Source: Frigoribacterium sp. PhB160
GTDB taxonomy: Bacteria; Actinomycetota; Actinomycetes; Actinomycetales; Microbacteriaceae
NCBI RefSeq assembly: GCF_003751785.1
Contig: NZ_RKIE01000001.1
Span: 659,564-723,563 of the forward strand
Direction: 5' to 3'
DNA length: 64,000 nt
Every line of letters starts with the position of its first letter. Within the stretch, counting starts at the first letter, position 1. Shown piece by piece: positions 1-64,000 of the stretch. The position numbers and the translations under genes are program-made. Under the pieces are notes generated by a model. It was not told the origin of the DNA. It searched no databases and saw nothing but the letters and a program-made list of their open reading frames with translations.

Positions 1-234
1 GTGCTCTTCCGCGTGCTGCAGGCGTTCGGGGTGTTCGACCTGCCGTTCGTCCTCACGCAGGGAGGCCCGGGCACCTCCACCCAGACCCTCGCGATCATGG
101 GCTACAAGGTGCTCTTCCAGGACATCAACATCGGGCCCGGCGCCGCCATCGCGACGTCGACAGCCCTCATCGTCGGGGTCGGCTGCCTGCTCTTCCTCCG
201 AGCGTTCCGCAACCAGGCGAGGGGAGTCGACTGA
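1..234 (+). CDS. Sugar ABC transporter permease, MalF/LacF-type (C-terminal part)
   Basis: Inner-membrane permease of a binding-protein-dependent carbohydrate importer; only the last 77 codons are in the window and the true start lies upstream. Visible are the end of the permease core, with the typical 'LTQGGPGTSTQTL' loop followed by 'YKVLFQD', and one last membrane segment (about residues 45-67) before a short basic cytoplasmic tail. The TGA stop overlaps the ATG of the next permease (ATGA), so the two are translationally coupled and form the usual MalF/MalG-like pair. The binding protein must lie outside the window. The transported sugar cannot be told from this fragment. Confidence 0.85.
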   Translation: MLFRVLQAFGVFDLPFVLTQGGPGTSTQTLAIMGYKVLFQDINIGPGAAIATSTALIVGVGCLLFLRAFRNQARGVD

Positions 235-1082
235 TGGCCCGCACGAAGGTGCGTCGCGGCTGGCGACGCTGGATCAACGTGGTCAACCTCGGCGGCGTGC
301 TCATCGCGGCCGTGACGGCGATCCCGCTGTACTGGCTCGTGGTCTCGTCGTTCAAGACGTCGTCCGAGGTCGCCGCCTCGCCGCCGACGGTCGTCCCGCA
401 GACCTGGACCCTCGAGAACTACGTCACCGCGTTCGTCTCGAACGACCTCGCCGTCTACATGCTCAACAGCGTCATCGTCGCGGTGAGCACGACGGTGCTC
501 GTGCTGGGACTCGCCCTGTTCGCCGGCTACGCCCTCACCGGGCGCAAGCTCAAGGGCGGCACCGGCATCATGACGACCCTCCTCATGCTGTCGGTGTTCC
601 CGGCGATCGCCGTCCTCACGCCGATCTACCTCATCGAGCGCCAGCTCGGCCTGCTGAACAGCTACCCCGGCCTGATCATCCCGTACGTCGCGTTCAACCT
701 GCCCTTCGCGATCTGGATCATGCGCAACTACCTCGCCGGCATCCCCACCACCATCGAGGAGGCCAGCGAGATCGACGGCGCCTCGCCCCTCCGCACCGTC
801 TTCTCGGTCATCCTCCCGATGTCGAAGCCCGGCCTCTTCACGGTCGGCGTCTTCACCTTCACGGCCTCGTGGAGCGAGTTCCTCATGGCGCTCACCTTCA
901 ACAGCGAGACGTCGTTCCGCACCATCCCGGTCGGCATCGCCCTCTTCGGCACGCAGTTCACGGTCCCGTACGGGGCGATCTTCGCGGCGTCGGTGTCGGC
1001 GACGGTGCCGATCGTGCTGCTGGTGCTGATCTTCCGTCGGTCGATCGTCTCGGGCCTGACCTCGGGCGCCGTGAAGGGCTGA
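234..1082 (+). CDS. Sugar ABC transporter permease, MalG-type
   Basis: Second transmembrane subunit of a carbohydrate ABC importer, 282 residues, the normal length for the family. An N-terminal membrane segment (about residues 20-40) is followed by a periplasmic loop and five further hydrophobic helices. The cytoplasmic EAA loop that contacts the ATPase is clear around residues 178-205 (EEASEIDGASPL, then ILPMSKPG). The ATG at 234 overlaps the TGA of the upstream permease. No ATPase gene follows; actinobacterial importers of this class often share one MsiK-type ATPase encoded elsewhere. A strong hairpin at 1259-1288 closes the operon. Confidence 0.92.
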   Translation: MARTKVRRGWRRWINVVNLGGVLIAAVTAIPLYWLVVSSFKTSSEVAASPPTVVPQTWTLENYVTAFVSNDLAVYMLNSVIVAVSTTVLVLGLALFAGYALTGRKLKGGTGIMTTLLMLSVFPAIAVLTPIYLIERQLGLLNSYPGLIIPYVAFNLPFAIWIMRNYLAGIPTTIEEASEIDGASPLRTVFSVILPMSKPGLFTVGVFTFTASWSEFLMALTFNSETSFRTIPVGIALFGTQFTVPYGAIFAASVSATVPIVLLVLIFRRSIVSGLTSGAVKG

Positions 1083-1107
1083 GCCGCGGGGGCGCGGGCC
1101 CGGTCGC

Positions 1108-1193
1108 GTCGACGACTCAGGCGATCGAGGCGGTCGCCGCGCCGCACCGCGGGGACCGGGGCCGGCCCGGACGACGAGTCCTGAGTCCTCCCG
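1108..1193. repeat. 86-bp palindromic interspersed element, copy 1
   Basis: Begins with GTCGACGACTCAGG at 1108-1121 and has CCTGAGTCCTCCCG at 1180-1193, giving an 86-bp unit. The left arm is the family consensus; the right arm keeps CCTGAGTC and then diverges. The bases after the left arm (CGATCG) match, in reverse complement, the bases before the right arm of the copies at 19385 and 19525. It lies between the ABC permease operon and a dehydrogenase gene, and no open reading frame fits inside. Confidence 0.75.
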
Positions 1194-1258
1194 CGCCCGG
1201 GTCGCCGCGGCAGAGGCAGGCTCTGCCCAGGCAGGCCGACGGCGCCGGGCATGAAGAT

Positions 1259-1288
1259 GAGGTGCGGATCGCCGTTGATCCGCACCTC
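1259..1288 (+). terminator. Hairpin terminator of the permease operon
   Basis: Perfect 12-bp inverted repeat GAGGTGCGGATC / GATCCGCACCTC with a 6-nt loop. It has no T-run, as is common for actinobacterial hairpins. It lies 177 bp after the permease stop. The gap 1083-1386 holds only this and the 86-bp element. Confidence 0.65.
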
Positions 1289-1386
1289 TCGTCCACCTGG
1301 CGCGCGGGTCGTCACGCGGACGGGACGACTCTGCCACCGGCGGGCCTCGTGGACCAGGGTCGTGACCTGATCGATAGGTTCGAGCG

Positions 1387-2382
1387 ATGACCGACCTCGC
1401 CGTGACCGTCCTGCCCGCGACCGCACCCGCCGTACCGGAGGCGCCCCATGCGCCCGACGCACCCGCCGCCGACCCGTCGGCGTGGGGCGTGGCCCCCGCT
1501 CGTCGCGCGGTCCGCGACGCGGGCGCCCGCGAGGTGCCCCTCGGCGACGAGACGCGCATGCTCGTCGTCGGCGGCAAGGTCGACCAGGCCGAGCTCCGCG
1601 CCGCGATCGACGACCACCCCGGCATCGCCGTCGTCCAGCTCCCGAGCGCCGGCGTGGACGCCTACGTCGAGACGATGCGGGCGACCGCCCGCGACGGCCT
1701 CGTCTTCACGAGCGCGAAGGGCGCCTACAGCGCGCCGGTCGCCGAGCATGCGCTGGCCCTCACGCTGGCGACCCTGCGCTCCCTGCAGGTCAGGGCCCGC
1801 GCCTCCTCGTGGGAGACCCGCCAGCGCGGGATCACCCTGAACGGCTCGCGGGTCGTCGTGATCGGGGCCGGGGGCATCGGCACGGAGCTGCTGCGCCTGC
1901 TCGCCCCCTTCGACGCCCACGTGACCATGGTCGTGCGGACGGCCCGCGAGGTGGAGGGCGCCGACCGCACCGTCACGACCGACCGGCTCGACGAGGTGCT
2001 GCCCGAGGCCGACGTCGTCGTCGTCGCGGCGGCTCTGACCGAGGGCACCACCCGCCTCGTCGGCGGGGCCCAGCTCGCCGCCATGAAGCAGACCGCGGTG
2101 CTCGTCAACATCGCCCGCGGCCCGCTCGTCGACACCGACGCCCTCGTCGCGGCTCTCGCCGAGGGCTCGATCGGCGCCGCTGGTCTCGACGTCGTCGACC
2201 CCGAGCCCCTGCCCGACGGCCACCCGCTCTGGAGCGAGCCCCGGGCGCTGATCACGCCCCACCAGGCGGACACGCTCGAGATGATCGAGCCGCTGTTCCA
2301 CGACCGGGTGCGGGCCAACGTCGAGGCGCTCGCGGCCGGTCGGTCGGCCGAGGGCGTGGTCGACGTCGAGGCCGGGTACTAG
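1387..2382 (+). CDS. D-isomer-specific 2-hydroxyacid dehydrogenase, NAD-binding
   Basis: Predicted NAD(P)-dependent oxidoreductase of the phosphoglycerate/hydroxypyruvate dehydrogenase family, 331 residues, cytoplasmic. The Rossmann nucleotide-binding motif GAGGIG is at residues 160-165. The later NIARGPLVD segment carries the substrate-binding Arg (R244), then comes the acidic LDVVDPEPLP segment and a catalytic His (H292, in TPHQA). The first 60 residues are Ala/Pro-rich and hardly resemble the family, so translation may start further in; the ATG at 1387 was kept because it directly follows the intergenic hairpin region. Substrate unknown. It may form a unit with the aldo/keto reductase downstream, though an 86-bp element separates them. 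Confidence 0.85.
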   Translation: MTDLAVTVLPATAPAVPEAPHAPDAPAADPSAWGVAPARRAVRDAGAREVPLGDETRMLVVGGKVDQAELRAAIDDHPGIAVVQLPSAGVDAYVETMRATARDGLVFTSAKGAYSAPVAEHALALTLATLRSLQVRARASSWETRQRGITLNGSRVVVIGAGGIGTELLRLLAPFDAHVTMVVRTAREVEGADRTVTTDRLDEVLPEADVVVVAAALTEGTTRLVGGAQLAAMKQTAVLVNIARGPLVDTDALVAALAEGSIGAAGLDVVDPEPLPDGHPLWSEPRALITPHQADTLEMIEPLFHDRVRANVEALAAGRSAEGVVDVEAGY

Positions 2383-2422
2383 GGGCGGGGGGCGGCCTGC
2401 CCGCGGTCGCCGCCCGCGCCTC

Positions 2423-2498
2423 GCGCCCCGCGCCCGTCGAGCCCGCCCCCGCCGCGCCCCGCGCCCCGCGCCCCGCGCCCGACGAGCCCGCCCCCGCC
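2423..2498. repeat. Imperfect 31-bp direct repeat, C-rich
   Basis: Two copies of a 31-bp sequence (2423-2453 and 2468-2498) differing at one base, starting GCGCCCCGCGCCC and ending GCCCGCCCCCGCC, separated by more of the same GCGCCCC units. Low-complexity intergenic DNA immediately upstream of an 86-bp element; no function is apparent. Confidence 0.6.
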
Positions 2499-2502
2499 CC
2501 CC

Positions 2503-2588
2503 GTCGCGAACTCAGGCATCGCCGTCGCCCACCCTGGGCGTTCCCGCACAGCCGCCGCCCGCGGGCGGATTAGACCTGAACAGTCGAC
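2503..2588. repeat. 86-bp palindromic interspersed element, copy 2
   Basis: Left arm GTCGCGAACTCAGG (2503-2516) and right arm CCTGAACAGTCGAC (2575-2588) are spaced to give exactly 86 bp. The element ends 19 bp before the start codon of the aldo/keto reductase gene, so its right arm would lie in the leader of that transcript. Confidence 0.75.
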
Positions 2589-2607
2589 CCCCACGAAAGG
2601 ACGCCCC

Positions 2608-3561
2608 ATGCCTCGCCTCGGTTCCTCCGACCTCGAAGTCCACCCCCTCGCCCTCGGCGGCAACACGTTCGGCTGGACCAGCGACGAGGCCGAGTCCCAC
2701 GCCGTCCTCGACGCGTTCGTCGAGGCGGGTGGCGACTTCGTCGACACGGCCGACGCCTACTCGGCGTGGGCGCCGGGCAACCACGGCGGCGAGTCCGAGA
2801 CGATCATCGGCTCCTGGCTGAAGGCGGGAGGCGCGTCCCGCCGCGACGCCGTCGTCATCGGCACGAAGGTCAGCCAGCACCCGGACTTCGCGGGGCTCGG
2901 CGCCGCGAACGTCGCCGCCGCGGCCGACGCCTCGCTCGCGCGGCTGCAGACCGATCGCATCGACCTCTACTGGGCGCACTTCGACGACGCCGAGACGCCC
3001 CTCGAGGAGACGCTCGGCGCCTTCCACGCGCTCCAGGAGGCGGGCAAGGTCCGCCACGTCGGCATCTCGAACTACTCCGCCGACCGCATCCGCGAGTGGA
3101 TCTCGATCGTGCAGCGCGAGGGGTGGGCCATGCCGGTCGCGCTCCAGCCGCACTACAACCTCGTGAAGCGCCAGCCGTTCGAGCGCGAGCTGGCCCCGCT
3201 CGCCAGCGCGCACGAGCTCGGGGTGACGCCGTACTGGTCGCTCGCCGCGGGCTTCCTCACCGGCAAGTACCGCACCCGGGACGACATCGCCGGGCAGGCC
3301 CGCTCGAGCAGCGTCGAGGGCTACTTCAGCGACGAGGGACTCGCGGTCGTCGCCGCCCTCGACGAGATCGCGACGGCGCACGACGCGAGCATCGCCTCGG
3401 TCGCCCTCGCCTGGCTCCAGCACCAGCCGACGGTCGTCGCTCCCATCGCCAGCGCCCGCACCCTCGAGCAGCTGCCCGACCTGATGGCCGCCTCGTCCAT
3501 CCGCCTCGGCGCGGACGAGCTCGCCTCCCTGGAGACGGCCTCGGCCGCCGTCCCCGAGTAG
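2608..3561 (+). CDS. Aldo/keto reductase
   Basis: NADPH-dependent oxidoreductase of the (beta/alpha)8 AKR superfamily, 317 residues, cytoplasmic. The catalytic tetrad is readable: D46 and Y51 in DTADAYSAW, K87 in GTKVSQ and H124 in YWAHFDD. 'GISNYSAD' and the C-terminal 'ALAWLQHQPTVVAPIASA' NADPH-binding segment also fit. It resembles the YajO/Tas-like subgroup that reduces or epimerises sugar- or carbonyl-type compounds, but the substrate is not readable. AAAGGA at about 2596-2601 gives a ribosome site 6-7 nt before the ATG. The next gene follows after 6 bp. Confidence 0.92.
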   Translation: MPRLGSSDLEVHPLALGGNTFGWTSDEAESHAVLDAFVEAGGDFVDTADAYSAWAPGNHGGESETIIGSWLKAGGASRRDAVVIGTKVSQHPDFAGLGAANVAAAADASLARLQTDRIDLYWAHFDDAETPLEETLGAFHALQEAGKVRHVGISNYSADRIREWISIVQREGWAMPVALQPHYNLVKRQPFERELAPLASAHELGVTPYWSLAAGFLTGKYRTRDDIAGQARSSSVEGYFSDEGLAVVAALDEIATAHDASIASVALAWLQHQPTVVAPIASARTLEQLPDLMAASSIRLGADELASLETASAAVPE

Positions 3562-3567
3562 CGGCAC

Positions 3568-4257
3568 GTGGCCGAGCGCAGGCCCGACGACCGCTTCGTC
3601 GGGCGGATCGCCGGGGTCGGCACGGCCTCCGGCACCCGCATCGTCATCGGCATGTGGGAGGACTCGCCGCTCGGCCGATTCGCCGACGTCATGCTCGAGG
3701 ACCGAGCCGGCCACCGCCTCCTCCTGGCTCCCTCCGCCCAGGTGGCCGACTACGTCTCGGCGACGTACTCGTTCGACGATGTGCAGGTCGTGCCCGTCGC
3801 GTGGCGCCGGGTCGACGGCGGGCTGCGGGTGACGGCGGGCGACCTCGACGTCCGGCTCACGATCGGCGGCATCTCCGGGCTCGGCATGCTGCTGCGGCTC
3901 GTGCCGCGGGGCATCGCGACCCGTCCCGCGTGGCTGCGGGTCGTCGACCCGGTCGCGCGCGTGCTCGTCCGGGGCGCCCGCACCGCGGGGACCGCCGGGG
4001 GAGGCCGCCGCGAGTTCTACGGCGTCACGACCGCCCGGCACGTCACGGCGCTGACGGCCCTCGACGGCGGGCGCGACCTCGGCCCGCTCGCTCCCCTCTC
4101 GCCGCCGGTACGCTTCGGCTTCGGGTCGGCGCCGCCCAGCCCGAGCCTCGTCGACGTCGTCAGCACCATCCGACGGCCCCCCGAGGAGGCGCGCGGCGCG
4201 TCCCCGCCCGACGTCGCGTCGACGACTCAGGCAGTTCCGCCGCGCGACGCGACCTGA
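3568..4257 (+). CDS. Conserved-looking protein of unknown function
   Basis: A 229-residue soluble protein with a GTG start 6 bp after the aldo/keto reductase stop, so probably cotranscribed. I do not recognise a named domain. Residues 8-190 look like a compact alpha/beta protein (VGRIAGVGTASGTRIVIGMW, then a Leu/Val-rich core and REFYGVTTARHVTAL). Codon use matches the neighbours. The last 12-13 residues are encoded by the left part of an 86-bp palindromic element that starts at 4218, so the natural C-terminus appears to have been replaced or extended by the element. Confidence 0.7.
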   Translation: MAERRPDDRFVGRIAGVGTASGTRIVIGMWEDSPLGRFADVMLEDRAGHRLLLAPSAQVADYVSATYSFDDVQVVPVAWRRVDGGLRVTAGDLDVRLTIGGISGLGMLLRLVPRGIATRPAWLRVVDPVARVLVRGARTAGTAGGGRREFYGVTTARHVTALTALDGGRDLGPLAPLSPPVRFGFGSAPPSPSLVDVVSTIRRPPEEARGASPPDVASTTQAVPPRDAT

Positions 4258-4303
4258 GCGCGGTGCGGGCACCCCGCCTGACGAGGTCTCCTGAGTCGTC
4301 GAC
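4218..4303. repeat. 86-bp palindromic interspersed element, copy 3 (perfect arms)
   Basis: The best copy: left arm GTCGACGACTCAGG (4218-4231) and right arm CCTGAGTCGTCGAC (4290-4303) are exact reverse complements. Its first 40 bp code the tail of the gene ending at 4257. The rest of the gap 4258-4561 holds only a possible promoter near 4418. Confidence 0.85.
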
Positions 4304-4417
4304 ACGGTGCTGGTGGGGGAGCGGGTGCGCGGGGCCACTCGCACGACCGGGCGCACGGGCGGGCCGGGGGCCGGTCCCCGGACATCCCCTGAATGCTCGA
4401 TGAAGCTCGGGACGGCG

Positions 4418-4446
4418 TTGTCCGCTCGCAGACCATGAGATAGCTT
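4418..4446 (+). promoter_or_regulatory. Possible sigma-70-type promoter of the exopolysaccharide genes
   Basis: TTGTCC (4418-4423), 17 bp, TAGCTT (4441-4446), about 115 bp before the flippase start. It sits in a locally less GC-rich patch, which supports a promoter, but the match is moderate. Confidence 0.4.
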
Positions 4447-4561
4447 CGAGGCTCGACGTGCGAACCGGCTGCTGCCCCTCGGCCGCTCGACGTCGTCCGG
4501 GCTCACCCCTCGGGCGGCGGCCCGCGTCGACGATCACCCGACACCCGACAGGACCCGAGCC

Positions 4562-6631
4562 ATGCGGACCCCTCCGCCCAGCAGTCCCGGACGCCCCGAA
4601 CGTCCCGCGGACTCCTCCCCGACGCCCGTCTCCCCCCCGACCGCGCAGGGCCGCCACGCCGCGACCTCCGCGCGGGACGCCGAGCAGGCGCGACACGCAT
4701 CAGCAGCGTCGTGGGACCCGGAGGAGACCGGCGTCCTCGCCGTCCCCTCCCTGATGCCGCAGGGCATCGGCCCGTCCGCGCACCTCCCGCAGCGGGCCGA
4801 CGCCGAACGGGCGTTCACCGGCTCGATCCCCGTGCAGAAGGCCCCGGGCCACGCGGGCCACGCGCACGCCGACCGCGGCCGCACCGAGCACGCGCACGTC
4901 GACCCCGCCCGCCCCGTCGACGCCCGCTCCGTCGACGCCCGTCCCGCCGAGGCGTCGGGCGCGCCCCACGAGGACGACGACGAGAAGTCGCACGAGTCGC
5001 ACCTCTTCGGTCGCGGGCTCCTCTACGTCATCATCTGGTCGCTGCAGCTCGTCGCGGGCACCGTGGTGTCGCCGATCCTCGCGCACCTGCTCGGCGTCGG
5101 CGACTTCGGCGCCCTCTCGACGGCGCAGGCCGTCTACCAGGTCGTCGTGGTGCTGGCGCTGCTCGGCCTCGACCAGGCCCTCGTGCTCCAGCACGCGGAG
5201 GACGGGAACGCCCGCACCGCCCGCGGCCTCGCCTTCGTCGGCATCGTCGTGGCCTTCCTCGTCACGGGCCTCGCGCTGCTGTCGGTGCCGCTCTGGGCCG
5301 AGGCGGCCGGATTCGGCACCGACCACCGGCTGTTGACCGTGGTCCTCATCTGGACGGCGCCGTCCGCCGCGGTGCAGGTGATGCTCGCGCTGCTGCTCGC
5401 CGAGGACCGCTTCCGCGCCTTCGCCACGACGAGCGTCGTGTCGGCCGTGGGCGGCCAGCTCATCGGACTCACCCTGCTGCTGACCATGGGCGGCGGCGCC
5501 CTCACCTACGCGTTCGGCAGCGTCATCAGCCAGTCCCTCGCCATGGTGCTCGCGGTCGTCTTCACGAGGCCGCGGGTCCGGGGCCTCCTCGCCGGGCCGG
5601 TCACGAAGAAAGCGGTCGCGTTCGGCATCCCGCTCGCCCTGTCGAGCCTCGCCTACTTCGTGCTCAACGCCGGCGACCGCATCGTGCTGCAGCGCCTCAT
5701 CGGCCCCGACGCGGTGGGCCAGTACCAGGTCGCGTACGTCGTCGGCTCGGCCGTGATCCTGATGCTCTCGTTCACGAACGGGGCATGGGCTCCGCACTTC
5801 GCCCAGATGCGCGACGAGGCGGCGCGGTACGCCCTGGCCATGACCTCACGCGACGAGATCTACCGCCTCCTCAACCCGATCGTCCTCGCCGTGACGCTGG
5901 TCACCCCCTTCGCGATGCCGATCCTCGTCCCGGAGAGCTTCGACCCCAGCGCCCTGACCATCGTCGTGTACGCGGTCGCCCTGACGGCCTTCCCCGCCGC
6001 CGCGGCGGGCGCGAGCGGTCGCCTCCTGACGATCGAGCGCAAGGCCAAGACCCTCGGCGTGACGACCGCCATCGCCGCCGCGGTCAACATCGGCCTCAAC
6101 TTCGCCCTCGTCCCGTTCTTCGGCATCCTCGGCGCCGCGATCGCCACCGTCATCGCGTACTCGCTGATGGCCGCCCTCCAGCTCGCGGCCCTGCCGAAGC
6201 GCGTCCCCTGGCGCGGGGCGCCGCCCCGCCTCGTCCTCGGCGTCCTCGCCGTCGTGGTCGTGGCGGGCGCGACCACGGCCCTCCCGCAGACCCTCGGCTG
6301 GAACCTCGCCCGCGTCGCCGTCGCCCTCGCCTGCCTGCCCTGGTTCTTCCGCCGCCTGGCCGTCGCGCGCCGCGGCCCCGTCGGCCTCGCACCCGAGGGC
6401 CCCGAGGCCCGGAGCACCGGCACCCCGAGCACCGGCACCCCGAGCGCCACCGGCACCCCGAGCGCCACCGGCACCGCCGACCGCGCGACGAACTCAGGAG
6501 GCACGGCGCAGCCGGGCCCCGCCGCCCGCCCGTCCGAGGCACCCGCGACGGAAAGTCCTGACGACGACACCGCCTCGGCCGCGTCGGCACCGTCGACGGC
6601 ACGCCGCCGCCGCACCGAGGAGGACGCATGA
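4562..6631 (+). CDS. Polysaccharide flippase (Wzx/MOP-type membrane exporter)
   Basis: Predicted translocase moving lipid-linked oligosaccharide units across the cytoplasmic membrane, 689 residues. Residues about 150-600 hold some 12-14 hydrophobic helices with the MOP-superfamily pattern (VSPILAHLLGVGDFGALSTA near the start, then NAGDRIVLQRLIGPDAVGQY at mid-protein). The first 145 residues are a hydrophilic, Pro/Ala/His/Asp-rich extension not typical of flippases; a later start is possible but no better ribosome site was seen. The C-terminal tail carries GTPS/GTPSAT repeats, and residues about 642-670 are encoded by an 86-bp palindromic element. TGA overlaps the ATG of the next glycosyltransferase. 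With the two glycosyltransferases that follow, this forms the core of an exopolysaccharide operon. Confidence 0.82.
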   Translation: MRTPPPSSPGRPERPADSSPTPVSPPTAQGRHAATSARDAEQARHASAASWDPEETGVLAVPSLMPQGIGPSAHLPQRADAERAFTGSIPVQKAPGHAGHAHADRGRTEHAHVDPARPVDARSVDARPAEASGAPHEDDDEKSHESHLFGRGLLYVIIWSLQLVAGTVVSPILAHLLGVGDFGALSTAQAVYQVVVVLALLGLDQALVLQHAEDGNARTARGLAFVGIVVAFLVTGLALLSVPLWAEAAGFGTDHRLLTVVLIWTAPSAAVQVMLALLLAEDRFRAFATTSVVSAVGGQLIGLTLLLTMGGGALTYAFGSVISQSLAMVLAVVFTRPRVRGLLAGPVTKKAVAFGIPLALSSLAYFVLNAGDRIVLQRLIGPDAVGQYQVAYVVGSAVILMLSFTNGAWAPHFAQMRDEAARYALAMTSRDEIYRLLNPIVLAVTLVTPFAMPILVPESFDPSALTIVVYAVALTAFPAAAAGASGRLLTIERKAKTLGVTTAIAAAVNIGLNFALVPFFGILGAAIATVIAYSLMAALQLAALPKRVPWRGAPPRLVLGVLAVVVVAGATTALPQTLGWNLARVAVALACLPWFFRRLAVARRGPVGLAPEGPEARSTGTPSTGTPSATGTPSATGTADRATNSGGTAQPGPAARPSEAPATESPDDDTASAASAPSTARRRRTEEDA
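6485..6570. repeat. 86-bp palindromic interspersed element inside a coding region, copy 4
   Basis: GCGACGAACTCAGG (6485-6498) and CCTGACGACGACAC (6557-6570) give exactly 86 bp. The left arm and following AGGCACGGCGCAGCCGGG closely match the copy at 20431; the right arm is partly decayed. It is translated in frame as the disordered tail of the flippase. Confidence 0.65.
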
Positions 6632-8148
6632 CCCGCACCGCCCCCGCCGAGCCCGTCGCGGAGCCCGGCCCCCGCCGCGTCGTCCACCTCGAGCTGAGCA
6701 GCCCCGGCACCGCCCTCGACCCCGACGCCGCGCCCGACGCCGCCGCCCCCCGCACCGACGAAGGCCCCGACCTCGTCGCCGACGACGTCTACGAGAGCGC
6801 GCGGGTCATCGCGACCTGGCACGGCCGCCCGGTCGGCGACCTCGACGTGCGGCTGACGCGCGACCCCGCCGACGCCCGGGCGGCCCTGGCCCCCCTGCGC
6901 GAGCTGGCCGCTCAGGCCGAGGCCGACGGGGCCGCCCGGCCGCCGCGCACCCCCGACGACCTCCTCCCCGCCGTGACGGTCGTCGTGTCCACCATCGTCG
7001 GACGCCGCGAGGACCTCGAGCTCATGCTCGACGGCTTCGCCCGCGTCGACTACCCCGACGTCGAGTTCCTCATCGTCGACAACCGGCCGGTGCTGCCGGC
7101 CGACGACGTGCTGCCCGGTCTCGTCGCCGGCCGCGACCGCGTCCGCGCGGTGCACGAGCCGCGCAAGGGGATCTCGGCGGGCCGCAACGCCGGCGTGGCC
7201 GAGGCGCGGGGCGAGATCGTGGTCTTCACCGACGACGACGTGCGCGTCGAGCCGGACTGGCTGCGCGAGCTCGCCCAGCGCTTCGTCGACGACCCGCAGG
7301 TCGACGCCGTGACCGGCCTCATCCTCCCCGCCGAGCTCGACACCCCGGCCCAGATCTGGTTCGAGCGCTACTACGGCGGCTTCAGCGGCGAGCGCGCCTG
7401 GGGCCCGCTCCTCCTGACGCCCGAGCGAGCCCGGCCCGAGCGAGCGCGTCCCGAGCGAGCGCGTCCCGAGCAAGCCCAGCCCGAGCAAGCCCAGCCCGAG
7501 CGAGCGCGTCCCGGCCGGGCTCGCGCCGGTCTCCTCGACGGCGCCCGCGTCCGCGTGACCGACCGCGACGGCCGCACCGTCCGCGTCCTGCCCGTCTACG
7601 GCGTGGGCGGCTACGGGGCCGGTGCCAACATGGCGTTCCGCCGCACCGCCCTCCGTCGCATCGGCGGCTTCGACCTGGCGCTCGGCACCGGCACCCCGGC
7701 CCGCGGCGGCGAGGACCTCGCCGCCCTCATCGGCGTCCTCTGGACCGGCGGCCGCCTCGCCTACGAGCCCGCCGCCGTCGTCCACCACCGGCACCGCCGA
7801 GGCACCGACGAGCTGCTCGGCCAGCTGCGGGGCAACGGCCTCGGAATGACGGCGATGCTGTCGTCCCTCGTGCTGAACCAGCCGCGCCATGTGCTGGGCC
7901 TCGCCCGCCTGCTGCCGCCGGCCCTGGTCGCCATGGCCTCCACGAGCGTCTCCCGGATCGCCGGAGGCGCGGACCGCGACGACGCCCCCCGTCCCGCCGG
8001 CCTCGTCGACGCCTACCCCCGCTCGCTCCTGCTGAGCGAGCTGTCCGGCTACCCGCGGGGTCCCCTCGCCTACCTCCGGAGCCGTCGCCTCGCCCGCGCC
8101 GACTCGTGGGTCGCCCCCGACCAGGGCCCGAGCTGGCCCACACGATGA
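6628..8148 (+). CDS. Family 2 glycosyltransferase
   Basis: Predicted inverting GT-A glycosyltransferase, 506 residues, probably adding a sugar to a membrane-bound intermediate of an exopolysaccharide. After an N-terminal region of about 110 residues, the GT2 fold begins with VTVVVSTIVGRREDLELML, 'FLIVDNRP' and 'GISAGRNAGVAEARGE'. The metal-binding DDD lies in VVFTDDDVRVEPDW (about residues 205-218). A second acceptor-side region contains GAGANMAFRR and RGGEDL. Between them, residues 265-294 are six tandem PERAR/PEQAQ pentapeptides. The ATG overlaps the flippase stop (ATGA), and the TGA overlaps the next start the same way. Confidence 0.87.
   Translation: MTRTAPAEPVAEPGPRRVVHLELSSPGTALDPDAAPDAAAPRTDEGPDLVADDVYESARVIATWHGRPVGDLDVRLTRDPADARAALAPLRELAAQAEADGAARPPRTPDDLLPAVTVVVSTIVGRREDLELMLDGFARVDYPDVEFLIVDNRPVLPADDVLPGLVAGRDRVRAVHEPRKGISAGRNAGVAEARGEIVVFTDDDVRVEPDWLRELAQRFVDDPQVDAVTGLILPAELDTPAQIWFERYYGGFSGERAWGPLLLTPERARPERARPERARPEQAQPEQAQPERARPGRARAGLLDGARVRVTDRDGRTVRVLPVYGVGGYGAGANMAFRRTALRRIGGFDLALGTGTPARGGEDLAALIGVLWTGGRLAYEPAAVVHHRHRRGTDELLGQLRGNGLGMTAMLSSLVLNQPRHVLGLARLLPPALVAMASTSVSRIAGGADRDDAPRPAGLVDAYPRSLLLSELSGYPRGPLAYLRSRRLARADSWVAPDQGPSWPTR
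7420..7509 (+). repeat. Six-copy 15-bp tandem repeat inside the GT2 gene
   Basis: Units of the type CCCGAGCGAGCGCGT in frame, coding PERAR three times, PEQAQ twice and PERAR once. In-frame 15-bp units can be gained or lost without frameshift, so this is a likely length-variable site. Confidence 0.9.
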
Positions 8149-9314
8149 CCGCCTCCGCCGCCGTCCTCGACCCCGCCGCCCCGCGCCTCCGCGTCCTGAC
8201 GACGTCGCTCGTCCTGCGGCCCCTCGGCGGCATCGAGCTGTGCATGCTGCAGGACATCGGCGCCCTCGTCGCCCGCGGCCACCAGTTCGACCTGCTCTAC
8301 ACCTTCGGCGGCGAGCAGCGGGCGACGTACCGCTCGATGGGCGTCCGCGTGCGGGGCCCGCACGGCTTCACGGTGGGGCTGCCCTTCGCGCCGCTGCAGC
8401 TGCTCGGCTTCGTGCCGTCGATCGTGCGGGCGATGCGGTCGCGGTCGGACGTGCTGTGGCTGAACCGCTCCGAACAGGCGATCTGGGCGCAGCTGGCGGC
8501 GCGCGCCGCGCGCCTGCCGATCGTCGTGCACCTGCACCACGCGCCCAACTTCCGGGCGACGCGCACGGTGATGACCGGGGTCGCCCGCTTCGTCGCGGTC
8601 TCGCACTACACGAAGTCGCTCTGGGTCGCGGCCGGCATCGACGCCGACCGCATCACGGTCGTGCACAACGCCGTGCCCCTCGACAGCTACCCCGCCGGAG
8701 GCGCGGACCGCCTCGAGCCCGCCCGTCGCGACCTCGGTCTGGACGTCGCCCCCGGGGCCCGGGTCGTCCTCTACTACGGCCGTCCCGAGGCCTCGAAGGG
8801 CGTGCTGACGCTGGTGCGGGCCTGGGCCCGACTGGGGCTCGACCCGTCGCGGGCCGTGCTCGTCATCGCCGGACCCCGACCCGAGGGGGCCGTCGCGAAG
8901 GCCCTGGCCGAGCTGCCGGAAGGCACCTGGCGCCTGCTCGGCGTGCAGAGCGACGTCGTGCCCCTGCTGCACGCGGCCGACGTCGTGGTCATGCCGTCCG
9001 AGGTGCCCGAGGCGTTCGGTCGCGTGCTGATCGAGGCGATGTCGACCGGACGACCGGTGGTCGGCACGGACGTCGGCGCGATCCCCGAGGTGCTCGGCGG
9101 CGAGTTCTCGCGCTTCGTCGTCCCGGTCGCCGACCCCGAGGCCCTCGGCGACGCCCTCGTCGGCCTCCTCGACTGGCGTGACGACGACCCCGAGCTGGGC
9201 GCCCGCTGCCGTGCCTGGGTCGAGGCGGAGTTCCCGTTCGACTCGCACGTGGACGGGGTCGAGGCTGTCCTCCGCGAGCACGCCCGCCCCCGCCGACGTC
9301 GCGGCCGAGGCTGA
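8145..9314 (+). CDS. Family 4 glycosyltransferase
   Basis: Predicted retaining GT-B glycosyltransferase, 389 residues from the ATG at 8145, chosen because it overlaps the preceding TGA exactly as the two upstream genes do; an in-frame ATG at 8106 is possible but would overlap more. The N-terminal Rossmann domain has the 'LRPLGGIELCMLQD' glycine loop and the C-terminal domain has YYGRPEASKGVLTLVRAW, then EVPEAFGRVLIEAMSTGRPV with the E-x7-E motif typical of GT4 and the GTDVGAIPEVL segment. It acts at the cytoplasmic membrane face. Third gene of a tightly coupled flippase/GT2/GT4 set. Confidence 0.9.
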   Translation: MTASAAVLDPAAPRLRVLTTSLVLRPLGGIELCMLQDIGALVARGHQFDLLYTFGGEQRATYRSMGVRVRGPHGFTVGLPFAPLQLLGFVPSIVRAMRSRSDVLWLNRSEQAIWAQLAARAARLPIVVHLHHAPNFRATRTVMTGVARFVAVSHYTKSLWVAAGIDADRITVVHNAVPLDSYPAGGADRLEPARRDLGLDVAPGARVVLYYGRPEASKGVLTLVRAWARLGLDPSRAVLVIAGPRPEGAVAKALAELPEGTWRLLGVQSDVVPLLHAADVVVMPSEVPEAFGRVLIEAMSTGRPVVGTDVGAIPEVLGGEFSRFVVPVADPEALGDALVGLLDWRDDDPELGARCRAWVEAEFPFDSHVDGVEAVLREHARPRRRRGRG

Positions 9315-9326
9315 CCCAACCCGGGA

Positions 9327-9342
9327 ATTCGGCTCGCCGAAT
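9327..9342. promoter_or_regulatory. Palindrome upstream of mntP, possible DtxR/MntR-type operator
   Basis: ATTCGGCTCGCCGAAT is a perfect 16-bp palindrome in an unusually AT-rich stretch, 108 bp before the mntP start. Its form resembles DtxR-family boxes (TTAGGCTNGCCTAA-like) with one changed base per half. The link to a metal regulator is inference from the downstream gene. Confidence 0.45.
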
Positions 9343-9450
9343 ACCTCTGACCAGGCCTTTTCGTGCCTCCGGTCGGTCGGCGATGTGGCATCATCGACGA
9401 GTTCCCGAGGGCGATGGCGCCTGTCGCCGTGCTCTCCGAAAGGTCGTCCC

Positions 9451-10023
9451 GTGAGCTTCTGGGCCCTGCTCCTCATCGCCGTCGGCGTCTCCGCCGACGC
9501 CTTCGCGGTCGCGCTCGGCAAGGGCCTGCACCTCAAGTCGTCGTCGTCCGTGAAGACCGCCGTCGTCATCGGCCTCACCTTCGGCGCCGCGCAGGCCCTG
9601 ATGCCGCTGATCGGCTGGCTGCTCGGCACCACGTTCGCCCGCTACGTCGCCGGCGTCGACCACTGGGTGGCGTTCGGCCTGCTGGCCTTGGTCGGCGGCA
9701 AGATGCTCTGGGAGGCCTTCACCTCGGGGGACGACGACGAGGAGGACCGCGACCGGCTCTCCGTGCGCGAGCTCCTGGTGCTCGCCCTCGCGACGAGCAT
9801 CGACGCCCTCGCGGTCGGCGTGACCCTGGCGTTCCTGCCCGTCTCCATCGGCGGGGCGGTGCTGCTCATCGGCGTCACCACGACCGTGCTGACGATCGTC
9901 GGCGTCCTGGTCGGCCACCGCGTCGGCGCCCGCTTCGGCAAGCCCGCCGAGATCGCCGGCGGCGTGGTGCTCATCCTCATCGGCACGAGCATCCTGCTCG
10001 AGCACCTCGGCATCCTCGGCTGA
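9451..10023 (+). CDS. mntP: Manganese efflux pump MntP
   Basis: Small integral membrane Mn(II) exporter, 190 residues from the GTG at 9451, which follows a GAAAGG ribosome site; the open frame upstream of it is not protein-like. Six membrane segments are visible in two homologous halves, each with the conserved acidic motif: ADAFAVALGKG near residues 11-21 and ATSIDALAVGVTLAF near 112-126. The hydrophilic loop between the halves (about 90-105) is Asp/Glu-rich. Many mntP genes are under a yybP-ykoY riboswitch; I could not find one here, but a 16-bp palindrome lies at 9327-9342. It is unrelated in function to the flanking polysaccharide genes. Confidence 0.93.
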   Translation: MSFWALLLIAVGVSADAFAVALGKGLHLKSSSSVKTAVVIGLTFGAAQALMPLIGWLLGTTFARYVAGVDHWVAFGLLALVGGKMLWEAFTSGDDDEEDRDRLSVRELLVLALATSIDALAVGVTLAFLPVSIGGAVLLIGVTTTVLTIVGVLVGHRVGARFGKPAEIAGGVVLILIGTSILLEHLGILG

Positions 10024-10096
10024 CGCCGACGACCGGCACCGACGCCCGACGACTGAGGCCGACGCCCGACAGGCGCTGCCGCGCCGCGCGCCGGCC

Positions 10097-11200
10097 CTAC
10101 CCGTCGTACGAGTAGACCGTCGCCCAGTCGACCTCGACGCGTCCGGCCGACCCGACGGGCGGCATGTCGCCCGTCGTCTCGATCTGCATGACCCAGTGCA
10201 GCTTCGACACGGGGATGTCGTCGTAGGTCGTCTTCCAGACCTGGTCGTCGATGAGGTAGTCGATGCGGTCGGGGCGCCACTCGATCGTGTAGGTGTGCCA
10301 GTCCTGGAACGACAGGCCGGTGTCGGCCGCGAACGAGTTCAGGGACGGGTCGCCGAGCGTGTGGTTGTAGGCCCGGGCCGTGCCGGTCAGGTCGCCCTCG
10401 GGGAAGTTGATCTCGCCCTGGTCCCAGTCGTTGTCGTCGCTCCACAGCAGGAACGCGGCGTAGAAGCCAGGGCCCGAGTCGGCACGCATGCGGACGCTGA
10501 ACCGGCCGTTGACCTGCCCGCCCCACTCGCCGCCGACGAGCGGCACGACCGCGGCGCTCGTGACCGAGCCCTCCTGGTTCGCCACGTCGAGCGCGAGCTT
10601 GCCGTCGGCGGTCGAGACGCCGTCCTCCCGGTACGTGCCGAGGCGGGAGGTGTCGGAGAACCCGTCGTAGGTCTCCCACGAGCCGCGGTACGGGCCCGGG
10701 AACGACCCGTTCGGCACGGTGTTGTCGAAGTCGTCGGCGAAGACCTGGGTCCACCCGTCGAGGTCGCCGACGGGCATGGCCTGGCCGCTGGTCTGGTCGA
10801 CCGCGGCGCCCTCGCCCTCGGTCGCGGCGGACGGCGCCTCGGGGACGGCGGTCTCGGCGGGGGCGGCCTGGGGCGTGCTCGAGGGGCGGTCGGTCACGTC
10901 GGGGGCGTCCTTCGTCGTGGCGTCGGGCTCGGCGGGCGCGGACGTGGCCGCGCCGGCGCTCGTCTCGTCGCCCTGGTCGCCGCGGGCGGCGGCGACGGAG
11001 ATGCCGACCGAGGCGACGAGCAGGGCGGCGGCGCCGACGGCGACGCCGCGGCGAGTGGTCGCGGTCCAGCCCGCCGAGCGGCCGGGGCCGTCGGGGCGAC
11101 GGGGATCGTCGCCGCGAGGTCGTCCGGACGGGGTGAAGGGGGGCACGTGACTCCTGCTCTGCGCGTGCTCGCGACAGCCCTCGATGAAGGAGCCGCGCAC
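10097..11200 (-). CDS. Secreted or membrane-anchored GH16-like glycoside hydrolase
   Basis: Predicted polysaccharide-cleaving enzyme, 367 residues. About 50 basic residues precede one hydrophobic segment (about 52-72, GVAVGAAALLVASVGISV), so the protein is exported and probably anchored; a Thr/Ala/Pro-rich linker runs to about residue 140. The jelly-roll domain (about 145-367) contains the GH16 active-site signature as E263-I-N-F-P-E268, with Asn where the classic motif has Asp, a variant I associate with actinobacterial GH16 members. WHTYTIEWRPDRIDYLIDD is the typical following strand. It lies in the exopolysaccharide locus but on the opposite strand, so it may trim the polymer made by the neighbours. 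Confidence 0.82.
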   Translation of the reverse strand: MRGSFIEGCREHAQSRSHVPPFTPSGRPRGDDPRRPDGPGRSAGWTATTRRGVAVGAAALLVASVGISVAAARGDQGDETSAGAATSAPAEPDATTKDAPDVTDRPSSTPQAAPAETAVPEAPSAATEGEGAAVDQTSGQAMPVGDLDGWTQVFADDFDNTVPNGSFPGPYRGSWETYDGFSDTSRLGTYREDGVSTADGKLALDVANQEGSVTSAAVVPLVGGEWGGQVNGRFSVRMRADSGPGFYAAFLLWSDDNDWDQGEINFPEGDLTGTARAYNHTLGDPSLNSFAADTGLSFQDWHTYTIEWRPDRIDYLIDDQVWKTTYDDIPVSKLHWVMQIETTGDMPPVGSAGRVEVDWATVYSYDG

Positions 11201-11503
11201 GTCGACGGCCGTGGTGGCCGCTCATACCCTCGCTCGGGGGGTGGCAGGTGGTCAAGGCAGGTCACCTAGGAAGGTGCCGTGACGAGCCTGAGTTTCACCC
11301 GTTCGGGGGTCACGGAGCCACCCGGGGCCCCCGGTAGAGTGCGAGGAACGCCTCCCAGCCCCGAAGCTGGCGGCACCCGAACCACGCCGGCCCGAACCGT
11401 GCGCGCTTCCACCCCCTCGTCGGCGAGGCCCGACCCAGGCCGCCCCCGTCGCCACGAGCGAGCACGCCCGCGCCTGACCGGCGGCGACCCCTGGAGAGCA
11501 CTC
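11201..11503. other. Divergent intergenic region, no gene
   Basis: Lies between the divergent GH16-like gene and the large membrane protein. The strand reads open upstream to 11279 but the composition there is not protein-like. TAGAGT at 11335-11340 could be a -10 element for the rightward gene; a CTGGAGAG ribosome site sits just before the GTG at 11504. Nothing else was recognised. Confidence 0.5.
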
Positions 11504-13729
11504 GTGCCCCGAGCTGACTCTGTCCTCCCCGACGTGCGCCCCGACAGCGCCGCCGGCACCCGGAGCGACAGCCCCCCGACCGACCTGCGACCCGCCGACC
11601 AGAGGATCCCGATGGCACCGGCACTGAGGCTCGGCGTCGCCGCGGTCGTCTGGCTGACCCTCCTCGCGGTCGGCATCGGCTTCGCGGCCGACCTCCTCGT
11701 GCTGCGGCAGGCCTCGGCCACCGTCTTCCTCCTCCTGGAGCTCGGCGTGGCGCCGGCGCTCCTCGCCCGGCCGATGCGCGCCTCCCGGTTCGCCCTGGTC
11801 GCCCTCGTCTCGGGCCTGTCGGCGGTCGTCCTGACCGGCATCACGATGGCCGCCTCGCACGTGTGGCAGCCGGGCTGGCTCATGGTCGCCGTGGTCGTCG
11901 CCACGGTCGTCATGCTGTCGATCGGCACCGTCCGCGCGGTCCGCGACCTGCGGGCGACGCGCCTCCCCGGCTCCGCCGACGACCACGAGGAGGCGCGCGG
12001 CGGCTCCGCCGGGGAGCTCCCGTGGGCGGCCCTCGGCACCGTCGTCGGGCTCGCGCTCGTCGTCGTGGCGTCGTACCTCGTCCGCGGCGACCCGTCGCGC
12101 GGCGGGCTCTTCTCCGTCGAGGGGCCGCTCTGGTGGCTGGGCCTCGCGGTGCTCGCCGCCACGACGGTCGCGGCCTACGCGACCCGTCGCAGCCCGGCCC
12201 TGCCGCTGCTCGCCATGAGCGGGGTCGTCGTCCTCTCGCAGGCGGTCGCCTACGGCACGCCGACCATGGTCTCGGCGGCGCGCCACGTCGGCGTCGTCGA
12301 CTCGATCCGCGTCAACGGCGGCACGACCACGGGCGTCGACATCTTCCAGTCGTGGGCGGGCCTGTTCTCGGGCGTCGCGTGGGTCGCCGACGTCGCGGGC
12401 ATCCGCGACGTCATGGTGATCGCCACCTGGTGGCCCGTCATGATCACCCCGCTGATCGGCCTCGCCGCGACCGTCCTCGCCCGGCGCTTCATCGGCCACG
12501 ACGGCCGCGCCTGGTTCGCCGGCGCGCTGTTCGCGCTGACGATCACGCTCAACACGATCTACTTCTCGCCGCAGTCGCTCGGCACCGTGCTCGCGCTCTG
12601 CGTCGCGGCCCTCGCCCTCGGCGCCCGCCTGCCCGCGACGTCGACGCGCGACCTCTCCGGCCGCGTCGGCCCGCTCCGCCTCGCCGCGATCCTCGGGCTC
12701 GGCTGCACGCTCGCCGTCACGCACCAGATCTCGCCCTACCTGGCGGTGGCGGCCCTCGTCGTCTTCGTCGTGTTCGGCCTCGTGCGGCCGTGGTGGCTGC
12801 CGGTGCTCGTGCTCGTGCCGGCCGTCGGCTGGGCCGTGGCGAACCGCTCGGTGCTCGGCACGTTCCTCATCCCCAGCGCGTTCGGCAACGTGTTCGACAA
12901 CGCGGCCCCGCCCTCGCGTCCCGACGCCACCCTCGGCACGTCCGTCACCAACCTGATCGCCTTCGGGACCCCGGCCGCGCTGCTGGTGCTGATCGGCCTC
13001 GCCGCCCTCGTGGTCCTCCTCGTCGGGCCGCGCGACCGACGCACCTGGGCCCTCGTGCTCGCGGCCGCCAGCCCGGTCAGCCTCATCATCGCGACCAACT
13101 ACGGCGCCGAGGGCATCTTCCGCGTCACGCTCTTCGCCGCGCCCTGGCTCTGCATCCTGGCGGCGCAGCTGCCGTACGAGCGCCTCCTGCGTCCGTTCGG
13201 CGACCGGGCTCGGCAGGTCGGCGTCGGCCTGCTCGCGGTCGTCGTCGTGCTCGTGCTGGCGGTCAACGTCTACGGCAACACGGCCCTCGACTGGAACCGC
13301 GTCGCGAGCAAGGACACCACGCTCGCCACCGAGGCCTTCGAGGAGCAGGCGGCCCCCGGGTCGGCGCTGCTCATCCCCGGCAACGGCAACGCGACACCCG
13401 GCGGCCGCACGGCGAACTACCTGCAGCTGCAGTACGTGACCCGGGAGGCCCTCGGGGGGTACGCCGACACCTCCGACTCGTACGACGCGGTCGCCGACGA
13501 GCGCCAGCTCACCTCGAAGTTCGTCACCGGGTGGACCGGGGGCGGCGACTACTACGTCCTCGTCTCGGACGTCATGGGCGCCTACGACGAGCGTTACGGC
13601 TTCCAGAGCTACGACGACTTCGAGGAGCTCTCGGCCGCCTTCGCCGCCGACGGCCGCTGGGAGGCCGTGACCACGAGCCCCACCGCGACCCTGTACGTGC
13701 TGAGCGACCCCGACGCGGCTCGTGGCTGA
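11504..13729 (+). CDS. Large multi-spanning membrane protein of the exopolysaccharide locus
   Basis: Integral membrane protein of 741 residues from the GTG at 11504 (preceded by GGAGAG). After about 35 soluble residues it shows roughly 14-16 hydrophobic helices up to about residue 590, then a soluble extracytoplasmic tail of about 140 residues (LDWNRVASKDTTLATEAFEE onward). Length and topology fit a polysaccharide polymerase or lipid-dependent membrane glycosyltransferase, but I see no diagnostic motif, so this is inference from context. It overlaps the following deacetylase gene by 8 bp and is surely cotranscribed with it. Confidence 0.7.
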   Translation: MPRADSVLPDVRPDSAAGTRSDSPPTDLRPADQRIPMAPALRLGVAAVVWLTLLAVGIGFAADLLVLRQASATVFLLLELGVAPALLARPMRASRFALVALVSGLSAVVLTGITMAASHVWQPGWLMVAVVVATVVMLSIGTVRAVRDLRATRLPGSADDHEEARGGSAGELPWAALGTVVGLALVVVASYLVRGDPSRGGLFSVEGPLWWLGLAVLAATTVAAYATRRSPALPLLAMSGVVVLSQAVAYGTPTMVSAARHVGVVDSIRVNGGTTTGVDIFQSWAGLFSGVAWVADVAGIRDVMVIATWWPVMITPLIGLAATVLARRFIGHDGRAWFAGALFALTITLNTIYFSPQSLGTVLALCVAALALGARLPATSTRDLSGRVGPLRLAAILGLGCTLAVTHQISPYLAVAALVVFVVFGLVRPWWLPVLVLVPAVGWAVANRSVLGTFLIPSAFGNVFDNAAPPSRPDATLGTSVTNLIAFGTPAALLVLIGLAALVVLLVGPRDRRTWALVLAAASPVSLIIATNYGAEGIFRVTLFAAPWLCILAAQLPYERLLRPFGDRARQVGVGLLAVVVVLVLAVNVYGNTALDWNRVASKDTTLATEAFEEQAAPGSALLIPGNGNATPGGRTANYLQLQYVTREALGGYADTSDSYDAVADERQLTSKFVTGWTGGGDYYVLVSDVMGAYDERYGFQSYDDFEELSAAFAADGRWEAVTTSPTATLYVLSDPDAARG

Positions 13730-16145
13730 CGCCGCCGCCCCCCTCGACCGCGACGCCGCACCGGAGCAGGGCGCAGCCCTGCCCGGGAGGCGTCCCGTCC
13801 GGGCTCGTCGCCCGCTCGCGGGCCTGGTCGCCGTCGCGGCGGCGCTGCCGGTGATCCTCGGCGCAGGACTGGTGCCCGCGACCTCGGCCGCCGCCGCCTC
13901 CTCGTCGCTGTCGTCGTCCACCACCCCGCCCGCGGCCGCCGCCCTCGTCGCCGCGCCCTCGCTCCGGCAGAGCGGCTGCGACGCCGGGACGACGCTCAAC
14001 GTCGTCGCCCACCAGGACGACGACCTCTTGTTCCAGAGCACGGCCCTCCTCGCCGACCTGCGCGCCGGCCGGTGCGTGACGACGGTCTACGTCACGGCGG
14101 GCGACGCCGGCGAGGGAGCCGAGTACGTGCGGGCCCGCGAGACCGGTGCGCGCTCCGCCTACGCGCAGATCCTCGGCGCGGCCGACGCGTGGGACGCCTC
14201 CACCGTCGACCTCCACGGCCACGCCGTCGGCCTGGCGCGGCTGACGGGGGACGCCCGGGTGCAGATGCTCTCGCTGCACCTGCCCGACGGCGGGTGGCAG
14301 GGCGAGGGCTTCGAGTCGACCGGTCGGCAGACCCTCGAGAAGCTCTGGACCGGCACGATCCCGACCGTCTCGTCCGTCGACGGCCTGACCTCGTACACGC
14401 TCGCGCAGCTGCGGGCGCAGCTGCTGGCGATCACGACCGAGGTGCAGCCGACGAACGTCAACACGCTCGACCACCACGGGACCGTCGGCGACGGCGACCA
14501 CCCCGACCACCACGTCGTCGCCTACCTCGCCGACGAGGCCCAGGCGGCGGCCGGCACCGGCCACGGCTTCGCCGGTTGGATGGGCTACCCGATCATGCTG
14601 CGCCCCGCGAACCTCACCGAGGAGCAGGTGGTCGAGAAGGCGTCGGCGTTCTTCCGCTACGCCGCCTCCGACCCCGGCACCTGCGCCTCGGCGGAGACCT
14701 GCGCGAGCCGGCCCGAGGGCCGCTGGCTCACCCGCGAGTACACCGTCGGCACGCCGACGACGACCCCGCCGGCCACGACGCCGGTCGACCCCGAGCCCAC
14801 GCCCGCCCTGTACGACCTCACGCCCGGCGCGGTCGCGTCGGCGGCGTGGGAGAACGCCGCCGACGGCCAGACCGCCGCGGCGGCGATCGACGGGGTCGTC
14901 GACGGGTACCCGGGAGCGTCGACCGCCGAGTGGGTCGCGCCCTGGGGCGGCGTCGGGGTGACGTTCACGCTGACGTGGCCCACCGCCGTGACCACGGACA
15001 CCGTCGTTCTGCACGACCGCGTCAACCTCAGCGACCAGGTGACGGGCGGCACGCTGACCTTCTCCGACGGCTCGACCGTGGCCGTGCCGTCGCTCGAGAA
15101 CGCGGGCGGGGCGACGACCGTGTCGTTCCCGGCCCGGGCGACGACGTCCCTCCGGCTCACGGTGACCTCGGTGAGCGCCTCCACGCGCAACGTCGGCCTC
15201 GCCGAGATCGGCGCGTACTCGACGACCGAGCCGGCCGCGCCGACGCCGACGCCGACCCCGACGCCCCTCTCGACCTACGACGTCACCGCCGGGGCGACGG
15301 CGACCGCCAGCTCGGAGTCGTCGGCCGACGGCCAGGCCGCCGCGAAGGCGATCGACGGCGTCGTCGACGGCTACCCCGGGGTGCACACCGCCGAGTGGGC
15401 CACCCGCGGCGGCCGCGAGGGCTCGTGGCTGCAGCTCGACTGGCCCACGGCGCGCACCGTCGACCAGGTGGTGCTGCACGACCGGCCGAACCTGGCCGAC
15501 CAGGTCACCGGGGCGACGCTCTCCTTCTCGGACGGCTCGACGGTCTCGGTGCCGTCCCTCGCGGACGGGGGAGGCGCCTCCGTCGTCTCGTTCCCGGCTC
15601 GCAGCACCTCGTCGGTGCGGGTCACGGTCACCGGCGTGTCGGCGACCACCGGCAACGTGGGGCTGGCCGAGCTGGTCGTCCGGAGCGCCGTGGCGGCGCC
15701 GGTGACGCCGGCCGTGCCGACGGGGACGGACGTCACGGCCGGCGCGGTCGCGTCGGCGGCGTGGGAGAACGCGGCCGACGGCCAGACCGCCGCGGCGGCC
15801 ATCGACGGGGTCGTCGGCGGGTACCCGGCCGCGACGTCGGCCGAGTGGGTCGCCCGGTGGGGCGGCGTCGGCGTCACCTACACGCTGACCTGGGCCTCGC
15901 CCGTGACCACGGACGCCGTCGTGCTGCACGACCGGGTCAACCTCGCCGACCAGGTGACGGGCGGCACGCTGACGTTCTCGGACGGCTCGACCGTCGCGGT
16001 GCCCGCGCTCGAGAACGCGGGCGGTGCCACGACGGTGTCGTTCCCGGCGCGGGCGACGACGTCGGTCCGGTTCACGGTGACGTCGGTGAGCGCCTCGACG
16101 CGCGACGTGGGGCTCGCCGAGCTGCGCGTGCTGCGGCAGGGCTGA
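13722..16145 (+). CDS. Secreted PIG-L family deacetylase with three discoidin-like repeats
   Basis: 807 residues, GTG start inside the end of the preceding gene. A signal peptide (hydrophobic core about 32-58) precedes a PIG-L/LmbE domain. The zinc site is readable as AHQDDD (96-101, usual form AHPDDE) and DHPDHH (259-264). Such enzymes remove N-acetyl groups from sugars. After a Thr/Pro linker come three homologous beta-rich modules (about 362-500, 517-656 and 668-807) resembling F5/8C (discoidin) carbohydrate-binding domains; modules 1 and 3 are almost identical (ASAAWENAADGQTAAAAIDG in both) and module 2 is diverged. Probably deacetylates and binds an exopolysaccharide outside the cell. 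A strong bidirectional hairpin follows. Confidence 0.85.
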   Translation: MADAAAPLDRDAAPEQGAALPGRRPVRARRPLAGLVAVAAALPVILGAGLVPATSAAAASSSLSSSTTPPAAAALVAAPSLRQSGCDAGTTLNVVAHQDDDLLFQSTALLADLRAGRCVTTVYVTAGDAGEGAEYVRARETGARSAYAQILGAADAWDASTVDLHGHAVGLARLTGDARVQMLSLHLPDGGWQGEGFESTGRQTLEKLWTGTIPTVSSVDGLTSYTLAQLRAQLLAITTEVQPTNVNTLDHHGTVGDGDHPDHHVVAYLADEAQAAAGTGHGFAGWMGYPIMLRPANLTEEQVVEKASAFFRYAASDPGTCASAETCASRPEGRWLTREYTVGTPTTTPPATTPVDPEPTPALYDLTPGAVASAAWENAADGQTAAAAIDGVVDGYPGASTAEWVAPWGGVGVTFTLTWPTAVTTDTVVLHDRVNLSDQVTGGTLTFSDGSTVAVPSLENAGGATTVSFPARATTSLRLTVTSVSASTRNVGLAEIGAYSTTEPAAPTPTPTPTPLSTYDVTAGATATASSESSADGQAAAKAIDGVVDGYPGVHTAEWATRGGREGSWLQLDWPTARTVDQVVLHDRPNLADQVTGATLSFSDGSTVSVPSLADGGGASVVSFPARSTSSVRVTVTGVSATTGNVGLAELVVRSAVAAPVTPAVPTGTDVTAGAVASAAWENAADGQTAAAAIDGVVGGYPAATSAEWVARWGGVGVTYTLTWASPVTTDAVVLHDRVNLADQVTGGTLTFSDGSTVAVPALENAGGATTVSFPARATTSVRFTVTSVSASTRDVGLAELRVLRQG

Positions 16146-16177
16146 GCCGGCCGGTCCGACGCGACCGGGAGACGACG

Positions 16178-16209
16178 GGAGGCGCGGTGCCGAGCGGCAC
16201 CGCGCCTCC
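16178..16209. terminator. Strong bidirectional terminator with GGAGGCGC stem
   Basis: Perfect 14-bp stem GGAGGCGCGGTGCC / GGCACCGCGCCTCC with a GAGC tetraloop, followed by TTCTCTCT. It lies between convergent genes. The same 14-mer forms the stem of the terminator at 43808-43852. Confidence 0.88.
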
Positions 16210-16235
16210 TTCTCTCTGTCGGTGTCGCTGGTGCG

Positions 16236-16589
16236 TCAGCGGCGGCCGAGGCGGCGCTCGCCGCTCGCGCCGAGGGCGTAGGGCAGGCCGTAGTGGGCGA
16301 AGACGGCCTGCTCCTGCGAGGCCTCGAGCTCGCCGTCGGTCTCGATCGAGGGAGCGTCCTTGACGAGCTTCTTGTCGAACTGCACCTTGACGTGCTTCGG
16401 GGCGACGACCGCGCCGTCGAGGGGCACGAAGATCAGCTTCTTGCCGACGATGCCCGCCTGGACGGTCGCGAACGAGGGAGCGTCGGTCGACGTGTCGAAG
16501 TAGACGCTCTCGAGCGTCCCGACCTTGTCGCCGGCGGGGTCGACGACCGGCAGGCCGATCCAGTCGCGCAGGTTCTCGGCTTCGAACAT
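16236..16589 (-). CDS. PRC-barrel domain protein
   Basis: 117-residue soluble protein. Residues about 3-80 match the PRC-barrel fold: ENLRDWIGLPVVDPAGDKVG followed by LESVYFDTSTDAPSFATV and the KKLIFVPLDGA strand. Such proteins are small beta-barrels found as stress-related or RNA/photosystem-associated modules; no specific role can be given. Ends convergently with the deacetylase gene across the hairpin at 16178-16209. The C-terminus is basic. Confidence 0.85.
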   Translation of the reverse strand: MFEAENLRDWIGLPVVDPAGDKVGTLESVYFDTSTDAPSFATVQAGIVGKKLIFVPLDGAVVAPKHVKVQFDKKLVKDAPSIETDGELEASQEQAVFAHYGLPYALGASGERRLGRR

Positions 16590-16700
16590 GGCATGCCTCT
16601 CTGCGGGCGTGGGTCAGGGCCGTCGCGCCGCGCCTCCGACGGTAGTAGCTCGGGGCGGCCGCCGCCCCGGCCGCGGCCGGCCGCTCCCGGCCGCCGCTCC

Positions 16701-16792
16701 GCTCGGCGCCCGCTCGGCTCGGCGCCCGCTCGGCTCGGCGCTCGCCGCGCTCGCGTTCGGCGCCCGCCGCGCTCGCGTTCGGCGCCCGCCGC
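16701..16792. repeat. Two adjacent tandem repeat arrays (16 bp and 22 bp units)
   Basis: Two exact copies of GCTCGGCGCCCGCTCG (16701-16716, 16717-16732) and a diverged third, followed by two exact 22-bp units beginning GCTCGCGTTCGGCGCC (16749-16770, 16771-16792). Intergenic, GC-only low complexity, with no sign of coding. Confidence 0.85.
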
Positions 16793-16793
16793 C

Positions 16794-16879
16794 GTCGGCG
16801 ACTCAGGAGTCGTCGTCGCACCCGTGCCCGGCACGGGCCGCGTGGCACGATGAGCGCATGTCGTTCCTGACCCCGCCAC
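16794..16879. repeat. Possible degenerate 86-bp palindromic element
   Basis: GTCGGCGACTCAGG at 16794-16807 is a good left arm, and CCTGA occurs at exactly the expected place (16866), but the rest of the right arm is lost and it falls inside the first codons of the next gene. May be chance. Confidence 0.35.
16846..16851 (+). promoter_or_regulatory. -10 element, leaderless start
   Basis: CACGAT, 6 nt before the ATG at 16858; no Shine-Dalgarno sequence. Confidence 0.5.
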
Positions 16880-17619
16880 GCCTGCTCGTCGTCGACGTCG
16901 CCGACGGAGGTCGCGACGACCCCGCCTTCGAGGACGAGCTGCGCCGGCTCACCGCCGCGGTCGTCCGCACGGCCGCCGACGTCGGCTTCGAGGTCGACCG
17001 GGTGGCTGCGGCCCAGGTCGCCCCCGACGAGCTCGAGCGCCTGCTCGGGCGGGCGCAGGCGGTCGTCGTCACCGGCGGCGAGGACGTCGACCCCGCCTTC
17101 TACGACGGCCCGGCCGACTACCCCCACCGGGGCCAGACCTTCCCGGACGCCGACCGGGTGCAGGTCGCCCTCGTCCGACGGGCGGTGGAGGCGCGCCTCC
17201 CGCTGGTCGGGATCTGCCGCGGCATGCAGGTCGTCAACGTCGCGCTCGGCGGCGACCTCGTGCAGCACCTCCACGCCGGCGGCCACGTCGCGGCGTCGGT
17301 CGACGACAGCATGGTCGACCACGAGGTGCGCGTGGCCGCCGACAGCGACCTGGCCCGGGTGCTCGGCCGCACCCGGCTCGACGTGCGGAGCTCCCACCAC
17401 CAGGCCGTCGGTCGCACGGGGGAGGGGCTGCGGGCCACGGCCTGGGCCGACGACGGCACGGTGGAGGCCGTCGAGCACGAGTCGGCGCCGGTGTGGTGCG
17501 TGCAGTGGCACCCCGAGGACGCCGGGTCCCGCGGCACCGTGCTGACCGACCTGCTGACGGCGTCCCGGGACGCCGCGGCGTCGCGGTCGGCCGGCGCGGA
17601 GGCCACGACGGAGGCCTGA
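16858..17619 (+). CDS. Class I glutamine amidotransferase-like hydrolase (PuuD-type)
   Basis: Predicted gamma-glutamyl-GABA hydrolase-like amidase of the C26 peptidase family, 253 residues. The nucleophile is C120 in GICRGMQ, and the His/Glu pair is H218 and E220 in VQWHPED; GGEDVDPAFY (about residues 73-82) is typical of the PuuD group. The ATG at 16858 was chosen because the protein pattern begins there and a -10-like CACGAT lies 6 nt upstream. PuuD enzymes act in putrescine degradation, but no other puu gene is nearby, so the substrate is uncertain. Confidence 0.87.
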   Translation: MSFLTPPRLLVVDVADGGRDDPAFEDELRRLTAAVVRTAADVGFEVDRVAAAQVAPDELERLLGRAQAVVVTGGEDVDPAFYDGPADYPHRGQTFPDADRVQVALVRRAVEARLPLVGICRGMQVVNVALGGDLVQHLHAGGHVAASVDDSMVDHEVRVAADSDLARVLGRTRLDVRSSHHQAVGRTGEGLRATAWADDGTVEAVEHESAPVWCVQWHPEDAGSRGTVLTDLLTASRDAAASRSAGAEATTEA

Positions 17620-17639
17620 CCGTCCGCCACCGGTGAACG

Positions 17640-17654
17640 CCGAACATCGTTCGG
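17640..17654. promoter_or_regulatory. Palindrome upstream of the MFS gene, possible operator
   Basis: CCGAACATCGTTCGG: perfect 6-bp arms with a 3-bp centre, in a less GC-rich patch. A weak promoter (TTGCGG at 17659, CACACT at 17684, 19-bp spacing) follows. No regulator gene is adjacent. Confidence 0.4.
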
Positions 17655-17843
17655 TCCCTTGCGGAGAGGGCAGGGGTGCGTGTCACACTGGACGGAGCGC
17701 CCTCGTCGTGGAGCGGCATCCCCATCCCCACCCGTCAGCTACGACCCGCGACGAGTGCGCGACGTCCGGCGGCCACGAGCCACGCGGCGTCCTGCCGACC
17801 GGCCGTCGGCGTGCGCGCCCTCCGCGGAGTTCCGGAGGCCCTC

Positions 17844-19343
17844 GTGCAAGACACCCTCACGCGCCGTGACGACCACCCCGAGACGGGGTCGGTCCCGACG
17901 ACCGCCCTCGGCCGAGCCCGGTCGGACTACACCGGCTCGATGCGCGTCAGCAGCATCGACACCGCCGAGCGCGCCGCCGAGGCGAAGGCCTCCCGCGACG
18001 GCACGCCGCACGTGCTCACCCCGTCGGCGATCGTCGGCATCGTCGTGCTCGGCCTCTCGACGTTCTTCGCGATCACGACCGAGCTGATGCCCGTGGGGCT
18101 CCTCTCGACGATGAGCACCGACCTCGGGGTCTCCGAGTCGCGCATGGGCATCGTCGTCACGGTCTACGCCCTCGCCGTCGCCCTGCTGGCGCCGCCGCTG
18201 ACCTGGGCGACCGCGCGCGTCCCACGCAAGGCGGTCCTCGTCGCCACGCTCGTCGGGTACACCGCCTCGAACCTCATCGTGGCCCTCGCGCCGACCTTCG
18301 CCGTCGTCTGCGTCGGACGCGTCGTCGGCGGCGTCGCCCACGCCCTCTTCTTCTCGGTGGCGTCGGCCTACGCGACGCGCATCGTGCCTCCCCGGCTCGC
18401 CGGTCGCGCCATCGCCTTCGTCTACTCGGGCAGCTCGCTCGGCTTCGTGATCGGCGTGCCGGTCGCCACGACGGTCGGCGACCAGCTCGGGTGGCGCCCG
18501 GCGGTCGGGGCCGTCGCGGTCGCGTCCGCCGTGCTCGCGGTCGTCGCCCTCGCTTTCCTGCCGTCGGTGCGGGGCGAGTCGTACCCCCACATCGGCTCGG
18601 TGCGCTCCTGGGCACGGTCGGGCCTGCTCGCCGTCGTCGTGGCCGACCTGCTGCTCTTCACGGGGCACTACGTCGTCTACACGTACGTCGGGCCGTACCT
18701 CGTGACGGCGGGGCTCGGCGCGGGCTCGGTCGGGCCCGCGCTGCTCGTGCTCGGGGCGACGGGCGTCGTCGGGCTGCTCGTCGCCGGGGCGTTCGTCGAC
18801 CGCGCCCCGCGCCAGACGCTGCTCGCGGCGGTCGCGGTCATGGCGCTCGCGCTCGGCGCCCTGCCCCTCGTGCACGGCTCACTCGTCGGCACCTTCGTCG
18901 TCGCCGGGGTCTGGGTCGCCGCCAACGGCACGACGGGCACGCTGTTCATGGCGGCCGCGATCCGCACCGGGGGAGTCAGCCCCGACATCGCGGGCGCGCT
19001 CGTCAACGCCGGCTCGAACGTGGGCATCGCGGCGGGCGCCGCCCTCGGGGCCCAGCTCTCCGGAGCGACCGGACTCGGGACGCTGCCCTTCGCCGCGGCG
19101 GTCGTGGTGGCCGCGAGCCTCGTCGTCGTGGCCCTGGCCCGGCGGGGGTTCCCGCTCCGCGGCCACGCGCAGGAACAGCTCTCAACCTCGAGCCTCCGTA
19201 CCATCACCTCGTCGGTCGCGGCCGTGACGCAGTCCGTGCGGGTCGTTCCGCCCGCCGGCGCGGCCGGTGCCGGGGGCGCCGGCGACGGGGCCGCCGGTGA
19301 CGGCTCGGGCCCGGCGGTGCGCGGCGGGCGTCGCCGGCGCTGA
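17844..19343 (+). CDS. MFS exporter, DHA1 family
   Basis: Proton-driven efflux protein of the arabinose-efflux/drug-resistance type, 499 residues with the GTG at 17844 (GGAGG ribosome site); an ATG at 17940 is an alternative and would remove a poorly conserved tail. Twelve hydrophobic helices are visible from about residue 58 to 435. TTELMPVGLLSTM in helix 1 and VGRVVGGVAHALFFSVASAY in the fourth region match the SotB/AraJ-like subgroup, which exports sugars or small drugs. A 60-residue Gly/Ala/Arg-rich tail ends the protein. Two 86-bp elements lie just downstream. Confidence 0.85.
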   Translation: MQDTLTRRDDHPETGSVPTTALGRARSDYTGSMRVSSIDTAERAAEAKASRDGTPHVLTPSAIVGIVVLGLSTFFAITTELMPVGLLSTMSTDLGVSESRMGIVVTVYALAVALLAPPLTWATARVPRKAVLVATLVGYTASNLIVALAPTFAVVCVGRVVGGVAHALFFSVASAYATRIVPPRLAGRAIAFVYSGSSLGFVIGVPVATTVGDQLGWRPAVGAVAVASAVLAVVALAFLPSVRGESYPHIGSVRSWARSGLLAVVVADLLLFTGHYVVYTYVGPYLVTAGLGAGSVGPALLVLGATGVVGLLVAGAFVDRAPRQTLLAAVAVMALALGALPLVHGSLVGTFVVAGVWVAANGTTGTLFMAAAIRTGGVSPDIAGALVNAGSNVGIAAGAALGAQLSGATGLGTLPFAAAVVVAASLVVVALARRGFPLRGHAQEQLSTSSLRTITSSVAAVTQSVRVVPPAGAAGAGGAGDGAAGDGSGPAVRGGRRRR

Positions 19344-19384
19344 CCCTGCTGTCCGCCCCGGCCTCGGCCTCGGGCCCCTGCCGC

Positions 19385-19471
19385 GTCGACAGCTCAGGAA
19401 AGATCGGCCGCGCAGCCACGGCCTCGCGCCCTCGAGCCGCGGCCGCCGACGCGATCGCCTGAGTTCGCGAC
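19385..19471. repeat. 86-bp palindromic interspersed element, copy 5 (87 bp)
   Basis: GTCGACAGCTCAGG (19385-19398) to CCTGAGTTCGCGAC (19458-19471). The 20 bp before the right arm are the same as in the next copy (GCCGCCGACGCGATCG), so copies 5 and 6 are closely related neighbours 140 bp apart. Confidence 0.78.
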
Positions 19472-19524
19472 CGCGCGGCCGGCCGTGGCACCCGTGTCCC
19501 GCCGCCACCCCGCCGCCCCGCCCC

Positions 19525-19610
19525 GTCGACGACTCAGGTGGAAGCGGCCGCGCGTGTGCGCGCTCCGCTCCCGCGGCGCCGCCGCCGACGCGATCGCCTG
19601 AGTTCGCGAC
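19525..19610. repeat. 86-bp palindromic interspersed element, copy 6
   Basis: GTCGACGACTCAGG (19525-19538) to CCTGAGTTCGCGAC (19597-19610), exactly 86 bp. Copies 5 and 6 fill most of the 370-bp gap 19344-19713; apart from them I see nothing there. Confidence 0.82.
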
Positions 19611-19713
19611 GAGAACGTCTCGCGGGGGCGGTGCCACGGGACGACCCGCCCCGCGGCCACCCGGTGACCCCGGCAACGGCGACCGCGCCGTCACCCGAGC
19701 ACCGACCGCGCCG

Positions 19714-20406
19714 TCACCCGAGCAGCGACACCGCCCGGGCGATGACGACCGCCAGCAGCACGAACCCGCTGAGCGCCTCGACGGCCATGAGCGCCTTGGC
19801 CCGGAGGCTCAGCGGCATCGTGTCGGTCGGGCTGAACGCCATCGAGTTCGTCAGCGAGAAGTAGAGGTAGTCGCCGAAGGCGGCGACCCAGCCGCTGCGC
19901 GGCGACGAGCGCCGGGCCACCTCCTCGACGGCGTCGTCGTCCTCGTCCTGCGGGAACCGGAAGTCCGCCGACGGCAGCACCGCCCGAGGACTGTGCCGCC
20001 GGGCCACCGGTCCGCCGCGGTCGAGCTCCCAGTACACGAGCGCGAACCCGATGACGTTCGTCACCCACACCTGCAGCGCGGCGACGAGCAGCACCGGGCC
20101 GCTCTGGTCGGTGTCCGTGACGAGCACCACGATCAGGTGCACCAGCGCGACCTCGTTCGCGACCACGAGCAGCACGGCCTGGCCCGCCGACAGGTACTTC
20201 GACCACGCCGTCTCCCGCCGAAGGTGGTGCGGGTTCAGGATCACGAGCGGCACGAGCATCGCGAGGCCGACCGCCACCACGACCCAGCGCAGACCCGGCA
20301 GGAACGAGCTCGGCAGCGCCGCGTACAGCGACAGCGCCGCCAGCAGCGCGACCACCGCAGGCCAGCGGTGCTCGGCGCGGGGGTCGGCAGGCTCGACGAG
20401 GGTCAC
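19714..20406 (-). CDS. Multi-spanning membrane protein, ion-channel-like C-terminus
   Basis: 230 residues, GTG start. Six hydrophobic segments can be drawn (about 18-32, 36-56, 75-95, 105-125, then a re-entrant-like segment and a last helix at about 205-225). FGDYLYFSLTNSMAFSPTDT near residues 177-196 looks like the pore loop seen before the last helix in two-helix potassium-channel-like and DUF1345-type proteins, though a TVGYG-like filter is absent. Function is therefore inference. TAGTGT lies 7 nt upstream of the GTG, indicating a leaderless transcript. Confidence 0.7.
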   Translation of the reverse strand: MTLVEPADPRAEHRWPAVVALLAALSLYAALPSSFLPGLRWVVVAVGLAMLVPLVILNPHHLRRETAWSKYLSAGQAVLLVVANEVALVHLIVVLVTDTDQSGPVLLVAALQVWVTNVIGFALVYWELDRGGPVARRHSPRAVLPSADFRFPQDEDDDAVEEVARRSSPRSGWVAAFGDYLYFSLTNSMAFSPTDTMPLSLRAKALMAVEALSGFVLLAVVIARAVSLLG

Positions 20407-20413
20407 GCCGTCG

Positions 20414-20419
20414 ACACTA
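20414..20419 (-). promoter_or_regulatory. -10 element, leaderless start
   Basis: TAGTGT on the minus strand, 7 nt before the GTG at 20406. Confidence 0.5.
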
Positions 20420-20430
20420 GGCCGCCTCCG

Positions 20431-20516
20431 GCGACGAACTCAGGAGGCGCGGTGCCGCCGGGCCCCACCGCCCCGCTCCCACGGGCGCCTCCGACGACGC
20501 TTCCTGAGTTCGCACC
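20431..20516. repeat. 86-bp palindromic interspersed element, copy 7
   Basis: GCGACGAACTCAGG (20431-20444) to CCTGAGTTCGCACC (20503-20516), 86 bp. A second inverted pair lies inside: GGAGGCGC at 20443 and GCGCCTCC at 20485. The first 14 bases of that inner arm are the same 14-mer used as the stem of two terminators elsewhere in the window. Confidence 0.8.
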
Positions 20517-20580
20517 GGCCCGACCCGGCCCCCCACCGCAACGCGGCGCAACCTGCGCCCGCCCGTCACCCGCGGTGTGG

Positions 20581-20586
20581 CATCGT
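20581..20586 (+). promoter_or_regulatory. -10-like element, leaderless start
   Basis: CATCGT, 7 nt before the ATG at 20594; weak match, same spacing as the other leaderless genes. Confidence 0.35.
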
Positions 20587-20593
20587 CGACCAG

Positions 20594-21982
20594 ATGACCG
20601 ACCAGAGCACCCGCCCCAAGCAGCTGATCCTCAACCTCTTCGAGATGAACTGCGTCGGGCACATCACGCACGGCCTCTGGCGCCTGCCCGGCAACCAGCG
20701 TCGCGAGTACACCGACATCGCCTACTGGACCGAGCTCGCCCGTCTGGCCGAGCGCGGCGGCTTCGACGCCGTCTTCCTCGCCGACGTGCTCGGCACCTAC
20801 GACGTCTACGGCGACAGCCCCGCCCCCGCCCTGCTCGAGGGCATCCAGGCGCCGGCGAACGATCCCATGCTGGTGGTGCCGGTGATGGCCGCCGTCACCG
20901 AGCACCTCGGCTTCGGCATCACGGCGTCGACGAGCTACGAGCCGCCCTTCGCCTTCGCCCGCCGCATGTCGACCCTCGACCACCTCACGAACGGCCGCGT
21001 CGGCTGGAACGTCGTCACCTCGTACCTGCCCGCCGCCGCCCGCAACTTCGGGCTCGACGCCGAGATCCCGAAGGAGGAGCGGTACGCGCGCGCCGCCGAG
21101 TACCTCGAGGTCGTCTACAAGCTGTGGGAGGGGTCGTGGGAGGACGACGCCGTCGTCGCCGACCCGACCGCCGACGGCCTCGCCCCCGGCTCCGGCGTCT
21201 ACACCGACCCGGCGAAGGTGCACGCGATCGACCACGTCGGCCGCTTCTACCGCGTCGCCGGCCCGCACCTCAGCGAGCCCTCGCCGCAGCGGACGCCCGT
21301 GCTCTTCCTCGCGACGGCCTCGCCGACCGGCGTCGAGCAGGCCGCGCGCAACGCCGAGGTGGTCTTCACCGGCGGCTCGGCCGTCCGCCGGGTCGCCGAG
21401 GCCACCCGGGCGGCCGCCGTCGAGGCGGGCCGAGCGGCGGACGACGTGTCGTTCATCGTGCAGGCGGGCGTCATCACCGCCGAGACCGACGCCGAGGTCG
21501 CCGAGAAGCTCGCGCTCTACCGATCGTTCGCCAGCGAGCAGGGCGCGCTCGTCCACCGCAGCGTCCCCTTCGACGCGCCGAGCCATCCCCGTGACCGGAC
21601 GGTGCGCGAGGCGCTCGCCGCCGAGGGCCGCCTCGACCACCCGGGCGCGGCCGCCCTGCCGCTCGACATCACGGTCGGCCAGCTCGTCGACAGCGTCGAC
21701 GAGGCCTGGGGAGGGGCGTTCTTCGTCGCCGGCACCCCGATGGTCGTCGCCGACGAGATCGAGCGCTGGCTCGACGAGGAGGGGATCGACGGCATCAACC
21801 TCCGCCAGTACCACTCGTTCGACACGCTCCGCGACTTCGTCGAGCTGGTCGTGCCCGAGCTTCGGCGGCGGGGTCGCGTCCGCGAGGCGTACGTGCCGGG
21901 GGAGACGCTGCGGGAGCGGCTCACGGGCGGGGGTCCGCGCCTCCCCGTGTCGCACCCCGCCGCGACGCACCGCCGCGGCTGA
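20594..21982 (+). CDS. NtaA/SnaA/DszA-family FMN-dependent monooxygenase
   Basis: Predicted two-component flavin monooxygenase (uses FMNH2 from a partner reductase) of the luciferase-like superfamily, 462 residues, the usual length for the NtaA/DszA group. Typical segments: 'FDAVFLADVLGTYDVYG', TSYEPPFAFARRMSTLDHLT, NGRVGWNVVTSYLPAAARNF and the C-terminal NLRQYHSFDTLRDFVELVVP. Members oxidise nitrilotriacetate-like chelators, sulfones or other xenobiotics; which one cannot be told here. No flavin reductase gene is adjacent. The ATG at 20594 was chosen over an upstream open frame because the family sequence starts there. Confidence 0.9.
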   Translation: MTDQSTRPKQLILNLFEMNCVGHITHGLWRLPGNQRREYTDIAYWTELARLAERGGFDAVFLADVLGTYDVYGDSPAPALLEGIQAPANDPMLVVPVMAAVTEHLGFGITASTSYEPPFAFARRMSTLDHLTNGRVGWNVVTSYLPAAARNFGLDAEIPKEERYARAAEYLEVVYKLWEGSWEDDAVVADPTADGLAPGSGVYTDPAKVHAIDHVGRFYRVAGPHLSEPSPQRTPVLFLATASPTGVEQAARNAEVVFTGGSAVRRVAEATRAAAVEAGRAADDVSFIVQAGVITAETDAEVAEKLALYRSFASEQGALVHRSVPFDAPSHPRDRTVREALAAEGRLDHPGAAALPLDITVGQLVDSVDEAWGGAFFVAGTPMVVADEIERWLDEEGIDGINLRQYHSFDTLRDFVELVVPELRRRGRVREAYVPGETLRERLTGGGPRLPVSHPAATHRRG

Positions 21983-22041
21983 GCGCGGCAGGTCGACCAG
22001 GGCCGCGGCTCGGCGACCACGACGGCCGGAGGCGCGGCCCG

Positions 22042-22056
22042 CTCCCCGAGGGGGAG
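22042..22056. terminator. Weak hairpin between convergent genes
   Basis: CTCCCC / GGGGAG with a GAG loop, flanked by two same-direction GGAGGCGC octamers at 22028 and 22053. Confidence 0.35.
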
Positions 22057-22061
22057 GCGCG

Positions 22062-22514
22062 TCAGCCGACGGTGCGGTCGCGGTACCGCGCGGGCACCGG
22101 GGGCACGCGCACCCAGGCCGTGCGCGACATGCCGTCGAGGGAGGTCCACTCGACGAAGACGGTGCCGAGCTCGGCCACGGCGGCGAGGTCGTCCGGCGAG
22201 GCGACCGCGAGGCCGGCGCCCCGGGGGAGCTTGCGGGCCGTGCGGACGGTGCCGCCCGGCAGGTCGACCTCGACGCGGCGCGGGGTCTGTCCGCCGATCG
22301 CCTTGAGCACGAGGCAGGTGCCGAGCGGCAGGGCCGGGTCGCGGCCGTCGTTCGGGGCGTCGAGGTAGGTGAGGTAGAAGCGGGGCGGGCGGCGGAGGGC
22401 GACGACGCGCTCGGGGCGGATGTCGACGACGGCCGCTGCCGCGGGCTGCATCGGGGCGAGCGGGACCCCCTCGGCGGAGAGCACGCCGTCCGTGCCTGGT
22501 TCCGTCGTGTCCAT
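22062..22514 (-). CDS. Hypothetical protein
   Basis: 150 residues with the ATG at 22514, preceded by AGGGGAACG as a ribosome site; longer in-frame starts exist but lack one. I do not recognise a family. The protein is soluble and beta-rich in appearance (TCLVLKAIGGQTPRRVEVDL, then VFVEWTSLDGMSRTAWVRVP). Codon usage fits the neighbours, which supports a real gene. It is divergent from the alditol oxidase gene, with a 358-bp region between them that holds a sugar-regulon operator and a pair of short repeats. Confidence 0.6.
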   Translation of the reverse strand: MDTTEPGTDGVLSAEGVPLAPMQPAAAAVVDIRPERVVALRRPPRFYLTYLDAPNDGRDPALPLGTCLVLKAIGGQTPRRVEVDLPGGTVRTARKLPRGAGLAVASPDDLAAVAELGTVFVEWTSLDGMSRTAWVRVPPVPARYRDRTVG

Positions 22515-22726
22515 GGTCGCGTTCCCCTGATCGTGATCGTGCGCCGGGCTGCCTCGTCCGACATGTCCCATAGAACTCCTGTCGGCGGCGCGGGACAACG
22601 GGGGACACGGGCCCAGTTGGGGGGACACCGGAACCCCAGAACGAGGGGCACGGTGCGTGTCGTTGCCGAGGCCGCCCGGTCACGCGTGCCAGCGCGCGCG
22701 CCGACGAGGGGCGACGATACATCACC

Positions 22727-22756
22727 GGCAGTACACCGATCACGATCGGCAGTACA
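22727..22756. promoter_or_regulatory. Direct repeat around a palindrome, possible operator
   Basis: GGCAGTACA occurs at 22727-22735 and 22748-22756, and between them CCGATCACGATCGG (22736-22749) is a perfect palindrome. The stretch is markedly less GC-rich than its surroundings. It lies in the divergent region of the hypothetical gene and the alditol oxidase; which gene it serves is unknown. Confidence 0.4.
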
Positions 22757-22826
22757 TCAGCCGACCCGGCGCGAGGCGTCGACGGTCCCCGACCCGCAGG
22801 TCGATCCGGCCCGCGGCGACCGCCGG

Positions 22827-22838
22827 GTGAGCGCTCAC
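22827..22838. promoter_or_regulatory. LacI-type operator at the alditol oxidase promoter
   Basis: GTGAGCGCTCAC, identical core to the operators at 25619 and 31258. It abuts a -10 element TAGACT (22839-22844), so a bound repressor would block the promoter. The start codon is 34 bp downstream. Confidence 0.8.
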
Positions 22839-22872
22839 TAGACTGTCGCCGTCACGAGTCGAAGGAGTCTCC

Positions 22873-24120
22873 ATGCACAACTGGGCCGGCAACGTCGAGT
22901 ACCGGGCGGGCGAGCTGCGCCGCCCCGCCAGCGTCGACGAGGTGCGCGAGATCGTCGCCTCGAGCCGTCGCGTGAAGGCGCTGGGCTCGCGCCACTCGTT
23001 CAGCCTCGTCGCCGACACCGACGGCGTGCTCGTCTCGACCGAGGCGCTCGACGTGCCGACGGAGCTCGACGAGGCGACCGGCACCGTCCGGGTCGGCGCG
23101 GGCTCGACGCACGCGGCCCTCGCCGTCGAGCTCCAGCGTCGCGGCCGGGCCCTCTCGAACCTGGCGTCGCTGCCCCACATCTCCGTCGCCGGCGCCGTCC
23201 AGACCGGCACGCACGGCTCGGGGGCGGGCAACCCCGCGTTGTCGGCCGCCGTCTCGGCCGTCGAGATCGTCCGGGCCGACGGGGCGCTCGAGCTCGTCCG
23301 CCGGGGCGACGAGGCCTTCGCCGCGTCGGTCGTGTCCGTCGGCGCCCTCGGCGTGGTCACCGCGCTCGAGCTCGACACGGTGCCGACCTTCGACGTGGTG
23401 CAGACCGTGCACCAGGGCCTGCCCTGGACCGCGGCCCTCGAGCACTTCGACGCCCTCATGGGCCGCGCCTACAGCGTCAGCCTCTTCACCCGCTACGTCG
23501 GCGACGACGTCGACCAGGTCTGGACCAAGGCGCGGGTCGACGACGGCGGGCCGACGCTCGACGTCGAGGCGCTGGGAGCCCGTCCCGCCGAGGCGGCCCT
23601 GCACATGCTGCCCGACACGGCGGCCGACGCCGTGACGCCGCAGCTCGGCGTCCCCGGGCCCTGGCTCGAGCGCCTGCCGCACTTCCGGGCCGAGTTCACG
23701 CCGAGCGCGGGGGAAGAGATCCAGAGCGAGTACCTGGTCGCCGCCGAGCACGCGCCGGCCGCGATCGAGGCGCTCCGGGCGATCGGCCCGACGCTCGACC
23801 ACGTCCTGTACGTCAGCGAGATCCGGGCCGTCGCGGCCGACGACGCCTGGCTCAGCCCGAGCGGCGGACGCCAGAGCATCGCGTTCCACTTCACCTGGCG
23901 CCGCGAGACCGAGGCCGTCCTCGCCGTCCTGCCCTCGATCGAGGCCGCCCTCGCGCCCTTCGACGCCCGCCCGCACTGGGGCAAGGTGTCGACGCTCGTC
24001 CGCGACGAGCTGCGCGGCCGCTACCCCCGCCTCGACGACTTCGCGGCGCACGCCCGCGCGGTCGACCCCGAGGGCCGCTTCCGCAACGCCTGGCTCGACG
24101 AGCACGTGCTCGGCGCCTGA
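22873..24120 (+). CDS. aldO: Alditol oxidase (FAD-dependent)
   Basis: Oxidises the terminal hydroxyl of alditols such as xylitol or sorbitol to the aldose, making H2O2; cytoplasmic, 415 residues. The sequence follows the actinobacterial AldO pattern closely: NWAGNVEY at the start, GSRHSF with H41 as the predicted covalent FAD attachment, 'ASLPHISVAGAVQTGTHGSG' in the FAD domain, then LPHFRAEFTPS, SEIRAVAADDAWLSPS (catalytic Glu/Arg pair) and ARPHWGKV. GAAGGAG precedes the ATG. A LacI-type operator at 22827 places it in the same regulon as the arabinose genes, so its substrate may be arabinitol or another pentitol; that is inference. The aldose 1-epimerase follows in the same direction. Confidence 0.92.
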   Translation: MHNWAGNVEYRAGELRRPASVDEVREIVASSRRVKALGSRHSFSLVADTDGVLVSTEALDVPTELDEATGTVRVGAGSTHAALAVELQRRGRALSNLASLPHISVAGAVQTGTHGSGAGNPALSAAVSAVEIVRADGALELVRRGDEAFAASVVSVGALGVVTALELDTVPTFDVVQTVHQGLPWTAALEHFDALMGRAYSVSLFTRYVGDDVDQVWTKARVDDGGPTLDVEALGARPAEAALHMLPDTAADAVTPQLGVPGPWLERLPHFRAEFTPSAGEEIQSEYLVAAEHAPAAIEALRAIGPTLDHVLYVSEIRAVAADDAWLSPSGGRQSIAFHFTWRRETEAVLAVLPSIEAALAPFDARPHWGKVSTLVRDELRGRYPRLDDFAAHARAVDPEGRFRNAWLDEHVLGA

Positions 24121-24194
24121 CGGCACCGGCCCCGCCCGACCCGCACTCGCACTCGCCCGCCCGCCCCGCCCCACGAGAACACGGACCACGCGAC

Positions 24195-25166
24195 ATGACC
24201 GACAGCACGAGCCCCTCCACCACGTCCGACCCCGACGCAGGAGGCGCGCCCCTGCCCGTCAGCGGCGCCCCCGTCACGCTCGTCCACGGCCCCTACCGCG
24301 CCGAGCTGGCCGGCGTCGGCGCGACCCTCCGCGCCCTGACGCACGACGGCCGTGACCTCGTCGTCCCGTTCGACGTCGACGCCGTCCGGCCCCTGTTCCG
24401 CGGAGCCCTCCTGGCGCCGTGGCCGAACCGGGTCGTGGACGGCCGCTACGTCGACGACGACGGCGTCGAGCGACAGCTGGCCGTCTCGGAGGTCGAGCGC
24501 GGGCACGCCCTGCACGGGCTGGTCGCCTGGGCCGAGTGGCAGGTCGAGGAGGCGGGGCCGACCCGCGCCTCCTTCGCCACGGAGCTCGCCCCGAGCGACG
24601 GGTACCCCTGGCGGCTGCGGCTGCGGGCCGAGCACGAGCTCGGCGACGAGGGGCTCACGACGACGGTCACGGCCACCAACGTCGGCGTCGGCACCGCTCC
24701 CTACGGCGTCGCGCCGCACCCGTACCTCGTGGCGGGGGAGGGACGCGTCGACGACTGGACGCTCACCCTGCCCGCCGCGAGCTGGCTCGACGTCACCGAC
24801 GACCGGCTCGTGCCCCTCGACCTGCACGGCGTCGACGAGAAGCCCGAGTTCGACTTCCGCGCGTCGCGGCGGCTCGGCGACACCTTCGTCGACCACGCCT
24901 TCACCGACCTCGAGCCGGGGGAGGGGGGCCTCGTCCGCGCGACGGTCGTGGCCGCCGACGGCCGGGGCGTCGCGATGACGTGGGGCCCCGAGCTGCCCTG
25001 GGTGCAGGTGCACACCGCCGACCGGCCCGACCCCGCCGACGACCGGGTCGGCCTCGCCGTCGAGCCGATGACCTGCCCGCCCGACGCCTTCTCGAGCGGC
25101 ACCGACCTCGTGCGCCTCGCGCCCGGCGAGCAGCACACGGCGGCCTGGACGATCTCCGCGGCCTAG
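24195..25166 (+). CDS. Aldose 1-epimerase family protein
   Basis: Interconverts alpha and beta anomers of sugars, 323 residues, cytoplasmic beta-sandwich. Visible family segments: LLAPWPNRVVDGRY, 'RGHALHGLVAWAEW' with the His of the active site, GVAPHPYLVAG with the second catalytic His, DHAFTDLEP and VEPMTCPPDAFSSG carrying the catalytic Glu. It lies 74 bp after aldO in the same direction and has no operator of its own, so it is probably cotranscribed and prepares sugar anomers for the arabinose pathway. Ends convergently 18 bp from a small minus-strand gene. Confidence 0.92.
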   Translation: MTDSTSPSTTSDPDAGGAPLPVSGAPVTLVHGPYRAELAGVGATLRALTHDGRDLVVPFDVDAVRPLFRGALLAPWPNRVVDGRYVDDDGVERQLAVSEVERGHALHGLVAWAEWQVEEAGPTRASFATELAPSDGYPWRLRLRAEHELGDEGLTTTVTATNVGVGTAPYGVAPHPYLVAGEGRVDDWTLTLPAASWLDVTDDRLVPLDLHGVDEKPEFDFRASRRLGDTFVDHAFTDLEPGEGGLVRATVVAADGRGVAMTWGPELPWVQVHTADRPDPADDRVGLAVEPMTCPPDAFSSGTDLVRLAPGEQHTAAWTISAA

Positions 25167-25184
25167 GCGCGGTCCCGGCTCCGG

Positions 25185-25493
25185 CTAGAGCAGCGCGCCG
25201 AGGGGCTGCTCCTCCCAGGTCACGGCCGACACCGCCCCGCTCGACGAGCGGGCCAGGGCGGCGTCGAGGGCACGTCGGGTCCGGCGCACGGCGAGCTCGT
25301 CCCGCACGACGACGTCGAACCGCAGCATGTCGGGCAGCTCGGTGAGCAGCACCGTGCCCGCGTCGGCGAGCTGGACGAGGTACTGGCCCACGTCGACGCG
25401 GGCGGCCGCGTGCTCCGACAGGAGGCGCCGCGACAGCCAGAAGAGCCCGGCGCTGTCGTGCGCGGTGTGGACGGTGGCGGTCGCGGTGATCAT
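25185..25493 (-). CDS. Small hypothetical protein
   Basis: 102 residues with an ATG at 25493; a longer in-frame start would run into the promoter of the sugar transporter operon, so the short form is preferred. No family recognised. The sequence is soluble, with a helical N-terminal half (SAGLFWLSRRLLSEHAAARV) and a beta strand (DAGTVLLTELP). Transcribed divergently from the sugar importer. Confidence rests mainly on coding-like codon use and a start in a clear position. Confidence 0.5.
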   Translation of the reverse strand: MITATATVHTAHDSAGLFWLSRRLLSEHAAARVDVGQYLVQLADAGTVLLTELPDMLRFDVVVRDELAVRRTRRALDAALARSSSGAVSAVTWEEQPLGALL

Positions 25494-25574
25494 GCCGACA
25501 TGGTGCCCCGGGTTCCGCTCAGGCCCGTGAACGGCGTGTATCGAGCGTGTGAACGATCCGGCCGATCGGGTGAC

Positions 25575-25603
25575 TTGACACCGGCCCCGGCGTCGTTCAT
25601 GAT
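25575..25603 (+). promoter_or_regulatory. Promoter of the sugar importer operon
   Basis: TTGACA (25575-25580), 17 bp, CATGAT (25598-25603): a near-consensus sigma-70-type promoter. The 18-bp operator begins 16 bp after the -10, covering the start of transcription. Confidence 0.75.
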
Positions 25604-25618
25604 TGCCCCGGACCACGC

Positions 25619-25636
25619 GATGTGAGCGCTCACATC
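25619..25636. promoter_or_regulatory. LacI-type operator, perfect 18-bp palindrome
   Basis: GATGTGAGCGCTCACATC reads the same on both strands. Same core as the sites at 22827 and 31258; predicted to be bound by the LacI-family protein encoded at 30202. Confidence 0.88.
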
Positions 25637-25694
25637 CCCGAAGCGAACACCGCGGGCCGCCCTGATCCACTGCTGCTGACGAAGAGGTCACCCC

Positions 25695-25784
25695 GTGAAC
25701 CGCACCGCCCCCGACGCCCCCGCCGCGTCCTCCTCACCCGCCGCGACGCCCTCGCTCGCAGGCATCCCCGTCGACACCGTCTGA
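25695..25784 (+). CDS. Possible leader peptide (29 residues) in the importer operon leader
   Basis: GTG start at 25695, 4 nt after GAGGTCA within GAAGAGGTCACCCC, a good ribosome site, and a TGA at 25782-25784. The peptide is Ala/Pro/Ser-rich (starts MNRTAPDAPAASSSP). It lies in the unusually long leader (about 375 nt) between the promoter and the binding-protein gene. It could be a regulatory leader, a relic of a decayed gene, or chance. The rest of the gap 25494-25985 shows nothing else. Confidence 0.35.
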   Translation: MNRTAPDAPAASSSPAATPSLAGIPVDTV

Positions 25785-25985
25785 CGCCCCCGACCCCGTC
25801 GGCGCGTCCGCGCGCACGACGGCCCGTCCCGGTCCCCGGCACCTGCCGCCGACCCCGACGCCCCCGCGGCAGCCCGCCGCACGGTCTCCGTGCCGAGGGC
25901 CGCTGAAGCACCCGCACCACCCTCACAGCACCACCATCCGTCATCGACGACGTCGTCGAGGTGACACGGACACGAAGGAATCCCC

Positions 25986-27113
25986 GTGAAGAACAAGAAG
26001 CTCATCGGCGTCGTCGTCGCCGCCGGTCTCGCGATCTCCCTCGCCGGCTGCGCCGGCGGCGGCGGACGCGGCGCCGACGCCGGCAGCGGCGACTCCGGCG
26101 ACAACGCCGGCGCTCTCATCGGCGTGGCGATGCCCACGAAGGTCTCGGAGCGCTGGATCAAGGACGGCGACGCCGTCAAGAGCGCCCTCGAGAAGAAGGG
26201 CTACAAGGTCGACCTCGAGTACGCCGACAACAAGATCCCGCAGCAGGTCCAGCAGGTCAGCAACATGATCACGAAGGGCGCGAAGGTCCTCATCGTCGCC
26301 TCGATCGACGGCGGCTCGCTCAGCGACCAGCTCGACTCGGCCGCCAAGGCCGGCATCAAGGTCATCTCGTACGACCGCCTCCTGACGGGCAACAAGAACG
26401 TCGACTACTACGTCTCCTTCGACAACTACAAGGTGGGCGTCGACCAGGGCACCAGCCTCCTGACGGGCCTCGGCCTCGTCGACGCCGACGGCAAGAAGGT
26501 CGACGGCGCCGCGCCCAAGACCATCGAGGTCTTCGCCGGCAGCTCCGACGACAACAACGCCACGTTCTTCTTCAACGGCGCCATGGACACCCTCAAGCCC
26601 TACATCGAGGACGGCTCGCTGACGATCGGCTCCGGCCAGGACCAGTTCACGCAGGCCGCCACGCAGCAGTGGGACCCCGCGACCGCCAAGGCCCGCATGC
26701 AGAACCTGATCGCGTCGACGTACTCGAGCGGCACCAAGCTCGACGGCGTGCTCTCGCCCTACGACGGCATCTCGATCGGCATCATCTCGGCGCTCCAGGG
26801 CGCCGGCTACGCCGACGACGCCCTGCCGGTCGTCACCGGCCAGGACGCCGAGGCCGCCTCGGTGAAGTCGATCATCGAGGGTCAGCAGTACTCGACCATC
26901 TACAAGGACACGCGTCAGCTCGCCGACCAGTCCGTCGTGATGGCCGACGACATCCTCAACGGCAAGACGCCCGAGACGAACGACGACAAGACGTACGACA
27001 ACAAGGTCAAGGTCGTCCCGACCTACCTGTTCCAGCCCGTCACGGTCACCAAGGACAACTACAAAGAGGTCCTGATCGACAGCGGCTACTACACCGAGGC
27101 CGACCTCAAGTAA
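25986..27113 (+). CDS. Sugar ABC transporter substrate-binding lipoprotein (ChvE/XylF-like)
   Basis: Extracellular sugar receptor of a CUT2-type importer, 375 residues. It has a lipoprotein signal peptide with lipobox LAGC (Cys22). The type I periplasmic fold starts at '[20 protein letters not shown]'; further family marks are [20 protein letters not shown], '[22 protein letters not shown]' and [17 protein letters not shown]. The 'SYDRL' and 'FDN' segments are those of xylose/multiple-sugar receptors. GTG start after GAAGGA. Regulon context (araBDA, LacI regulator) suggests L-arabinose, perhaps with xylose or galactose, as ligand. A hairpin directly after the gene probably keeps its message more abundant than that of the transporter subunits. 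Confidence 0.92.
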
Positions 27114-27131
27114 CGCGACCACCCCGGGAGC

Positions 27132-27166
27132 GCAGGAGGCGCGGCTGACGACAGCGCGCCTCCTGC
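27132..27166 (+). terminator. Intra-operon hairpin (attenuator) after the binding protein
   Basis: Perfect 12-bp stem GCAGGAGGCGCG / CGCGCCTCCTGC with an 11-nt loop, between the binding-protein and ATPase genes. No T-run. Its stem contains the GGAGGCGC octamer. Confidence 0.7.
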
Positions 27167-27210
27167 GGTCCCACCCCTCCGCACCACCCCAGGCACGAAA
27201 GAAGGAACAC

Positions 27211-28747
<1,537 letters not shown>

Positions 28748-28761
<14 letters not shown>

Positions 28762-30016
28762 CCCCACCCAGGCCACCGACCCGAAGCCCACGGGCGGGTC
28801 GCCCTCCTCCCGTCAGCCGCAGTCCGGCTCCGGCGGCAACCCGATCGTCGGTGCGGTGTCGTACCTCAGCGGGCAGCTGCGTCAGATCGGCCTGTTCATC
28901 GCGCTGATCGTCATCGTGCTGTTCTTCCAGGTCACGACGAACGGCATCACGCTGGCACCGATCAACGTGTCGAACCTCGTGGTGCAGAACAGCTACATCC
29001 TGATCCTCGCCATCGGCATGGTGATGGTGATCATCGCCGGCCACATCGACCTCTCGGTCGGCTCCATCGTCGCCTTCACGGGTGCCATGGCCGGCGTCAT
29101 GATCACGCAGTGGGGCCTGCCCTGGCCCGTGGCGGTCGTCCTCTGCCTCGTGCTCGGCGGCCTGGTCGGCGCCTGGCAGGGCTTCTGGATCGCCTACTTC
29201 GGCATCCCGGCCTTCATCGTCACCCTGGCGGGCATGCTCGCCTTCCGCGGCGCGGCGCAGATCGCCCTGCAGAACCAGCAGATCTCGCCCTTCCCCCAGG
29301 GGTTCCGCGACATCGGCTCGGGCTTCCTGCCCGCGTTCGGCACGACCGGCTACGAGCCCCTGACCCTGATCCTCGGCGCCGTCGCGGCGGTCGCCCTGAT
29401 CGGCACCGGCCTCCGTGGCCGTGCGATCCGTCGCAAGTACCAGCTCGAGGACGAGCCCATGCTCTGGTTCGTCACCAAGCTCGTCTTCACGGTCGCCCTG
29501 GTCATGTACATCGGCTTCCTCCTCGCCAGCTACTCGGGCACCCCGATCGTCCTCGTCGTGCTCGCCGTGCTCGTGGTCGTCTACTCGACCGTCATGAAGA
29601 ACTCGGTCTTCGGCCGCCACGTCTACGCGATCGGCGGCAACCTCCACGCCGCCGAGCTCTCGGGCATCAAGACGAAGCGCGTCACCTTCCTGCTCTTCGT
29701 CAACATGGGCGTCATCTCGGCGCTGGCGGGCCTCGTCTTCACGGGCCAGCTGAACCTCGCCAGCGGCAGCGCCGGCAACGGGTTCGAGCTCGACGCCATC
29801 GCGGCCGTCTTCATCGGCGGCGCGGCGGTCACCGGCGGCATCGGCACCGTGACGGGAGCCATCGTCGGTGGCCTCATCATCGGCATCCTGAACAACGGCA
29901 TGTCGATCCTCGGCGTCGGCAGCGAGTACCAGTCCCTCATCAAGGGGCTCGTGCTCCTCGCCGCGGTCGCGTTCGACGTCTTCAACAAGCGTCGCGCGGG
30001 CTCCAGCAGCAAGTAG
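28748..30016 (+). CDS. Sugar ABC transporter permease, CUT2 type
   Basis: Membrane subunit of the same importer, 422 residues, longer than RbsC/XylH-type permeases of around 320-400 and close to the GguB/MmsB type. After a 35-residue soluble N-terminus there are about 10-11 helices; the family motif [20 protein letters not shown] lies near residue 97 and [20 protein letters not shown] near 358. The ATG overlaps the ATPase gene by 14 bp. The operon ends at a hairpin nested in an 86-bp palindromic element. Confidence 0.94.
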
Positions 30017-30067
30017 GGCACAGCCGCCGCCTCGAGCGGCACGTCGCGTCGCCGGTCGGTCGGCGGC

Positions 30068-30153
30068 GTCGACGGATCAGGAGGCGCGGGTCGACACGGC
30101 CCGCGCCTCCTCGTCGTCCGGGCGCCCCCGGTCGTCGACTCCTGAACCGTCGA
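30068..30153. repeat. 86-bp palindromic interspersed element, copy 8
   Basis: GTCGACGGATCAGG (30068-30081) to CCTGAACCGTCGAC (30140-30153), arms matching at 13 of 14 positions, exactly 86 bp. It contains the terminator hairpin of the importer operon. Confidence 0.82.
30080..30110 (+). terminator. Terminator of the sugar importer operon
   Basis: 11-bp perfect stem GGAGGCGCGGG / CCCGCGCCTCC with a 9-nt loop, followed by TCGTCGTCC. It lies wholly within the 86-bp element. Confidence 0.75.
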
Positions 30154-30189
30154 CGACCGGGGCGCCGTCGACCGGAAACCGAACGACGT

Positions 30190-30195
30190 TAGGAT
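30190..30195 (+). promoter_or_regulatory. -10 element, leaderless start of the LacI gene
   Basis: TAGGAT, 6 nt before the GTG at 30202. The upstream AACGACGTT (30182-30190) is a small palindrome and might serve autoregulation. Confidence 0.55.
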
Positions 30196-30201
30196 CACAC
30201 C

Positions 30202-31206
30202 GTGGCCACACTCTTCGACGTCGCGGCCGAGGCGGGGGTCTCGCACCAGACCGTCTCTCGCGTCGTCAACGGCGACCCCACCGTGCGGCCCGCCACGAAG
30301 GCCAAGGTCGACGCCGCGGTCGCCAAGCTCACCTACCGGCCGAGCCTCACCGCCCGGGCCCTCGCGAGCCGGCGCACCAAGTCGATCGGCCTCATCTCGA
30401 CCGGCTTCCCCTTCTACGGGCCCTCGAGCACGATGCACGGGTTCAACGGCGCAGCCCGGCGGGCCGGCTACCAGGTCTCGACCGCCACCCTCGACAGCGC
30501 CGACCCGGCGGCGGTGCGCCAGGCCGTCGACGCGCTCGTCGGGCAGAACGTCGCGGCCGTCGTCCTCATCGCCCCCGACGAGGAGGCGCTGGAGGTGCTC
30601 CGCACCGCCGGCGTCTCCGTGCCGCTCGTCACGGCCGACAGCGTCGCCGAGGAGGGGCACCACACCGTCTCCATCGACCAGGCCGCCGGCGCGGAGATCG
30701 CCGTCGAGCACCTCGCCGCGCTGGGCCACCGACGCATCGGCCACGTCGCCGGCCCCTCGGCCTGGATGGACGGCCGCGACCGGGAGCGCGGCTGGCGCGA
30801 CGCCTCCGTCCGGCTCGGCCTCGACGCCGGCGAGCTCCGTCACGGAGACTGGACCCCGGGCTCGGGCCACGCGCTCGCCCGGGCGCTCGTCGACGACGGG
30901 GCGTTCGGCCCGGGCGGCCTGACCGCCCTCTTCTGCGCCAACGACCAGATGGCCCTCGGCGTCGTCCACGCCCTGACGGCCGCCGGGCTCGACGTGCCCG
31001 GCGACGTCAGCATCGTCGGCTTCGACGACATCCCCGAGGCCGAGCACTTCCTGCCGCCGCTCACCACCGTGCGGCAGGACTTCGAGGCGCTCGGTCGCCG
31101 CATCATGGACGCGGTCGAGTGCGTGCTGGCGGGTCGGCAGCCCCCGACCGACCCCATGGCGCCCGAGTTCGTCGTGCGCCGGTCCACCGCCTCGCCCCGC
31201 GGCTGA
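30202..31206 (+). CDS. LacI-family transcriptional regulator of the arabinose regulon
   Basis: Sugar-responsive repressor, 334 residues. The N-terminal helix-turn-helix reads TLFDVAAEAGVSHQTVSRVV (residues 3-22) with the hinge helix LTARALASRR. The periplasmic-binding-like ligand domain follows (LISTGFPFYG, ALFCANDQMALGV, VSIVGFDDIPEAEHFLPPLT). The gene sits between the importer operon and araBDA, and three palindromes GTGAGCGCTCAC, a typical LacI-family site, lie at the promoters of aldO, the importer and araB; that it binds them is inference. The ligand is probably arabinose or a derivative. GTG start, apparently leaderless. Confidence 0.92.
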   Translation: MATLFDVAAEAGVSHQTVSRVVNGDPTVRPATKAKVDAAVAKLTYRPSLTARALASRRTKSIGLISTGFPFYGPSSTMHGFNGAARRAGYQVSTATLDSADPAAVRQAVDALVGQNVAAVVLIAPDEEALEVLRTAGVSVPLVTADSVAEEGHHTVSIDQAAGAEIAVEHLAALGHRRIGHVAGPSAWMDGRDRERGWRDASVRLGLDAGELRHGDWTPGSGHALARALVDDGAFGPGGLTALFCANDQMALGVVHALTAAGLDVPGDVSIVGFDDIPEAEHFLPPLTTVRQDFEALGRRIMDAVECVLAGRQPPTDPMAPEFVVRRSTASPRG

Positions 31207-31230
31207 GACCTCCGGGCGACCGCGCCGCGG

Positions 31231-31260
31231 TTGCTCGCCCCGAGGCTCGCATGCCACAAT
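31231..31260 (+). promoter_or_regulatory. Promoter of araBDA
   Basis: TTGCTC (31231-31236), 18 bp, CACAAT (31255-31260). The operator at 31258 overlaps the -10 element. Confidence 0.6.
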
Positions 31261-31275
31261 GTGAGCGCTCACTTT
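31258..31275. promoter_or_regulatory. LacI-type operator at araB
   Basis: AATGTGAGCGCTCACTTT, with the 12-bp core GTGAGCGCTCAC at 31261-31272, 23 bp before the araB start. Confidence 0.87.
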
Positions 31276-31298
31276 CACCACCAGGACAAGGATGTTCC

Positions 31299-33044
31299 AT
31301 GGCCGCGACCACCCCAGACACCGACGCCGCGACGCATGTCGTCGGCGTCGACTTCGGCACCCTCAGCGGTCGTGCCGTCGTCGTCCGCGTCTCCGACGGC
31401 GCCGAGCTCGCGAGCGCGACGCTCGAGTACCCGCACGCGGTCGTCGACCGCACGCTGCCCGGCACGGGCGAGCGCCTCCCCGCCGACTGGGCCCTCCAGG
31501 TGCCGGCCGACTACGTCGAGGTGCTCAAGACCGCCGTCCCCGAGGCCCTCGCCGCGTCGGGCGTCGACCCGGCGTCGGTCGTCGGCATCGGCACCGACTT
31601 CACCGCCTGCACGATGGTGCCCACCACCGCCGACGGCACTCCGCTGAACGAGCTGCCCGAGTTCGCCGGCCGCCCGCACGCCTACGTCAAGCTCTGGCGC
31701 CACCACGCCGCGCAGGGCCAGGCCGACCGCATCAACGAGCTGGCGCGTGAGCGCGGCGAGTCGTGGCTGCCGCGCTACGGCGGGCTCATCTCGAGCGAGT
31801 GGGAGTTCGCCAAGGGCCTGCAGCTCCTCGAGGAGGACCCCGAGGTCTACGCCGCCACCGAGCACTGGGTCGAGGCCGCCGACTGGATCGTCTGGCAGCT
31901 CAGCGGGCGCTACGTCCGCAACGCCTGCACCGCCGGCTACAAGGGCATCCTGCAGGACGGCCAGTACCCGAGCCGCGAGTTCCTCGCCGCGCTCAACCCC
32001 GACTTCGCCGACTTCGCCGAGTCGAAGGTCGCGCACGAGATCGGCGCGCTCGGCGACGCCGCCGGTACGCTGACCGCCGAGGCGGCCGGCTGGACGGGCC
32101 TGCCCGAGGGCATCGCCGTCGCGATCGGCAACGTCGACGCGCACGTCACCGCGCCCGCCGCCAAGGCGACGCAGCCCGGCCAGATGGTCGCCATCATGGG
32201 CACGAGCACCTGCCACGTCATGAACGGCGCCGAGCTCGCCGAGGTCCCCGGCATGTGCGGCGTCGTCGACGGCGGCATCACCGAGGGCTTCTACGGCTAC
32301 GAGGCGGGCCAGTCGGGCGTGGGCGACATCTTCGCCTGGTACGTCCGCAACCAGGTGCCGCAGGCGTCGGTCGACGCGGCCGAGGCCGCCGGCAAGAGCG
32401 TGCACCAGCACCTCACCGACCTCGCCTACGAGCAGCCCGTCGGCGCCCACGGCCTGGTCGCGCTCGACTGGCACAGCGGCAACCGCTCGGTTCTCGTCGA
32501 CCACGAGCTCAGCGGCGTCATCGTCGGGCAGACCCTCGGCACCACGCCCGAGGACGGCTACCGCGCCCTGCTCGAGGCCACCGCCTTCGGCACGCGACGC
32601 ATCGTCGAGGCGTTCAACGACTCCGGCGTGCCCGTGACCGAGTTCATCGCGGCCGGCGGCCTGCTCAAGAACCGCCACCTCATGCAGACCTACAGCGACG
32701 TCCTGCGCATGCCGATCTCCACGATCCGCAGCGAGCAGGGCCCCGCGCTGGGCTCGGCGATCCACGCGGCGGTCGCCGCGGGCGCCTATCCCGACACGCG
32801 CGTGGCGAGCGAGAGCATGGGCAGCGTCGACCGCGCCTCCTACGTCCCCGACGAGGCGGCCGCCGACGCGTACGACGCGCTCTACGCCGAGTACCTGCGG
32901 CTGCACGACTGGTTCGGCCGCGGCGGCAACGACGTGATGCACCGGCTCAAGGCCATCAGCCGGGAGGCGCGGGGCGCGACGCCCGCGCCCGCCCGCGAAC
33001 CCGAGGCGCCCGCCGCCGCACCCACGACGGAGGTCCCCGCATGA
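31299..33044 (+). CDS. araB: Ribulokinase
   Basis: Phosphorylates L-ribulose to L-ribulose 5-phosphate with ATP, second step of L-arabinose catabolism; cytoplasmic, 581 residues. FGGY-kinase fold: [19 protein letters not shown] at the N-terminus (phosphate loop), '[13 protein letters not shown]' and '[20 protein letters not shown]' in the sugar domain as in Ara[10 protein letters not shown] in the ATP domain, and [20 protein letters not shown] near the C-terminus. The last 30 residues are a Pro/Ala extension. The ATG at 31299 fits the family start and lies just after the operator. araD begins inside its stop codon (ATGA). Confidence 0.96.
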
Positions 33045-33751
33045 CGTTCATCGACCGCGCCACCGAGAGCGCCATCGACGAGACCCGACGCGCCGTGTGC
33101 GACCTGCACGCCGAGCTGACCCGCTACGGGCTGGTCGTCTGGACGGGCGGCAACGTGTCGCAGCGCGTTCCCGGCACGAACCTCTTCGTCATCAAGCCGA
33201 GCGGCGTCGACTACGACGACCTCACGCCCGAGAACCAGATCCTCTGCCACCTCGACGGCACCGTCGTCGAGGGCAGCCCCGGCAGCGAGCGCAGCCCCTC
33301 GAGCGACACCGCGGCGCACGCCTACGTCTACCGGCACATGCCGAAGGTCGGGGGAGTGGTGCACACGCACTCCACCTACGCGACCGCGTGGGCCGCCCGC
33401 GGCGAGGCGATCCCGTGCGTCATCACGGCCATGGCCGACGAGTTCGGCGGCGAGATCCCGATCGGCCCGTTCGCGATCATCGGCGACGAGTCGATCGGCG
33501 AGGGCGTCGTCGGCACGCTCGAGGGCCACCGCAGCCGAGCGGTGCTGATGCAGAACCACGGCGTCTTCACCATCGGCAAAGACGCCCGCGACGCCGTCAA
33601 GGCCGCGGTCATGACCGAGGACGTCGCCCGCACCATCCACCTCAGCCGCCAGCTCGGCGAGCCGATCCCCATCCCGGCCGAGAGCATCGACGCTCTCTTC
33701 GACCGCTACCAGAACGTCTACGGCCAGAAGCCCTCAGGAGCACTCGCATGA
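33041..33751 (+). CDS. araD: L-ribulose-5-phosphate 4-epimerase
   Basis: Converts L-ribulose 5-phosphate to D-xylulose 5-phosphate, the last step to the pentose phosphate pathway; zinc enzyme of the class II aldolase fold, 236 residues. Recognisable: [13 protein letters not shown] and [18 protein letters not shown] for phosphate binding, [16 protein letters not shown] with the zinc His pair, and '[11 protein letters not shown]' with the third His. The start overlaps araB and its TGA overlaps the araA ATG, so the three genes are tightly coupled. A CTCAGGAG just before the end is the araA ribosome site, not a repeat arm. Confidence 0.96.
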
Positions 33752-35280
33752 CCACCACCACCACCGTCGACCCCGTCGCCTTCCTCGCCTCGAAGCAGGT
33801 CTGGTTCCTCACCGGCAGCCAGGGCCTCTACGGAGAAGAGACCCTGCGTCAGGTCGCCGAGCAGTCGAAGGCCATCGCCGACGAGCTCGCCGCGGCCGAG
33901 GGCGTGCCCGTCGAGCTCGTCTGGAAGCCCGTCCTCACCGACGCCGAGGCCATCAAGCGCACGATGCTCGAGGCGAACCTCGACGACAGCGTCATCGGCG
34001 TCACGACCTGGATGCACACGTTCAGCCCCGCCAAGATGTGGATCGGCGGCCTCGACGCCCTCCGCAAGCCGCTGCTGCACCTGCACACGCAGGCGAACGT
34101 CGAGCTGCCCTGGGCCGACATCGACTTCGACTTCATGAACCTCAACCAGGCCGCGCACGGCGACCGCGAGTTCGGCTACATCCAGACGCGCCTCGGCGCC
34201 GCCCGCAAGACGGTCGTCGGCCACGTCAGCGACCCGCGCGTGCAGCAGCAGGTCGGCACCTGGATGCGCGCGGCGGCCGGCGCCGCGGCCATGCGCTCGC
34301 TCAAGCTCGCCCGCTTCGGCGACAACATGCGCTTCGTCGCCGTGACCGAGGGCGACAAGACCGAGGCCGAGCTGGCGTTCGGCGTGCAGGTCAACACCTG
34401 GGGCGTCAACGAGCTGGCGGAGGCGGTGGCCGCGGTCCCCGAGACCGCCGTCGACGACCTCGTCGCCGTCTACGAGCGCGACCACGACGTCGTCCCCGAG
34501 CTGCGGACCGGCGGCGCCCGCCACCAGTCGCTGCGCGACGGCGCGGCGATCGAGCTGGGGCTGCGGTCGTTCCTCGAGGCCGGCGGCTTCGGCGCGTTCA
34601 CGACCAACTTCGAGGACCTCGGGGCGCTCAAGCAGCTGCCCGGCCTCGCGGTGCAGCGCCTGATGGCCGAGGGCTACGGCTTCGGCGCCGAGGGCGACTG
34701 GAAGACGGCGGTGCTCGTCCGGGCCGCGGCCGTCATGGGCGCGGGCCTGCCCGGCGGCGCCTCGCTGATGGAGGACTACACGTACCACCTCGTGCCCGGC
34801 GCCGAGAAGATCCTCGGCGCCCACATGCTCGAGGTGAGCCCGTCCCTGACGGCGGGCCGCGCCTCCCTCGAGGTCCACGAGCTCGGCATCGGCGGCAAGG
34901 ACGACCCGGTCCGCCTGGTCTTCACGGCCGACCCGGGCGAGGCCGTCGTCGTCGCGATGAGCGACGTCCGCGACCGCTTCCGCCTCACGGTCAACGTCGT
35001 CGACGTGGTCGCGCCCGACGCCGACCTGCCGAAGCTGCCCGTCGGCCGCGCCGTGTGGGAGCCCCGCCCGTCGTTCGCCGTCTCGGCCGAGGCCTGGCTG
35101 ACCGCCGGCGCCGCCCACCACACCGTCATGTCGACGGCGGTCGGCCTCGAGGCGTTCGAGGACCTCGCGCGCATCCTCGAGACCGAGCTGCTCATCATCG
35201 ACGAGCACACGACGATGCGGGAGTTCAGCCGCGAGGTGCGCTGGAACGCCGCGTACCACCGCCTGGCGCGCGGCCTCTAG
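33748..35280 (+). CDS. araA: L-arabinose isomerase
   Basis: Isomerises L-arabinose to L-ribulose, first catabolic step; Mn-dependent, cytoplasmic, 510 residues as usual. Family landmarks: [20 protein letters not shown] at the start, [17 protein letters not shown], '[23 protein letters not shown]', [20 protein letters not shown], and EDYTYHL followed by [12 protein letters not shown] with metal-binding residues. AGGAG lies before the ATG, which overlaps the araD stop. A 13-bp hairpin at 35306 ends the operon. Confidence 0.97.
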
Positions 35281-35305
35281 GCCCGACCCGCCCCCGCACT
35301 GCCCG

Positions 35306-35349
35306 GAGCCGCCGGGCCGTCGAGCTCGTGCTCGTCGGCCCGGCGGCTC
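35306..35349 (+). terminator. Terminator of araBDA
   Basis: Perfect 13-bp stem GAGCCGCCGGGCC / GGCCCGGCGGCTC with an 18-nt loop, 25 bp after the araA stop. Confidence 0.8.
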
Positions 35350-35504
35350 TCGTCGTGCGCGTCGCGCCGGGCGTGCCCTGGGGCGGCCGTCGTCGTCGCG
35401 GTCGGGGTGTCACCCCTCGGCGGTCTCCGAGGACGTGCTCGACGGTGTGCGGCGCGGCACCTGACCGTTCGACGAGCGGGCCGGACGTGGCGGTGGACGG
35501 GGCG

Positions 35505-35510
35505 CATGAT
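35505..35510 (+). promoter_or_regulatory. -10 element, leaderless start
   Basis: CATGAT, 6 nt before the ATG at 35517. Confidence 0.5.
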
Positions 35511-35516
35511 CGGGTC

Positions 35517-35795
35517 ATGTCGATGTCCGAGCCCTTCCAGCCGAACCTGCACCCCGACGACGCGCGCGACGCCGTCCCCGACGACGACCTGGCGCTCGAC
35601 GACGAGCTCGCCGCCGACGATGGCCGCGAGGTCGGCGACGACCTCGCGGCCGACGACGACCTCGACGCCGACGGCACCCCCGTCGGCGAGGGCGAGTCCG
35701 GTGCCGACGACGACCTCGCCGACCTGCCCGACAACCCGCTCTTCCGCACCCCCGAGCCCGGCGACCGCCTCAGCCCGGACGACCTCGAGCGCTGA
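35517..35795 (+). CDS. Small, very acidic hypothetical protein
   Basis: 92 residues, of which about a third are Asp or Glu; runs such as [14 protein letters not shown] and [14 protein letters not shown]. No membrane segment, no cysteine and no recognised domain; expected to be intrinsically disordered. The ATG at 35517 follows a -10-like CATGAT by 6 nt, supporting a real leaderless gene. A second ATG two codons on is an alternative. Function unknown. Confidence 0.6.
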
Positions 35796-35884
35796 GGCGC
35801 GTGGCCCCGGGCGGCGAGGCGCGCGGGCAGGGATCGTCGGCGGGCGTCGGGAACACCACCCGCGCCTCCGTGGTTGGGCCCACC

Positions 35885-36892
35885 ATGACCGTCCCGCTCT
35901 CGATCCTCGACCTCGCTCCCATCGCCCCCGGGGAGACCGCCCGCGACAGCTTCGCGGCGTCGGTCGCCCTCGCCCAGCAGGCCGAGCGCAGCGGCTACCG
36001 TCGCGTCTGGTACGCCGAGCACCACAACATGGCGTCGATCGCGTCGAGCGCGACCTCCGTGCTGATCGCGCACGTGGCGAGCCAGACGTCGAGCATCCGC
36101 CTCGGCTCCGGCGGCGTCATGCTGCCGAACCACTCGCCGCTCACGATCGCCGAGCAGTTCGGCACCCTCGAGACGCTGCACCCGGGCCGCATCGACCTCG
36201 GTCTCGGCCGCGCCCCCGGCAGCGACCAGGCCACGTTCCGCGCCCTGCGTCGCGACCCGGCCTCGTCCGAGCGGTTCCCGCAGGACGTCCTCGAGCTGCA
36301 GGCGTTCCTCGCCGGGCAGTCGCGGGTCCCCGGCGTCTCGGCCACGCCCGGCGCCGGAACGGCCGTGCCGCTCTACATCCTCGGCTCGTCGCTCTTCGGC
36401 GCCCAGCTCGCCGCGGCCCTCGGCCTGCCCTACGCCTTCGCCTCGCACTTCGCGCCCGACGCGCTGCACGACGCCGTGGCCGTCTACCGCCGCGAGTTCC
36501 AGCCGTCGACGCAGCTCGACCAGCCCTACGTCATCGCCGGGGTCAACGCCATCGCCTCCGACGACGCCGACGACGCCCACGACCAGTTCGCCCGCATGAA
36601 GCGTGCACGGCTGATGATGCTGCTCCGCCAGAGCGGCCAGGTCTCGGTCGACCGCACCTTCGGGGACGACGAGCTCGACCACCTGCTGCGCACCCCCGCG
36701 GGAGCCCACGTCGCCAGCATGACGACGTTCACGGGGGTGGGCACCGGCGCCGAGGTCGCCGACTACGTCAGCGAGTTCGCCCGCAGCGCCGACGCCGACG
36801 AGGTCATCGTCGCCCACGCCTCCCTCGAGACGAGCGCCCGCCTGCGCTCGGTCGCCCTGCTCGCCGAGGCGAACGAGCGGGTCGCGGCCTAG
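35885..36892 (+). CDS. Luciferase-like (LLM-class) flavin-dependent oxidoreductase
   Basis: Predicted FMN-dependent oxidoreductase of the bacterial luciferase superfamily, 335 residues from the ATG at 35885; an in-frame start at 35801 would add a non-conserved stretch. Marks of the single-subunit YhbW/CmoJ-like subgroup: [19 protein letters not shown], '[20 protein letters not shown]', [20 protein letters not shown], '[16 protein letters not shown]' and '[16 protein letters not shown]'. Substrate unknown. Convergent with a membrane-protein gene 13 bp downstream. Confidence 0.9.
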
Positions 36893-36905
36893 CCACCGCG
36901 CGCCG

Positions 36906-38159
36906 TCAGGGAGCGACGAACAGCCAGAGGAACGTCACGGCCACCGGCTGCAGCGCCGCGCCGCCGATGAGCATCCCGCGGCGCAGCCAGGCCCGCTCGC
37001 TGATCGCGGGAGTGCCCAGCACGGGGCTGAGCGGCATGAGCAGGCGGAACAGGCTCTGCTGCGGGAGGAACACCGCCACGAGGTAGAGCGCGAAGCTCAC
37101 GGTGAACCCGACGACCTCGTGCCCCAGCCGGAGGGTCGAGCGCCGCGTGAAGAAGACGGCACCCGCGCCGATGATCGCCAGCACGAGGACGATGCCGCCG
37201 ACGCCGAGCCAGCGCCCCGCGAGCAGGAACCAGGGCGTCAGCGGGACGAACCCGGGCCGCCCGATGTAGTCGACCCACCACGCCATCTCGGTCTGCAGGT
37301 AGGCGTCGGCCTGCCCGGTGACGACGTGCGCGACCACCGGCCAGGCCAGGCCGGCGGCGGCGATCCCGAGCCCGGCGACCACGATGCGAAGCAGCGACGC
37401 GCGGTCGAGGCCGGCCCGGTCGGTCCGCCAGCGCACGACGAGGTGCACGGCGAGGGCGAGCGCGAGGGCGAGGGCGCCCGGCCGGGTGAAGGCCGCGACG
37501 ACGCCGAGCAGCAGCACGACCTGGTAGTTGCGACGCTGCATGGCGAGCACGCCGCCGAAGAGCAGCAGCACCGAGAGGCTCTCGGCGTAGCCCACGCTCA
37601 TGACGAACGACATCGGGCCGAAGCAGAAGAGCAGCACGGCCCAGAGAGCGCCGCGGTGCCCGACCCGGGTCTCGAGCAGGCGGTACAGCACGATCGCCGC
37701 GCCCGCCCCGAACCCGGTCGCGAGCAGCACCGAGGCCACGGTGAAGTCCGTCCCGGTGCCGACCATGAGCAGGTGGCTGAGCGTCGGGAAGACGGGCAGG
37801 AAGGCCCATTCGTTCGGCAGCACGAAGCCCGCGGCGTCCGTCGGCAGCACGCTCGGGTACCCGTGCAGCGCGATGGTCCGGTAGCGGTCGGCGTCCCACG
37901 AGGCGGTGAAGTGGAGGAAGGAGCGGTCGCTGCCCGGCGTGATGAACGTCGCCCCCGCGGCCGACGCGACCTCGTAGACGACGAAGAGCACGGTGGTCGA
38001 GAAGGCCCGCGAGACGAGGTAGATCGTCAGGAGGGTGGTCCAGCGGCCCGACAGGCGGCCGGCGAGGTCGAGGCCCCGCGCGGGGCGGCGGCGACCGGCC
38101 AGGCGTGAGCGCGGGTCGACGACGGGGGCGGAGGAGGCGCCGCCCGCCTCGCCGCTCAT
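36906..38159 (-). CDS. PIG-V-like membrane mannosyltransferase
   Basis: Predicted GT-C glycosyltransferase using a lipid-linked sugar on the outer face of the membrane, 417 residues. About 9-11 helices are visible. The first extracytoplasmic loop has SWDADRYRTIALHGYP (about residues 87-102), the motif type of the PIG-V/GPI mannosyltransferase 2 family, with the acidic pair that binds the donor. Bacteria have no GPI anchors, so it probably mannosylates a cell-wall glycan, lipoglycan or protein. A -10-like TAGCGT lies about 28 bp upstream. Confidence 0.78.
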   Translation of the reverse strand: MSGEAGGASSAPVVDPRSRLAGRRRPARGLDLAGRLSGRWTTLLTIYLVSRAFSTTVLFVVYEVASAAGATFITPGSDRSFLHFTASWDADRYRTIALHGYPSVLPTDAAGFVLPNEWAFLPVFPTLSHLLMVGTGTDFTVASVLLATGFGAGAAIVLYRLLETRVGHRGALWAVLLFCFGPMSFVMSVGYAESLSVLLLFGGVLAMQRRNYQVVLLLGVVAAFTRPGALALALALAVHLVVRWRTDRAGLDRASLLRIVVAGLGIAAAGLAWPVVAHVVTGQADAYLQTEMAWWVDYIGRPGFVPLTPWFLLAGRWLGVGGIVLVLAIIGAGAVFFTRRSTLRLGHEVVGFTVSFALYLVAVFLPQQSLFRLLMPLSPVLGTPAISERAWLRRGMLIGGAALQPVAVTFLWLFVAP

Positions 38160-38277
38160 GCTCGCCTCGTCGTGGTCATCTCGACGACGCTACCGTGCCC
38201 GTCCTGCGAGGGCACGAGGGAGACGGGCACGGGCGAGTCGGGCCCGGCCCGGGTCGTCACGGAGGCGCCGGACACGG

Positions 38278-38283
38278 CACGAT
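38278..38283 (+). promoter_or_regulatory. -10 element, leaderless start
   Basis: CACGAT, 6 nt before the ATG at 38290. Confidence 0.5.
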
Positions 38284-38289
38284 GGGACG

Positions 38290-39390
38290 ATGCCCCTGCC
38301 TTCGCTCGCCGCCCTCGGCATCGACCCGGCCACGGCCGACGTCTACGAGGTCGTCCTCCAGCACGGCGACACCGTCGACGTCGCCACCATCGCCTCGTCG
38401 CGCGGCGTCGACGAGGCCGTCGTCGTGACGTCGCTCGAGCAGCTGCGCAACCTCGGCCTCGTGCACCGCACGGCGGACGGCGGGGCCGACCACGCCCCGG
38501 GCTACGGCGCCGTCGACCCCCGCGTCGCCGTCTCGGCCCTCGTGGCCGCCCGAGACGAGCAGCTCGCCGACGCCCGCGGCGCCGTCGCCGGCCTGGGCTC
38601 GCTCTTCGACGACGGCCGCCGCGACGCCGACCCCTCGGGCTCGACGACCGTCCTCACCGGCCACGCCGCCGTCGGCGACTGGTACTCGCGCCTGCAGCAC
38701 CGGGCCCGGCACGAGTTCCTCGCGTTCGACCGTCCGCCCTACGTCGTGGCGACGAACGAGTCGGTCGAGCGCGGCGCCCTCGGCCGCGGCGTGCACTGGC
38801 GGGCCATCTACACGGTCGCGAGCTTCACGACGGTCGGCAGCCTGCAGGACATCCACCGCCTCGGCGCCCACGGCGAGGAGGCGCGGGTCACCCACGACCT
38901 CCCGGTCAAGCTCGCGGTCGTCGACCGGGCCGTGGCCCTCGTGTCGGTGGGGCCCCTCGACGACCCCACCGCGCCTCCCGAGGCCCTCGTCACGGAGTCG
39001 CCGGCGCTCATCGCCGCGCTCTGCGACCTCTTCGAGTCGCGCTGGCGGACGGCCCTGCCGGTGCCGGTGCTGGCCGACCCGGCCGACGGCGCCCCCGTCG
39101 ACTGGGCGACGGTCGCGGCCCAGCTCGCCGCGGCCACCGAGGCCGACAGCGGGCCGGGGGCCCTCGGCAGCGGCTCCGGAGGCGCGCCCGCATCGACGAG
39201 ACCGCCGTCGGTCGACGAACGCGACCTCCTCGCCCTCGTGGCGGCGGGCGCGACCGACGACGTCATCGCCCGCCAGCTCGGCGTCTCGCCGCGCACCCTG
39301 CGCCGACGGCTGCACGACCTCTTCGACGAGCTCGGCGCGAGCAACCGGTTCCACGCGGGGGTGGAGGCGGCGCGACGCGGCTGGGTCTGA
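38290..39390 (+). CDS. TrmB-like / LuxR-type transcriptional regulator
   Basis: 366-residue predicted DNA-binding regulator. Residues about 1-70 resemble a TrmB-type winged helix (TADVYEVVLQHGDTVDVATI then VTSLEQLRNLGLVHRT). The middle part (about 110-255) resembles the PLD-like sensor seen in such regulators. The C-terminus (about 310-366) is a LuxR-type helix-turn-helix: LLALVAAGATDDVIARQLGV followed by SPRTLRRRLHDLFDELGASN. Proteins with this TrmB plus LuxR layout occur widely in actinobacteria; targets unknown. It could regulate the subtilase gene downstream, but there is no direct sign of this. Confidence 0.82.
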   Translation: MPLPSLAALGIDPATADVYEVVLQHGDTVDVATIASSRGVDEAVVVTSLEQLRNLGLVHRTADGGADHAPGYGAVDPRVAVSALVAARDEQLADARGAVAGLGSLFDDGRRDADPSGSTTVLTGHAAVGDWYSRLQHRARHEFLAFDRPPYVVATNESVERGALGRGVHWRAIYTVASFTTVGSLQDIHRLGAHGEEARVTHDLPVKLAVVDRAVALVSVGPLDDPTAPPEALVTESPALIAALCDLFESRWRTALPVPVLADPADGAPVDWATVAAQLAAATEADSGPGALGSGSGGAPASTRPPSVDERDLLALVAAGATDDVIARQLGVSPRTLRRRLHDLFDELGASNRFHAGVEAARRGWV

Positions 39391-39393
39391 GGC

Positions 39394-39418
39394 GAGGCGG
39401 GGAGCTGGCCCGCGCCTC
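39394..39418 (+). terminator. Imperfect hairpin after the regulator gene
   Basis: GAGGCGGG / CCCGCGCCTC with a two-base bulge and a 7-nt loop, directly after the stop codon; the right arm contains GCGCCTCC. Confidence 0.45.
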
Positions 39419-39562
39419 CTCGTCACGAGCGTGTAAACACTGTGGCCGGAAGCGGTCAGTGTCCTGAGACGGCCACTGCCCCCCGTAGAGGGGCGGCGGA
39501 TTCTCAGGTAACTCTTATGGGGCGACCGTCACAGGGGGTGACGGCGCGATGGAAGGCAGTCC

Positions 39563-42500
39563 GTGATCACATCTCCCGGCCGACGACGGCCGTTGCTCCC
39601 CGCCCTGCTCATCGGAGGCCTCGTGGCCGCCGGGGCGATGGCAGCCCCGACCGCGGCCTTCGCCGTGGACGGTCCTGCCGTGCTGAGCGACCCGACCTTC
39701 AGCGCCGGCGCGTACATCGTCACGCTGCGCGAGCCCTCGGCGGCGGCGTACCAGGGCGGCACGCCCGGCCTCGCACGCACGGCGGCTCCCGAGGGCACGA
39801 AGCTCGACGCGCGCTCCGCCGCCGTCGAGACCTACAGCGACCACCTCGTCGCGACGCAGACCGAGGTCGCCGACAGCGTCGACGCCGACGTCATGTCGCA
39901 CCTCTCGGTCACGACCAACGCCTTCTCGGCGGAGCTGACCGCGGCCCAGGCGAAGGAACTCGCGGCCGACCCGAAGGTCGCCGCCGTCAACGCGAACCAG
40001 ATGTACCACCTCACCGCCGTCCCCTCGACCGAGTTCCTCGGCCTCGAGAACGCGGACGGCTCGCCCGGCGTCTGGGACCAGATCCCCGGCGGCCGCGACC
40101 GCGCCGGAGAAGGCGTCGTCGTCGGCATCATCGACTCCGGCATCGCCGCGGGCAACGCGTCGTTCGCGGGCGACCCGCTCGGCGCCGCGCCCTCGACCAC
40201 GCAGCCGTACCTCGCGGGCGACGACGTCACCTTCACGAAGAGCGACGGCGGCACCTTCACCGGCGAGTGCGAGACCGGCGTGCAGTTCGACGCGAGCGAC
40301 TGCAACACGAAGCTCATCTCGGCGCGGTACTACGTCGACGGCTTCGGCGCGACCAAGATCGGCACCGAGGAGCAGGGCGAGTACCTCTCGCCCCGCGACG
40401 GCAACGGCCACGGCTCGCACACCGCGAGCACCGCGGCCGGCAACGCCGACGTCGAGGTCACCATCAACGACCGTGACTTCGGCACCATCTCGGGCGTGGC
40501 CCCGGCCGCCAAGATCGCGGCCTACAAGGTCTGCTGGGACGGCCCCGACCGCGGCTCCGCCGACGACGACGGCTGCGCCGGCATCGACCTCGTGAACGCC
40601 ATCGAGCAGGCGACCGTCGACGGCGTCGACGTCATCAACTACTCGATCGGCGGCGGCGCGGCCGACACGACGTACTCGTACACCGACCAGGCCTTCCTCG
40701 GCGCGGCCCAGGCCGGCGTCTTCGTCGCCGCCTCGGCCGGCAACTCGGGCCCCGGCGCCTCGACGCTCGACAACGCCTCGCCGTGGATCACCACGGTCGC
40801 GGCCAGCACGATCCCGAGCTACGACGCCACGGTGAGCATCGCGCCCGCCGACGGTCCCGCCGTGAACTACCTCGGCGGCTCGACCTCGCTGTCGGCCGAC
40901 CCCGAGGGCATCACCGCCCCGTTCGTCGAGGCCGTCCAGGTCAAGACGGCGGCCGCGGCCGCCGACCGCGCGGTCATCTGCGACGCCGGCACCCTCGACC
41001 CCGCCCTCGTCGAGGGCACCATCGTGCTCTGCGACCGCGGCATCACCGACCGCACGGCCAAGTCGGCCGAGGTCGAGCGCGCCGGCGGCGTCGGCATGGT
41101 GCTCGTCAACCCGGCCCCCTCGTCGGTCGACGTCGACGCGCACAGCGTGCCGACCGTCCACGTCGACGCCGGTGCCGGCAACGCGAACTACATCGCCCTG
41201 CACGCCGCGGCCCAGCCCGGCACCGCCGAGGTCACCCTCGTCGACGGCAACCCCACGGGGCTGCAGGAGCCCGCCACCCCGCAGGTCGCCGGCTTCTCGT
41301 CGCGCGGCCCGGTCGAGGCCGACGGCTCCAACGTGCTGAAGCCCGACATCTCGGCCCCCGGCGTGGCGATCCTCGCCGACGGTGCCAACGCGCAGGGCGA
41401 GCCCGGCACGTACGAGTTCCTCTCGGGCACCTCGATGTCGTCGCCGCACGTCGCCGGCCTGGCCGCGCTGTTCTTCGGCACGACGATGCACCCCGACTGG
41501 TCGCCCGCCAAGGTCAAGTCGGCCATGATGACGACCGCCTACGACACCGTCGACGCCGCAGGAGCGCCCGTCGAGGACGTCTTCGCCCAGGGCGCCGGCC
41601 ACGTCGACCCGACCGAGTTCTTCACGCCCGGCCTCGTCTACGAGAGCGGCTCGGCCGACTGGCAGGACTACATCGACTCGCTGAGCACGCCCGAGGGCCC
41701 CTCGAGCGACCTCAACCTGCCGTCGATCAGCATCGGCGCCCTCGCGGGCAGCGAGACGGTCACCCGCACGGTGACGGCGGACGCCGCCGGCACCTACACG
41801 GCGACCGCCCCGTCGATCGCCGGCGTCGACACGGTCGTCGCCCCGACGACGCTCACCCTCGCCGAGGGCGAGTCGGCGTCGTACACCGTCACCTTCACGA
41901 GCAACGACGACGTCGTGCTGAACGAGTTCTCGTCGGGCTACCTGACCTGGACCAGCAGCGACGACGCCGTCCGCAGCCCCGTGGCGGTCCGTCCCGTCCT
42001 GCTCGGCGCCGCGCCCGAGATCTCGGGCACGGGCGTCTCGGGCAGCGCCTCGGTCGACGTCACCGCCGGCGACGACCTGTCGCTGCCGCTGTCGACCCAG
42101 GGCCTCGCCCTCGGCACGTCGGCGACCAGCACGGGCGACGCCGAGGACGACGCCACGAACGTCTTCACGACGCCGCTGACCGTGCCGGAGGGCATCGCGC
42201 ACGCCCGCCTGGTGCTCGACTCGTCCGACGACGCCGCCGACCTCGACCTCATCCTCTACACGACGGACGCCGACGGCGCCGCCGACGAGGTCTACGGGGT
42301 CGCGGCCACGGGCGCCGCCGACGAGCAGCTCGACATCGAGGACATCGACGCGGGCACCTACCTCGTCGAGGTCGACTACTACTCGACCGACGGGCCCACC
42401 GAGTCGACGGTCACGTCGTACCTGGTGCCCGCCGCGGCGCAGACGGCCGACGCCGACCAGGCCTTCACGGTCGACCCGGCCCAGCTCGTCGCCGACCTCG

Positions 42501-42919
42501 GCGCCGTCACCCCGGTGACCGCCTCGTGGACGGGCCTGGAGTACGACCAGACCTACCTCGGTCGCATCCTCTACGGCGACACCGGCCAGGTCACCTACGT
42601 GACCGTCGCGGCGGGCCCCGCGCCCGTCGTGCCGGTCGACCCGACCGACCCGCCGACCGACCCGACCGTGCCGCCGACCGACCCGACCGACCCCGGCGCG
42701 CCGGGCGCGGGCGGCGGACCCGGCGCGGGCACGCAGCCCGGCTCCGGCCCGGCGGCCTCGGGCCCCCTGGCCTACACGGGCTCCGACCTGGCCTCGCCGG
42801 CCCTGATCGGCCTCGCCCTGCTGCTCGCCGGCGTCGCGGCCGCCGTGGTCGGTCGTCGTCGCCAGCTGCGGACCGCCGACCGCGCGAGCGTGTCGGAGTC
42901 CTCGGGCTCGACCGAGTAG
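39563..42919 (+). CDS. Secreted subtilisin-like serine protease with LAxTG anchor
   Basis: Extracellular S8 peptidase, 1118 residues, GTG start after GGAAGG. Order: signal peptide (about 1-35), I9 propeptide-like inhibitor (about 48-150), catalytic domain with D191 in GIIDSGIAAGN, H283 in NGHGSHTAS and S624 in SGTSMSSPHVAGL, a PA domain inserted between His and Ser (about 430-560), then beta-rich domains. The C-terminus has a Pro/Thr/Asp-rich wall-spanning stretch, LAYTG at 1069-1073, a hydrophobic helix and a basic tail. LAxTG is the motif used by class E sortases of high-GC actinobacteria, so the protease should be linked to peptidoglycan. No sortase gene is in the window. Confidence 0.93.
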   Translation: MITSPGRRRPLLPALLIGGLVAAGAMAAPTAAFAVDGPAVLSDPTFSAGAYIVTLREPSAAAYQGGTPGLARTAAPEGTKLDARSAAVETYSDHLVATQTEVADSVDADVMSHLSVTTNAFSAELTAAQAKELAADPKVAAVNANQMYHLTAVPSTEFLGLENADGSPGVWDQIPGGRDRAGEGVVVGIIDSGIAAGNASFAGDPLGAAPSTTQPYLAGDDVTFTKSDGGTFTGECETGVQFDASDCNTKLISARYYVDGFGATKIGTEEQGEYLSPRDGNGHGSHTASTAAGNADVEVTINDRDFGTISGVAPAAKIAAYKVCWDGPDRGSADDDGCAGIDLVNAIEQATVDGVDVINYSIGGGAADTTYSYTDQAFLGAAQAGVFVAASAGNSGPGASTLDNASPWITTVAASTIPSYDATVSIAPADGPAVNYLGGSTSLSADPEGITAPFVEAVQVKTAAAAADRAVICDAGTLDPALVEGTIVLCDRGITDRTAKSAEVERAGGVGMVLVNPAPSSVDVDAHSVPTVHVDAGAGNANYIALHAAAQPGTAEVTLVDGNPTGLQEPATPQVAGFSSRGPVEADGSNVLKPDISAPGVAILADGANAQGEPGTYEFLSGTSMSSPHVAGLAALFFGTTMHPDWSPAKVKSAMMTTAYDTVDAAGAPVEDVFAQGAGHVDPTEFFTPGLVYESGSADWQDYIDSLSTPEGPSSDLNLPSISIGALAGSETVTRTVTADAAGTYTATAPSIAGVDTVVAPTTLTLAEGESASYTVTFTSNDDVVLNEFSSGYLTWTSSDDAVRSPVAVRPVLLGAAPEISGTGVSGSASVDVTAGDDLSLPLSTQGLALGTSATSTGDAEDDATNVFTTPLTVPEGIAHARLVLDSSDDAADLDLILYTTDADGAADEVYGVAATGAADEQLDIEDIDAGTYLVEVDYYSTDGPTESTVTSYLVPAAAQTADADQAFTVDPAQLVADLGAVTPVTASWTGLEYDQTYLGRILYGDTGQVTYVTVAAGPAPVVPVDPTDPPTDPTVPPTDPTDPGAPGAGGGPGAGTQPGSGPAASGPLAYTGSDLASPALIGLALLLAGVAAAVVGRRRQLRTADRASVSESSGSTE

Positions 42920-42936
42920 CCGCGCACCACCGGACC

Positions 42937-42980
42937 GGAGGCGGTCCGCACCACCCCGAGGGGAGGTGCGGGCCGCCTCC
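42937..42980 (+). terminator. Terminator of the subtilase gene
   Basis: GGAGGCGGTCCGCACC (42937-42952) pairs with GGTGCGGGCCGCCTCC (42965-42980), 15 of 16 positions, 12-nt loop. Confidence 0.75.
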
Positions 42981-43053
42981 GTCGTCGCGCCGGGCGCCGT
43001 GCCGGTCGCCGTCCGCGGTGCGCAGCGTGCACCTGCCGGAAACATCGAGGGAC

Positions 43054-43059
43054 TAGGTT
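43054..43059 (+). promoter_or_regulatory. -10 element, leaderless start
   Basis: TAGGTT, 8 nt before the GTG at 43068. Confidence 0.5.
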
Positions 43060-43067
43060 CGTCACTC

Positions 43068-43769
43068 GTGGACGACAAGAGCGGCAACACCATGCGCGTG
43101 GTGAGCTACAACCTGCGCGAGCACACGGCCAAGGGCGAGATCCAGGCGCTGGCGGAGGACAACGCGGTCGACGTGCTGTGCCTCCAGGAGGCCGACACGA
43201 ACGACATCCCCGAGTCGTTCGGCGAGTACACCCTCGCGGCCTCGACCCGCAACAACCGGCTCGGCCTCGCGGCGTACTACCGTGCCGAGCGCTTCGAGCT
43301 GCTCGGCACCCAGGTGTACGCGCTCAAGAAGTCGATGCACGACCGGGTCATGTCGCCGGCGCACGAGCGCCTGCTGGCGATGCACCTGCACGACCGCGTC
43401 TCGGGGCAGGACGTCCTGATCGGCTCGTTCCACGCCGCTCCGCTGACGGCGAGCAACGCCCTCCGCAAGAAGCAGGTCGAGTCAGCCCACGGCCTGATGC
43501 GCGCCCTGGCGCCGGGCGTGCCGATGCTCATGGTGGGCGACTTCAACTACCCCTGGTTCCACCTCGGGCTCAAGAAGCGCATCGAGCGCGACGGCTTCAC
43601 CCTGACCCGCAGCAGCACGCCGACCTACCTCGGCTACAAGTACGTCAAGGGCCACTTCGACTTCGCGACGAGCTACGACCTCGTCATCGAGGACGTCGTC
43701 ACCCTGCCCGCCGGGGTCAGCGACCACCGGCCGATCCTCGTGCGCGCCCAGGGACTCGCCACGGCGTAG
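43068..43769 (+). CDS. Endonuclease/exonuclease/phosphatase family protein
   Basis: Predicted metal-dependent phosphoesterase of the DNase I/exonuclease III fold, 233 residues from the GTG at 43068; an ATG at 43092 is an alternative. Family pattern: VSYNLREHTAKGEI, then 'VDVLCLQEAD' with the metal-binding Glu, 'LLAMHLHD', 'IGSFHAAPLTASNALRKKQV', LMVGDFNYPWF with the Asp-x-Asn pair, and a final SDHRPILV with the catalytic Asp-His. No signal peptide, so cytoplasmic. Whether it acts on DNA, lipid or inositol phosphate cannot be said. Followed by a strong shared-stem terminator. Confidence 0.87.
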   Translation: MDDKSGNTMRVVSYNLREHTAKGEIQALAEDNAVDVLCLQEADTNDIPESFGEYTLAASTRNNRLGLAAYYRAERFELLGTQVYALKKSMHDRVMSPAHERLLAMHLHDRVSGQDVLIGSFHAAPLTASNALRKKQVESAHGLMRALAPGVPMLMVGDFNYPWFHLGLKKRIERDGFTLTRSSTPTYLGYKYVKGHFDFATSYDLVIEDVVTLPAGVSDHRPILVRAQGLATA

Positions 43770-43807
43770 CGGCGCTCGCGCCTCGGCTCCGCCACCGGAC
43801 GCGCGAA

Positions 43808-43852
43808 CGGCACCGCGCCTCCTGATCTCGTCGATCGGGAGGCGCGGTGCCG
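43808..43852. terminator. Bidirectional terminator with GGAGGCGC stem
   Basis: Perfect 15-bp stem CGGCACCGCGCCTCC / GGAGGCGCGGTGCCG with a loop that itself contains GATC...GATC. The 14-mer stem is identical to the terminator at 16178-16209. Lies between convergent genes. Confidence 0.88.
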
Positions 43853-43867
43853 TTCGTCGTCCGCGGC

Positions 43868-44149
43868 CTACGCGGCCAGGGCGAGCGCCGTGGTGCCCAC
43901 GGCGTAGGCCTGCACGATGGTGCGGCTCGGCTCGCGGCGCCAGCTGCGGCCGGGGATGACCCAGCCCTCGGCGCCCTCGACCGTGACGGGCGAGCCGACG
44001 CGGACCGCGTCGGTGACGACGTCGGCCCAGGCGCGGACGGCGTACTCGGCGCCGCGGGCGTCGACGACGACGAACTCGACGAGGCGTGCGGTGGTCAGGA
44101 CGGGCTCGGTCGTGACCGTGCCGGTGATGCTGATGATGTTGTCGTTCAT
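43868..44149 (-). CDS. SSB-like OB-fold mini-protein
   Basis: 93 residues with the ATG at 44149 and GGAAG upstream. The first residues MNDNIISITGTVTTEPVL and the following FVVVDARGAEYAVRAWADV resemble strands 1-3 of single-stranded DNA-binding proteins, with the remainder completing a short OB fold. The acidic C-terminal protein-interaction tip and the Gly-rich linker of true SSB are absent. It could bind ssDNA in a specialised role such as competence or phage relic, or be an unrelated OB-fold protein. Not part of the rpsF/ssb/rpsR operon. Alone between a terminator and a 384-bp gap. Confidence 0.6.
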   Translation of the reverse strand: MNDNIISITGTVTTEPVLTTARLVEFVVVDARGAEYAVRAWADVVTDAVRVGSPVTVEGAEGWVIPGRSWRREPSRTIVQAYAVGTTALALAA

Positions 44150-44408
44150 GGTTCTGTCTTCCGGTGATGTGCTCTGTGGCACGCAGCGCGAGGCTGCGTG
44201 GACCGCCGTGGTGGGGCGGGGTGAGTCGGACGGGTTCGTCCTCGAGGTGCGGCGCGTGGTCGCGGGCCTCGGTCGGGCCTGGTGCACGGAGACCGGTGAG
44301 TAGGCGAGCCGCTGGGCTCGAGCCGGGTGTCCGTCAGGCTGTTCGGCCTGGCCCCGTGTCGTCGAGTCTGCGGTGTGGACAGCAGCTGTCGGAGCGTGGG
44401 CCGGGTCG

Positions 44409-44432
44409 GGAACGATCAGAGAGGATCGTTCC
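44409..44432. promoter_or_regulatory. Inverted repeat in the gap between SSB-like and aldo/keto reductase genes
   Basis: GGAACGATC / GATCGTTCC, perfect 9-bp arms with a 6-bp spacer; GATAAC at 44447 could be a -10 element for the rightward gene. The rest of the gap 44150-44533 shows nothing recognisable. May be an operator or a hairpin in a leader. Confidence 0.45.
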
Positions 44433-44533
44433 GAGCGACCTGCAACGATAACACGGCCCGCCGGGATGCGCCAGGGCGAGTCCCGACGTCGATCCTGGGA
44501 CCGATGTCGGGGGCACGTGGTTGCCTGGAGCGC

Positions 44534-45373
44534 ATGACCAGCATCCCCACCATCACCCTGAACAACGGCGTCGAGATCCCCCAGCTCGGCTTCGGCGTCT
44601 ACCAGATCGACCCGGCCGAGACGAAGGACGCGACGCTCACCGCCTTCGAGGTCGGCTACCGCCACATCGACACGGCCCAGATGTACGGCAACGAGGCGGG
44701 CGTCGGCGAGGCGATCCGCGAGTCGGGCCTCGACCGCTCCGACGTCTTCGTCACCTCGAAGCTCAACAACGGCTTCCACCGCCGCGACGCCGCACTCAAG
44801 GCCTTCGACGGCACCCTCGAGGCGCTCGGCACCGACCACGTCGACCTCTTCCTCATCCACTGGCCGCTGCCGACGACGGACGTCGACTACCTCGAGACCT
44901 GGAAGGCGCTGGAGGAGATCCACGCGAGCGGCCGCGCCCGGGCGATCGGCGTGTCGAACTTCCAGCAGGCGCATCTGCAGCGCCTGCTCGACGAGGCCGA
45001 CGTCGTGCCCGCCGTGAACCAGATCGAGGTCCACCCCTACCTCACCAACGACTCGGTGCGCCTCTTCGGCGTCGAGCACGGCATCCACACCGAGGCCTGG
45101 TCGCCCATCGCCCAGGGCAAGGTGCTCGACGACCCGACGCTCGTCGAGATCGCCGAGCGGGTCGGCAAGTCCACCGCCCAGGTCACGCTGCGCTGGCACG
45201 TCCAGCGGGGCGACATCGTCTTCCCCAAGTCCGTCACGCGCTCGCGCGTGGAGGAGAACGCCGCGCTGTTCGACTTCGAGCTGAGCGACGCCGACATCGC
45301 GGCCATCACCGACCTCGACAAGGGCGAGCGCACGGGGCCCGACCCCGACACGTTCGACTACATCCCCAGCTAG
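44534..45373 (+). CDS. Aldo/keto reductase (2,5-diketo-D-gluconate reductase type)
   Basis: NADPH-dependent reductase, 279 residues, of the AKR5/DkgA-like group. Catalytic tetrad: D46 and Y51 in DTAQMYGNEAGVG, K76 in VTSKLNN, H109 in LIHWPLP. 'IGVSNFQQAHLQRLLDEADV', NQIEVHPYL and the NADPH-binding VFPKSVTRSRVEEN segment are all present. The ATG at 44534 follows GGAG by a few bases; the longer upstream open frame crosses the inverted repeat and is not protein-like. Substrate may be a sugar or a keto acid. A hairpin at 45388 closes the unit. Confidence 0.93.
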   Translation: MTSIPTITLNNGVEIPQLGFGVYQIDPAETKDATLTAFEVGYRHIDTAQMYGNEAGVGEAIRESGLDRSDVFVTSKLNNGFHRRDAALKAFDGTLEALGTDHVDLFLIHWPLPTTDVDYLETWKALEEIHASGRARAIGVSNFQQAHLQRLLDEADVVPAVNQIEVHPYLTNDSVRLFGVEHGIHTEAWSPIAQGKVLDDPTLVEIAERVGKSTAQVTLRWHVQRGDIVFPKSVTRSRVEENAALFDFELSDADIAAITDLDKGERTGPDPDTFDYIPS

Positions 45374-45387
45374 GCCTGGTGGTGCGC

Positions 45388-45418
45388 GAGGCCCGTCGAC
45401 CGGTGGTCGGCGGGCCTC
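45388..45418 (+). terminator. Terminator after the aldo/keto reductase
   Basis: GAGGCCCGTCGAC / GTCGGCGGGCCTC, 13 bp with one G-T pair and a 5-nt loop. Confidence 0.65.
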
Positions 45419-45582
45419 CCGCCGTCGCGGGCGCGGTCACCGACGGACAGGCGGGCCTCCCGCCGCGTCCCGACGCGTCGACCGGGCGCGGCGCCCGGGG
45501 TGCTCCCGGGCGGCGAGGGTACGCTCGTCGTCTTGCAGTGGGCGCACGTGGCGCCCGGTCGACGCAGGGAGCGAGTGGTCAG

Positions 45583-46338
45583 GTGAGACGGTTCGTCGGC
45601 CTCCTGCGCCTCCTCGCGGCGGCCGCCGCGCTGACGGCGCTCGTCGGCAACTTCGTCTACGTGCTCGGCTTCTCGACCTTCACGTCGGTGAACTACTTCA
45701 GCTACTTCACCCAGCAGAGCAACACCGCCAACGCCGCGGTGCTCGTCGCGTCGGGCGTCACCGCGCTCCGCGGGCGGAGCGAGTCGCGCCTCTTCGCGGC
45801 CGTGCACGCGCTCGTCACCACCTACGTCATCGTGTCGGGCGTCGTGTACGCCATCATCGTCGCGGAGTCGGTCTCGAACGGCTACCCCATCGGCGTCCCG
45901 TGGTCGAGCCAGGTGCTGCACTTCTGGATCCCGACTTTCGTCGTCGTCGACTGGATCGCCGCGCCGGGCCGGACGCGCGTCAGCTGGAAGGTGCTGTCGG
46001 TCGTGCTCGTGTACCCGATCGTCTGGGGCATCGCGACCATCGTCCGCGGTGCCGAGGTCGGCTGGTACCCGTACTTCTTCCTCGACCCCGCCCAGGTGCT
46101 CTGGCCGGGGGAGTACCTCACGTACAACGCTCTCGCGCTCGGCACGATCGTGGGGGTGCTCGTGGGGCTGATCGCGCTCAGCCACCTGCGTCCCCGGGGC
46201 GACGCCGGCGCCGACGGTGCGCCTCCTCGGGGCGGGGGTCAGGCGGCGGGGGCGGAGCCGTCGGTCGAGGGCTCGGTCGACGCGCCCGGGTCGGTCGGGT
46301 CGCCGGTCGGGCCGGGGGCCGCGACGCGGTCGAGGTAG
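45583..46338 (+). CDS. Pr6Pr-like membrane protein
   Basis: 251 residues, GTG start. Six hydrophobic helices in the first 205 residues, with the family's 'SYFTQQSNTANAAVL' motif after helix 1, 'GVPWSSQVLHFWIPTFVVVDWI' in the middle and 'YPYFFLDPAQVLWPGEYLTY' near the end. Proteins of this type (FAR-17a/AIG1-related, Pr6Pr) are common in actinobacteria without a known role. The last 45 residues are Gly/Ala/Pro-rich. Its end overlaps the end of the convergent amine oxidase gene by 100 bp, and both proteins have low-complexity tails there. Confidence 0.75.
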   Translation: MRRFVGLLRLLAAAAALTALVGNFVYVLGFSTFTSVNYFSYFTQQSNTANAAVLVASGVTALRGRSESRLFAAVHALVTTYVIVSGVVYAIIVAESVSNGYPIGVPWSSQVLHFWIPTFVVVDWIAAPGRTRVSWKVLSVVLVYPIVWGIATIVRGAEVGWYPYFFLDPAQVLWPGEYLTYNALALGTIVGVLVGLIALSHLRPRGDAGADGAPPRGGGQAAGAEPSVEGSVDAPGSVGSPVGPGAATRSR

Positions 46339-47798
46339 GGCGCGAGGCTCGACATGATCGCGGCCACCGCGGCGTCGTCGTCGAGCTCGAGGGCGGCCAC
46401 CGCGTCGTCGCCCCCGGTCAGCGCGCCGAGGACGGGCACGCCCGTGGCCGGCATGAGGTTGACGAAGAGCCGGTACGGGCCGTCTCCGTCGAGAAGGGCC
46501 CAGACCGTGGCCTCGGTCGACCAGAACGGTTCGTCGAAGCGGAGCCAGACGACCTCCTGCTGGCCGACGCCCAGGGCGGCGATCGCGTCGAGGTGCGCCG
46601 TGGGGAGGTCGGGGGCGAACTCGGTCGTGCCCGCCTGCAGGACTCCGAGCGGGAGGGTCGACACGACGCGGTCGGCGGAGAGCGACTCGCCGGTGGCGAG
46701 GCGGAGGCCGACGCCCTGGTCGCCGTGCTGGAGGCGCACCACCGTGCTGCCGCGGAGGACGTCGAGGCCCTCGAGCTGCGCCGTCACGAACGACGAGAGG
46801 CTGCCGGTGACGAGGGGCTCGCCGCCCGGGAGGAGGTCGGCTGTGGTCGTCGCGGTGCTGGTCTCCCCGCCGGTCTCCCTGCCGGTCTCGGACGCGGCGA
46901 GGTCGTCGGGTCCGGCGCCGAAGCGGACCGGCACGGCCTCGTCGAGGAGCCAGGCGAGGCGGTCGGCCTCGGACACCCCGGCGTCGTCGGGAGCGGACGA
47001 CACGGCGTCGGCACCGGAGCCCACGACGGCCTGGGAGACGGTGAGGCTCTCGGGCTGCCGCGACGCCCAGGCCGCGGCGGCGGCGACGGCGGCTGCGGGG
47101 CCGTCGCCGAGGGAGGTCGTCGTCCCGGCGGTCGTGCGGGCGTCGACCGTCGAGGGCACGGGCACGGTCGTCACGCCGGCGAGGGCGAGCGCGGCTCGGA
47201 GGGCCACGGCGGCCTCGCCGCGGGGGACCCCGGCTCCGAGCTCGACGGGGAAGGGCCACGAGTCGTCGCCGACCGAGTGGACGCGACCGCCGACCCGGTC
47301 GCGGGCCTCGACCACGACGACGTCGAAGCCGCGGTCGGCGAGGCTGCGGGCGGCGGTGGCGCCGGCCATCCCCGCGCCGACGACGGCGATCCGCTCGCCG
47401 GGGGAGGCGACGGCGGCGACGGCCTCGGCGACCTCGAAGCCGCTCACCCGCGCGCCCGAGACCGTCCCGGCCGAGGACGACGCCGTCGCCTCGCCGGCGA
47501 GGAAGAGCCGGTCGTCGACCGGGTCGCGCAGGGTCGCGCGGTCGGTGTCGGAGGAGCCCGTCGTGAGGTAGCTCGTGGCGCCGAGCGAGTAGGGGTCGGT
47601 GGCCCAGGCGCTGCGTTCGACGGCGACGGGGGCCGCGCCGGCGGGCACGGCGGTCGGGGTCGGGGTCGGGGTGGCCGTGGCGGGCGGCGTGGTCGCGGTG
47701 GCGACGGGCGCGGGCGCGTCGGGGGTGCAGGCGGTCAGCAGGAGCACGGCGGCCCCCGAGACCGAGCCCGTCAGGAACGCGCGACGACTGATGCCCAT
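46239..47798 (-). CDS. Flavin amine oxidase-like lipoprotein, apparently circularly permuted
   Basis: 519 residues. A twin-arginine-like start (SRRAFLTG) and lipobox LTAC (Cys24) indicate an exported lipoprotein. In normal amine oxidases the dinucleotide-binding motif is at the N-terminus and the segment with W..DPYS..., FAGEAT and GA..SG..AA is at the C-terminus. Here that C-terminal segment comes first (W65 to about residue 126, with LAGEATA at 100-106), and the GAGMAGATAARSL motif follows at 141-153 with EARDRVGGRVHS at 164-175. The protein ends where the W..DPYS block would normally begin, in a Pro/Thr tail. All parts of the fold are present, so it may be active. Substrate unknown. Confidence 0.83.
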   Translation of the reverse strand: MGISRRAFLTGSVSGAAVLLLTACTPDAPAPVATATTPPATATPTPTPTAVPAGAAPVAVERSAWATDPYSLGATSYLTTGSSDTDRATLRDPVDDRLFLAGEATASSSAGTVSGARVSGFEVAEAVAAVASPGERIAVVGAGMAGATAARSLADRGFDVVVVEARDRVGGRVHSVGDDSWPFPVELGAGVPRGEAAVALRAALALAGVTTVPVPSTVDARTTAGTTTSLGDGPAAAVAAAAAWASRQPESLTVSQAVVGSGADAVSSAPDDAGVSEADRLAWLLDEAVPVRFGAGPDDLAASETGRETGGETSTATTTADLLPGGEPLVTGSLSSFVTAQLEGLDVLRGSTVVRLQHGDQGVGLRLATGESLSADRVVSTLPLGVLQAGTTEFAPDLPTAHLDAIAALGVGQQEVVWLRFDEPFWSTEATVWALLDGDGPYRLFVNLMPATGVPVLGALTGGDDAVAALELDDDAAVAAIMSSLAPYLDRVAAPGPTGDPTDPGASTEPSTDGSAPAA

Positions 47799-47864
47799 GG
47801 TGCGTCCATTGTCGCAGCGAGTGCCCCGCCTGTCGCGCGCGGCGGCCCGGCCGGCGGGCCGGTC

Positions 47865-48662
47865 TCAGGCGTCGACGGCCTCGAGGTACGTGCGCAGCAG
47901 GTCGGTCACCTGGTCGACCGGGGCGAGCGACGACGCGTGGTCCTGGCCGACGAGCTCGAAGAACGCGGCCTCGGGCATGCGGCGGGCGGCGTCCTGCGAC
48001 TCGCGGTGCCGGGCGACGTCGCGGGTGCCGGCGAGCAGCAGCGTCGGCACGCGCACCGAGTCGAGCTGCTCGGCCGTGAGCCCGCCGCCGGTCTCGGCCG
48101 CGGTGAAGAACGCCGCCAGCGCGAGCGGGTCGTTCGTCGCGAACGCCTGCCGGGTCGCCGGGTCGATGCGGTGGCCGATCGTCTCGCCCCACCGGTCGAC
48201 GAAGGCCTCCATGCCGCCGGTCGTCAGCGCCTCGTGCCAGTCGGGGGTGAAGGTAGCCCCGATGTTGCCGTTCATGGGCGCCCAGCTCCCGCCGATCGTC
48301 GTCAGCGTCCGCAGCCGCGACGGCTCGTGCGCGGCCAGCGACAGCCCGATCCGCGCGCCGAACGAGTAGCCCACGTAGTGCACCGGCGAGAGCCCCGCGG
48401 CGTCGAGCACGGCCCCGACGTCGGCCCGGTGCAGCTGCATCGAGTAGGAGGCGACGTCGTGCGGCTTGCCGCTCCGCCCGTGCCCCCGCAGGTCGAGCGC
48501 CACGACGGTGAAGTCGCGCTCGAGGTCGCGCAGGTACCCGAGACCCCGCCAGCTTCCGCGCGACAGCCCGGAGCCGTGCACGAGCAGCAGCGGCGGCCCG
48601 TCGCCGTCGACCTCCCACGCGATGGGGGTGCCGTCGATCGGGTTGGTGGCCTCGGAACGCAT
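47865..48662 (-). CDS. Alpha/beta hydrolase
   Basis: 265 residues with the ATG at 48662, chosen because CAGACT lies 6 nt upstream and the fold starts soon after. Alpha/beta-hydrolase pattern: LLLVHGSGLSRGSW with the oxyanion His-Gly, VVALDLRGHGRSGKP, nucleophile Ser in YVGYSFGARIG, the acid in LAGTRDVARH and the His in VGQDHASS. The substrate cannot be predicted. Divergent from the nnrE gene, the two starts being 83 bp apart. Confidence 0.9.
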   Translation of the reverse strand: MRSEATNPIDGTPIAWEVDGDGPPLLLVHGSGLSRGSWRGLGYLRDLERDFTVVALDLRGHGRSGKPHDVASYSMQLHRADVGAVLDAAGLSPVHYVGYSFGARIGLSLAAHEPSRLRTLTTIGGSWAPMNGNIGATFTPDWHEALTTGGMEAFVDRWGETIGHRIDPATRQAFATNDPLALAAFFTAAETGGGLTAEQLDSVRVPTLLLAGTRDVARHRESQDAARRMPEAAFFELVGQDHASSLAPVDQVTDLLRTYLEAVDA

Positions 48663-48668
48663 CCCCCC

Positions 48669-48674
48669 AGTCTG
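48669..48674 (-). promoter_or_regulatory. -10 element, leaderless start
   Basis: CAGACT on the minus strand, 6 nt before the ATG at 48662. Confidence 0.5.
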
Positions 48675-48732
48675 GCAGCGCCCCGTCGACCGACCGCACC
48701 GCCGGGGGAGGACGGGGAGGCTCGCCTCGGTC

Positions 48733-48738
48733 CACGAT
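48733..48738 (+). promoter_or_regulatory. -10 element, leaderless start
   Basis: CACGAT, 7 nt before the ATG at 48746. Confidence 0.5.
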
Positions 48739-48745
48739 GGAGCCC

Positions 48746-49450
48746 ATGGTCCACGCATGGTCGGCAGCCCAGGTCCGCGCGGCGGAGGAGCCGCACCTCG
48801 ACGCGGGCGAGCCGCTGATGGCGAGGGCGAGCGCAGGCCTGGCCGAGGGGGTGCGGGGTCTGCTCCGCGCCTCCTCGTCGTGGCCGGCGCCCGTCGTGCT
48901 GCTGGTCGGCAGCGGCAGCAACGGCGGCGACGCGCTGTTCGCGGGCGCCCTGCTCGCCGCGGACGGCTGCCCGGTGACGGTCGTCCCGACGGGGTCGCGC
49001 GTGCACGAGGAGGGCCTCGAGGCCGCTCGGGACGCGGGTGCCGTCGTCGACGACCCCGTGGCCTGGTCGACCGCGGACGGGGCCGCTCGCCGCCTCGCCG
49101 AGACCGGGGCCGCCGTGCTGCTCGACGGCGTCGTCGGGACGGGCACGAGCGGGTCGCCGGCGCTCCGCGGGGCGGGCCGACGCGTCGTGGAGGCGCTGCT
49201 CGCGTCCCGCGGCGCCGGTCGCCTGCCGCTCGTCGTCGCCGTCGACCTGCCCAGCGGCGTCGGCCCGGACGACGGGTCGGTGCCCGACGACGCGGTGCTG
49301 CCGGCCGACCTCACGGTCACCTTCGGCGGACGCAAGGCGGGGCTCGTGCTCGCGCCCGGGTCGGCCCTGGCCGGGCGGGTCGAGGTCGTCGAGATCGGCA
49401 TCGAGGCCGACCTCGCGGCGATGCCGCCGCTGGTCACGCTCCCCGACTGA
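48746..49450 (+). CDS. nnrE: NAD(P)H-hydrate epimerase
   Basis: Epimerises damaged, hydrated NAD(P)H so that the dehydratase can repair it; YjeF N-terminal domain alone, 234 residues from the ATG at 48746 (an ATG three codons earlier is possible). AWSAAQVRAAEEPHL is the typical start, VVLLVGSGSNGGDALFAGAL holds the N-G-G-D nucleotide-binding motif, LLDGVVGTGTSGSP and VAVDLPSGVGPDDGSV follow as in the family. In many bacteria this domain is fused to the NnrD dehydratase; here it is not, and no nnrD is adjacent. Confidence 0.9.
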   Translation: MVHAWSAAQVRAAEEPHLDAGEPLMARASAGLAEGVRGLLRASSSWPAPVVLLVGSGSNGGDALFAGALLAADGCPVTVVPTGSRVHEEGLEAARDAGAVVDDPVAWSTADGAARRLAETGAAVLLDGVVGTGTSGSPALRGAGRRVVEALLASRGAGRLPLVVAVDLPSGVGPDDGSVPDDAVLPADLTVTFGGRKAGLVLAPGSALAGRVEVVEIGIEADLAAMPPLVTLPD

Positions 49451-49470
49451 GGCCGCGGGGCCGTCGTCGC

Positions 49471-50967
49471 CTAGTTCCCCGGCCCGGCCTTCCCCGGCCC
49501 TGACGCCTGTTTCCCGGGCCCCACGACGGACAGCGGGCTCGTGATCGACTCGAGCGACTTCCGTTCGGCAGCCACCCCGAAGATCAGGGCGACGACCCCG
49601 CCGACGAGCATGATCCCCGCGCCGAGGAAGTAGCCGAAGGTCAGCGGGCCGCGGTCGGTCCCGTCGCCGATCAGGGCGCCGTAGAGGGTGGGCGCGACCG
49701 CGCCGGCGATCTGGCCGAGCGCGAAGAAGTAGCCGATGACCTGACCGCGCAGCTCGAGCGGGAAGATCTCGCTCACCGTGAGGTACGCCGACGACGCGCC
49801 CGCCGAGGCGAAGAAGAACGAGACGCACCAGAAGATCGTCTGCGTGGTCGCCGACAGCAGGTCCATGTGGAAGAGCACCGCCGACACGGCGAGCACCACC
49901 GCGGAGACGCCGTAGGTGAGGAAGATCATCTGACGTCGGCCCCACGTGTCGAAGAGGTGGCCGAGCAGCAACGGCCCGAGCAGGTTGCCGATCGCGAACG
50001 GGAAGAAGAAGTACTGCGTCGACGCCGGGTCGGTGCCGTAGAAGTTCTGCAGGACGAGCGCGTACGTGAAGAAGATCGCGTTGTAGAGGAACGACTGCGT
50101 GATCATCATCGTCGCGGCGACCAGCGTGCGCTTCGGGTAGTCCTGGACCAGGGTGCGGACGATGACGCTGAACGGGATGCGGCCCTTGTCGGTCACCTCC
50201 AGCGCCTGGTCGTCGCTGACCGGCTCTAGGGTGCGGCCCTCGGCCTCGACGCGGTGCTCGATGTCGGTGACCGTCGCCTCCGCCTCCTCCTCGCGGCCGT
50301 GGGTCATCAGCCAGCGGGGGCTCTCGGGGATGTGGCGGCGCAGGTAGATGATGATCAGCCCCAGCACCGGGCCGATGAAGAAGCCGATGCGCCAGCCGAC
50401 GTTCTCGGCGAAGTAGTCGGTGTTCAGCAGGAACAGGTTGGCCGCCGAGCCGAGTGCGGCGCCGCCCCAGTACGTGCCGTTGATGGCGATGTCGACGCGG
50501 CCGCGGTACCGCGACGGGATGATCTCGTCGATGGCCGAGTTGATGGCGGCGTACTCGCCGCCGATGCCCATGCCGGCGATGAAGCGGAACACGGCGAGGA
50601 AGGCGAAGCTCGGCGACAGGCCCGCGAGCCCGCTCGCGACCAGGTAGATCGCGAGCGTGAGGATGAACAGCTTCTTGCGCCCGAGGGTGTCGCTCAGCCG
50701 TCCGAAGATCAGTGCGCCCGCCACCTGGCCGAGCAGGTAGATCGTGCCGAGGTAGCCGACCTGCGCGGCGGTGAGCCCGAGGTCGGCCTGGAACCCGGCC
50801 GAGGCGACGATCTGGATCTCGAGCCCGTCGAGCACCCACGAGAACCCGAGCCCGACGACGATCGTCCAGTGGAACTTCGTCCAGGGGAGGCGGTCCATGC
50901 GGGCCGGGACGAGGCTGCGGACCGTGCCGCCCCCGCCTCCCCTCGACGTGGTCGACGAGCTGCTCAT
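49471..50967 (-). CDS. MFS transporter, sugar-porter type
   Basis: Secondary transporter, 498 residues with the ATG at 50967 after a strong GGGGAGGT ribosome site. Twelve helices; a long N-terminal soluble tail (35 residues) and a central cytoplasmic loop (about 205-265). Sugar-porter-like motifs: IFGRLSDTLGRKKLFIL between helices 2 and 3, 'RFIAGMGIGGEYAAINSAIDE' in helix 4 region, ESPRWLMTHGR after helix 6 and LLLGHLFDTWGRRQM between helices 8 and 9. The 'GIGGEYAAINSAIDEIIP' form is that of the metabolite:H+ symporter / putative niacin- or aromatic-acid-like group. Substrate open. Confidence 0.86.
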   Translation of the reverse strand: MSSSSTTSRGGGGGTVRSLVPARMDRLPWTKFHWTIVVGLGFSWVLDGLEIQIVASAGFQADLGLTAAQVGYLGTIYLLGQVAGALIFGRLSDTLGRKKLFILTLAIYLVASGLAGLSPSFAFLAVFRFIAGMGIGGEYAAINSAIDEIIPSRYRGRVDIAINGTYWGGAALGSAANLFLLNTDYFAENVGWRIGFFIGPVLGLIIIYLRRHIPESPRWLMTHGREEEAEATVTDIEHRVEAEGRTLEPVSDDQALEVTDKGRIPFSVIVRTLVQDYPKRTLVAATMMITQSFLYNAIFFTYALVLQNFYGTDPASTQYFFFPFAIGNLLGPLLLGHLFDTWGRRQMIFLTYGVSAVVLAVSAVLFHMDLLSATTQTIFWCVSFFFASAGASSAYLTVSEIFPLELRGQVIGYFFALGQIAGAVAPTLYGALIGDGTDRGPLTFGYFLGAGIMLVGGVVALIFGVAAERKSLESITSPLSVVGPGKQASGPGKAGPGN

Positions 50968-51044
50968 GGTGACCTCCCCGGTGCGCGGTGTGCATCCGTG
51001 CAGAGGGTGCACGAACACCGGGCGACGCTACCCCCGGAGCGCGG

Positions 51045-52532
51045 CTAGTGCGCGACGATCGGCTCGGCGCCCTCGGTCACCGGCGGGCGTCGGACGAAGA
51101 ACGCCCCGACCACGGCGAAGAGCGAGATGACCGCGCCGACGAGGAACGCGGCGCGGACGCCCGCGCTGGCGGCGGCGATGTCACCGGCACCGCCGCTCGC
51201 GGCCGAGACCGTGGCGAGGGTCATGACGGTCACGAAGACGGCCGTGCCGGCGGCGCCGGCCACCTGCTGCACCGTGCCGACGATCGCGCTGCCGTGCGAG
51301 TAGAGCTTGCCGGGCAGCGAGCCGAGGCCGGAGGTGAAGAGGGGCGTGAACATGAGGGCGAGGCCGACGCTGAGCGCGACGTGGGCAGCCAGCACGAGCG
51401 GGATCGGCGTGAACTCCGACACGGTCGAGAGGAACCACAGCACCGCGCTGACGAGCATCGTGCCGGGCACGAGCAGCACGGTCGGGCCGTGCTTGTCGAA
51501 GATCCGACCGACGATCGGCGACAGCACGCCCTGCAGCAGGCCGCCGGGCAGCAGCAGCAGGCCGGTGGCGAGCGGGTCGAGGCCGTGGACGTTCTGCAGG
51601 TAGATCGGCAGCACGATCAGCGTGCCGAAGAGCGCGATCATGCCGACGCCGAGCACGAGCACCGAGGTCGTGAAGGTGCGCGAGAGGAAGGTGCGGAGGT
51701 CGAGGAGCGCCTTGTCGTCACGCTGCAGGGCCCGCTGGCGCAGGACGAAGGCGAGCAGGGCGACGACGCCGACGCCGATCGGCACCCACGCCGGCACGGC
51801 GGCCTCGGCGCCCTCGCCGATCGAGCTGAGGCCGAAGACGATGCCGCCGAAGGCGAACGCCGAGAGGATCACCGAGAGCACGTCGAGCGGGACCTTGCGG
51901 GGGGTCGTGACGTTCTTGACCCGCACGGCGCCGAGGGCCAGGGCGGCGAGGGCGATGGGCAGCACGATGATGAACATGAAGCGCCACTCGAGGACGCTGA
52001 GGATGACGCCGGAGATGGTCGGGCCGATGGCCGGGGCGACCGAGATGACGATCGAGATGTTGCCCATCGTGCGGCCGCGCGTCGCGGCGGGAACGAGCGT
52101 CAGCACCGTCGTCATCAGCAGCGGCATCATGATCGCCGTGCCGGAGGCCTGGACGATGCGGCCCATCAGCAGGACGCCGAAGCCGGGCGCGATCGCCGAG
52201 ATGGCCGTGCCGAGGCTGAAGAGGCTCATCGCGGTGATGAACACGGGGCGCGTGTTGAAGCGCTGCAGGAGGAAGCCGGTGATCGGGATGACGACGGCCA
52301 TCGTCAGCATGAATCCGGTCGTCAGCCACTGGCCGGCCGTGACGGTGATGTCGAGGTCGCGCGTGAGGCTGGGCAGCGCCACGCCCATGATCGTCTCGTT
52401 GAGGATGACGACGAACGCGGAGACGAGCAGCAGTCCGATGACGAGCTTGTTGCGCGCGGCGAGGCTCGCGTCGTCGCCGGGGGCGGCGTCGCCCGCGGGC
52501 GCGGAGGTGGGGGCGGCGGTGTCGCTCGTCAT
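51045..52532 (-). CDS. MFS multidrug exporter, DHA2 (14-helix) family
   Basis: Proton-driven drug efflux protein, 495 residues with about 14 helices. 'VVILNETIMGVALPSLTRDL' in helix 1, QWLTTGFMLTMAVVIPITGF, LMGRIVQASGTAIMMPLLMT and 'GPTISGVILSVLEWRFMFII' are typical of LmrB/EmrB-like DHA2 pumps. GGGAGA precedes the ATG. A perfect palindrome GAACCATCTGGTTC lies 68 bp upstream, like a TetR-family operator, but no tetR gene is adjacent. Confidence 0.92.
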   Translation of the reverse strand: MTSDTAAPTSAPAGDAAPGDDASLAARNKLVIGLLLVSAFVVILNETIMGVALPSLTRDLDITVTAGQWLTTGFMLTMAVVIPITGFLLQRFNTRPVFITAMSLFSLGTAISAIAPGFGVLLMGRIVQASGTAIMMPLLMTTVLTLVPAATRGRTMGNISIVISVAPAIGPTISGVILSVLEWRFMFIIVLPIALAALALGAVRVKNVTTPRKVPLDVLSVILSAFAFGGIVFGLSSIGEGAEAAVPAWVPIGVGVVALLAFVLRQRALQRDDKALLDLRTFLSRTFTTSVLVLGVGMIALFGTLIVLPIYLQNVHGLDPLATGLLLLPGGLLQGVLSPIVGRIFDKHGPTVLLVPGTMLVSAVLWFLSTVSEFTPIPLVLAAHVALSVGLALMFTPLFTSGLGSLPGKLYSHGSAIVGTVQQVAGAAGTAVFVTVMTLATVSAASGGAGDIAAASAGVRAAFLVGAVISLFAVVGAFFVRRPPVTEGAEPIVAH

Positions 52533-52599
52533 GTGATCTCCCAGGAGGGGCAGGCGGGTGGCGGTCCGTCTCTCCGTCGAGACCGCAGATGCAGCGTCC

Positions 52600-52613
52600 G
52601 AACCATCTGGTTC
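52600..52613. promoter_or_regulatory. TetR-type operator-like palindrome upstream of the DHA2 gene
   Basis: GAACCATCTGGTTC: perfect 14-bp palindrome in a distinctly AT-richer patch, in the expected promoter region of the exporter gene. Assignment to a TetR-family repressor is inference from the palindrome type and the pump. Confidence 0.55.
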
Positions 52614-52658
52614 ATTCCCGATCCGCGCGACGCGCCGAGGAGGCCGCCACCCGGGGGG

Positions 52659-53534
52659 TCAGACGTCCCGCCGCTTGGCCAGCGTCAGCGCGAGGCCGAA
52701 CAGCACGACGACCCAGCCGACGAGCACGAGCAGCGCCTGCCAGGGCTCGAGCACCACGGCGCCGTCGAGGGCCGGCGCGCTGAGCACCGACGCGCCGTCG
52801 ACCGGGTAGTCGTAGAGCCTCGTGCCGGCCTGCGGCGGGGTGAACTCGTACAGCGTGTAGATCCAGGCCTTCGCGATGAGGCCCTGGGCGATGCCGAAGA
52901 TGATCGGCAGCACGAACACCACGCCGATCGCCGCGGCGATGCCGCCGGCGCCGTTGCGGATGATCGCCCCGAGCCCGAAGGCGATCATCGCGGTGAAGGC
53001 GACGGTGGCGGCGGCGCCCACGACCGACTGCCAGAGCCGGCCGTCGGAGAGGTCGACGTCGATGCCCTGACCCGACAGCAGCGGCGTCGCGACGAGGAGT
53101 CCGACGGCGAGCGAGAGCAGCGAGACCACGAAGGTGGTCGAGCCCACGAGGACGACCTTGGCCACGAGCGCCGACGTGCGACGGGGCACCGCCGCGAACG
53201 TGGAGCGGATCATGCCCGTGCCGTACTCGCCGGTGATGACGAGGGCGCCGAGCACCGCGGCGACGAGCTGGGCGAACGGCGAGCCGAAGGTGATGATCGT
53301 CACCGCGATCGACTGCTGCTGCTCGGGCGTCGCGTCGGTCGAGGAGAAGGCCGACGAGAGCGCGGCGCCCAGGGCGGCGAAGCCGACGAGGATGACGACG
53401 ATCACCGCGAAGCACCAGGCGGTCGACCGCAGGCTGCGCAGCTTGATCCACTCGGAGCGGAGGACGTGGCCGAAGCTGACGCCCGAGCCGGTCGCGTGGG
53501 CGTGGGTCGTGCGGGTGGTGGTGGCCGTGCTCAT
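52659..53534 (-). CDS. ABC-2 type transporter permease
   Basis: Membrane subunit of an export ABC system, 291 residues, six helices (first at about 38-58; the last near the C-terminus). Pattern GEYGTGMIRSTFAAVPRRTS after helix 2 is typical of bacitracin/lantibiotic-type ABC-2 permeases. The first 20 residues are His/Thr-rich and cytoplasmic. Start overlaps the ATPase stop by 4 bp, so the pair is one exporter. Confidence 0.88.
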   Translation of the reverse strand: MSTATTTRTTHAHATGSGVSFGHVLRSEWIKLRSLRSTAWCFAVIVVILVGFAALGAALSSAFSSTDATPEQQQSIAVTIITFGSPFAQLVAAVLGALVITGEYGTGMIRSTFAAVPRRTSALVAKVVLVGSTTFVVSLLSLAVGLLVATPLLSGQGIDVDLSDGRLWQSVVGAAATVAFTAMIAFGLGAIIRNGAGGIAAAIGVVFVLPIIFGIAQGLIAKAWIYTLYEFTPPQAGTRLYDYPVDGASVLSAPALDGAVVLEPWQALLVLVGWVVVLFGLALTLAKRRDV

Positions 53535-54484
53535 CGCTTCGCTCCCGAGGTCGTGGCGGACGCGTCGGGCGCGGGCGTGCCGCCCGCGTGGTACTCGACG
53601 CTGTCCTGGGTCAGGGTCATGTAGGCCTCCTCGAGGGAGCGGACGAGCGGGGTCAGCTCGTGCAGGACGATGCCCTGCGCGGCCGCCGCCTCGCCGACCT
53701 GCGCGGCGGTGACGCCCCGGAGGTCGAGGGCGCCGTCGTCCGTGGTCGTCGCGACGACCTCGGTGCGCGCCCGCAGCAGCTCCGACAGCTGGGCGAGGTG
53801 CGGGCTGCGGACGCGGACGCCGTCGCCCGAGGCCTGGGCGATGACGGTGCTGACCGGTGCGTCGGCGAGGACGCGCCCCCGGCCGAGCACGATGAGGTGG
53901 TCGGCGGTCTGCGCCATCTCGCTCATGAGGTGCGACGAGAGGAACACGGTGCGGCCCTCGCTCGCCAGGTGGCGCGCGAGAGTGCGCACCCAGACGACGC
54001 CCTCGGGGTCGAGGCCGTTGACGGGCTCGTCGAAGATGACGGTCGCCGGGTCGCCGAGCAGGGCGGCGGCGATGCCGAGGCGCTGGCCCATGCCGAGCGA
54101 GAACCCGCCGACGCGCTTCTTCGCGACCGACTCGAGGCCGGTGAGGGCGATCACCTCGCGGACGCGGGCCTTGCCGATGCCGTGCGTGGCGGCCATGGCG
54201 AGGAGGTGGTCGGCGGCGCTGCGGCCGCTGTGCACGGCCTTGGCGTCGAGCAGCACGCCCACCTCGCGGAGCGGCGCGCGGTGCTCGGCGTAGGGCCGGC
54301 CGTTGACCGTCACCGAGCCGGACGTCGGCCGGTCGAGCCCGACGATCATGCGCATCGTCGTCGACTTGCCGGCGCCGTTCGGTCCGAGGAAGCCGGTGAC
54401 GACCCCGGGGCGGACGGTGAAGCTGACGTCGTCGAGCGCCACCTTCGAGCCGTATCTCTTCGTGAGCGATCGAGCTTCGATCAT
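53531..54484 (-). CDS. ABC exporter ATPase (BcrA/DrrA-like)
   Basis: Energy subunit of the exporter encoded with the ABC-2 permease, 317 residues with the ATG at 54484. Walker A GPNGAGKST at 34-42, Q-loop region VGVLLDAKAVHSGRSAADHL, signature FSLGMGQRLGIAAALL in which the usual LSGGQ is LGMGQ, Walker B VIFDEPVNGLDPEG, and switch His in LSSHLMSEM. The group exports peptide antibiotics or drugs and often gives self- or cross-resistance. The divergent region 54485-54713 holds a GC palindrome and the promoter of the DedA gene. Confidence 0.92.
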   Translation of the reverse strand: MIEARSLTKRYGSKVALDDVSFTVRPGVVTGFLGPNGAGKSTTMRMIVGLDRPTSGSVTVNGRPYAEHRAPLREVGVLLDAKAVHSGRSAADHLLAMAATHGIGKARVREVIALTGLESVAKKRVGGFSLGMGQRLGIAAALLGDPATVIFDEPVNGLDPEGVVWVRTLARHLASEGRTVFLSSHLMSEMAQTADHLIVLGRGRVLADAPVSTVIAQASGDGVRVRSPHLAQLSELLRARTEVVATTTDDGALDLRGVTAAQVGEAAAAQGIVLHELTPLVRSLEEAYMTLTQDSVEYHAGGTPAPDASATTSGAKR

Positions 54485-54637
54485 GCGGGTCGTGCCTCTC
54501 GTCGTGGTTCTCGTCCCGCCGACCGGCGCGCGCCGTCGCACGCCGGGTCGCCGGCCTGCGTCGAGCCTAGGAGCGACCGTCCCCGGGGGCATCACCCGAC
54601 CGGACGACCCTCGGCCCCGCCCCGTGCGACGACCGGG

Positions 54638-54649
54638 GGAGGCGCCTCC
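54638..54649. repeat. GGAGGCGCCTCC palindrome within a larger hairpin
   Basis: The octamer GGAGGCGC overlaps its own complement to form a 12-bp palindrome. Outer arms CCGTGCG (54622) and CGCACGG (54652) extend the structure. It lies between the divergent ABC ATPase and DedA genes. Confidence 0.6.
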
Positions 54650-54701
54650 TCCGCACGGTGCGCGAGCGGCCGGGCCCCGCCGGTCGCCGTCGTCGGCACG
54701 T

Positions 54702-54707
54702 TACAGT
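54702..54707 (+). promoter_or_regulatory. -10 element, leaderless start
   Basis: TACAGT, 6 nt before the GTG at 54714. Confidence 0.55.
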
Positions 54708-54713
54708 CGTGCG

Positions 54714-55391
54714 GTGACGACAGCCTCCCTCCTCGCCTCCCTGCCCGCCGCCTCCGGAGGGTTCCTGCTCTTCGACCCCGAGGCGCTGCTGCCCGCGCTC
54801 GGCCCGTGGGCGCTGGCCGGCATCTCGCTCATGGTCTTCATCGAGTCGGGCGTGCTGTTCCCCTTCCTCCCCGGCGACTCCCTCCTCTTCACCGCGGGGC
54901 TGCTGCACGAGGCCCTCGGCCTGCAGGTCTGGGTCATCGCGCTCTGCGCGTTCGTCGCGGCCTTCCTCGGCGACCAGGTCGGCTTCTTCCTCGGGCACAC
55001 CTTCGGCCGCAAGTGGTTCAAGCCCGACGCGCGGATCCTCAAGACGGCGCACCTCGAGAAGGCCGAGGCCTTCTTCGCCAAGTACGGCGGGCTGTCGCTG
55101 GTGCTCGGCCGCTTCGTGCCGATCGTCCGCACCTACGTGCCGCTCGCCGCGGGCACCGCGAACTACCGGTACCGGAAGTTCATCGCCTTCAACGTGATCG
55201 GCGCCTTCCTCTGGGCCGTCGGCGTGACGGTGCTCGGCTCGCTTCTCGGCGACGTGCCGATCATCCGCGACCACGTCGACGTCTGGGCGATCGTGATCGT
55301 GTTCGTCTCGGTGGCGCCGATCCTCGTCACCGTCCTCCGCAAGACCCTCGTCAGCCGTCGCGAGAAGCGCGTCACGACGCCCGGCGCCTGA
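54714..55391 (+). CDS. DedA family membrane protein
   Basis: 225 residues, GTG start. Members of this family are membrane proteins linked to lipid-carrier (undecaprenyl phosphate or phosphatidylethanolamine) flipping and to envelope homeostasis. Typical: MVFIESGVLFPFLPGDSLLF near residues 42-61, 'FLGDQVGFFLGHTFGRKWF' and 'LVLGRFVPIVRTYVPLAAGT' with conserved Glu, Asp and Arg. Four to five helices. The downstream kinase gene starts 13 bp later, so they may be cotranscribed. Confidence 0.92.
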   Translation: MTTASLLASLPAASGGFLLFDPEALLPALGPWALAGISLMVFIESGVLFPFLPGDSLLFTAGLLHEALGLQVWVIALCAFVAAFLGDQVGFFLGHTFGRKWFKPDARILKTAHLEKAEAFFAKYGGLSLVLGRFVPIVRTYVPLAAGTANYRYRKFIAFNVIGAFLWAVGVTVLGSLLGDVPIIRDHVDVWAIVIVFVSVAPILVTVLRKTLVSRREKRVTTPGA

Positions 55392-55404
55392 GCGGGCCGC
55401 GGCC

Positions 55405-56088
55405 GTGCTGACCGGACGGGACGCCCTGCTGGCGCGCGTCGACGTGCTGCGGGCCGCGGCCGGCGGCGGGCGGGTGCTGCTCGGCCTGGCCGGGGAGCCC
55501 GGCAGCGGCAAGAGCACGGTCGCCGTCCTCCTGGCGGAGGCGCTGGTCGCCCGAGGCGTCCCCGCGGCCGTCGTGCCCATGGACGGCTGGCACCTCTCCG
55601 GCCGCGAGCTCGCCCGCCTCGGCCGGGCCGGGCGCAAGGGCGCGCCCGACACGTTCGACGCGGGCGGGTACCTCGCCCTCCTGCGGCGGCTCCGCCTCGA
55701 CGCCGCCGAGACCGTCTGGGCCCCCGACTTCCGCCGGGAGATCGAGGAGGCGGTGGCCGGGTCGGTCGCCGTCGACCCGGCCGTGCAGGTGGTCGTCAGC
55801 GAGGGCAACTACCTGCTCGTCGACGACGGGTCGTGGCGAGGGGTCGCCGACGCCTTCGACGCGGTGTGGTTCGTCGACGCCCCGGCCGACGAGCGCCTCC
55901 GCTGGCTCGTCGCGCGGCACGAGCGGTACGGCAAGACGCCGGAGGCAGCGCTCGCCTGGGCGACGGGGCCGGACGAGGCCAACGCCCGCCTGGTGCGCTC
56001 GACCCGAGGCCGCGCCGACGACGAGGTCGACGGGGCCGCCCTGTGGGCCGAGGCCGCCGCGGAGCGCGCTGTCGGCGGTCGCCCGTAG
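55405..56088 (+). CDS. Uridine kinase-like P-loop nucleoside/nucleotide kinase
   Basis: 227-residue cytoplasmic phosphotransferase. Walker A GEPGSGKST at residues 30-38, 'VVPMDGWHLSGRELARLG' with the substrate-contacting Asp, PDTFDAGGYLALLRRLR, 'VVSEGNYLLVDDGSWRGVAD', and 'RWLVARHERYGKTPEAALAW' as lid. This is the pattern of the actinobacterial and rhizobial nucleoside/nucleotide or fructose-type kinases (FrcK-like) rather than of true uridine kinase. GTG start. Its TAG stop overlaps the presumed -10 of the next gene. Confidence 0.85.
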   Translation: MLTGRDALLARVDVLRAAAGGGRVLLGLAGEPGSGKSTVAVLLAEALVARGVPAAVVPMDGWHLSGRELARLGRAGRKGAPDTFDAGGYLALLRRLRLDAAETVWAPDFRREIEEAVAGSVAVDPAVQVVVSEGNYLLVDDGSWRGVADAFDAVWFVDAPADERLRWLVARHERYGKTPEAALAWATGPDEANARLVRSTRGRADDEVDGAALWAEAAAERAVGGRP

Positions 56089-56091
56089 GCT
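56086..56091 (+). promoter_or_regulatory. -10 element, leaderless start
   Basis: TAGGCT, 8 nt before the ATG at 56100, overlapping the preceding stop codon. Confidence 0.4.
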
Positions 56092-56099
56092 CGTCGATC

Positions 56100-56768
56100 A
56101 TGCGCCTCCTCCTCATCCGCCACGGCCAGACGCCCGACAACGTCCGGGGCGACCTGGGCACGACCGTCCCCGGGCCGGGCCTCACGGCGCTCGGCCTCCG
56201 CCAGGCGGCGGCGCTGCCGGAGGCGCTCGCCGACGAGCGCATCGGCGCCCTCTACGTGAGCAGCATGGTCCGCACGCACCTGACGGCGGCACCGCTGGCC
56301 GAGGCCCGCGGCCTCGTCCCGGTCGTGCTCGACGAGCTGCGCGAGGTCGGCGCCGGCGACCTCGAGATGCGCAGCGACCACGACGCCGTCACGGCCTACC
56401 TCGGCACGGTCGTCGCCTGGGTCGAGGGCGACCTCGACCGGCGGATGCCGGGCGGCGGCGACGGCCACGAGTTCTTCGGTCGCTACGACCGCGGCGTGGC
56501 GCTGGCCGTCGCGTCCGGTCACGGCACCGTGGCGATCGTCAGCCACGGCGCGGCCATCCGTGGCTGGGTCGGTGCGCGCTCCACGGGCGGCAGCCCCGCC
56601 TTCGCCCGCGACCACTCGCTCGACAACACGGGCGTCGTCGCGCTGGAGGGCGACCCCGAGGCGGGCTTCCGGCTCGTCAGCTGGCAGGGCGAGCCCGTGG
56701 GCGGGCCCGGGCTCGACGACCCGGCCGCGCTCGACCCGACCGGCGAGCCCGCCGAGGTCGACGCCTAG
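56100..56768 (+). CDS. Histidine phosphatase family protein
   Basis: 222-residue phosphatase of the phosphoglycerate mutase-like superfamily. The phosphohistidine motif RHG is at residues 7-9 (LLLIRHGQTPDN), with the second Arg at SSMVRTHLTAAPLAE, the Glu in the LREVGAGDLEM segment and the second His in AIVSHGAAIRGWV. Substrate unknown. Convergent with the membrane-protein gene, whose end it overlaps by 4 bp. Confidence 0.92.
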   Translation: MRLLLIRHGQTPDNVRGDLGTTVPGPGLTALGLRQAAALPEALADERIGALYVSSMVRTHLTAAPLAEARGLVPVVLDELREVGAGDLEMRSDHDAVTAYLGTVVAWVEGDLDRRMPGGGDGHEFFGRYDRGVALAVASGHGTVAIVSHGAAIRGWVGARSTGGSPAFARDHSLDNTGVVALEGDPEAGFRLVSWQGEPVGGPGLDDPAALDPTGEPAEVDA

Positions 56769-57985
56769 GCCGCGACGACCTCGTCCTCCTCGGTGACCTC
56801 GGCCCGCTCGTCGGCGAGGCGGGTGCGGCGGCGGCTCCAGGCGTGCGTGAGCACGGCGAGGCCGACGCCGGCCGCGAGCCAGAGCGCGAGCACGAGGCCG
56901 TCCCGCCCGATGCCCTGGGCGGGGAAGTAGACGACGGTCTGGGTGGCGTGCAGCCAGGCCGAGCCGTTCCAGAACGCGGACAACGCCGAGAAGAAGGACG
57001 GCACGAGCTGCGCCGCGAAGACGCCGCCCGAGCTCGTGAAGTTGAGCATGACGAAGAGCATCGTCAGCACAGGCGTCGTCCAGTGCCGCAGCAGGGGGTG
57101 CAGGCCCACCCCGACGACGACGATCCCGCTGACGTACAGCCAGCTGAGCAGCCAGAGCGGCCACAGTGCGTGGTCGACGATGCCGTAGACGGGGCCGACG
57201 ACGACGGTGCCGATCGCGGCGACGAGCGCCGCGGTGCCGACGGCGATGCCGAGGCGCGTGGCGAGGCCGGTGCGCGAGGCGGCGACGACGGCCGAGATCG
57301 CGGCGGCGCTGGCGTACCCGCCGACGCTGAGCGCGACCATGAGGAAGAACAGGCCCTGGCCGGTGGGGTCGCCCTCGCCCGTCGGCACGACGTCGTCGAC
57401 CTGCACGGGCAGGTGCTGTCGGTAGGCGATGGGCAGGAAGACCTTCTCCACGACCGAGGCGGTCGTGTCGCTCGCGGCGCTCGAGACGGAGATCGTCGCG
57501 TCGGTCGCCGTCGCCTCGTAGGAGGCGACGACGTCGCGGCTCTCGATCAGGGCGCGGGCCGCGGCGGCGTCGGGCACCGTCCGCACGTCCAGGGCCTCGG
57601 GCGCCGAGTCGTTGAGGGACTGCGCGAAGACCTCGGACTCGGCGGAGGAGCCGACGACGGCCACCGGCAGGTGGTGCGGCGTCGGCTGGCCGAAGGCGCC
57701 GAGGTACGCCAGGGCCATGCCCGCGGCGAGGAACAGGGGGATGAGCAGGTGCAGCCCGAGGCCACGCCAGAAGGAGGCGCCCGGCAGCGACCGGCGGGGC
57801 CGGCGTCGCTCGTTCAGGTGGATGTGGACGCTGTGGCCCCCCGTGCCCGCGGGGACGGCGCGGGCGACGTCCTCTCCTGAGCCGACGACGGGGAAGCCGC
57901 CGCGGTCGGGCTCACCGGGGTGCCCGCCCGGCCGCGGCTCGCGGAGGGCGACTCGACCGGACGGTTCGGACTGGGGTGACGACAC
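56765..57985 (-). CDS. YhgE/Pip- or ABC-2-like membrane protein
   Basis: 406 residues. After an 85-residue soluble N-terminus comes one helix (about 75-95), an extracytoplasmic domain of about 110 residues (LPVAVVGSSAESEVFAQSLN onward), then five helices. This layout is shared by YhgE/Pip and DUF3533-type proteins and ABC-2 permeases of multidrug exporters lacking a paired ATPase. An 85-bp palindromic element codes residues about 33-61 in the N-terminal tail. Divergent from a MarR regulator whose likely operator lies at 58046, so it is probably the regulated exporter. Confidence 0.78.
   Translation of the reverse strand: MSSPQSEPSGRVALREPRPGGHPGEPDRGGFPVVGSGEDVARAVPAGTGGHSVHIHLNERRRPRRSLPGASFWRGLGLHLLIPLFLAAGMALAYLGAFGQPTPHHLPVAVVGSSAESEVFAQSLNDSAPEALDVRTVPDAAAARALIESRDVVASYEATATDATISVSSAASDTTASVVEKVFLPIAYRQHLPVQVDDVVPTGEGDPTGQGLFFLMVALSVGGYASAAAISAVVAASRTGLATRLGIAVGTAALVAAIGTVVVGPVYGIVDHALWPLWLLSWLYVSGIVVVGVGLHPLLRHWTTPVLTMLFVMLNFTSSGGVFAAQLVPSFFSALSAFWNGSAWLHATQTVVYFPAQGIGRDGLVLALWLAAGVGLAVLTHAWSRRRTRLADERAEVTEEDEVVAA
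57805..57889. repeat. Palindromic interspersed element inside a coding region, copy 9 (85 bp)
   Basis: GTCGCTCGTTCAGG (57805-57818) and CCTGAGCCGACGAC (57876-57889) give 85 bp. It is translated as part of the hydrophilic N-terminal tail of the membrane protein, far from the membrane helices. Far from the main cluster of copies in the first 20 kb. Confidence 0.6.
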
Positions 57986-58045
57986 GGGGCTCCTCGGGGG
58001 TGGACGGTGTGCAGGCGGTCGGCCTGCGCGACGACGAACCCCTTT

Positions 58046-58060
58046 GTTGCATCGTGCAAC
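58046..58060. promoter_or_regulatory. Likely MarR operator
   Basis: GTTGCATCGTGCAAC: perfect 6-bp arms with a 3-bp centre, in an AT-richer patch between divergent membrane-protein and MarR genes. MarR proteins typically bind such 15-20-bp palindromes in the divergent promoter. Confidence 0.75.
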
Positions 58061-58135
58061 TCATGACTGTACGCCTCCGCGTCGTGCGGCGCCAGCGGTC
58101 GTCCTGGGCGAGCGTCCCGACCGGCGTGCGGTCGT

Positions 58136-58141
58136 TAGGCT
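58136..58141 (+). promoter_or_regulatory. -10 element, leaderless start
   Basis: TAGGCT, 6 nt before the ATG at 58148. Confidence 0.55.
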
Positions 58142-58147
58142 CGGCCC

Positions 58148-58603
58148 ATGACGCGCGACACGAGGCAGGACGGGGCGGACCGGGCGGAGATCGACCGCGT
58201 CTACTCCGAGCTCGAGCGGGTCTCACGACGCGCCGTGGCGCGGGCGCGTCGCCGCAGCGCGCCCCTGTCGTTCGTGGAGCACTCGCTCGTCACCTTCATC
58301 GCGACCCACCCGGGCTGCCGCGCCGTCGACATCGCCGCGGACTTCGGGCTCAACCGCTCCACCGTGTCGCGGCAGCTCGCCGGGCTGCTCGAGCTGGGCC
58401 TCGTCTCGACCGGCGGCGAGGGCGAGGCCGACGGGCGCCGCGGCCAGGTCCTGTCGCTGACGCCGCGCGGCGACGAGCTGCTGGCCCGCTCGACGGAGGC
58501 GAACCGGGCGGCGCTCGCCGAGACCCTCGGCGAGTGGCGGCCCGCCGAGATCGCCGACCTGGCGGCCGCGCTGCGTCGCCTGAACTCGGCCTTCGAGGGC
58601 TGA
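58148..58603 (+). CDS. MarR-family transcriptional regulator
   Basis: 151-residue dimeric winged-helix repressor. Dimerisation helices flank the DNA-binding region CRAVDIAADFGLNRSTVSRQ followed by 'LAGLLELGLVSTGGEGEADG' and the wing R-R-G-Q (about residues 55-105). Ligand unknown. It is divergent from the YhgE/ABC-2-like membrane protein and probably controls it through the palindrome at 58046. Confidence 0.93.
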   Translation: MTRDTRQDGADRAEIDRVYSELERVSRRAVARARRRSAPLSFVEHSLVTFIATHPGCRAVDIAADFGLNRSTVSRQLAGLLELGLVSTGGEGEADGRRGQVLSLTPRGDELLARSTEANRAALAETLGEWRPAEIADLAAALRRLNSAFEG

Positions 58604-58777
58604 GCGAGGGGCTCGGGGACGGGGCCGCGAGGGGCGGGCGGCACTGCGCATCGTCGTGGTGGCCCGGTGATCCTCGGGGTACAGATCCGGTCACGGATGT
58701 GACTGGTGTGACTCGTGTGAACGCATGAGGACCCAGAACTGGGGACAAACTGATCGCGGGCAACCCTGGACTCCGGG

Positions 58778-58806
58778 TTTACCCTTCCGCGTCCCGCACC
58801 TAGGGT
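58778..58806 (+). promoter_or_regulatory. Promoter of the M23 peptidase gene
   Basis: TTTACC (58778-58783), 17 bp, TAGGGT (58801-58806). Transcription would start near 58813, leaving a leader of about 75 nt. Upstream of it, around 58695-58735, GTGACT/GTGTGAC units repeat. I looked for a c-di-AMP riboswitch, often found before actinobacterial wall-peptidase genes, and could not identify one. Confidence 0.65.
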
Positions 58807-58887
58807 GGAGGAGTCCGTCGGCCGGGTGGACGCGCGCTCGATCGTGCGGAGACCGGCGATCCCCCCTGCGAGTTAGGTCCCGCCTCC

Positions 58888-60285
58888 GTGAGTCAGCCCC
58901 GCTCCGTCACCGCCGTCCGCGCCTCCGTCGGCACCGTCTCGACGATGCTGCTGGCCGTCGCCGTCGTGGTGGCCGGGGTGCTCGTGGGAGGTTCGCCCGC
59001 GCAGGCGGCCGGCTACCCGAGCTGGGACGACGTCACCGCCGCCCGCGCGAACGAGTCGTCGAAGGCCGCGCAGATCTCCGAGCTGCAGGGGCTGCTCACG
59101 GGCCTCCAGACCGACGCCGCGAACGCGCAGAGCGAGGCCGAGCGCCTCGGCGCTCTCTTCCAGCAGGCGCAGGACGCCGCCGACACCGGCGCCGCGAAGC
59201 TCGCCGAGCTCGAGTCCCAGGTCGCCGAGCAGGAGGCCGTCGCCGACGAGAGCGAGCGGCGTGCGGGCCAGGTCTCGGCGCAGCTCGCCCGAACGGGCGG
59301 CGGCGACGTCTCGACCCAGATCGTGGCCGAGGGCGACGCCGCCGACGACCTCCTCTACCGTCTCGGCGCCATGAGCAAGATCACCGAGCAGGCCGAGGGC
59401 ATCCGCCAGCAGGCCGTCTCCGACCGCAACGTCGCGCAGTCGCTGAGCGACCAGGCGAAGGTCGCGAAGGAGGCGCTGGTCGGCCTCCGCGACGACGCCG
59501 AGGCCTCGATGTCCGAGGCTCAGGCGGCCTCCGACGCCGCTGCCGCCGCGGTGGCCGCTCAGCAGGAGAACGAGTCCCGCCTGCAGGCCCAGCTCGCGTC
59601 GCTGCAGAGCGCCACGGCCGTCACCGAGGAGCAGTACCAGGCCGGGGTCGAGGCGGAGAAGGCCCGCCTCGCCGCCGAGAAGGCCGCCCGGGAGGCCGAG
59701 CTGGCCCGTCAGGCCGAGGAGCTCCGTCAGCAGCAGGCCGCCGCCGCTGCCGCCGCGGCCGCCGCCGCTGCCGCCGCGGCCGCCGCGGCTGCCGCCCGCC
59801 CGGCGCCCTCGCCCAGCGCCCCGGCGCCGAGCTCGCCGGCCCCGAGCAGCCCCGCCCCCGCGCCGTCGACCGGCGGAGGCGGCTGGGTCCGACCGAGCGC
59901 CGGCTACATGTCGAGCGGGTACGGCATGCGCGTGAACCCCGTGACCGGCATCTACCGCATGCACGACGGCATCGACCTGGCCCCGGGCTGCGGCTCGCCG
60001 ATCTACGCCGCCGCCTCGGGCACGGTCAGCTACGCCGGCTCGTACGGCGGCTACGGCAACTACGTCCGCGTCGGCCACGCCGGCGGCGTGAGCACGGCCT
60101 ACGGACACATCGTCAACGGCGGCATCCGCGTCTCGGTCGGCCAGTCGGTCGTCGCGGGCCAGCTCATCGCCCTCGTGGGCTCGACCGGCAACTCGACCGG
60201 CTGCCACCTCCACTTCGAGACCCGCAACGGCGGCGTCTCGACGAACCCGGTGCCGTTCATGGCGGCGCGGGGCATCTACTTCTAG
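58888..60285 (+). CDS. Secreted M23 peptidase with coiled-coil domain
   Basis: Cell-wall endopeptidase or regulator of wall hydrolases, 465 residues, GTG start. Signal peptide about 1-41 (ends PAQAAG). Residues about 50-282 form a long Ala/Glu/Gln-rich coiled coil as in EnvC/RipA-like proteins. Then 20 consecutive Ala (284-303), a Pro/Ser linker and the LytM domain. Zinc residues are intact: H359 and D363 in HDGIDL and H440, H442 in CHLHFE, so it should be active. Probably acts in cell separation. A hairpin at 60301 ends the unit. Confidence 0.93.
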   Translation: MSQPRSVTAVRASVGTVSTMLLAVAVVVAGVLVGGSPAQAAGYPSWDDVTAARANESSKAAQISELQGLLTGLQTDAANAQSEAERLGALFQQAQDAADTGAAKLAELESQVAEQEAVADESERRAGQVSAQLARTGGGDVSTQIVAEGDAADDLLYRLGAMSKITEQAEGIRQQAVSDRNVAQSLSDQAKVAKEALVGLRDDAEASMSEAQAASDAAAAAVAAQQENESRLQAQLASLQSATAVTEEQYQAGVEAEKARLAAEKAAREAELARQAEELRQQQAAAAAAAAAAAAAAAAAAAARPAPSPSAPAPSSPAPSSPAPAPSTGGGGWVRPSAGYMSSGYGMRVNPVTGIYRMHDGIDLAPGCGSPIYAAASGTVSYAGSYGGYGNYVRVGHAGGVSTAYGHIVNGGIRVSVGQSVVAGQLIALVGSTGNSTGCHLHFETRNGGVSTNPVPFMAARGIYF

Positions 60286-60300
60286 GCCGTCGTCGGGGCG

Positions 60301-60334
60301 CCGCCTCGCAGGTCGGACGCCCGACGCGAGGCGG
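60301..60334 (+). terminator. Terminator of the M23 peptidase gene
   Basis: CCGCCTCGC / GCGAGGCGG with an inner stem GTCGG / CCGAC and an ACGC tetraloop, 15 bp after the stop. Confidence 0.78.
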
Positions 60335-60381
60335 GGGCCGCAGCGGCCGGCGACCGTCGTCGAGGGACCTCCTCGAGGTGG

Positions 60382-60387
60382 CATGAT
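60382..60387 (+). promoter_or_regulatory. -10 element, leaderless start
   Basis: CATGAT, 6 nt before the GTG at 60394. Confidence 0.5.
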
Positions 60388-60393
60388 CGACCG

Positions 60394-60918
60394 GTGACGA
60401 ACACCGCCCTGCCCCCGCTCCACACCGCCCTCGTCGACTACGACGACCCCCGGGCCGCGGAGCTCCGCGCCCGCATGGACGCCGAGATGACCGCCGTCTA
60501 CGGCCTGGGCCGCGAGCCCGAGCCCGTCGAGGTCGTCGCGGCCCGCGACGCCGCCCTCCACGTGCACCCCGAGAACGTCCGGGCGACCCTGCTCGTCGTC
60601 GACCCCGAGGGCACGGCCCTCGGCCACGCCGTCCTGTACGACCGCGACGGGCAGTGGGAGGTCAAGCGGGTCATCGTCGACGCCTCGCAGCGCGGCCGCG
60701 GCATCGGGCGCCTGCTCATGGCGGCGCTCGAGCGGGTCGCCGGGGAGGGCGGGGCCGAGCGGATGATCCTCCAGACCGGCGACCGTCAGCCCGACGCCGT
60801 CGCGCTGTACGAGAAGGTCGGCTGGACGCCGATCCCGACCTACGAGCCCTACGTCACGACCATCCCGCAGTCGATCTGCTTCGAGAAGCGCCTCGACCGC
60901 GGCGTCGCCGGGCGCTGA
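60394..60918 (+). CDS. GNAT family N-acetyltransferase
   Basis: 174-residue acetyl-CoA-dependent transferase. Acetyl-CoA binding motif A is VKRVIVDASQRGRGIGRLLM (about residues 89-108), followed by ERMILQTGDRQPDAVALYEK and VGWTPIPTY, the usual end of the fold. Substrate unknown; could be an amino acid, aminoglycoside-like compound or protein. GTG start, apparently leaderless. Confidence 0.92.
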   Translation: MTNTALPPLHTALVDYDDPRAAELRARMDAEMTAVYGLGREPEPVEVVAARDAALHVHPENVRATLLVVDPEGTALGHAVLYDRDGQWEVKRVIVDASQRGRGIGRLLMAALERVAGEGGAERMILQTGDRQPDAVALYEKVGWTPIPTYEPYVTTIPQSICFEKRLDRGVAGR

Positions 60919-60963
60919 CCCGGCCGACGACGGCCCGGGGCCGCGCCGCGGGCCGCCGCGGGT

Positions 60964-60969
60964 TAAGGT
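60964..60969 (+). promoter_or_regulatory. -10 element, leaderless start
   Basis: TAAGGT, 7 nt before the GTG at 60977. Confidence 0.55.
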
Positions 60970-60976
60970 GGGCTCC

Positions 60977-61336
60977 GTGATCACGAGACGAGACGCTGCG
61001 CAGCAGCTCGACATCCCGATCGAGATGGCCGTGCGCCACGGGATCCCCGCCCGGCTGACGGTCGACGAGCTCGTCGCCCTCGAGAAGCAGCCGCCCGCCT
61101 GGCTGGTGCAGTCGAGGGCCAACCGCACCGGCAAGCCGGTCTGGGTCGACCTCGCCTGCGTCGTCTGCGGGTACCACGAGGCGGCCCGGCCGAAGAAGTG
61201 GTGGCCCGACTACACCTGGCTCAGCTGCGACGACCACCACGCCGACGAGCTGCCCGAGCCCGAGCCCGGGACGGCCCGCAGCGAGGTCGACGGCATCGGC
61301 AGTCGCTTCGTGGCCATCGTCGACACGCGGCCGTAG
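60977..61336 (+). CDS. Small zinc-ribbon-like hypothetical protein
   Basis: 119 residues. The N-terminal half looks like a helix-turn-helix-like or helical region (RRDAAQQLDIPIEMAVRHGI). The second half has a Cys/His cluster (CVVCGYH and later CDDHH) that could hold zinc. No named family recognised. GTG at 60977 chosen because TAAGGT lies 7 nt upstream; an ATG-like start three codons earlier would abolish that spacing. Stands alone between GNAT and a convergent gene. Confidence 0.65.
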   Translation: MITRRDAAQQLDIPIEMAVRHGIPARLTVDELVALEKQPPAWLVQSRANRTGKPVWVDLACVVCGYHEAARPKKWWPDYTWLSCDDHHADELPEPEPGTARSEVDGIGSRFVAIVDTRP

Positions 61337-61371
61337 CCCGCGACCCGGAGGCCGCGCCCGCGGCCCGCGGC

Positions 61372-62301
61372 TCAGAGCGCGTAACCCACGGACGCCGGCG
61401 ACTCGAGGCCCGACAGCAGGTGCACGCACGCCTGCCGGACGTCCTCGGCGAGGAGCTGGCCGAGGATGTGCTTGTCGTGCCAGTGGACGAGGTCGGCGAC
61501 GTCCACGTCGTCGACGTGGTCGGCGACGAGGTAGCTGAACGCCACGGGCGTGCCGTCCTCGTCGAGCGTGCGCCGGAAGCCGAGGGTCTCGCGGGTGGAC
61601 GCGTCGACGAAGGCCTCCCAGCCGGGGTCGGCGCCGTCGGGCACGACGACCTCGACGCGGGCGTGCGCGGCGGCCGGACGAGGCGGTTCGACGCTCGTCC
61701 CGAGGTGCGCCTCCACGACGACGAGGTCGAGGTCGGCGTCGCGGGCACGGTCGTCGTCGCCGCGCGAGCCGGTCCCGTCGGGGGCGGGCCGGGCGAGCGA
61801 CGGCGTGCTCACGTCGAGGCCCGCGGCCACGTCGGCGACCACGTGCGCCGCCGCGCGGTCGAGCACGTCGTCGAGCGCGTCGAGGCGCCGGGCGGCGACC
61901 CGCAGCCACGACTCGAGCGCGGCCGCCTCGGGGGCTTCGTAGGCGCTCCCGTCGAGCGAGTGCACGGCGAAGGAGGCGGCCTCGACCGACCACTCCCACG
62001 AGAGCACCACGCGGGTCAGGGCGCCCGGCCGGGGCAGCAGGGCGAGGGTGCCGAGGCGCAGGCCGGAGGCGTAGTGCAGCTCGGGCTCGTGCAGCAGATG
62101 ACGGACGTCGTCGGCCGCGCGCCGGGCGAGCGCCGGGACGGCCACGCGGACGGTCACGTCGCGCCAGCCGGTCGCCCGGGCGGGCACGCCGTCGCGGTGC
62201 CTCGGGATCGTCAGGGCCCGGGCCATGTCACGCGGCAGCGGCGCCGCGGGCGCGACCCGACGGGGCCGGCCGGCCGGGGGGATCGAGTCGGTGGAGGACA
62301 T
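61372..62301 (-). CDS. Hypothetical protein
   Basis: 309 residues with the ATG at 62301. I recognise no domain. The protein is soluble, acidic in its second half, with helical stretches (ESWLRVAARRLDALDDVLDR) and a segment AFSYLVADHVDDVDVADLVH. CAAGAT lies 8 nt upstream, consistent with a leaderless transcript. The DNA/RNA endonuclease gene lies 53 bp upstream in the same direction, so they could be an operon; a functional link is only a guess. Confidence 0.6.
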   Translation of the reverse strand: MSSTDSIPPAGRPRRVAPAAPLPRDMARALTIPRHRDGVPARATGWRDVTVRVAVPALARRAADDVRHLLHEPELHYASGLRLGTLALLPRPGALTRVVLSWEWSVEAASFAVHSLDGSAYEAPEAAALESWLRVAARRLDALDDVLDRAAAHVVADVAAGLDVSTPSLARPAPDGTGSRGDDDRARDADLDLVVVEAHLGTSVEPPRPAAAHARVEVVVPDGADPGWEAFVDASTRETLGFRRTLDEDGTPVAFSYLVADHVDDVDVADLVHWHDKHILGQLLAEDVRQACVHLLSGLESPASVGYAL

Positions 62302-62309
62302 GGACGACG

Positions 62310-62315
62310 ATCTTG
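62310..62315 (-). promoter_or_regulatory. -10-like element, leaderless start
   Basis: CAAGAT on the minus strand, 8 nt before the ATG at 62301. Confidence 0.35.
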
Positions 62316-62354
62316 CCAGGCCCACCTGCGCGTCAGCGGCGGAGCGCCGGACGC

Positions 62355-63227
62355 TCAGAACGTCAGCTGGTCGACGGAGTCGAGCGGCACCCAGCCGGGG
62401 CGGAACCCGTCGGGCGGCTCGATCGTGGGCACGGTCTGCAGCGAGTCGGCCTCCGCCAGCTGGGCGAGCTCGAGCCCGGTCAGCGCGGCGATGTCGCGCA
62501 CGGGCACCTGGAAGGTGCGGTACGGGCCGAGCGGCGGCGGGGAGTCGCTCGCCTGGGCCGCCGCGAAGGCCTCCTCGAGGTCGGCGCCCTCGAGCTCCGA
62601 CGACTGGTCGAGGACGTAGCCCGCCGTGCGCAGGGCGGCGCCGTCCTCCGTCGCCCAGGCGGCGACCTTGAAGAAGCTGCGCGGGACGCGGACGCCGCGG
62701 TAGAGCGCGTCGTCGGCCCGCAGCACCGGCCCGGTGAAGACCGTCAGCCGCTGCTGCCAGGTCGTCGCGTACTGCAGCACCTGGTCCTCCAGGCCGAGCC
62801 AGAGCTCGCTCGACTGGTTGAACTCGCCCGCCTGGGGCGCGGCGTTCGTGTACGTGAAGGTGTCGAGGTTCGCCCGCGACGCGACCGACGCGTCGCCCCA
62901 GACCGGGTCGCGGCGCCGGACGAGGTGGCCTCGGTCGAGGTCGTTGCGGGCGTAGACCTCGGGCCCGCACTGCTGCTCGGCCGGCACGCGCTCGTCGAGG
63001 TGCCAGTCGTCGCCCCGCTCGAGGTCGACGAGCCGTGAGCCGTCGACGTTCACCGCGGTGAGGGCGGCGAGCTTGCGCTCCGGGTCGAGCAGCACGCTGA
63101 AGTGGGCGTACGGCAGGTCGACCACCGTGCGGCCGCCGGTGTCGGGGAGGGGGACCTGCACGGCGAGGAAGCCGGGGTCGTACCCGGCCGCGGAGACCGT
63201 CTCGGGCTGGCTGTCTGCGATGGTCAT
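62355..63227 (-). CDS. DNA/RNA non-specific endonuclease (NUC1 type)
   Basis: Predicted Mg-dependent nuclease of the Serratia-nuclease beta-beta-alpha-metal fold, 290 residues. The active-site motif DRGH is at D98-H101 (NDLDRGHLVRRRDP), with the metal-binding Asn in ANLDTFTYTNAAPQ and 'QRLTVFTGPVL' after it. No signal peptide or membrane segment is seen, although most relatives are secreted; it may be cytoplasmic, or exported by another route. AGGAGG lies just before the ATG and is itself part of a GCGCCTCC octamer. Confidence 0.88.
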   Translation of the reverse strand: MTIADSQPETVSAAGYDPGFLAVQVPLPDTGGRTVVDLPYAHFSVLLDPERKLAALTAVNVDGSRLVDLERGDDWHLDERVPAEQQCGPEVYARNDLDRGHLVRRRDPVWGDASVASRANLDTFTYTNAAPQAGEFNQSSELWLGLEDQVLQYATTWQQRLTVFTGPVLRADDALYRGVRVPRSFFKVAAWATEDGAALRTAGYVLDQSSELEGADLEEAFAAAQASDSPPPLGPYRTFQVPVRDIAALTGLELAQLAEADSLQTVPTIEPPDGFRPGWVPLDSVDQLTF

Positions 63228-63308
63228 GCGCGCCTCCTGCGGTGTCGCCTGGTGGGTGTGGCTCCATCGTGCACCGGGCCCCCGACATCGGGCCGACCGG
63301 GCCAGGGC

Positions 63309-64000
63309 TCAGGCGCGCGCGACGAGCGCCGTCCGGTAGAGCTCGCCCAGCGCGGCGACGCCCCCGCGGCGGACGGCGGCCCGCTGCCGCTCCGCCCCCG
63401 TGCCGTCGGCGTGCAGCCGGTCGAGGAGGCTCCGGACGCGCTCGTGGTCGCCCTCGGCGTCGAGCGCGTCGCCGACGTGCACGAGCAGGCGGTGCACGAC
63501 CTCGCGGGACCCGCGCAGCTCGAGCGCGACGGGGTCGAGCAGGTCGCCGCCGAGGCCGTCGCGCGCGGCGTGCCAGAGCCCGGCGTCGAGCAGCTCGGGG
63601 TCGACCGACGGCGGCGGGTCTCCGCGCTCGGCCTCGGCCAGCGACGTGACGACGAGCGCGCGCGACAGCGCCGCGACGAGGAGGGCCTGTCCGGCGTCGA
63701 GCTGCGCGTCGGCGACGCGGATCTCGACCGTCGGGTGCCCCTCGGCGAGCCGGGCGTTCCACCACACGGTGCGGGTGTCGTAGGTGCCGGCCACGCCGAC
63801 GAGGCGGGCGAGGCGCCGGTCGTAGTCGTCCGCGTCGGCGAAGGGGGGAGGGCAGCCGCCCGACGACCACCGGCGCATGTGCATCGCCCGCCAGCTCGCG
63901 AAGCCGGTGTCGGCGCCGTGCCAGTACGGGCTGTTGCCCGTGAGCGCGAGGAGCGTCGGCAGCCAGGTGCGCACGCGGTTGAGGACGGCCACCCCGGCGT
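63309..64000 (-). CDS. Glutamate-cysteine ligase-like carboxylate-amine ligase (YbdK type, partial)
   Basis: C-terminal part of an ATP-dependent carboxylate-amine ligase; the gene continues past the window end, where its start lies. Family segments visible: LLALTGNSPYWHGADTGFASWR, YDTRTVWWNARLAEGHPTVE and IRVADAQLDAGQALLVAA. The YbdK/EgtA-related group makes gamma-glutamyl or similar amide bonds. The active-site half is not in the window. Confidence 0.87.
   Translation of the reverse strand, partial: AGVAVLNRVRTWLPTLLALTGNSPYWHGADTGFASWRAMHMRRWSSGGCPPPFADADDYDRRLARLVGVAGTYDTRTVWWNARLAEGHPTVEIRVADAQLDAGQALLVAALSRALVVTSLAEAERGDPPPSVDPELLDAGLWHAARDGLGGDLLDPVALELRGSREVVHRLLVHVGDALDAEGDHERVRSLLDRLHADGTGAERQRAAVRRGGVAALGELYRTALVARA

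Follow-up and report, generated by a model that had tools for sequence, protein, structure and literature searches.

The gene at positions 46239..47798 on the reverse strand of the window, by which we mean the whole 64,000-nucleotide stretch of Frigoribacterium sp. PhB160 DNA analysed here, almost certainly encodes a circularly permuted protein of the flavin amine oxidase fold. The block that completes the FAD site at the C-terminus of canonical-order members lies near the N-terminus of this protein, between a putative export signal and the Rossmann part. The gene, the segments of its product and the convergent neighbouring gene are as follows.

46239..47798, reverse strand: gene for the circularly permuted flavin amine oxidase-like predicted lipoprotein, 519 aa (open reading frame, PF01593, profile searches)
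47727..47798, reverse strand: residues 1-24, predicted Tat signal SRRAFL and lipobox LTAC; Cys24 predicted to be lipidated (sequence)
47631..47726, reverse strand: residues 25-56, Pro/Thr/Ala-rich linker, with mostly low model confidence (sequence)
47409..47630, reverse strand: residues 57-130, former C-terminal FAD-site block, now N-terminal (canonical profile and PF01593)
47394..47408, reverse strand: residues 131-135, short join from the old C-terminal helix to the old first beta strand (AlphaFold2 secondary structure)
46314..47393, reverse strand: residues 136-495, former N-terminal Rossmann part and substrate domain (profile; LSD1 superposition)
46551..46553, reverse strand: codon of Val416, which takes the position of the flavin-N5 lysine (alignment with a lysine of LSD2)
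45583..46338, forward strand: convergent gene for a Pr6Pr family membrane protein, 251 aa (NF038065)

Swapped segment order in sequence and structure model

The initial annotation had placed W65, D68-P69, AGEAT (101-105) and GA..SG (115-120) ahead of GAGMAG (141-146). All of these were found at the positions it gave, and no second copy of the closing block was detected at the C-terminus of the 519-residue protein. Landmarks of the block (residues 57-130) are R62, W65, D68, AGE (101-103), G115 and G120, those of the Rossmann part GAGMAG, E164 and GGR (170-172). GxGxxG, the acidic end of beta2 and GGR are taken here as the dinucleotide-binding motifs of the PF01593 fold. The protein also carries both SRRAFL and LTAC; SRRxFL and a lipobox cysteine are marks of a Tat-exported lipoprotein.

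In a profile search, the protein scored 173.3 bits on PF01593 (cut-off 19.8), and the GxGxxG, acidic beta2 and GGR motifs of the family as well as its closing block are present. The best stretch (residues 144-494) covered only positions 1-369 of the 443 in the profile, which is explained by the segments being out of order in phmmer comparisons with PDB sequences. In spermine oxidase, the N-terminus is matched by residues 132-179, the middle by 324-431 and the C-terminus (chain 368-476) by 9-124. Likewise, the stretches matching LSD2 (136-178, 325-498 and 63-129, the last on chain 709-775) do not follow chain order. A canonical profile of model length 423 was built from the cores of 17 canonical-order relatives. 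Residues 137-495 aligned with its positions 1-353 (174.0 bits) and residues 55-127 with positions 351-423 (67.8 bits), so that the two swapped pieces jointly span the whole profile. On this profile and on PF01593, the pieces overlap by 3-5 positions. Block profiles made from permuted proteins had been used to cut the cores, and likeness to those proteins was how the 17 relatives had been found; the canonical profile is thus not fully independent of the permuted family, and the curated PF01593 model serves as the independent test. Searched against the whole genome, it matched the downstream part of the gene with positions 1-370 and the upstream part with positions 366-442 of 443, both above the cut-off (128.7 and 49.7 bits). 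Elsewhere in the PhB160 genome, an ordinary-order match (C1:1791428-1792720) runs over positions 2-442. The protein is thus not colinear with the profile, and is a permuted variant rather than an ordinary member. Rotated versions of the mature protein were not distinguished by the canonical profile, since the natural protein already holds both pieces: many tie at a best-domain score of 174.0, and the totals tie near 236.

A structure was modelled with AlphaFold2, without templates, from an alignment of 67 permuted proteins (pLDDT 88.9, pTM 0.84); only this model was used, a single-sequence run (pLDDT 38.0, pTM 0.28) being useless. Ten-residue mean pLDDT was 89-98 over residues 51-300 and rose along the linker from 48 (21-30) through 54 (31-40) and 71 (41-50) to 89 (51-60). 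In the model, a helix at 113-130 leads through five residues into a strand at 136-140; in further permuted lipoproteins, the two block matches are likewise separated by links of 5-6 residues. Foldseek, which aligns in chain order, returned LSD2 as the best PDB hit (4fwj, E 6.5e-20), followed by a bacterial MAO, LSD1 and putrescine oxidase. In VIA, model residues 133-492 were superposed on chain 277-738 of LSD1 (2z5u; Z 24.8, 2.4 A, 331 residues). As the VIA rows span about residues 125-493, the moved block (57-130) lies outside them and its position is as predicted by the model. Of the structural checks proposed in the initial annotation, prediction gave a confident model, moved block included, and the superposition covers about residues 125-493. 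The conditions that the annotation named as refuting it do not apply, as homologues in other genomes share the order and the moved block is modelled at ten-residue means of 89-98. That the old termini had been joined by circular permutation, as the annotation had claimed, is supported by the swapped coverage of the canonical profile and of Pfam, by conservation and by the confident fold model. Both segments are homologous to one parent, occur once each and stand in swapped order in independent genomes, as natural circular permutation entails.

Conservation and spread of the permuted form

A match was present in all 15 other genomes of the genus that were searched (in G002 and G003 as two pieces of one open frame), and the Tat and lipobox pattern in all 20 extracted proteins, PhB160's own among them. 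From a scan of named genomes, the best 80 of 425 relatives were retained, a set hence biased towards the same type. It includes Frigoribacterium, Frondihabitans, Cryobacterium, Herbiconiux, Salinibacterium, Leifsonia, Glaciibacter, Amnibacterium, Clavibacter, Microbacterium, Naasia, Microterricola, Glaciihabitans, Agromyces and some other records. At all of these 80 loci the closing block was found once, before the Rossmann block, giving the homologues of like order in other genomes for which the initial annotation had proposed a search. The Tat and lipobox pattern, which agrees with its prediction of a lipoprotein with a Tat signal, was seen at 79 of the 80, the exception being L064.

Among 398 sampled genomes of the Microbacteriaceae, 186 had a match to a profile of the permuted proteins at E <= 1e-30. 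At least 132 contained a permuted-type match, and in 130 of these the match begins no later than model position five. A block search confirmed the order in 18 of 18 proteins (L111-L128) and in L133-L136 and L148, and the weaker matches (about 128-467) that were retrieved had the canonical order. Of the eight records that a plasmid search gave, none reached a query coverage of 80%.

Beyond the family, permuted versions were detected in four genomes from two other families of the order (2 of the 13 and 2 of the 12 members searched). With the starts as predicted, these four proteins begin near the W..DP block and have no export signal by eye. In a sample of the phylum, permuted-type matches outside the class were found in 3 of 246 genomes (G863, G959 and G914), and in the class of G863 in 6 of 198. 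The order was confirmed in five of the six proteins from that class and in the one from G914; the sixth, L157, is broken by stops. Four of six out-of-class proteins show an RR and a lipobox in their printed N-termini (L149 has a cut N-terminus, L158 begins at a contig end). Neither this spread outside the genus, nor the rare permuted form lacking an export signal, nor the Pr6Pr neighbour described below had been mentioned in the initial annotation.

In a tree of 53 rows, 29 permuted proteins formed one supported group (97/93); the export-signal-less clade, L151, L156 and L158 were not separated from the canonical-order proteins, five of which (L143, L144, L153, L154 and L159) resemble Tat lipoproteins by eye. 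The partial proteins L148 and L157, 59 of the 80 named-genome loci, L001-L020 and L111-L128 stand outside this tree. In AU tests, a single clade of all 36 permuted rows was rejected (p-AU 0.014); a clade of 32, with the long-branched clade left out, was not (p 0.063). Clearly, the permuted form has at least one ancient origin, and two or more are possible. Because a permuted, export-signal-less clade exists in other families, repeated permutation is thinkable, and the amine oxidase fold may have been rearranged in this manner more than once.

FAD site, flavin-N5 lysine and predicted function

Eleven residues of block 57-130 are invariant in the 67 aligned permuted proteins, among them R62, W65, D68, A101, G102, E103, G115 and G120. 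The same is true of G141, G143, G146, E164, G170, G171 and R172 in the Rossmann part, and of R5, R6 and C24 in the signal region. W426 of the substrate domain is kept in 66 of 67. Such invariance in the motifs on both sides of the expected FAD site suggests that FAD binding has been retained, and an FAD-binding, exported lipoprotein is very likely.

Nearly all enzymes of the family are described as having a lysine bridged by water to flavin N5 (PMC12272882). By alignment with the LSD2 lysine, this position is Val416 in the PhB160 protein. Across the 67 permuted proteins it is occupied by K (26), V (15), Q (9), T (8), R (6), S (2) or L (1), the lysine thus being gone in 41, as against kept in 17 of 17 canonical relatives. 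Our first idea, that it had been lost throughout the permuted family, was ruled out by the 26 proteins with K. All 22 Cryobacterium rows have K, as do the four proteins of the export-signal-less clade, the four basal proteins of the same family (L133-L136) and five of six out-of-class proteins (L158 has R); the ten other Frigoribacterium rows have V (9) or T (1). Because K is present in the canonical relatives, in the export-signal-less clade, in L133-L136 and in most out-of-class proteins, the lysine is, on alignment evidence, probably ancestral and was repeatedly lost within the Microbacteriaceae.

In MAO A, kcat is reported to fall about 200-fold in K305M and about 100-fold in K305S; K305M is reduced normally by substrate, but its reoxidation by O2 is far slower, and it can also be reoxidised by quinones (PMC8009472). 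By analogy, the missing lysine is likely, though not proven, to make O2 chemistry slow in the PhB160 protein. In the same source, K305Q is active with O2 and K305R dead, so that permuted members carrying Q or R may behave differently from the Val protein. This residue by itself is not enough to tell the acceptor, since NicA2 and Pnao, although dehydrogenases, retain the lysine.

As a whole, the explanation we consider best, and on balance probable, is a permuted, exported, lipid-anchored FAD enzyme that would be a dehydrogenase rather than a fast oxidase. The old C-terminal strand and helix, which would complete the FAD site, are joined through about five residues to the Rossmann strand, the new ends having opened in the loop just ahead of the W..DP block. 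The predicted Tat signal, the lipobox and a flexible Pro/Thr linker lie ahead of the new N-terminus. The protein would fold around FAD in the cytoplasm and then be exported by Tat in the folded state. Tat exports folded, cofactor-loaded proteins, in agreement with the remark in the initial annotation that FAD would have to be loaded before export. Anchored by lipid on the outer face of the membrane, the enzyme may oxidise a small amine or similar substrate there and pass the electrons to an acceptor such as membrane quinone rather than fast to O2. We expect the protein to be an active redox enzyme with good, if not full, confidence. Given activity, analogy with the MAO A mutants tips the choice towards a dehydrogenase; an acceptor other than O2 is favoured because the flavin-N5 lysine is Val, and our preferred guess is a quinone-linked dehydrogenase.

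The same permuted fold may instead act as a conventional surface amine oxidase making H2O2 and aldehyde, with another residue in place of the lysine. Such a role would accord with the PF01593 match, with the 26 of 67 permuted members that kept Lys and with the activity reported for MAO A K305Q (PMC8009472). Val is hydrophobic, however, like the Met of the crippled K305M (PMC8009472), and V or T in all ten other Frigoribacterium rows points the same way, which leaves the oxidase a possible but less probable candidate. Free variation of the lysine position among seven residues and the conserved membrane-protein neighbour would also suit an amine oxidase-derived lipoprotein that binds FAD without catalysis, as a sensor or a structural partner of the Pr6Pr protein. 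We regard this as unlikely in view of the FAD-site motif residues, invariant in 67 of 67, and of W426, kept in all but one.

Alternatives to the permuted monomer itself fare worse. The five-residue join and the high-confidence monomer model (pTM 0.84) make it improbable, to the point of being a marginal reading, that the protein is a fusion remnant whose FAD site is completed by a swap of the N-terminal block between two chains, even though permutations often arise when tandem copies fuse and AlphaFold2 was run on the monomer only. As to an error of assembly, frameshift or annotation, no point in its support was found; the frame is open, without stops, in its own genome, and full-length homologues occur in many other assemblies, so that we hold this for practically negligible.

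The convergent Pr6Pr gene and relation to known systems

Downstream, on the opposite strand, lies a gene whose product scored 125.2 bits on NF038065 ('Pr6Pr family membrane protein', cut-off 30). With the GTG start chosen here, the two genes share 100 bp at the 3' end of the oxidase gene. A Pfam search of this protein gave no match, a supposed link to the AIG1/FAR-17a family was dropped for want of Pfam support (0 hits for three proteins), and a literature search on the Pr6Pr family found nothing. An opposite-strand membrane protein stands downstream in all 27 loci compared in detail (27 of the 80), and no other neighbour recurs in more than 8 of them; the alpha/beta hydrolase upstream does not belong to those that three or more of the 27 have in common. 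By tblastn, a convergent Pr6Pr gene was seen at 78 of the 80 best named-genome loci, and the gap from the end of the oxidase gene to the Pr6Pr match ranges from -154 to +1753 bp. At the two loci without it, the contig ends soon after the gene (L093) or about 1.6 kb is left (L061).

Within flanks of at most about 1.5 kb, some of them cut short by contig ends, Pr6Pr was found at none of 17 canonical-order loci and at none of 15 permuted loci beyond the main Microbacteriaceae clade. These 15 loci, and the fact that such genes are common anyway, led us to discard Pr6Pr as a general mark of the permuted form. Pr6Pr genes occur in 186 of 219 genomes of the family, with one to five matches each, and because they are so common it is the conserved linkage, not their presence, that matters. 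Part of this constancy is due to common ancestry. Cryobacterium members have kept the lysine and have the Pr6Pr neighbour where visible; lysine loss and Pr6Pr linkage are therefore not coupled.

LSD1 and LSD2 (KDM1), spermine and polyamine oxidases and MAO share the fold of the PhB160 protein over about residues 128-493 and are related to it in sequence in three stretches. The PhB160 protein differs from them in being permuted, in having Val for the flavin-N5 lysine and in being a predicted Tat lipoprotein, and has nothing to match the extra domains of LSD1 and LSD2. NicA2 and Pnao, of the same enzyme family and likewise with predicted export signals, are described in PMC9396064 as amine dehydrogenases that use the cytochrome c CycN, a precedent for passing electrons to a protein rather than to O2; they keep the lysine (K340 and K345, respectively), unlike the PhB160 protein with Val416. 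Engineered circular permutants of LucY, with domain order 3-1-2 as the best candidate, indicate that an FAD-binding protein can tolerate permutation, although LucY is a different FAD protein, its permutants were made in the laboratory and 4 of 10 expressed poorly (PMC4408115). The multi-flavinylated FMN-bind1 proteins are, like the PhB160 protein, bacterial extracytosolic flavoproteins with a natural permutation, there predicted by AlphaFold, but they bind flavin covalently, have an FMN-bind1 domain and have a single C-terminal helix displaced (PMC11334425). Among the titles and abstracts listed in searches of the open-licence literature, none described a naturally permuted flavin amine oxidase, and the loss of the lysine in the permuted form and the Pr6Pr linkage appear, from the sequences compared, to be new here.

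More speculatively, and with considerable doubt, the two genes could form a so far undescribed membrane redox module of the Microbacteriaceae. In it, a permuted amine dehydrogenase, exported by Tat, anchored by lipid and no longer reacting fast with O2, would deliver electrons to menaquinone together with the convergently encoded Pr6Pr protein. If so, the lipid tether, which the permutation places at the new N-terminus beside the block that closes the FAD site, would make the flavin or the substrate funnel face the membrane.

In linear profiles, permuted proteins show up as partial matches, which makes them easy to misannotate. A natural permutation in a well-studied enzyme class, present in many genera of one family, offers a clean test of how flavin amine oxidases put up with rewiring and of why it was retained, and the permuted proteins can be compared directly with the canonical-order relatives that have a Tat signal and lipobox by eye and stand in the tree. 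With the lysine lost, nature itself provides a setting in which to test oxidase against dehydrogenase, and for the Pr6Pr membrane-protein family the conserved linkage offers a lead to function.

A convergent Pr6Pr gene beside the permuted oxidase

The permuted oxidase of the window, a circularly permuted flavin amine oxidase-like protein predicted to be a lipoprotein, has a Pr6Pr membrane-protein gene as its convergent downstream neighbour.

45583-46338, + strand: Pr6Pr membrane-protein gene

Such a convergent downstream Pr6Pr gene was found beside the permuted oxidase at 78 of 80 loci, these being the best 80 of 425 relatives. Among the 27 loci compared in detail, every other neighbour occurred in at most eight. 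Where the gap between oxidase and Pr6Pr is wide, additional reading frames were observed within it:

L103, 9470-11250: amidohydrolase-like frame, assigned by eye
L088, 9480-10460: intervening frame(s)
L046, 9400-10060: short Cys-rich frame(s)
L064, 9370-10260: short Cys-rich frame(s)

In three genomes of genus g97, Pr6Pr genes flank the oxidase on both sides:

G113, contig C1: 1544567-1547080
G175, contig C3: 273298-275812
G226, contig C106: 156707-160628

The upstream alpha/beta hydrolase gene

47865-48758, - strand: alpha/beta hydrolase gene, upstream of the permuted oxidase

In the window, this gene ends 66 bp before the oxidase start, and the two may be carried on one transcript. The hydrolase was absent from the neighbours recurring in at least three of the 27 loci compared.

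Relatives that differ in block order or visible export signal

L143, from genome G224, is a relative in canonical order that bears a Tat and lipobox sequence. Permuted-type matches were present in its genus mates (g95) G111, G173, G269 and G371; replacement or loss is possible. Two further families belonging to this order also contain permuted amine-oxidase-like proteins (L129-L132; genomes G517, G591, G449 and G516). No export signal was visible in these four proteins, which retain the flavin-N5 lysine and were placed on a long branch of the tree. They possibly represent a second, independent permutation.
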